A stretch of 22,162 nt of DNA from the IMG/VR virus record IMGVR_UViG_3300020171_000370, positions 1 through 22,162 of that record. One strand, given 5' to 3'. The stretch comes from a virus. Each line of letters opens with the position of its first letter. Position 1 is the stretch's first letter. Position numbers and translations under genes: made by a program. The notes under the pieces were generated by a model. The model made no database searches, had not been told where the DNA came from, and saw only the letters and a program-made list of their open reading frames with translations. Below, one piece after another: positions 1-22,162 of the stretch.

Positions 1-165
1 TTGGCGCAAGGTTTGTTTCTGCCTTGCGTGCTCTGGCTGGACGACCTGCGCTCTGCTGGACACTTCTCTCAGGCGATTGGCGTCTTTGCCCTACTCGAAC
101 TGCTTTACATGGTAGATGCTTGCTTATTTCTGGTAGTTTTCAATAAGGAGAGAAATGACAAGTAG
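1..165 (+). CDS. C-terminal end of an unidentified upstream gene (partial)
   Basis: This frame is open from the left edge to TAG at 163-165 and gives 54 residues of a longer protein. The visible part is hydrophobic and Leu-rich, ending in MVDACLFLVVFNKERNDK. I recognise no family. The other two forward frames are also open for 115-146 bases, so openness alone does not pick the frame. What does is a second copy of the segment after the next gene (592-633): it encodes VDAxLFLxVFNK in the same frame, and five of its codons differ only synonymously, which is the mark of a translated sequence. The stop lies 11 bases inside the HNH gene. The first 60 bases are 60% G+C by hand count, clearly higher than the following gene. 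The function is unknown. Confidence 0.45.
   Translation: MAQGLFLPCVLWLDDLRSAGHFSQAIGVFALLELLYMVDACLFLVVFNKERNDK
111..147 (+). repeat. Direct repeat, left copy, flanking the HNH gene
   Basis: GGTAGATGCT at 111-120 recurs exactly at 591-600. Homology continues imperfectly for about 27 more bases, ending TTCAATAAG here and TTTAATAAG at 619-627. The two copies bracket the HNH gene and probably mark its insertion boundaries. Confidence 0.6.
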
Positions 166-595
166 ACACTATCATTACGATAAAGAGTATAGCCACCAAT
201 ATTATTTAGACCATAGGCAATACTACTTAGATGATGCCAAAGAACGTTACGAGTCCAGGCGAAGCGGAGATACAAAAAATAGGGTAGAAAGTTTAAAGAA
301 ATGGAGAGAAGATAATCCAGGGAAAACTCTATGGCAACGCTGTACCCAAAAAAGGAAAAGTGATGTATTCAGTCACTATTGTCTAGAGGGTATTATAAAA
401 TGTGCCCATTGTGGTATTACAGATATAGATGTCCTTTGTTTAGACCATGTCAATGATAATGGGGCAAATGAGAGAAAGTTGGCAGGATTAGGCTCTTGTT
501 TTTACCAATGGATTAAAAGAAATAATTATCCCGTAGGCTATCAAGTTCTTTGTGCTAATTGTAATTTAAAGAAGCAAATCAAAAAGAATGGGTAG
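155..595 (+). CDS. HNH homing-type endonuclease
   Basis: This 146-residue protein is a probable free-standing HNH nuclease that makes double-strand breaks or nicks in DNA. Visible motifs are a zinc-binding CxxC at residues 83-86 (CAHC), the catalytic Asp-His at 97-98 (LDHVND), and a second CxxC at 133-136 inside LCANCNLKK, with the Asn and Lys typical of the HNH beta-beta-alpha-metal fold. The first 80 residues are basic and Tyr-rich, with an imperfect YYLD repeat, and could bind DNA. AAGGAGAG at 146-152 sets the start. Two lines I counted are about 33-35% G+C, lower than the flanking genes. HNH genes often sit beside terminase genes in phages, where some assist packaging; the flanking duplication here favours a homing element instead. 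Confidence 0.85.
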   Translation: MTSRHYHYDKEYSHQYYLDHRQYYLDDAKERYESRRSGDTKNRVESLKKWREDNPGKTLWQRCTQKRKSDVFSHYCLEGIIKCAHCGITDIDVLCLDHVNDNGANERKLAGLGSCFYQWIKRNNYPVGYQVLCANCNLKKQIKKNG

Positions 596-633
596 ATGCT
601 ATATTGTTCTTAAGGGTCTTTAATAAGTCGTAA
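592..633 (+). pseudogene. Displaced duplicate of the upstream gene's 3' end
   Basis: Directly after the HNH stop, a frame encodes VDAILFLRVFNKS and then stops (TAA 631-633). It matches the end of the upstream gene (VDACLFLVVFNK, 112-147) at 10 of 12 residues. GGTAGATGCT is identical at 111-120 and 591-600, and five of the later codons differ only synonymously. It has no start codon or ribosome site, so it is most likely the original gene end left behind after the HNH gene inserted. The spacing between copies is 480 bases, a multiple of three. Confidence 0.5.
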
Positions 634-655
634 CCACTACAGGTTGTGGTACGAC
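627..655. other. Strong imperfect inverted repeat upstream of the small terminase
   Basis: GTCGT-A-ACCAC at 627-637 pairs with GTGGTACGAC at 646-655. This gives a 10-bp stem with one bulged A and the 8-base loop TACAGGTT. No T-run follows, so it is not a normal intrinsic terminator. It lies just before the terminase genes and covers a possible GTG start at 646. It could be an RNA structure controlling terminase translation or a DNA site such as part of a packaging signal; the sequence does not decide. Confidence 0.5.
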
Positions 656-663
656 CAACCAAA

Positions 664-740
664 AACACTAGGGGTAGTATGGTAGAGGTTAATCAAATAA
701 AAATAGAAACCAAATTGAATAAGAGCGGCAACACTAGGGG
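664..740 (+). repeat. 11-base direct repeat inside the small terminase gene
   Basis: AACACTAGGGG occurs at 664-674 and 730-740, 66 bases apart and in the same frame, so both encode NTRG. Each is followed by an in-frame ATG (679 and 742). It makes the true start uncertain and suggests a small local duplication. Confidence 0.5.
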
Positions 741-1038
741 AATGAGTCCTAACAGTCGTGCGAATCTACGGAATGATGCATCCCCCGGGCGTCCGCATAA
801 GGCTGATTGTCTGCTTGACTGCATCAAAGAGGAATTAGCAAAACTATCACCAAACGGGATAAGTACCAATGAGCAGTTGGTAGCGGCTGCATTGGTAAGC
901 AAGGCAACACGAGGAGATACTAAGGCGACGGAGTTAATGTTATCATACTTACATGCTAGACCCAGTCAAGGTATTGACTTGGGGAGTAAAACCGATAACC
1001 CCTTGCGGATACTTTATGAGTTGGTAGATGGTGGCTGA
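679..1038 (+). CDS. Putative terminase small subunit / DUF5681-like protein
   Basis: The gene ends 11 bases inside the large terminase gene, the usual place for the DNA-recognition subunit of the packaging motor. The protein (119 residues from ATG 679) has a basic Gly/Asn/Arg-rich start with GNTRGMSPNSRANLR and PGRPHK, resembling the N-termini of DUF5681-type small phage proteins. A helical part follows (CIKEELAKL, STNEQLVAAAL, KATELMLSYL) that could be the oligomerising core. I prefer ATG 679 because AGGGG lies at 670-674. GTG 646 in the same frame has only a poor AGG two bases upstream and sits in a hairpin; ATG 742 has AGGGG only one base away. The call rests mostly on position and general character. 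Confidence 0.55.
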   Translation: MVEVNQIKIETKLNKSGNTRGMSPNSRANLRNDASPGRPHKADCLLDCIKEELAKLSPNGISTNEQLVAAALVSKATRGDTKATELMLSYLHARPSQGIDLGSKTDNPLRILYELVDGG

Positions 1039-2266
1039 ACTAAAAGTTAAGGTTACGCCGGTCTTCGACAAGTTATATCGCACAGTACAGGGGCTTACAG
1101 GGCTATCTACAATCGTTGAGGTAGGTGGTGCTGGTAGTTCAAAGAGTCATAGTATAGCACAACTGCTAATACAGCTTCTTACAGAGCATACAGGGCTTCG
1201 TATCGGTGTAGGGCGTAAGACGTTCCCTTCTCATCGCACAAGTGGCATGGCGTTAATTATAGGGCTACTCAAAGAGTACGGCATCTATTCGGAGAGAGAA
1301 CACAACAAGACTGAGAACTCTTACGAGCACAATGGGAACTATATGCTATTCTTCTCGTTGGGTGAAGGGGAATCAGGACGTGAGAAAATCAAGTCAGCTA
1401 ACTTCAACATCATCTGGGACGAAGAGGCAACCGAGTTTGAGTTAGCAGACTACAGGCAGCAGATGTTGAGGTTAAGGCATCCGGCACCGGTGGGGATGCA
1501 CAACTTTATGATACTGTCCCATAACCCCATTGATGAAATGCACTGGATAAAAACGGAACTGATTGATAAGGACAAGTCCGTTATAGTACACCACAGCACG
1601 TACAAGGACAATGCCTTTTGTCCAAAGGACTATGCTAAACTACTTGAGGACTTGCAGAATCAAGACCCTAATTACTACCGGATATATGTCTTAGGTGAAT
1701 GGGGCAGATTAGAGAACGTTATCTACTCCAACTGGCAGATAGCGGAGTTACCCGACAAGTCTAAATGGTCTGCCTGGTGCTATGGTCAGGACTACGGGTT
1801 TACGAACCCTGCTGCATTGCTCAAGGTGGTAATATCACAAGGCAAGCTCTATTGGGATGAGTGTTTATACCAGTCTGGACTTACCAATGCAGACATCATA
1901 GAGCGTATGACACATGAAGATAAAGCTGATGTCTATGCTGATTCAGCCGAACCAGACAGGATTGAAGAAATACACCGGGCAGGATGGAACATATACCCTG
2001 CAAATAAAGACGTGAAGATGGGTATTGATGTATGTAAGAGACAAACAATCTATATCACTCCCAGAAGTGTAAACACAATCAAAGAGGTTAAGGGTTATGC
2101 CCGGAAGAAAGACAAGAATGGTGTAGTACTGGAAGAGCCGATTAAGTTCAATGACCATGCGGTAGATGCCGGCAGGTATGGCACGTTAGGGATAACAGAG
2201 AGATTCGGGTTTGCCACATCTGCAAGTGGTAACAAGCCTCGCTCAAAACACTCTTTCAGGTTATAG
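1028..2266 (+). CDS. terL: Phage terminase large subunit (PBSX/Terminase_3 type)
   Basis: This is the ATPase-nuclease motor that cuts concatemeric phage DNA and pumps it into the prohead through the portal. The 412 residues are a normal family length. The ATPase half has Walker A GGAGSSKS (33-40), Walker B IIWDEE with D131 and E132, and an ILSHNP coupling motif. The C-terminal RNase-H-like nuclease half shows its three acidic positions: D255 (YGQDYGF), D305 (VYADSAEPD) and D380 (HAVDAGRYG). The start overlaps the preceding gene by 11 bases with no clear ribosome site, so translational coupling is likely. The overall sequence style matches the PBSX family. Nothing looks truncated or mutated. 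Confidence 0.96.
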   Translation: MVAELKVKVTPVFDKLYRTVQGLTGLSTIVEVGGAGSSKSHSIAQLLIQLLTEHTGLRIGVGRKTFPSHRTSGMALIIGLLKEYGIYSEREHNKTENSYEHNGNYMLFFSLGEGESGREKIKSANFNIIWDEEATEFELADYRQQMLRLRHPAPVGMHNFMILSHNPIDEMHWIKTELIDKDKSVIVHHSTYKDNAFCPKDYAKLLEDLQNQDPNYYRIYVLGEWGRLENVIYSNWQIAELPDKSKWSAWCYGQDYGFTNPAALLKVVISQGKLYWDECLYQSGLTNADIIERMTHEDKADVYADSAEPDRIEEIHRAGWNIYPANKDVKMGIDVCKRQTIYITPRSVNTIKEVKGYARKKDKNGVVLEEPIKFNDHAVDAGRYGTLGITERFGFATSASGNKPRSKHSFRL

Positions 2267-2274
2267 GAGAACGA

Positions 2275-3942
2275 ATGGAAACTTATTATGAGTTAGTTAA
2301 GAATGACGCTGAGGAGAGAGACGCTCTATTCAAGCGAATGGATGCCGATGTAAAGTTACGCAATCTCGAAGCGTATGTTATGAGAGACGCAAACAAGGCA
2401 TTGATTCATGGTGTAATCAATGTAACACTCAATAAGCCAAAAGTCTTAGCTACTCATGTTATAGCGGCAATAGGTAATGTTATCGAGCAGATAATAGTCG
2501 AGACTGAAGACAAGAAGATGGATACCGACTACATCAAGGACTTCCAGAGACTTGCCTTCGCTGCGGCAGATGCCAGATTACAGTTACAAGGGAGGTATGA
2601 CTTAAATCCCTATACAGACGAGCAAACTTGTATGAGAGGGGGAGCAGTAGCCAGGTGTTTATTCCAGTTAGTAGACGGAAAACTTACCACTGATATTACA
2701 CCCTGGGATTACAGGTACACGAACTATGCAATAGGAGTAGAGGGGTTAAAGTGGGCTTCTTTCGGTTACAAGTTCAATAGGAAAAAGGCAGACATAGAGT
2801 CTGAGGCATGGGCGAAAGATAACAAGTTTGTTATTATCACTGGTAAAGAGGCGGAGGTTGTAGACGTATGGGATACCGACCACAACGAGATATGGCTTGC
2901 CGGTCAAAAGGTATACGAGCAAGAACACAACTTCAAGGATGTAATGGGTGAACCTTATGTCCCTGTGGTTATCAGGACTGTATCGGTTGGGTCAATGCTT
3001 AGCGATGCCATTGCAGAGCGGAACGAGTCTATTTATTTTCTTATCAGGGAAGCCGTACCTGAGTTAAACAGGTTAGTCAGTATTTTACAGACTCTTAACT
3101 TCCAGAGTATCAAACGTGCTGCCCAGTATGCCAGTAAAGAAGGGACAAATGCTGAACCGCCAGAGTATGAAGACGCATTAGCTCCGGGGTCAATCACCTC
3201 GGTTGATATAGGTGGGGGGATAGTACCTGTTGATTTAGGGGATGCTACAAGGGCTGCGACAATGGCATTAAACATTATGAACAGGAACATGGATGAAGGC
3301 GGGTTATCGGCTACTGAGTTAGGGATACTAGGTACTCCGCCAGCGTCTGGAATAGCGTTGATTCAGGCAAAAGAGGGGAAGGAGATTATCTACATTCCCA
3401 GACTAAAGACTAAGGCAGCAATGAAGCAGGGATTAGCGCAGATGTTTACCAACCAGGTAATACAGATAGGTGGTAGTGTAGAGATAGGAACTCCAGGGCA
3501 TCAAAGGAGTTTCGATACTGGCAAATTAAGGGGGCAATATGAGATAAGTTACGGATACACAGTTAAATCTTTATCCAGTGAAGCGGGTTTAGCCTCACTA
3601 TCGGCTGCATTAGGTAATTTAGTACCTGATAGGGCAAAGAGGCGTGAGATAATGCAGAGGGAAGACCCCGATGGCGATGAAAGATGGTTAAACTGGGAAG
3701 AGGCAGGAAGACTCAGTCCGTTAATCAAGTTACGCAGGATAGTAAACGACCTGATAGAGTTGGACGAGGATGAAGAGGCTAAACTAATAACCGATGAGGC
3801 TGGTGTTAGATTAGAGCAATTACTAGGTGGTACGGTAGAAGGGGCGAAACCTGAAACACCGCAAGAACCGAAGCAGATGGTTAACTTATGGGGTGGAGGT
3901 CAAGGTAGACAGACAAGGCAACCAACTGAGGAACAGGAATGA
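2275..3942 (+). CDS. Portal protein
   Basis: The portal is the dodecameric ring at one head vertex through which DNA enters and leaves. At 555 residues it has a typical length and lies directly after terL. Its ribosome site, AGGAGA at 2265-2270, overlaps the terL stop. Visible family-like features are a mixed alpha/beta N-terminal half ending in a segment around VWDTDHNEIWLAGQKVY and PYVPVVIRTVSVG, long helices in the stem/crown region (IREAVPELNRLVSILQTLNF), the segment LGILGTPPASGIALIQAKEG, and a charged C-terminal tail (LIELDEDEEAKLITDEAG, then a Gln-rich end). No motif is diagnostic alone. The call rests on size, gene order and overall sequence style, and I am fairly sure of it. Confidence 0.85.
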   Translation: METYYELVKNDAEERDALFKRMDADVKLRNLEAYVMRDANKALIHGVINVTLNKPKVLATHVIAAIGNVIEQIIVETEDKKMDTDYIKDFQRLAFAAADARLQLQGRYDLNPYTDEQTCMRGGAVARCLFQLVDGKLTTDITPWDYRYTNYAIGVEGLKWASFGYKFNRKKADIESEAWAKDNKFVIITGKEAEVVDVWDTDHNEIWLAGQKVYEQEHNFKDVMGEPYVPVVIRTVSVGSMLSDAIAERNESIYFLIREAVPELNRLVSILQTLNFQSIKRAAQYASKEGTNAEPPEYEDALAPGSITSVDIGGGIVPVDLGDATRAATMALNIMNRNMDEGGLSATELGILGTPPASGIALIQAKEGKEIIYIPRLKTKAAMKQGLAQMFTNQVIQIGGSVEIGTPGHQRSFDTGKLRGQYEISYGYTVKSLSSEAGLASLSAALGNLVPDRAKRREIMQREDPDGDERWLNWEEAGRLSPLIKLRRIVNDLIELDEDEEAKLITDEAGVRLEQLLGGTVEGAKPETPQEPKQMVNLWGGGQGRQTRQPTEEQE

Positions 3943-4046
3943 GAAGAATACTCTACAAGAGAATACCCGAATGGACTAAGATAGCAGTCTTTTTAATATG
4001 GGTGTTCTTAATACTTCTATGGTTTAGCGGAATCTTTGGATTTTAG
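3939..4046 (+). CDS. 35-residue single-membrane-segment protein
   Basis: The ATG at 3939 overlaps the portal stop as ATGA, with GAGG at 3928-3931 as ribosome site. The peptide has a basic start (MRRILYKRIPEWTK) and then one continuous hydrophobic stretch, IAVFLIWVFLILLWF, to the end, so it would be a small inner-membrane protein with a short positive cytoplasmic tail. I recognise no family. Possible roles are a lysis-related or superinfection-exclusion peptide, but neither is shown. The coupled start and good spacing support real translation. Confidence 0.6.
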   Translation: MRRILYKRIPEWTKIAVFLIWVFLILLWFSGIFGF

Positions 4047-4057
4047 GGAGGAAGACA

Positions 4058-4204
4058 ATGCCCAGGTTTACATTAAAAGACTTCGACAAGAGAATGGAGG
4101 AGGTAAGGGGACAGATAAAGCAGATTAAATCACCTAACCCGGTAGGTGAAACTCCCATGCAGCGATTACAGAGGATGGCTAAGAAACAGTTACCCGTAGT
4201 ATAG
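4058..4204 (+). CDS. Small basic protein of unknown function
   Basis: This 48-residue protein begins MPRFTLKDFDKRMEEVRGQI. It is helical and basic, with a middle SPNPVGETP turn and a second helix MQRLQRMAKKQL. The ribosome site AGGGAGGA (4045-4052) is strong. The TAG at 4202-4204 overlaps the ribosome site of the next gene, so it is read in the same operon between portal and the giant internal protein. I do not recognise a family; a small virion or assembly factor is possible from context only. Confidence 0.65.
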   Translation: MPRFTLKDFDKRMEEVRGQIKQIKSPNPVGETPMQRLQRMAKKQLPVV

Positions 4205-4212
4205 GAGATTAG

Positions 4213-7200
4213 ATGACTTTACCGTCTTTATGGACTAAACCCAAGAAGGGGACAACTATTCTCAGACCACCTGAAGCCAAGAATCTGGGGTATGACTTAG
4301 ACGAAGGTTGGTCTCTTAAAATATCTGAGGACGAAGCTAAGAGTTTCGTATCCCCTGACAATATTGAGTTCACCAATCTAAAATACAATGACTTGGGCGA
4401 ACTAGACAATTACGAAGTTATAACTCCCGAAGGTAAGATACTATCCAAGTTCGAGTATGCCGAACTATCGGCGCAACCAGATATTACTAAACCCTATGAG
4501 CCAGATTACGGATTCCAGACGGTAGATGACTTCTACACCAGTTTCAAAAAGTTAACTGGTAAGGACGTAGAATCAGTCACAGAGGCGGAAATTCCTACCT
4601 TGCTACAATCAGTCATAAGTCAAGGTAGGAACTATGATACAGATAGAGTGGTAAGGGGTATATACCCCGATAAAACAGAGGAACAAATAAGTTCTCTATT
4701 CCCACAACATGTAGTACCCCAAGTTGAACCCACCACTACTGGTGGTATAAAATCTCTTGGTGAGTTCAGGTTTGACTACTTTAAGGAGAAGGGTTACACC
4801 GACCTCCCTAGTTATCTTGGGGGTACTTTCAATAGGGCTAAGTACGAAGGTGTATCTGGTGGTGAGGCAATAATACGACAGGCAGATATTCACTTAGCTG
4901 AAGCTACCAAAGCATATCGGCAAGCGACTGGGAAAACTATTATCGGTGTTGGCGCACAAACCATTGGGGAAATGGCACAAACTGGTGTTGATATAGCTGA
5001 AGTATTAGGTGGGAGTTTGGCTAGATTGCCTGGTAACATAGGTGCTTCTGTGTTACAGGCGTTACAACCTAGCGGCGCTAGTGTTGTAGATAGGGATTGG
5101 GCTGATAAGTTTATTAGTGCTGTTCAGGCGGGCAATATTAAAGCGGCTAATAAAGTTGCCGAAAAATATAAGAATACATGGTTGCCAATCAAACTGACTG
5201 ACTTGGCACAAGTTTCTGAGAACATAGGTTATTCCTTAACTTCAATGGGTGTTGGTCTTGCCGTAGGTGTACCCACTGCTTTAATCCCCTTGCCTGGAGC
5301 TAGGATTGCTGCTTATACGTTGGGAACGGCTGCGTCAGGAGCGATAGCTTACAATATGACACATTATCAGATAACGCAGCAATATCTTGAATTTAAGGAT
5401 AGCGAAAAAAGAGCAAAAACGGGGCGGGGATTAACCCTTGCAGAAGAAAACCAACTTAAAAAGGATTTTGAGGGCAAGGCAATGGCGTATGGTCTATGGG
5501 AAGCAGTACCAGAAGCTATAAGCAATCTTGGTTTTGTAAGTATCCTAACAGCACCATTGACTAAGGTGGCTGGTTCGAGTATCGCCGTTGGAATCATCAA
5601 GAAATTGGTTGGTTTGTATGGTGAAGAATTACTTACCGAGACTATAACCCAGAAGGGGCAATCTGACATTGAAGTAGAAGCAGGGTTAAGGGAAGGCAGG
5701 ATAAACTGGATTGAGGCATTCAAGGAAATAGCAAAGCAGACGTGGCTTTTAACAACTATAATGGCTGGTGCTGGACAGACAATCATATCAAGTAAAGTTG
5801 GTATTGAGAAAGCAATCGCATCGCTCAAAACCGAGATTGGCGAAAGTCATCCGCTATACAGAACCTTTGAAGATAAAGTTAAGCAAGGTCTGACAGTAGT
5901 AGCAGAAGAATTTTACAAGGCAGGTCAAAAGACTGGTGCAATTAAAGAAACACAGTTTGCTGAAGGTAAGATAATACCCGAAAAGGGTATCCAAGTACCT
6001 ACTCCATCCTTAGTTAAAGATTGGGATAAGATTTCCACTTGGGATAAAGGGAGTTTAGCCGAGCGTGCAGGACTGCCTAGAAAATTAGCTTCCAATACCC
6101 TGGCTCAATTTCAGGTGGAAAACCCAGTTGAACTTGCTAAGTTACAGGCGCAATATGCCAAAGAACAGGCAGTACCCGAAAAGGCAGTACCACAGGCGGG
6201 GAAAGAGGCTATGACCCCTGCCCAAAAAGATGTTATATTATACGCAGATGAACTGAAAGACTTAGAAAGTGAACGTAAAGTACTGGTTAAACAATCGGAG
6301 AAAGTAGATAAAGAATTTGGTGTTAATTCTAAGGAATCTGATACAGTAGATGCTCAGATAACTGAGATTCAGAGGAAGAAAAAAATAGCAGGAATAAATC
6401 TTCTTAAAGCAGAACGGGCACGGCGAGCAGAGCAAGTTTCCCCCACTGCACCCATTCAACCAGTTCAGGGTAAACCTGTTACCCCAGAGGTTACCAGTGA
6501 AAATGTATTAAACGTTGTTAAAAGAGAGTTAATCACAGGGAGAAATACTGGTGAATTTGTATATCACGGGGGGACTTCTGGTATAAAGGGTAATATCCTT
6601 AAAGGTGATGCCGTTCCAGAGTTGCGTGAGGCAATGCGATATGCAGAACCTTCCGTAAGTAGAAAAGCTGGTTCTCTCTATGTAATACGAAAAGCCGACT
6701 GGTTAGCAGCTGAAGGTAAAATGGGAGGAGTCAAACCAGTATTAGAGATACCAATAAAGAACCTACGAACTACCTTTCCTCCCCTTAGTGAGTTTGCTAG
6801 TGGGTGGGACAATATCCCAATATCTGATAGGGTAAAACTTGCTGGGATGGCAAAACTAGAAAGTAAAATAGGTTCAAAAAGCTGGGCGGATATTACACTT
6901 AAAGAACGGTTAGCATTGTTTAATGCCCTTGCGAGTAGGGAAATAGAAATAATCCCAGCAATCCCCAAAGCCGAAATCACTCCCCCAGCCGTAACACCTG
7001 CTCAGAAAGTGGAGCAAGTAACACCAGAGGAAATTCAATGGAGATTTCCAACTGCTGATGATTTTTACTTTTGGGCTAGAAAGAACAATCTAAGCGAGCA
7101 ACAAAGTAACCAACTATGGGATAAAGCCAAAGAAGCAAAGAAAATATTGCAAGGTAAAAAACCACCACAATTAGTAACCCCTCCCACCCCTGTGGTAGAA

Positions 7201-10200
7201 ACTACTGCACAGGCAGAAGTGCCACCTGCACCACCGACTACTGAGGAATTGGAGACAACTAAAGAGTTAGAAAAAATTATAGCCAATCAAGAGAAGTTTG
7301 TAGCTGAATATGCTGAATCGAAGGGGCGAGAACCACCTCCACCTCTGCCTACTGCACCAACCGTAACATCAGAGTTACCACCTGATATGCCTAATGCCCA
7401 AGAGGTAGCTAACCATATTTCGTTTGAACCTGATAAGGTAAGTCTCAAAGAACGATTCCTTCGTGGTTATCATAGGGCAATGTCCCAGTGGATTGATAAA
7501 CTATACCCGATTGATAAGTTTGTTGCTCTAGCCAAGAAACTCGGAATAGACATTTCATTAGAGGAAAACCCCTATATTCAAGCTCGTATGCTTGAAGGTG
7601 TTACTAGTAAAGCCACGTCGTTTATTGAAGACGGCACATTTGGTCGCAAGTTCTGGAAGATGGAGAAAGGGAAGGCGGTTCCCAATTATAAGGGAGTTAG
7701 TCTTACTTCGATACTTGAAGCGGTCAAAGACCCGCAAACTTGGCGTGATTTCAGCACCTACCTGACATCCCTACGTGCTAAGGAACTAAACAATTTAGGT
7801 ATAGAGACAGGTATAACAGTTGATGTCGCAAATAAAGCCATAACAGAATTAGAAACTAAATATCCGAACTTCCCTGAACTATCAGAAAAGATACAAAAAT
7901 ATCAGTCCGACCTTCTTGATTATATTCAAGAGTCGGGTTTAATCAGTCCTGAATTACGAAAAACACTAGACACCAAATATATGTCCTATGTACCCTTCTA
8001 CCGTGTTCTTGAGGAACTACAAGGTAAGGGATATATGGGCAAAAAGATGGTTGATATTGCATCCCCGATTAAACGTATTAAGGGTTCTGAGAGAGATATA
8101 ATAAATCCACTCGAAAGTATAGTAAAGAATACATACGCCTTTATAAGTGCTGCCGATAGAAACCAAATAGGCGTAATGATGGCACGACTGGTAAATGCCA
8201 ATCCTGAGTTACAGGGTATGTTTGAACCGATAAAAACGCCTATGGCGAAGGTAGCCAATGTTACCGCCAAAGAATTGGGCATTGATGTTACAGGATTGTC
8301 CGATGCGGACGCCGAAGGTGTGTTTGATATCTTCCGCCCGTCCATGTTCACAAAAGAGAATGTTGCGACAGTTCTGATTGACGGTAAAAAGCAGTTCTTC
8401 AAGGTAGACCCAGACCTTAATACTGCACTCACAGCAATGGATACCGCCAATATGGGAATACTCTGGAAGATACTCAGTACACCCGCCAAATGGTTGCGTG
8501 CTGGTGCAACTTTGAGTCCGGACTTTGCCATACGCAATCCCTTACGTGATGCCATGTCTGCAATGATATATTCCAATCATGGGTTCATACCTGGTGTGGA
8601 TTTTCTAAGGGGTGTTGCCAGTATTGTACGGAAAGATGCCACCTATCGGCTATACAAAATGTCTGGTGCTGAACACGCTATGTTGGTCAGTCTCGATAGA
8701 GATTATATGGGCAAAACATTCAAGGAAGTAGTTGAGGGCAAGAAGTTCACTGATTATGTGAAACATCCACTTCAGTTACTTCAGATACTTAGTGAACTGG
8801 GTGAAAAGGCAACCCGACTTGGAGAATTTGCAAAGGGGATTAAACAGGGAGTAACGCCCCTGGCGGCGGGATTTGATTCAAGGGAAGTCACATTGGACTT
8901 TGCTAAGGCGGGTACTCAGGCAAAAGCGGTCAATCAGATTATAGCCTTCTTTAACTCTAACATTCGGGGTTCCGACAAGATGTTTTCTGCCTTTAAGGAA
9001 CATCCTATAAGAACGTCATTAAAGGTACTTGCCTTTATAACTCTACCGTCTATTCTACTTTGGACTGTTAATCACGATGACCCACGCTGGAAGGAAATCC
9101 CTCAGTGGCAGAAGGATTTATTCTGGATTGTTATGACCGACAAGCATATCTGGCGTATTCCCAAACCTTTTGAACTCGGTATTCTTTTCGGGTCAGCACC
9201 AGAGAGATTACTTGATTATCTTAGTACTAAAGACCCCAAAATGATAAGGGAGTTTGCATCTAACTTATTTGAATCGGGTATGCCAGGTTGGTTGCCAACT
9301 GGTATTGAACCAATTATTGAGAATATCACCAATCACAGTTTCTTTCGTAGTATCCCCGTTGTCTCTCCCAGTATGGTTGACCTACCGCCAGAATTACAAT
9401 ACACAGAGTACACATCTGAGATAGCGAAGGCAATGGGGAAATTTCTGAAGTATTCTCCGATGAAAATTGATAACATCATTCAAGGCTGGACTGGTGGGTT
9501 AGGGCGATATGCCACAGAAGCGATTGATAAAGTCCTGCGAGGTACGGGTGTTGTTGCTTCTAAGATTGAACCATCTGCAACACTAGCCGATTTACCTGTG
9601 GTTAAGGCATTTGTCGTAAGGAATCCCATTGGTGGTAGTAGTGAATCGGTGAGCAAGTTCTACGATGAACTTGACTCATATACCGCACTAGAGAAATCGC
9701 TCAAGGGGTATATTGCTGATAAAAATAGTACCGAGTTTGAAAAATTGAAAGCCCAACACCCTGAATTACTCTTTGCTTATGATAACGAGACCGATACATA
9801 CTATTCGGCATCTGCAAGGTATTTAAGGCAAGTAACCAGCGAATTATCAGACATCCGTAAGTTGCAGGATAAAGTCTATAAATCTACAACTATGACACCT
9901 GACCAGAAGCGGGAACTGATAGACTCTCTTGATGTAATAAAGACAGACCTCGCTAAGAGGGCATTGGAACTGTTACGCAACCCATCTAATGAGGTTGGTA
10001 TATTAGAAGTCACTGTAAACGAGATAGAGGGCAAATTGGGGGTTTCTACGGGTTCTCCTCTTAACGAAGATGTTATCAAAATGACTGATATTGCTCCCGA
10101 ACTAGCACAGGCAAAAGGCGAAAGCCCACTTAAGAAGTTACTGGAGAAAAACAATAAGATACTCGCTGATATTACCACCTTACCCAATACTCCACTTTAT

Positions 10201-11937
10201 CAGATAGACCGTGCCATAACGAAAGCGGGACTAACACGAAGGCAGAATGAATTGCTTGACCGATATGATACTGCCATAGACAAAAAGGCATTTCTGGAAG
10301 AATATCCCGAACTAAAAGAGAATCCGAAGGTAAAGTGGCTAACCGATAATCCTGAATCCAATGCGATACTAGCCTTGTGGGGTAATTCTAAATTGCTTAC
10401 CCAGAAGGCATACGACATTGCGATTGGGTTAATAGAGAGTGGAGATATACCCAATGATGCGCTTTCAGAAAGAGTCCTACCACCAGAGAATTTAGCCAAA
10501 CCATATTTTGAACTTATGGTTGCTAAAGAAAAATGGGGTGATAGTAGTTGGGAAGTCAAACTGATATTAGCTAAGAATAAAGGGTTAGTAGAATGGAATC
10601 CCGCATGGACTTTACCCGATACCCCGATTGCCTCCCTGGAAATAAAGACTCAACCGAAATATAGAGAACTGTACGAGAAGATAAACAATTTAAGTGATAG
10701 GGAATCACCTGACTATATTCCAGATGAAAAGAAAAGGGCGGAGGCAGTTAAGAATCTCAAAACTCCTGCATATATTGACGATACCAGACGAATCGAGGCT
10801 ATCGAGAAGGGTACTGATAAAGTTCCCACTCCCGATGCCATCATCAAGAATCATGTTGACTATGGGAAGATACAGGATACAGAGGGTATTGGTTCTTCCA
10901 GTGCTGAGTCCATGCTTTATCGTGTTGACAATCCTGAATATGATAAGTTTAGGACTGACGAAACTATCTGGGAAGATAATGCACTTCAACCGATAGACGA
11001 ATCCAGAATCCCCATCTGGCGTATTGACGTTAAATATACCAAAGAGGACGAGGAATACAATGCAATTCAAAATGACTTGCCCAAAGAGCAAGCCAGACTA
11101 CGGGATGAGTACATGGTTTCCCATGAGGAATACCGCAAGGATAATAGACGTAGGGATGCCCTTGACCTGACAAATCCCAATACTGGCGTAACGTTTGATA
11201 GAAACCAGGTGGAGAACTATGTTTCTTATTACGAACTTCCCACTAAGGGCAAACGTCAAGAACGATTCCTTGTAGAGAATACGGATTTTACTAATGCGAT
11301 GGTGGCGATGGGTAAACTAGCCAATCTACCCACTAAAGTACCTGCCGTGCAGTATGACGACATCTACGACAAGTATGCGGATAAGTTTGACCTACTTGAT
11401 AACTATGCAGACAGACTATCCGATGATTTTATAGAAAATGAAGATGCAAGGGAACTTGCTCGTAAAACCCTACGATTTACCAATGACAGGTATAATGAGT
11501 TTGGTTTAGCGGAACTTAAACGGGATGCTTATGGATTACTTTTGCCTGAAAACCAAATTGATAACTATGTGGGATACAAAGTGGCGGTAAACGAAAAAGG
11601 TACTTATGAAGATGACTGGTATTTGATAGACCACATAGACCTTTACCAGACTCTACTTTCAATGGGTATATTCAAAGAGCGCAAGGATTTTACTAAAGTA
11701 CCTACAAGAAAAGTATATGACAAGTATTTACTCTATCAGAACGAAGCATCCACAAAAAGAAGGCAGGACTTCAGGTTTAATAATCCTGATTTGGAAGCGT
11801 GGTTACTTCTAACTAAAAAGGTTACAGTCCCAATCACCGAACAAAAGCGTATGGAGCAGGAAACTCCTACTGGTAAGTTCCAGATAGAAATGGAGAGGTT
11901 ACGAGCCGAGGGAGAGGAACTACATAGAATTAAGTAG
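4213..11937 (+). CDS. Giant polyvalent internal virion protein with LPD38-like core
   Basis: At 2574 residues this is far larger than the MuF or protease usually found between portal and scaffold. In order: an N-terminal region (1-235); a helical Gly/Ala-rich hydrophobic block (about 240-525) with WEAVPEAISNLGFVSIL and YGEELLTETITQKGQ; a charged coiled coil (about 670-740); Pro-rich linkers; a possible ADP-ribosyltransferase-like segment (770-916); another Pro-rich linker (about 980-1065); and a long core (1070-1760) resembling Large Polyvalent Protein Domain 38, with YMSYVPFYR, FAIRNPLRD (1438-1446), AFFNSNIRGSDK and RIPKPFELG (1648-1656). A helical tail ends in two related units of about 118 residues. 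There is no signal peptide. LPD38-type proteins are known from phages and mobile elements. I infer packaging in the head and ejection with DNA, perhaps for host takeover or channel formation. AGGAGA at 4203-4208 sets the start. No frameshift is seen. Confidence 0.75.
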   Translation: MTLPSLWTKPKKGTTILRPPEAKNLGYDLDEGWSLKISEDEAKSFVSPDNIEFTNLKYNDLGELDNYEVITPEGKILSKFEYAELSAQPDITKPYEPDYGFQTVDDFYTSFKKLTGKDVESVTEAEIPTLLQSVISQGRNYDTDRVVRGIYPDKTEEQISSLFPQHVVPQVEPTTTGGIKSLGEFRFDYFKEKGYTDLPSYLGGTFNRAKYEGVSGGEAIIRQADIHLAEATKAYRQATGKTIIGVGAQTIGEMAQTGVDIAEVLGGSLARLPGNIGASVLQALQPSGASVVDRDWADKFISAVQAGNIKAANKVAEKYKNTWLPIKLTDLAQVSENIGYSLTSMGVGLAVGVPTALIPLPGARIAAYTLGTAASGAIAYNMTHYQITQQYLEFKDSEKRAKTGRGLTLAEENQLKKDFEGKAMAYGLWEAVPEAISNLGFVSILTAPLTKVAGSSIAVGIIKKLVGLYGEELLTETITQKGQSDIEVEAGLREGRINWIEAFKEIAKQTWLLTTIMAGAGQTIISSKVGIEKAIASLKTEIGESHPLYRTFEDKVKQGLTVVAEEFYKAGQKTGAIKETQFAEGKIIPEKGIQVPTPSLVKDWDKISTWDKGSLAERAGLPRKLASNTLAQFQVENPVELAKLQAQYAKEQAVPEKAVPQAGKEAMTPAQKDVILYADELKDLESERKVLVKQSEKVDKEFGVNSKESDTVDAQITEIQRKKKIAGINLLKAERARRAEQVSPTAPIQPVQGKPVTPEVTSENVLNVVKRELITGRNTGEFVYHGGTSGIKGNILKGDAVPELREAMRYAEPSVSRKAGSLYVIRKADWLAAEGKMGGVKPVLEIPIKNLRTTFPPLSEFASGWDNIPISDRVKLAGMAKLESKIGSKSWADITLKERLALFNALASREIEIIPAIPKAEITPPAVTPAQKVEQVTPEEIQWRFPTADDFYFWARKNNLSEQQSNQLWDKAKEAKKILQGKKPPQLVTPPTPVVETTAQAEVPPAPPTTEELETTKELEKIIANQEKFVAEYAESKGREPPPPLPTAPTVTSELPPDMPNAQEVANHISFEPDKVSLKERFLRGYHRAMSQWIDKLYPIDKFVALAKKLGIDISLEENPYIQARMLEGVTSKATSFIEDGTFGRKFWKMEKGKAVPNYKGVSLTSILEAVKDPQTWRDFSTYLTSLRAKELNNLGIETGITVDVANKAITELETKYPNFPELSEKIQKYQSDLLDYIQESGLISPELRKTLDTKYMSYVPFYRVLEELQGKGYMGKKMVDIASPIKRIKGSERDIINPLESIVKNTYAFISAADRNQIGVMMARLVNANPELQGMFEPIKTPMAKVANVTAKELGIDVTGLSDADAEGVFDIFRPSMFTKENVATVLIDGKKQFFKVDPDLNTALTAMDTANMGILWKILSTPAKWLRAGATLSPDFAIRNPLRDAMSAMIYSNHGFIPGVDFLRGVASIVRKDATYRLYKMSGAEHAMLVSLDRDYMGKTFKEVVEGKKFTDYVKHPLQLLQILSELGEKATRLGEFAKGIKQGVTPLAAGFDSREVTLDFAKAGTQAKAVNQIIAFFNSNIRGSDKMFSAFKEHPIRTSLKVLAFITLPSILLWTVNHDDPRWKEIPQWQKDLFWIVMTDKHIWRIPKPFELGILFGSAPERLLDYLSTKDPKMIREFASNLFESGMPGWLPTGIEPIIENITNHSFFRSIPVVSPSMVDLPPELQYTEYTSEIAKAMGKFLKYSPMKIDNIIQGWTGGLGRYATEAIDKVLRGTGVVASKIEPSATLADLPVVKAFVVRNPIGGSSESVSKFYDELDSYTALEKSLKGYIADKNSTEFEKLKAQHPELLFAYDNETDTYYSASARYLRQVTSELSDIRKLQDKVYKSTTMTPDQKRELIDSLDVIKTDLAKRALELLRNPSNEVGILEVTVNEIEGKLGVSTGSPLNEDVIKMTDIAPELAQAKGESPLKKLLEKNNKILADITTLPNTPLYQIDRAITKAGLTRRQNELLDRYDTAIDKKAFLEEYPELKENPKVKWLTDNPESNAILALWGNSKLLTQKAYDIAIGLIESGDIPNDALSERVLPPENLAKPYFELMVAKEKWGDSSWEVKLILAKNKGLVEWNPAWTLPDTPIASLEIKTQPKYRELYEKINNLSDRESPDYIPDEKKRAEAVKNLKTPAYIDDTRRIEAIEKGTDKVPTPDAIIKNHVDYGKIQDTEGIGSSSAESMLYRVDNPEYDKFRTDETIWEDNALQPIDESRIPIWRIDVKYTKEDEEYNAIQNDLPKEQARLRDEYMVSHEEYRKDNRRRDALDLTNPNTGVTFDRNQVENYVSYYELPTKGKRQERFLVENTDFTNAMVAMGKLANLPTKVPAVQYDDIYDKYADKFDLLDNYADRLSDDFIENEDARELARKTLRFTNDRYNEFGLAELKRDAYGLLLPENQIDNYVGYKVAVNEKGTYEDDWYLIDHIDLYQTLLSMGIFKERKDFTKVPTRKVYDKYLLYQNEASTKRRQDFRFNNPDLEAWLLLTKKVTVPITEQKRMEQETPTGKFQIEMERLRAEGEELHRIK

Positions 11938-11985
11938 GAAAACGAAGTGTGTTATAATGTATTAGGGAAGTTAATTAACTTCTCT
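11930..11985 (+). promoter_or_regulatory. Promoter-like site with operator-like palindrome before the scaffold
   Basis: TGT-TATAAT at 11950-11958 is a perfect extended -10 box; TTAAGT at 11930-11935 is a weak -35 at 17-base spacing. At the expected transcription start lies a perfect 16-bp palindrome, GAAGTTAATTAACTTC (11967-11982), extendable by G-U, G-C and A-T pairs. It could be an operator. As RNA it forms a hairpin that could protect the 5' end or end upstream transcription, although the following bases (TTATGTAG) are not a clean T-run. An internal promoter here would boost scaffold and capsid production relative to the giant gene. Confidence 0.5.
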
Positions 11986-12020
11986 TATGTAGTTTAATAA
12001 ATAAATGGAGGAAAGAAACA

Positions 12021-12653
12021 ATGGGTACACAGGACGGAACAGAGCAGAAACAGGACGTAACAACTTCTGGTACTGCAACGGGAACTTCGATGTTTACAAG
12101 TGAACAGGTGGCGGAACAGGTACGCAAAGCCAAGAGTGATGCCTTAGCCGATGTTGGTAGACTTAGAACATCTGCCGATAATGCGGTGAAGGCAGCACAA
12201 GCAGCCGAAGGGCGCATAACCCAAATGCTTAAAGAGCAAGAGGAACGTGAACTGGAGGCTGTTAAAGACAATCCTGATGGTATAAGTGCTATCAGGGAAA
12301 GGCAAAAGCGTAGGCAATTAGAATCTGAACTTACCACAGCACGAACCGAACTGAATGATAAAAGCGAGAAGTTGAAGGGCTATGAGGCGAGTGAGAGTAA
12401 ATCCACGCAGGAGCGTAAAGCCCGTGAGATTGCCTCTCGTCTAGGTGTGGATGCTGAACGCTTACTAGGAATAGTTAAATTCACGGATGGGTCTGCTGAG
12501 GCGATAGAGGAAATTGCGAAAGAACTGCCTAAGATTGGGGTTAAACCTCCGTTGAAATCTGATTCTGGTGGTGGAAGTGGTAGTGCGGGTTCTCCCGCAA
12601 GAGGAGTGGATAAAATGAGGAAGGGGTTTGATACTCTACACCCTCAAGGATAA
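12021..12653 (+). CDS. Capsid scaffold protein
   Basis: This 210-residue protein sits directly before the major capsid gene, the standard scaffold position. It has a Thr/Gly-rich disordered start, then a long charged helix predicted as coiled coil (about 28-125, e.g. EQVAEQVRKAKSDALADVGR and KRRQLESELTTARTELNDK), then REIASRLGVDAERLLGIVKF and a Gly/Ser-rich linker before a short basic C-terminal end (KMRKGFDTLHPQG). Scaffolds of the DUF4355/GP20 kind share this plan, and the basic end normally contacts the capsid protein. GGAGG at 12007-12011 is the ribosome site. It would act inside the prohead and be lost before DNA fills it. No protease gene is recognisable nearby. Confidence 0.8.
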   Translation: MGTQDGTEQKQDVTTSGTATGTSMFTSEQVAEQVRKAKSDALADVGRLRTSADNAVKAAQAAEGRITQMLKEQEERELEAVKDNPDGISAIRERQKRRQLESELTTARTELNDKSEKLKGYEASESKSTQERKAREIASRLGVDAERLLGIVKFTDGSAEAIEEIAKELPKIGVKPPLKSDSGGGSGSAGSPARGVDKMRKGFDTLHPQG

Positions 12654-12670
12654 ATTAGGAGGAAAATCGT

Positions 12671-13711
12671 ATGGCAATAGTTGGACATTTTGAATCACTC
12701 GCTGAGGCTCAGAAACTTGTACAGTCTGAGTTGCTTGCAGGTGTTGTACAAGAGGTATATGAGGAAGGTCAACTTTTACAGAGACTACCTGTTACGACAA
12801 TAGACTCTAAGACTCTTCAGTATAACAGGGAAAGCACCTTGCCCTCCGCCGCTTTCTATGACATCCATGAGCAAGTACCCTGGACTGCTGATACAAACTT
12901 CACACAGAAGGAAGTATCCCTGAAGATTTCGATACGTCAGGATGTACTGGATAATTTCATGATGAAGACATATCGGAATCCCAATGATTACCGAACTGTA
13001 ATCCTGAACGCACTCCGCAAGGGTGTTATGCGAACCATTGAGGACAAACTTATCTATGGCAACGTAGACAGTGATTCCGCCGAGTTCGATGGGTTTGGTC
13101 ATCTTCTGGATGCCGATGTTGCTACTGGTACTGCAGGAGCTTGGGGTACTGGTACTTCTGCCCAGATTATGGATATGGGTGGTAGCACTACTGCTGTAAC
13201 AATGAAAGTCCTGAGAGAATTAGTAGACAAGGTTAGACCTAAACCAAGCATTCTATTGATGACTAGGACATCAAGAAATATCTTGAGTGCTACAGCCTTT
13301 GAGAAGGGTCTTGTTCTTTCTAACACTGGTGGTGGGCGTGGCCCCACTTATGGGGTAGACCAATTTGGTAGCAGGATAGACTACTTTGATGGAGTCCCAG
13401 TTGTCATTTCGGACTATCTTGGTGGAAGTTACGGTGAGACAGATAATACCGTTAATAAGGCTACCAGCGCATCCGGGTTCATCAGCATTTGGGCTATCCG
13501 TTTTGGTTCAATCATGGATGGCGGTCTAAGTCTGGTAACTGGTGGAGAAACTGGTGGGGTTAATCTATTCAAACTAACTGAACTAGAAGACCTTGAGGAC
13601 TATGATGCAGGCGGACTTAGGTTAGTTGCCTATGTCGCTCTAGCGCAGGGTAGTTCTAAGGCTACCGCAGTTATACACAGTATCTACGAAGCTGGTCAAA
13701 TCATAGGTTAA
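12671..13711 (+). CDS. Major capsid protein, HK97 fold
   Basis: This 346-residue protein forms the icosahedral shell. It follows the scaffold gene with a near-perfect AGGAGG ribosome site (12657-12662, spacing 8), fitting the most abundant virion protein. Features typical of the fold are an N-terminal helix-rich start (FESLAEAQKLVQSELLAG), a strand region with LPVTTIDSKTLQYNREST, the long backbone helix after LKISIRQDVLDNF and NALRKGVMRTIEDKLIYG, and the conserved-style peripheral region TRTSRNILSATAF with YGVDQFGSRIDYFDGVPVVI. One sequence line here is 52% G+C, and codon choice avoids the rare-looking AGG/ATA richness of the giant gene, as expected for high expression. The family call is by style and gene order. 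Confidence 0.88.
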   Translation: MAIVGHFESLAEAQKLVQSELLAGVVQEVYEEGQLLQRLPVTTIDSKTLQYNRESTLPSAAFYDIHEQVPWTADTNFTQKEVSLKISIRQDVLDNFMMKTYRNPNDYRTVILNALRKGVMRTIEDKLIYGNVDSDSAEFDGFGHLLDADVATGTAGAWGTGTSAQIMDMGGSTTAVTMKVLRELVDKVRPKPSILLMTRTSRNILSATAFEKGLVLSNTGGGRGPTYGVDQFGSRIDYFDGVPVVISDYLGGSYGETDNTVNKATSASGFISIWAIRFGSIMDGGLSLVTGGETGGVNLFKLTELEDLEDYDAGGLRLVAYVALAQGSSKATAVIHSIYEAGQIIG

Positions 13712-13721
13712 AAAATTAAAT

Positions 13722-13828
13722 AGGGTTGAGGGTAGACCGTAAAATAAAATCCTATAGGGTTTGGGGTCAACCTGAAATAAGAAAATCCCAAATAAAGTCC
13801 AGAGGGATGCGGACTATAATTGAATCCC
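13722..13828 (+). repeat. Three degenerate tandem repeats in the capsid-decoration leader
   Basis: Units at 13722-13752, 13756-13788 and 13803-13828 each begin AGGG and end (A)ATCC(C). The first two align closely over about 31-33 bases (AGGGTTGAGGGTAGACC against AGGGTTTGGGGTCAACC, then an A-rich run); the third is weaker. GGTTGA at 13724-13729 can pair with TCAACC at 13767-13772, and AGTCC/GGACT (13796-13800/13811-13815) forms a hairpin, followed by a TATAAT-like string at 13815-13820 without a visible -35. No plausible coding frame runs through the 144-base gap. Confidence 0.55.
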
Positions 13829-13855
13829 ATACCGAGTAATGGAGGTGAAAGGTAA

Positions 13856-14734
13856 ATGAAAACTAATAGTCATAAACTAATTGCTCACGATGGAAGATAC
13901 ATTGTACTTCCCCCGGGAATGTCAGGACAGGAAATCTCTAACCTGACTATTCCTACTACTTGGGCTGCGGATTCCACACAGAAGTATCCGCTTGGCACTA
14001 AGTTTGTCAATGGAGACAGGGTATATCGTTACTGCTATGCTAGTGGTACGGTAAATACTGAATGGGGCTGCTATAAGCCCAAGGCAACCAATACCAATGC
14101 TGTAGCCCCTACCCAAGCTACTGCTGCTGCACAGGCTCTTGCATACCCAGGTGAAACACTGGCTGCTGGTGCAGTTGGTAGTTCTTATGTCTCTGTAACC
14201 ATTGACACTGAAATTGGTGTACTTACTACTGGTGTTCTGTCAGCTAATGAACTAGCTGGAGGCTATGTAGTCATTGGCAATGGTTCAGCACAGCATCCCC
14301 AGATGAGATACATTGTAAGTCATCCAGCTCTTGCAACGGCTGGTGGAACACTTACCATCAAACTTGATATGCCCCTGCTAACAGTTGTTACAGCTGCTAC
14401 CACAAATATTGAGTTGATGGAGTGTCCATTCTACTGTGTAAAGGCTGATGGTTCTGGTGGGGACTATGTAACCTTCATAGGTATTCCTGCTGTTGACACA
14501 TCATCTGGCTATTACTTCTGGGTTCAGACTTGGGGTGTGTGCTGGATTACCAGCAATAGTGCTACCTGTGACTCCGTAAGAGACCGCACTATTGTCTTTG
14601 TAGGTAATGGTAGTGTTGAGTCTAGTAATGATGAGACTCTAGAGAGTGGTTTCCAAATTGCTGGTATTGCTCTTGACCAAAGTAGCAGTGGTTCAGCTAA
14701 CGCTCCAATGGTCTACTTACAAATAATGCCATAA
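13856..14734 (+). CDS. Virion structural protein, probable head decoration or surface protein
   Basis: This 292-residue protein follows the capsid gene. It is rich in Gly, Ala, Thr and Val and strand-like throughout. Recognisable stretches are YPLGTKFVNGDRVYRYCYAS near residues 44-63 and SGYYFWVQTWGVCWI near 221-235, patterns I associate with capsid-adjacent structural proteins of uncultivated phages. No signal peptide or membrane segment is seen. GGAGG within ATGGAGGTGAAAGG just upstream gives the ribosome site; the same string contains a 6-codon ATG frame whose stop overlaps this start as ATGA, probably by chance. A decoration, fibre or stabilising role is inferred from position. Confidence 0.65.
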   Translation: MKTNSHKLIAHDGRYIVLPPGMSGQEISNLTIPTTWAADSTQKYPLGTKFVNGDRVYRYCYASGTVNTEWGCYKPKATNTNAVAPTQATAAAQALAYPGETLAAGAVGSSYVSVTIDTEIGVLTTGVLSANELAGGYVVIGNGSAQHPQMRYIVSHPALATAGGTLTIKLDMPLLTVVTAATTNIELMECPFYCVKADGSGGDYVTFIGIPAVDTSSGYYFWVQTWGVCWITSNSATCDSVRDRTIVFVGNGSVESSNDETLESGFQIAGIALDQSSSGSANAPMVYLQIMP

Positions 14735-14742
14735 ATAAAGAC

Positions 14743-14775
14743 AGAGGAGGGTAGGAATCAATCTTACCCCCCTCT
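14743..14775 (+). terminator. Terminator-like or processing hairpin
   Basis: AGAGGAGGGTA at 14743-14753 pairs with TACCCCCCTCT at 14765-14775: 11 positions with one A-C mismatch and an 11-base loop. It is G-C rich and lies between stop and next start, but is followed by TCCATT rather than a clear T-run. It may weaken transcription after the highly expressed head genes or mark an RNA cleavage or stability site. Confidence 0.5.
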
Positions 14776-14791
14776 TCCATTAGGAGTTTAT

Positions 14792-15052
14792 ATGCCTCTA
14801 TACGAATACAGATGTCCAGTTTGCAATAATCTCTTTGAGGAACTAAGGGCAGTCAAAGACAGAGATTCGGTTCAATGTCCTGATTGTAGAGTTAAGGCAG
14901 ATAGAAAAATATCACTTTCCAGATTCAAGATACTTGATAACTTCCACAAGACATCCAACATTGCCAGCGATGGTGAGGGGTTTTCATCGGTGGTTTACGA
15001 TAAGCAAGAAGCAAGGGAACGAATCAGAGCCAATGCGAAGAAGTATGACTAA
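14792..15052 (+). CDS. FmdB-family zinc-ribbon protein
   Basis: This 86-residue protein starts MPLYEYRCPVC, the signature opening of FmdB-type putative regulatory proteins. It has two CxxC knuckles at C8/C11 and C29/C32 (CPDC) binding one zinc ion. After the ribbon comes an acidic/basic helical tail ending RERIRANAKKYD. AGGAG just upstream sets the start. FmdB-like ribbons are common small genes in phage structural clusters; their role there is not established, but DNA or protein binding is likely. It overlaps the next gene by 8 bases. Confidence 0.85.
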   Translation: MPLYEYRCPVCNNLFEELRAVKDRDSVQCPDCRVKADRKISLSRFKILDNFHKTSNIASDGEGFSSVVYDKQEARERIRANAKKYD

Positions 15053-15218
15053 AACGTGTCCGCATTGCGGTAAGGAAAGAGATAGTAGGGGTTTCCGACT
15101 TCACTTAAAGTTCTGTGAAGAAAGGAATGACCCATTAAGGGAAAGATATGCCTTAGAGATTGCTAATATGACTCCTGAGCAAGCCGAGAAGTTTTTGAGG
15201 AAAGCAGGAGGGGGATAA
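15045..15218 (+). CDS. Small C2HC zinc-finger protein
   Basis: Its 57 residues start MTKTCPHCGKERDSRGF. C5, C8, H20 and C24 give C-x2-C-x11-H-x3-C, a single classical finger spacing with Cys in the last place. The tail is helical (RERYALEIANMTPEQAEKFL). The frame is also open upstream to 14934, but that part lies inside the FmdB gene; ATG 15045 overlaps the FmdB stop as ATGACTAA, and coupling explains the weak ribosome site (GAAG). It probably binds nucleic acid or a virion partner. I do not recognise a named family. Confidence 0.7.
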   Translation: MTKTCPHCGKERDSRGFRLHLKFCEERNDPLRERYALEIANMTPEQAEKFLRKAGGG

Positions 15219-15412
15219 TGCCAACAAAAGCAGAGAGTCTCACAAAAGATAGTTCTCCTGAATCAACAAAGGCAGCAATAAGTTCTTGTATCAGCCAACT
15301 TATGGACGAGGGTGGCAGGTCGCAAGAACAATGTGTCGCTATCTGCATGGAGCAAACACGGAAAGCAACAGGAAAGCAATTAAAGAAGAAGTCAACAAGA
15401 ATCGGTAAATAA
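15218..15412 (+). CDS. Small protein with phage 'AVAIC'-type motif
   Basis: This 64-residue protein overlaps the preceding stop as TAATG and has a strong AGGAGGGGG ribosome site. The core, AISSCISQLMDEGGRSQEQC followed by VAICMEQ (C24, C39, C43), matches a pattern often seen in phage head-gene clusters, C-x4-5-EG-x4-QAVAIC, found both as separate small proteins and as tails of larger head proteins. The C-terminus is strongly basic (KQLKKKSTRIGK). The function is unknown. The Cys arrangement could be structural or bind metal. Confidence 0.7.
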   Translation: MPTKAESLTKDSSPESTKAAISSCISQLMDEGGRSQEQCVAICMEQTRKATGKQLKKKSTRIGK

Positions 15413-15445
15413 TAATTCTGTCGTTAACCGAAAAAGGAGGTTATA

Positions 15446-16831
15446 ATGGCAGTTATAGAATTAAATCATCAACAGCACAAATATATGTGTCTTTCTACAG
15501 ACACTAAACCAACCGCCGCAACAGCAGGCGTAACCACAGGCTCTACTTGTTACGTCTACACTATTGCCACAGATTTACTTGTTAAATGGATTACCTATGA
15601 TGGTACAAACTGGGTAATTCAAGATGAGAATGTCTCACTTACCACAATTACAGGCGATAGTATTACTGACGACACAGCAGATGCTATTAAAGCTAGACTT
15701 GTAGATGCGTCTGGAACTGCGCTAGAAAAGGCGGAAGATGCTGCTCATGCCAGTGGTGACAAGGGAATCATGTCTCTTGGTGTCAGAAAAGATGCACCAG
15801 TTTCTCTTGCGGGGACAGATGGTGATTATGTTTCACCCCAGTTTGATAACATGGGTAATCAACGTGTTGTCAATAGCGGAGTTCCTATGTTTGGTGAGCC
15901 TTCACTGGTTGCACGGAATAATGGCTCTGCTTCTTGGGCTAAAACTGGGGTATCTCCTCTTGACCAAAAGAGTGCTACTGGCTGGTTAGCTAATCTATAC
16001 GGCGGTGTGCAATCAGGCTGGGACGACTATGCAAGGGTAGAAATACCAGTTAATGAGATGAAGGTCACGGATTTGTCTGCTGCTATGTGGTCATACTATA
16101 TGACTGAGGCAGAGACTTTTGGCATCAATATGGTTATCTGGGTACACGACCCGACCGACTTTGATAAGAGGGCTGAGATAACTCAACAAGCCGATATAGC
16201 GACTCTCATAAAAGCTGCTGGCTGGAACGCACATGTGCTTAGTACATCAGTAGCGCAGTTTTATTTCTACGGAGAAGGCGAAAGCGGAAACGATGTCTGT
16301 ACCACAGAAGGCCCACCCAATTACTATACTTGGGCACAATATCAATCAGATGCTATGTTCTCAACTTGGACAATCTATCGCATCTCCTTTGAGTATGGAT
16401 GGCAGACTGGGGATAACGAGTTTAAGGATGCTTGGGTAGCCGACATCAAGATAAACGGTCAACTAATCCCCTTGAAACCTGATTCTGGCGGTTCGGGAAG
16501 ATTTAAGAGAATTAGGGCGACAGCTACTTCTGGAGCGATTGCGGTTGCCTTTGCTCCTCAGACTCCGTTCAAGGATTTGTCAGTTATGCTTCATCTTGCT
16601 GCTGTTGCTACTACCGCAGCGAACCTCACTATAAATGTTGACGCTGGTGCGGATGCTCTTTACGATACCAACCTACTCACCATCGCTATGGTTGCAAACG
16701 CAGTTACTAATCTGGTTGTTAAAGAATCTGGCCCCTTTATGGCTGATGATGTGATAGATGTTGATTGGGCAAATGCCGATGGTACGGATTACGGTATCAC
16801 AGTATCCGTTAGGACGGTATTCGATGTCTAA
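15446..16831 (+). CDS. Virion fibre-like structural protein
   Basis: This 461-residue protein has a strong AAGGAGGTT ribosome site (15434-15442). The first 60 residues form a short strand module (STDTKPTAAT to YDGTNWVIQ) like the attachment domains of phage fibre proteins. Residues 97-141 (EDAAHASGDKGIMSLGVRKD ... GDYVSPQFDNMGNQRV) match a module widespread in structural proteins of uncultivated phages. The middle (about 150-350) is aromatic-rich and could be a lectin-like sandwich (VEIPVNEMKVTDLSAAMW, WTIYRISFEYGWQTGD); the C-terminal 100 residues are a Thr/Ala-rich beta domain. I infer a particle-surface or receptor-facing role. The end overlaps the next gene by 8 bases. Confidence 0.65.
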   Translation: MAVIELNHQQHKYMCLSTDTKPTAATAGVTTGSTCYVYTIATDLLVKWITYDGTNWVIQDENVSLTTITGDSITDDTADAIKARLVDASGTALEKAEDAAHASGDKGIMSLGVRKDAPVSLAGTDGDYVSPQFDNMGNQRVVNSGVPMFGEPSLVARNNGSASWAKTGVSPLDQKSATGWLANLYGGVQSGWDDYARVEIPVNEMKVTDLSAAMWSYYMTEAETFGINMVIWVHDPTDFDKRAEITQQADIATLIKAAGWNAHVLSTSVAQFYFYGEGESGNDVCTTEGPPNYYTWAQYQSDAMFSTWTIYRISFEYGWQTGDNEFKDAWVADIKINGQLIPLKPDSGGSGRFKRIRATATSGAIAVAFAPQTPFKDLSVMLHLAAVATTAANLTINVDAGADALYDTNLLTIAMVANAVTNLVVKESGPFMADDVIDVDWANADGTDYGITVSVRTVFDV

Positions 16832-17627
16832 GGTAGTCCTAAATGGTGTGCCTTTAGAGTGTAAGGTTACTCCATCCTTGCAGATAAGCGGAAGCAAGGT
16901 GTGGAGCACTCCTGTCAGAATTAACGGGGGAATGGCTCATGGTATTACGATAAATAATTATGAGTATCCCCCTTGCCCTACTGGTACTGTACTTTACTTT
17001 CCTGGACTTCCAGGGCAAGGTGCTACAATATGGGACAGAGCGGGTACTAATAATGGCGCAATCACTGGGGCAACTTGGGTACGGCTACCTTCTGGACTGT
17101 GGGTACTGAGTTTTGATGGCAATGACAAAGTAACCATTACCGATAATGCTGGTATCAGAGTAGGGACAGGCGACTTTACCATTGGTTGTTGGGCTTACGT
17201 TAATGCCATTGGTGCAATACAAGTTTTCATGGCAAAGGGTAATGATACTTCAACAGAGTTCTACTGGCTCAGAAAAAATGCGACAGATGTAGTCAACTTC
17301 TTTACTCAAAGTGCTGCTGGAACATCCCAAGTAAGCTCAACTGCAACTATGGCTGCAGCTGGTTGGTATCGTATTATAGGAACAAGAGTAACTACTACAC
17401 TGACCATATATGTCAATGCTGTAGCAGCAACGGCAACTGGGCAAACAGTTAGAGATGTAACTGGTACAAGAAACCTATTACTAGGTGTCCGAGAAGCAGA
17501 CCCTCCCAATTTTACAGGATGGTTAGCGGGTAGACAGGCACTTTCATTCTTGAATCCCACAACCGCTTGGACTGCTGCCCAAGTAGCCAATGATTATGCT
17601 CAGACCAGAAGTCTTTTAGGAGTGTGA
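16824..17627 (+). CDS. LamG/concanavalin-like surface protein
   Basis: This 267-residue protein begins MSKVVLNGVPLECKVTPSLQ. A LamG-like jelly roll follows: YFPGLPGQGATIWDRAGTNN, LSFDGNDKVTITDNAG, GDFTIGCWAYVN, ATMAAAGWYRIIGTR and TLTIYVNAVAA, ending in an adhesin-like NPTTAWTAAQVANDYAQTR. This laminin-G/concanavalin pattern binds sugars or proteins, so a role in attachment to the host surface is likely. I choose ATG 16824 over an upstream ATG at 16758 because AGGACGG (16811-16817) is well placed and the earlier start would run far into the previous gene. Coupled translation with that gene is likely. Confidence 0.75.
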   Translation: MSKVVLNGVPLECKVTPSLQISGSKVWSTPVRINGGMAHGITINNYEYPPCPTGTVLYFPGLPGQGATIWDRAGTNNGAITGATWVRLPSGLWVLSFDGNDKVTITDNAGIRVGTGDFTIGCWAYVNAIGAIQVFMAKGNDTSTEFYWLRKNATDVVNFFTQSAAGTSQVSSTATMAAAGWYRIIGTRVTTTLTIYVNAVAATATGQTVRDVTGTRNLLLGVREADPPNFTGWLAGRQALSFLNPTTAWTAAQVANDYAQTRSLLGV

Positions 17628-17630
17628 AGT

Positions 17631-17864
17631 ATGGCAGTAGTAAGATTAAATTTAGACCTTGCAATCCCCCAAACTACTTATGATGCAATCCCAGTAGCAA
17701 AAAAGATTGCCTTTCGGGATATGGTAAGGGGACTCAAGGCTCTATCCGTCAATATAAATGCAGGACAACCCAATGAGGAAATGACAACAAGGGCGGTCTA
17801 TCGAATTTGCCACCATGACGAAGGTTTGAATCATCCTCCTTGCGGAGAGGAACAGGAGATATAA
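17631..17864 (+). CDS. Small protein of unknown function
   Basis: This 77-residue protein starts MAVVRLNLDLAIPQTTYDAI and contains KIAFRDMVRGLKALSVNINAG and a His/Cys-bearing end (YRICHHDEGLNHPPCGEEQE). AGGAGTG sits just upstream, 3 bases separate it from the previous stop, and its stop abuts the next start. The C-terminal CHH...H...C cluster might bind metal. I recognise no family; given its neighbours, a small head-completion or connector accessory protein is possible. Confidence 0.65.
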   Translation: MAVVRLNLDLAIPQTTYDAIPVAKKIAFRDMVRGLKALSVNINAGQPNEEMTTRAVYRICHHDEGLNHPPCGEEQEI

Positions 17865-19130
17865 ATGGCTAAGACTGCGGCAACACTTATAACCGAGATT
17901 GCCCAAGAATTGCAAGACACGGCAGGCACGAAATGGTCTCAAACTGCCGCTACGGGTGAACTTGCCATACAGTTAGAGGATGCAATACGTGAAGTCTCGG
18001 ATTATCTTCCACGTATTATCCTTTACAAGTACAAACTGGAATCGAGGACTGGCACAACCTCTTCCTATCTAAACACATGGCTAATGGACACTACCTTAGA
18101 CCAGTTCGTACCAACAACCGATGTGGGCAAGATAGTTCATAATATAACCACTGACACACCCTCTGATTGGGCTGCTAGTACCGCTTACGTTAAGGGGACA
18201 AGGATTAACCCGACTTCACGCAATGGACACACCTATATTTGCAGTACGGCGGGAACTACGAGTACAACCGAACCGACATGGGTAACTACGATAGATGGTA
18301 CGAATACCGATGGCACGGCAACCTGGATGCACAGGGGTTTAACTACCGACTCCAAGTATGCAATAGTCCTGTCTAGTGGGTCAAATAGTGGTACGCAACT
18401 TAATCTCAGTAAGGACATAATGGCGAACGGGGAAGATTACGAAATCTTCAATTCGGGATGTTGGAACTCAAAGCAAATCAACCTGTCCGATATTGTTGAT
18501 TATGTAGAACCGAATCATGGCGTATTGGCAGTAGAATATCCTGCTGGCACAAAGAGGAACTTTATAGTTGAAGGTGATATTCTAACTATCCTTATGGATT
18601 ACACTGTACCCGATAGTGCTGACACCGATTCCGATGTGGATGCTCTTGTCTGGATTAAACGAAGGCATCAGGTAACACAGCAGTCAATCGTAACGATGTA
18701 TATTGACCTTGCAGCGGGTTATGCTGCGGGTACTACGTCAATATATCTTGATTACGATGGTGGGACTATCACGGGAACAATCAAGGCTGGCTCTGATATT
18801 ACTTTAGGTAGTACAAGGGGAACATATATTCTTACAGCCGATGCTACTTTCAGTACTAACCATATCACCCTTGCTATATTCCCCTGCCTTGAAAGTGCTG
18901 TTGCCAATGATACCGTAGTTAGACTTTTGGTATCCAGTCTTGATAACAGGCTTGAAAGATTGGTGGTTGACCTTGCTGCTTCGGAAGCAGCTATGAGTAA
19001 GTTCGCTAACTCTATCGCTAAGGGCGGGCAAGGGGTCTATGAACGGTACGAAAGAAAACTATACAAGGTACTGGCTGAACTCAAAAGTCTTAAGAAACCT
19101 GTAACTAAACAAACGTACACTAGGGAGTAG
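17865..19130 (+). CDS. Head-tail connector/adaptor candidate with inserted surface module
   Basis: This 421-residue protein has an N-terminal helical part (LITEIAQELQDTAGTKWS, ELAIQLEDAIREVSDYLP) that resembles head-tail adaptors of the gp4 kind, which close the head under the portal. The final helices (LASLASEAAM-like DLAASEAAMSKFANSIAKGG, YERYERKLYKVLAELKSL) fit the same plan. Residues about 101-158 are an inserted module (DWAASTAYVKGT, NGHTYICSTAGTTSTTEPTW, TATWMHRG) like small carbohydrate-binding modules; a related copy lies in the next gene. The region about 160-340 is strand-rich. AGGAG (17853-17857) is the ribosome site. Connector assignment is by sequence style and order, so it is moderate. 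Confidence 0.6.
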   Translation: MAKTAATLITEIAQELQDTAGTKWSQTAATGELAIQLEDAIREVSDYLPRIILYKYKLESRTGTTSSYLNTWLMDTTLDQFVPTTDVGKIVHNITTDTPSDWAASTAYVKGTRINPTSRNGHTYICSTAGTTSTTEPTWVTTIDGTNTDGTATWMHRGLTTDSKYAIVLSSGSNSGTQLNLSKDIMANGEDYEIFNSGCWNSKQINLSDIVDYVEPNHGVLAVEYPAGTKRNFIVEGDILTILMDYTVPDSADTDSDVDALVWIKRRHQVTQQSIVTMYIDLAAGYAAGTTSIYLDYDGGTITGTIKAGSDITLGSTRGTYILTADATFSTNHITLAIFPCLESAVANDTVVRLLVSSLDNRLERLVVDLAASEAAMSKFANSIAKGGQGVYERYERKLYKVLAELKSLKKPVTKQTYTRE

Positions 19131-19141
19131 GGGGTGTTATT

Positions 19142-22100
19142 ATCAGAAGTCTAACAAGCACACTCACTACGGCGCAAAAGGACGTTGGGGATAACATCCT
19201 TAAGGTTGTCCTTTATAAGACGGGTTCGACAACCAGGGCATACAGTACAGAAACAGATGCCTGTATAAAGAACCTATCCCATTCTGAGGAAGAATGGTCT
19301 CAAGTAGCACAGGTAGTTATTGATAACTCGGAAGGCGGTCTTACCTCTCTTGGTCTTCAGGGTTATCAAGGTGTAATCTCTCACGGATTCCATACCTCAG
19401 TTAGTCGTTCTGTCTGGGCAGCAGGCACTTACACATACGGCACTATCATCGTTCCCACTACGTCTAACGGATACCAATACAAATGTGTGGTAGCTGGAAC
19501 TTCTGGTGCTTCCGAACCCACATGGCAGACCTCGCTTGGCGTTACGCAACTAGACGGCGCTACTCTATCATGGGAACTAGACGGATATGCCAGTGATGAG
19601 TACTCGCCGAGTGCACCACTCGAAGTAATAGCCCAAAAGACAGACTCATTAGCTTCTGGTATGCTTTTTACCTCTCTTAGTCTAGCTGGTGTGTTTAATA
19701 TGATGGGTGAAGACCATGCCTCAGTTGCCTATAATCCAGACTCCACTAATGTAGATACACCCAAGACCATTCTAACCGCAATAGCCAATGCTACTATGTC
19801 CTGTTTCTCTCATTGCAAGTCATGGGCGATTGTATTCGATAGCGAAGATGCCCTGATAGATACTTATATTCCAGCCGACTATTTCACAGTTGGGTTTAAC
19901 GAGTCCAGACTATCCGCCTTCAAAAAAGCCCTTGCCTATACAGGGTGCAAGGCTAGGATAGAGAATACCAACGGCGTAGCCACAATTCATGTTTTTCGCC
20001 TATCCTCTAAGCAGGAAAACTATATTACTGGCGATGATGATGTTGCGGAGGTTGGTTCTGTTTTGTGGTTCGCACAAAGTTTCACTCCCACAACTGAACA
20101 ACTAATCACTTCTGTTAAGTTACTTCTTTACAGGGCGGGAACCCCCGGAACGGTAACTGTGAGTATCAGGGCGTCAGACGCTTATGGGCGTCCTACTGGT
20201 GCTGACCTTTGCTCTGGTACTATCAGTGGCGATACTCTTACCACTGATACAGCGGGATTATGGTATGAAATAACCTTTGGCGATGGTTATACCCTAACTG
20301 CCAGCACTAAGTATACCATAGTCGTCAGGACTGTTTCTTCTTCTTTATATTGGCGAATTGATACAGTTGCTACTTATACTGGTGGATTGACAAGTTATAG
20401 TTCCAACTCAGGAAGTTCTTGGTCTTATCTTTATCAAAATGGCGACTTCATGTTTGAGACATGGAGCAAGTCCATCAATTATGAGTATAATGATGAAATC
20501 GCTGCCGCTAACCATAACTTCTTTGATAAGAGTGTTCGCAAACGTCTGGTCATACCCAACAAGATTACAGTCAGTTCATATCCAGTCCAGGGAAGTTACA
20601 CAGGATATGCCACTGATGCCGATTCTTACGCCTCTTTAGGAAGATACATAGAAGAATTCCATTATGTCCGTCCTACTAGTAATGCACAGTGTACAGCCAT
20701 AGCTACTGCTATGATTCAAAATTTACAAACATCAGCCGAGCAAGGGCATGGACTAGCTCCGATGAATGTAGGTCAAGAAATATTCGACTACGTTAAGATA
20801 ACCGATTCCAGGGCAAACGATACAAGGACAGGGAATATCGGGTATTTAATCCGAAACTACAATTCATCCCGTGCCGCCAGTCTATTTAATTTTGAGTTCA
20901 GGTTTGGTGATTTAATTTCGACTGGTCTGGCTGGTACGCAACCTCCGTCAATATCAGAAGGTGAACTAAGCATACAAGCGGTGGCAGACGGTCTTCTTGA
21001 ACTTTGGGGCATATTTAATGAGTCAGTCACCCGAAAGTATAAAGTATATCAGGATGAGGTAATTGATGGCATTTACAGTAAGGTTCTAGCCACTCAGATT
21101 TCAGCAGGTAATCTCTACATATCCGAGGTTAATACTTTCAAAACAGGGTATGACCCCAGTGTAAAGCGCAGAGTATTCACAGCGACCCCGACAACGCCTT
21201 ACGATGTGGGCGACTTGTGGTTAGATGCCACTACAGTTAAACGATGCACGACCGCAAGGGCATCGGGGGCTTATGTGGCAGGCGATTGGACAGCCACAAC
21301 ACTTGATGCGATTACCGATGGCACGACCTACGGCAGAATACTTCTTACCGATATTAGTGCAGGACACATCCTATTATCAGAGACCGTAGGGACACTGGAT
21401 AATATAGATGAGGGTGTAACATACGGTAAATTACTTCTTACTGATATATCTTCAGGACACATTAAACTTACATCGGGAACAGTTGTAAGTGGCGGTTGGT
21501 ATGATGAAAGTGGAGTGGAAATAGATGCCACTCACGGCATAAACATTTACGGGACTGCCAATGCTTTTACTACTAGAGCTACGAAGGCAGGGACAATTCA
21601 GTGTTATGTTGGAGCAGATGGCAAGATTTACGCAGGTGCTGGGGCTGTAGTTCTTGATGCTACTGGGATTATCATAGATGGTCAAACTCTTATTCTTAAA
21701 TATGGTGCTACAACTGAGGGTTATTTATATGGTACTCCTTATGGTTTATCAATCAGCGCTGTGTCAGGGAAGAATCTAAGTATTGGAATAGGTATTTCTT
21801 ATACTGGTGATGGAATTCAGATAGGTGGGGGCATAATTACTGCCTGGGACAATATAGTACCTGGTGAAACAGATTCAAAGGACTTAGGAGATTCTACCCT
21901 TAGATGGCGAGATGTTTATGTCAATGGAGTACAACTAACTGCTGGTGGAATGGTCTATAACTCTGGTGGTAATGTAGTAGTGCTTGCACCTACAAATAAG
22001 AACATCTATCTATATCCTAAAGGACTTTATGTACTGCCCTGGTCTGATAGTACCTACAACTTGGGAGCATCTAACATCAAGTGGGCAAAAATATACTTTA

Positions 22101-22162
22101 ATGAAATGCCAGCTTGCCCTGTTCCTACATCTAACTCAGCACTGGAAGTTATTAAGAGAATC
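19142..22162 (+). CDS. Large tail hub/fibre protein, open at the window end
   Basis: The frame is open from after TAG 19121-19123 to the last base, at least 1007 codons. It has no ATG, GTG or TTG before GTG 19484, which lies within conserved sequence. GGGGGTG (19130-19136) can pair fully, with one wobble, with the ribosomal anti-Shine-Dalgarno, and ATC 19142 (or ATT 19139) is placed to initiate (M)RSLTSTLTTAQKD. Domains: a module at about 91-148 like that in the previous gene; a jelly-roll similar to choice-of-anchor R-type domains at nt 20060-20465 (AQSFTPTTEQLITSVKLLLY); a hub-like stretch (GLAPMNVGQEIFDYVKITDS); two 31-residue repeats (nt 21311-21475); then fibre repeats and DLGDSTLRWRDVYVNG/YNLGASNIKWAKIYFNE, typical of sequence before a tailspike chaperone domain. 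It probably binds the host. Confidence 0.75.
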   Translation, partial: MRSLTSTLTTAQKDVGDNILKVVLYKTGSTTRAYSTETDACIKNLSHSEEEWSQVAQVVIDNSEGGLTSLGLQGYQGVISHGFHTSVSRSVWAAGTYTYGTIIVPTTSNGYQYKCVVAGTSGASEPTWQTSLGVTQLDGATLSWELDGYASDEYSPSAPLEVIAQKTDSLASGMLFTSLSLAGVFNMMGEDHASVAYNPDSTNVDTPKTILTAIANATMSCFSHCKSWAIVFDSEDALIDTYIPADYFTVGFNESRLSAFKKALAYTGCKARIENTNGVATIHVFRLSSKQENYITGDDDVAEVGSVLWFAQSFTPTTEQLITSVKLLLYRAGTPGTVTVSIRASDAYGRPTGADLCSGTISGDTLTTDTAGLWYEITFGDGYTLTASTKYTIVVRTVSSSLYWRIDTVATYTGGLTSYSSNSGSSWSYLYQNGDFMFETWSKSINYEYNDEIAAANHNFFDKSVRKRLVIPNKITVSSYPVQGSYTGYATDADSYASLGRYIEEFHYVRPTSNAQCTAIATAMIQNLQTSAEQGHGLAPMNVGQEIFDYVKITDSRANDTRTGNIGYLIRNYNSSRAASLFNFEFRFGDLISTGLAGTQPPSISEGELSIQAVADGLLELWGIFNESVTRKYKVYQDEVIDGIYSKVLATQISAGNLYISEVNTFKTGYDPSVKRRVFTATPTTPYDVGDLWLDATTVKRCTTARASGAYVAGDWTATTLDAITDGTTYGRILLTDISAGHILLSETVGTLDNIDEGVTYGKLLLTDISSGHIKLTSGTVVSGGWYDESGVEIDATHGINIYGTANAFTTRATKAGTIQCYVGADGKIYAGAGAVVLDATGIIIDGQTLILKYGATTEGYLYGTPYGLSISAVSGKNLSIGIGISYTGDGIQIGGGIITAWDNIVPGETDSKDLGDSTLRWRDVYVNGVQLTAGGMVYNSGGNVVVLAPTNKNIYLYPKGLYVLPWSDSTYNLGASNIKWAKIYFNEMPACPVPTSNSALEVIKRI
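21311..21475 (+). repeat. Tandem 31-residue repeat in the tail protein
   Basis: ITDGTTYGRILLTDISAGHI (from 21311) and IDEGVTYGKLLLTDISSGHI (from 21404) are 93 bases apart. The codons differ at many third positions, so this is an old protein-level repeat. Such units are common in phage fibre shafts. Confidence 0.7.

Follow-up and report, generated by a model that had tools for sequence, protein, structure and literature searches.

The left edge of a tailed-phage genome fragment raises the question of why the end of one small gene is encoded twice, once on each side of an HNH endonuclease gene. The fragment, a 22,162-base stretch of a virus record that we refer to as the window, carries terminase genes together with capsid and further structural genes. 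At 112–147 (VDACLFLVVFNK) and again at 592–627 (VDAILFLRVFNK), it encodes the peptide VDA-LFL-VFNK, both times in frame 1 and at an offset of exactly 480 bases, and the two copies flank the HNH gene at 155–595. Codon-by-codon comparison of the 12 codons showed five identical pairs, five synonymous pairs (TTA/TTG, TTT/TTC, CTG/TTA, GTT/GTC, and TTC/TTT), and two non-synonymous pairs (TGC/ATA and GTA/AGG). The left edge of both copies is formed by a 10-base sequence, GGTAGATGCT, which is identical at 111–120 and 591–600 and is the only 10-mer common to 1–165 and 561–660. A preliminary description of the locus had paired the same two segments in the same frame, with 10 of 12 matching residues, the same five synonymous pairs, and ten identical bases at the left edge, and our comparison confirmed each of these points. 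The repeat is short (12 codons); the BLOSUM62 score of the pair was 45, as against 25 for the runner-up 12-mer across the six frames of the window, a maximum of 29 for shuffled queries (4000 sites), and a background maximum of 41 for a detector constrained to gene ends and starts.

We then defined the parts of the locus, all of which lie on the plus strand. The upstream gene (1–165; hereafter the host gene) encodes a small membrane-type protein (LAQGLFLPCVLWLDDLRSAGHFSQAIGVFALLELLYMVDACLFLVVFNKERNDK), as judged from its open reading frame, alignments, and five homologues in viral contigs; it is truncated by the left contig edge, and its start lies beyond that edge. Its native body, delimited by the reading frame and the alignments, spans 1–111, and the left copy of GGTAGATGCT at 111–120 marks the left edge of the putative insert. 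The proximal copy of the end (VDACLFLVVFNKERNDK followed by a stop) occupies 112–165, with 11 bases of overlap between its 3' terminus and the HNH gene. It is four codons longer than the distal copy because it overlaps both the Shine-Dalgarno sequence of the HNH gene (AAGGAG, 145–150, read from the sequence) and its ATG (155). The HNH gene (155–595) encodes 146 amino acids, and its stop codon TAG (593–595) falls inside the right copy of GGTAGATGCT (591–600), which marks the right edge of the insert; the stop would therefore be supplied by the target sequence. The distal copy, VDAILFLRVFNKS followed by a stop, extends over 592–633, and no ATG, GTG, or TTG is present between it and the preceding in-frame stop. 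The preliminary description had regarded this copy as a 14-codon relic, which was borne out and refined to 13 codons plus TAA. Downstream are a probable terminase small subunit gene (646–1038), so assigned from its position and a weak DUF5681 match below the cut-off, and the gene for the terminase large subunit (TerL; Terminase_3; 1028–2266). Farther along the window, a 2574-amino-acid reading frame (4213–11937) between portal-like and capsid genes contains an LPD38 large-polyvalent-protein domain in its second half.

To determine which copy is native, we compared the host gene with its homologues, which came from searches of viral contigs in which the upstream peptide served as the initial query and alignments followed. 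Five homologues were obtained (L003, L004, L007, L008, and L009), and in all five a single intact end aligned with VDA-LFL-VF and was joined directly to the conserved gene body. These single ends were VDSLLFLKIFRKD in L004, IDSLLFLAIFGDKDSQGGKKG in L003, GDAILFLWIFKSD in L007, VDAILFLQVFRSK in L008, and LDALLFLLIFGRRKGE in L009, each followed by a stop. An HNH gene directly after the host-gene end was absent from 5/5 relatives, as was a second copy of the end within the next 3 kb. The arrangement looked for in homing endonucleases, namely an insertion in a target of which relatives possess cassette-free alleles, was found here with five such relatives. The preliminary description had proposed that an HNH element inserted near the 3' end of the gene and left the old end as a relic, and had named relatives with an intact C-terminus and no HNH gene as its check. 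The five relatives support this proposal; the two observations that it had named as contrary, namely both copies occurring without the HNH gene and an upstream frame that is not conserved, were not seen among them. In L004, the host-gene homologue is located just upstream of terminase genes, and the TerL encoded downstream of its empty site is 42% identical to that of the window; the small-terminase candidates of the window and L004 showed no similarity, so the host gene and TerL are the basis of the synteny with L004. No host-gene homologue was found in bacterial or archaeal genomes or in named phages.

The native ends of L004, L007, and L008 comprise 13 codons, the same length as the distal copy. 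Moreover, the distal copy has TTG TTC TTA (TTGTTCTTA) in common with L004 and L007, and TTT CTG occurs in both the proximal copy and L008; the end is thus represented by two lineages. Because the distal copy matches the native length and the codons of L004 and L007, these data support its assignment as the relic of the old native end (592–633) and that of the proximal copy as a substitute (112–165) brought by the insert. In DNA closeness, measured over 27 bases only, the relic was nearer to L004, L007, L003, and L009 and the substitute nearer to L008. The nearest cassette-free relatives are approximately 60–64% identical to the window in the upstream DNA and are too distant for identity of relic and empty allele at the nucleotide level. 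Overall, we consider that the 480-base segment between the two copies of GGTAGATGCT is probably an inserted cassette, consisting of an HNH gene and a diverged substitute gene end, that likely spread by homing (probability of about 0.78).

The protein encoded by the presumed cassette matched the HNH endonuclease family phrog_2255 (E = 9.5e-6). The core C-x2-C ... DH ... C-x2-C-N, which contains the HNH (beta-beta-alpha-metal) residues, was intact, and the protein has the invariant residues of a 37-member alignment. An AlphaFold model (mean pLDDT, 89.5) displayed the strand-strand-helix order of a beta-beta-alpha fold. No Pfam or NCBIfam HNH model matched the protein, and no significant sequence or fold match was obtained in the PDB, the best weak fold match being the T5 endonuclease SciA. 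The family assignment is based on the PHROG match and the alignment. Close relatives of this HNH protein were not found in viral contigs, and no second phage bearing the window's own cassette was found.

We surveyed HNH-protein relatives from viral contigs, genomes, and named phages (191 loci, 159 of them non-redundant) by translating the DNA on either side of the HNH gene and comparing the two sides locus by locus without constraint. The constrained detector was confined to upstream-gene ends and downstream-gene starts, with 1500 mismatched pairs as background. The survey was limited to relatives of one HNH type, and the window case and the others all derive from uncultivated viral contigs. 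The architecture of the window recurs in at least seven other phage loci: among the 159 non-redundant loci, there were seven clear cases and one probable case in addition to the window, a rate of 8 to 9 of 159 that applies to this sample only and counts the window, from which the search arose.

Two of the clear cases and the probable one are located at gene ends. In L089 (LSQAVDIDVYWRCAQELW / LDQAVDVDVYWRAAEALW), both copies continue to a stop; in L178 (KTLGQLVFPESEESEW / KTLGQLVFPESDEGEW), the relic is in frame as the C-terminus of the HNH protein; and L124, with an uncorrected p of 0.008 in 120 tests, was retained only as a probable case. The other five are mirror images at gene starts, in which the HNH gene is preceded by the relic start and followed by the gene body, to which the substitute start is fused. 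They comprise L027 and L045 in terminase large subunit genes, L149, L065, and a DNA methyltransferase gene represented by two contigs that are 98.5% identical (L137/L138). The HNH genes of L027 and L045 are 46% identical and occupy the same PR-DYQ site of terminases that are only 30% identical, which points to transfer between distant phages. In two of these loci, the old gene piece has become part of the HNH reading frame: in L178 (2917–3342), the old gene end forms the HNH C-terminus, and in L027 (1928–2590), the old terminase start, which overlaps the stop of the upstream gene, begins the HNH frame. Named phages yielded no DNA relatives of window positions 1–8000, L027, L045, or L089.

Other loci gave negative or ambiguous results. 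The HNH relatives in named phages (L010–L016) showed no end duplication. One of them, Stenotrophomonas phage ANB28 (L011), carries its HNH gene (1342–1857) between nrdA and nrdB with a 10-base overlap with the nrdA end and without a duplicated end. In another, Streptomyces phage Galactica (L013), genes 102 and 104, which flank HNH gene 103, have a 27-residue stretch in common (APGHDARLKGFL..., from 916 and 1961), which we read as paralogy and not as end duplication. The HNH genes closest to that of L045 (L098–L102 and L115) had neither a duplicated end nor an adjoining in-frame terminase PR-x-YQ start. Candidates were rejected for low complexity (L133), for a repeat within the HNH frame (L118), as tRNA-like (L074 and one stretch of L114), as compositional and off frame (L062 and L057), as a non-coding promoter region (L055/L143), or as being within background (L142, L098, L115, and L195). 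The L055 stretch (approximately 65 and 509; same contig as L143) is 66 bases long and 70% identical, with a TATA-like motif and a start region, and it stands before the HNH gene and before the next gene, as if the HNH unit had brought a diverged copy of the downstream gene's promoter. In L107, a double-HNH gene is bracketed by a non-coding, promoter-like 27-base direct repeat (AAGAATTGACGTAAAATTTTTCATACA; 26/27 identical) whose copies lie approximately 42 bases upstream of the HNH start and 103 bases downstream of the stop. A 26-base stretch in L114 (TGCACCAGCGGCGTGGCGA...; 23/26 identical) occurs 55 bases upstream of the HNH start and again 5 bases beyond the stop; it may represent a more recent target duplication, but we recognised no coding end in it.

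The recurrence bears on a passive origin of the arrangement, in which two phages recombined at a 10-base match and a foreign gene end entered together with the HNH gene that happened to neighbor it; the HNH gene would not be the driver, and no mobile cassette would exist. Mosaicism is a feature of phage genomes, and the places where phages have exchanged DNA are reported to have nuclease genes at their boundaries (PMC10448857); the 10-base identity at the left edge is the expected trace of a join at microhomology. However, one geometry recurs at both gene ends and gene starts: relic and substitute immediately flank the HNH gene, with an overlap or almost no gap. This recurrence and the occupation of the same site in two distant terminases are expected of homing and not of random mosaicism. 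We consider a passive join unlikely, although it is the strongest of the alternatives.

The divergence of the paired copies bears on a second alternative, that HNH insertion or a staggered break doubled the gene end locally and that the copies diverged later. Such an event would account for the direct repeat on both sides and for the exact 10-base match at the edges, but a functionless copy should then gain amino-acid changes freely. Pooled over nine pairs, 30 amino-acid differences were observed versus 77.8 expected under neutral relic decay, with the same number of base changes placed at random (4000 simulations; minimum, 65); the pairs were picked by protein similarity, which favors pairs with few changes, so this test is somewhat lenient and its bias partly uncorrected. 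For the window alone, two changes were observed versus 7.1 expected. Both copies were under selection at the protein level while they diverged. In addition, the two copies show a systematic difference in composition, the shift being toward that of the HNH gene. At codon third positions, G/C in the relic and A/T in the substitute were paired at 49 codons and the reverse at 20 (two-sided sign test, p = 0.0006), and the contrast persisted without the window and L124 (37 vs 17; p = 0.009). This test is independent of how the pairs were found. The signal of the window itself is weak (4 vs 3 codons; log ratio, 1.4). Summed over cases, composition favored a substitute resembling the HNH gene and a relic resembling the gene body by 29 log units. 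In L089, third-position GC was 0.85 in the body, 0.81 in the relic, 0.56 in the substitute, and 0.38 in the HNH gene; the corresponding values in L065 were 0.62, 0.64, 0.17, and 0.30. Furthermore, the coding copies that flank HNH genes are roughly 65–80% identical in DNA, and none of the 158 HNH genes tested had a near-identical, young coding duplication beside it. Local duplication is accordingly quite improbable in our estimation. Since amino-acid changes are few and the third-position GC of the substitute is HNH-like, the HNH gene and the substitute end are best read as one imported unit. The preliminary description had spoken of a diverged substitute end, and the synonymous-rich divergence and HNH-like codon composition in the survey agree with that wording.

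An assembly chimera of two metagenome strains was also considered, given that the window and the other cases all come from uncultivated viral contigs. Joins on 10 bases are not normal for assemblers, the right junction has nothing in common with the end of the HNH gene, and a single geometry appeared in independent contigs, including the two 98.5%-identical contigs of L137/L138; this explanation is very improbable. The least credible alternative is that the HNH gene resides within a self-splicing intron or intein, the host gene being read across the insert after splicing: HNH genes are often located in group I introns or inteins, and a splice at GGTAGATGCT would likewise restore the native end, but no intron family matched within 1–1200 (apart from a weak, meaningless mir-252 match), a group I intron was rejected in view of the lack of an intron RNA core match around the reading frame and of just 34 insert bases outside it, the HNH gene lies in a different frame from the host gene with its own Shine-Dalgarno sequence and start, and a coding substitute end would be needless.

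The preferred reading, a homing cassette that carries a substitute gene end, suggests the following sequence of events. The cassette would have entered the small membrane-protein gene that closely precedes the terminase genes, at a point 13 codons ahead of its stop, in an empty site that would have read as the sequence up to GGTAGATGCT and then ATATTGTTCTTA.... The brought-in end would fuse in frame with the gene body and supply a stop, so that the host protein would retain its C-terminus, and the hybrid host gene presumably works. The old end would have been moved 480 bases downstream, where it would remain as a relic without a start codon. The junction site of cassette-free alleles may be cut or nicked by the HNH enzyme, and a cassette-bearing genome would then serve as the repair template, so that the HNH gene and the substitute end are copied together. 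Through the synonymous recoding of the substitute, the target would not be recreated and little recombination with the relic would occur; as the substitute differs at most synonymous sites, the cassette would be neither cut nor looped out. Cleavage, homing, and immunity by recoding are predictions that we draw from the sequence arrangement.

Similar designs have been described outside phages. Mobile endonuclease ORFs (mORFs) with foreign C-termini are found in fungal mitochondria, in atp6 of Allomyces macrogynus and in atp6, atp9, cox2, and nad3 of Glomus sp. (PMC3630166). As in the window, the mORF insert comprises a foreign end fused in frame with the host gene and an endonuclease ORF, the native end is left downstream, and the two ends differ largely at synonymous sites; the native end of mORF-bearing genes resembles that of relatives (PMC3630166). 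The mORFs encode LAGLIDADG or GIY-YIG proteins, are mitochondrial, and have reported expression and endonuclease mobility, whereas the window element is 480 bases long in all and encodes an HNH protein in a tailed-phage contig. Moreover, the phage cassettes occur at either gene end, whereas the fungal mORFs bring foreign C-termini. Tremella introns contain diverged duplicated parts of the host gene and were proposed to exchange those parts between species (PMC7315562); these elements are predicted introns of approximately 2 kb, one of them confirmed by cDNA, whereas the phage cassettes consist of free-standing genes. In Escherichia coli icd, prophage e14 supplies a substitute gene end and has 11-base direct repeats, with 10 synonymous and two non-synonymous differences (PMC4759930), but e14 depends on site-specific prophage recombination, whereas the window insert encodes the HNH protein only, with no integrase or recombinase.

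Among free-standing phage homing endonucleases, the T4 seg/mob genes are described in the available text of PMC2988022 as small HNH or GIY-YIG genes that spread by cutting neighboring genes; they are intergenic or gene-splitting, and a replacement gene end is not among the passages of that text describing them. A text search of the available portions of three phage works (PMC2988022, PMC10448857, and PMC12724721), with subscription papers mostly outside its scope, returned no passage on a replacement gene end. The design is known from fungal mitochondria and is not new to biology; as far as we found in the literature searched, it has not been described for phages.

Free-standing homing endonucleases are thought to limit harm mainly by occupying intergenic positions or intron and intein sites, or by splitting genes into halves that remain functional. 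A unit equipped with a recoded gene end of its own would be a further way to avoid harm, and would explain why phage genomes contain orphan gene fragments and genes with hybrid ends. The cut site is predicted from sequence alone to lie at the junction, and the predictions on cleavage, immunity, and co-transfer are testable. For annotation, an HNH gene adjoining a terminase or other gene may have altered the end of that gene. More tentatively, and with somewhat less than an even chance, phages may hold a general class of rescue-carrying homing cassettes, each combining an HNH gene with a substitute, diverged at synonymous sites, for the end or start of the gene that is cut. If such a class exists, a conserved gene could be targeted without being destroyed and the cassette would be safe from cutting or looping out; these cassettes would be nature's equivalent of the engineered recoded-rescue homing drive and would allow distant phages to exchange gene ends.
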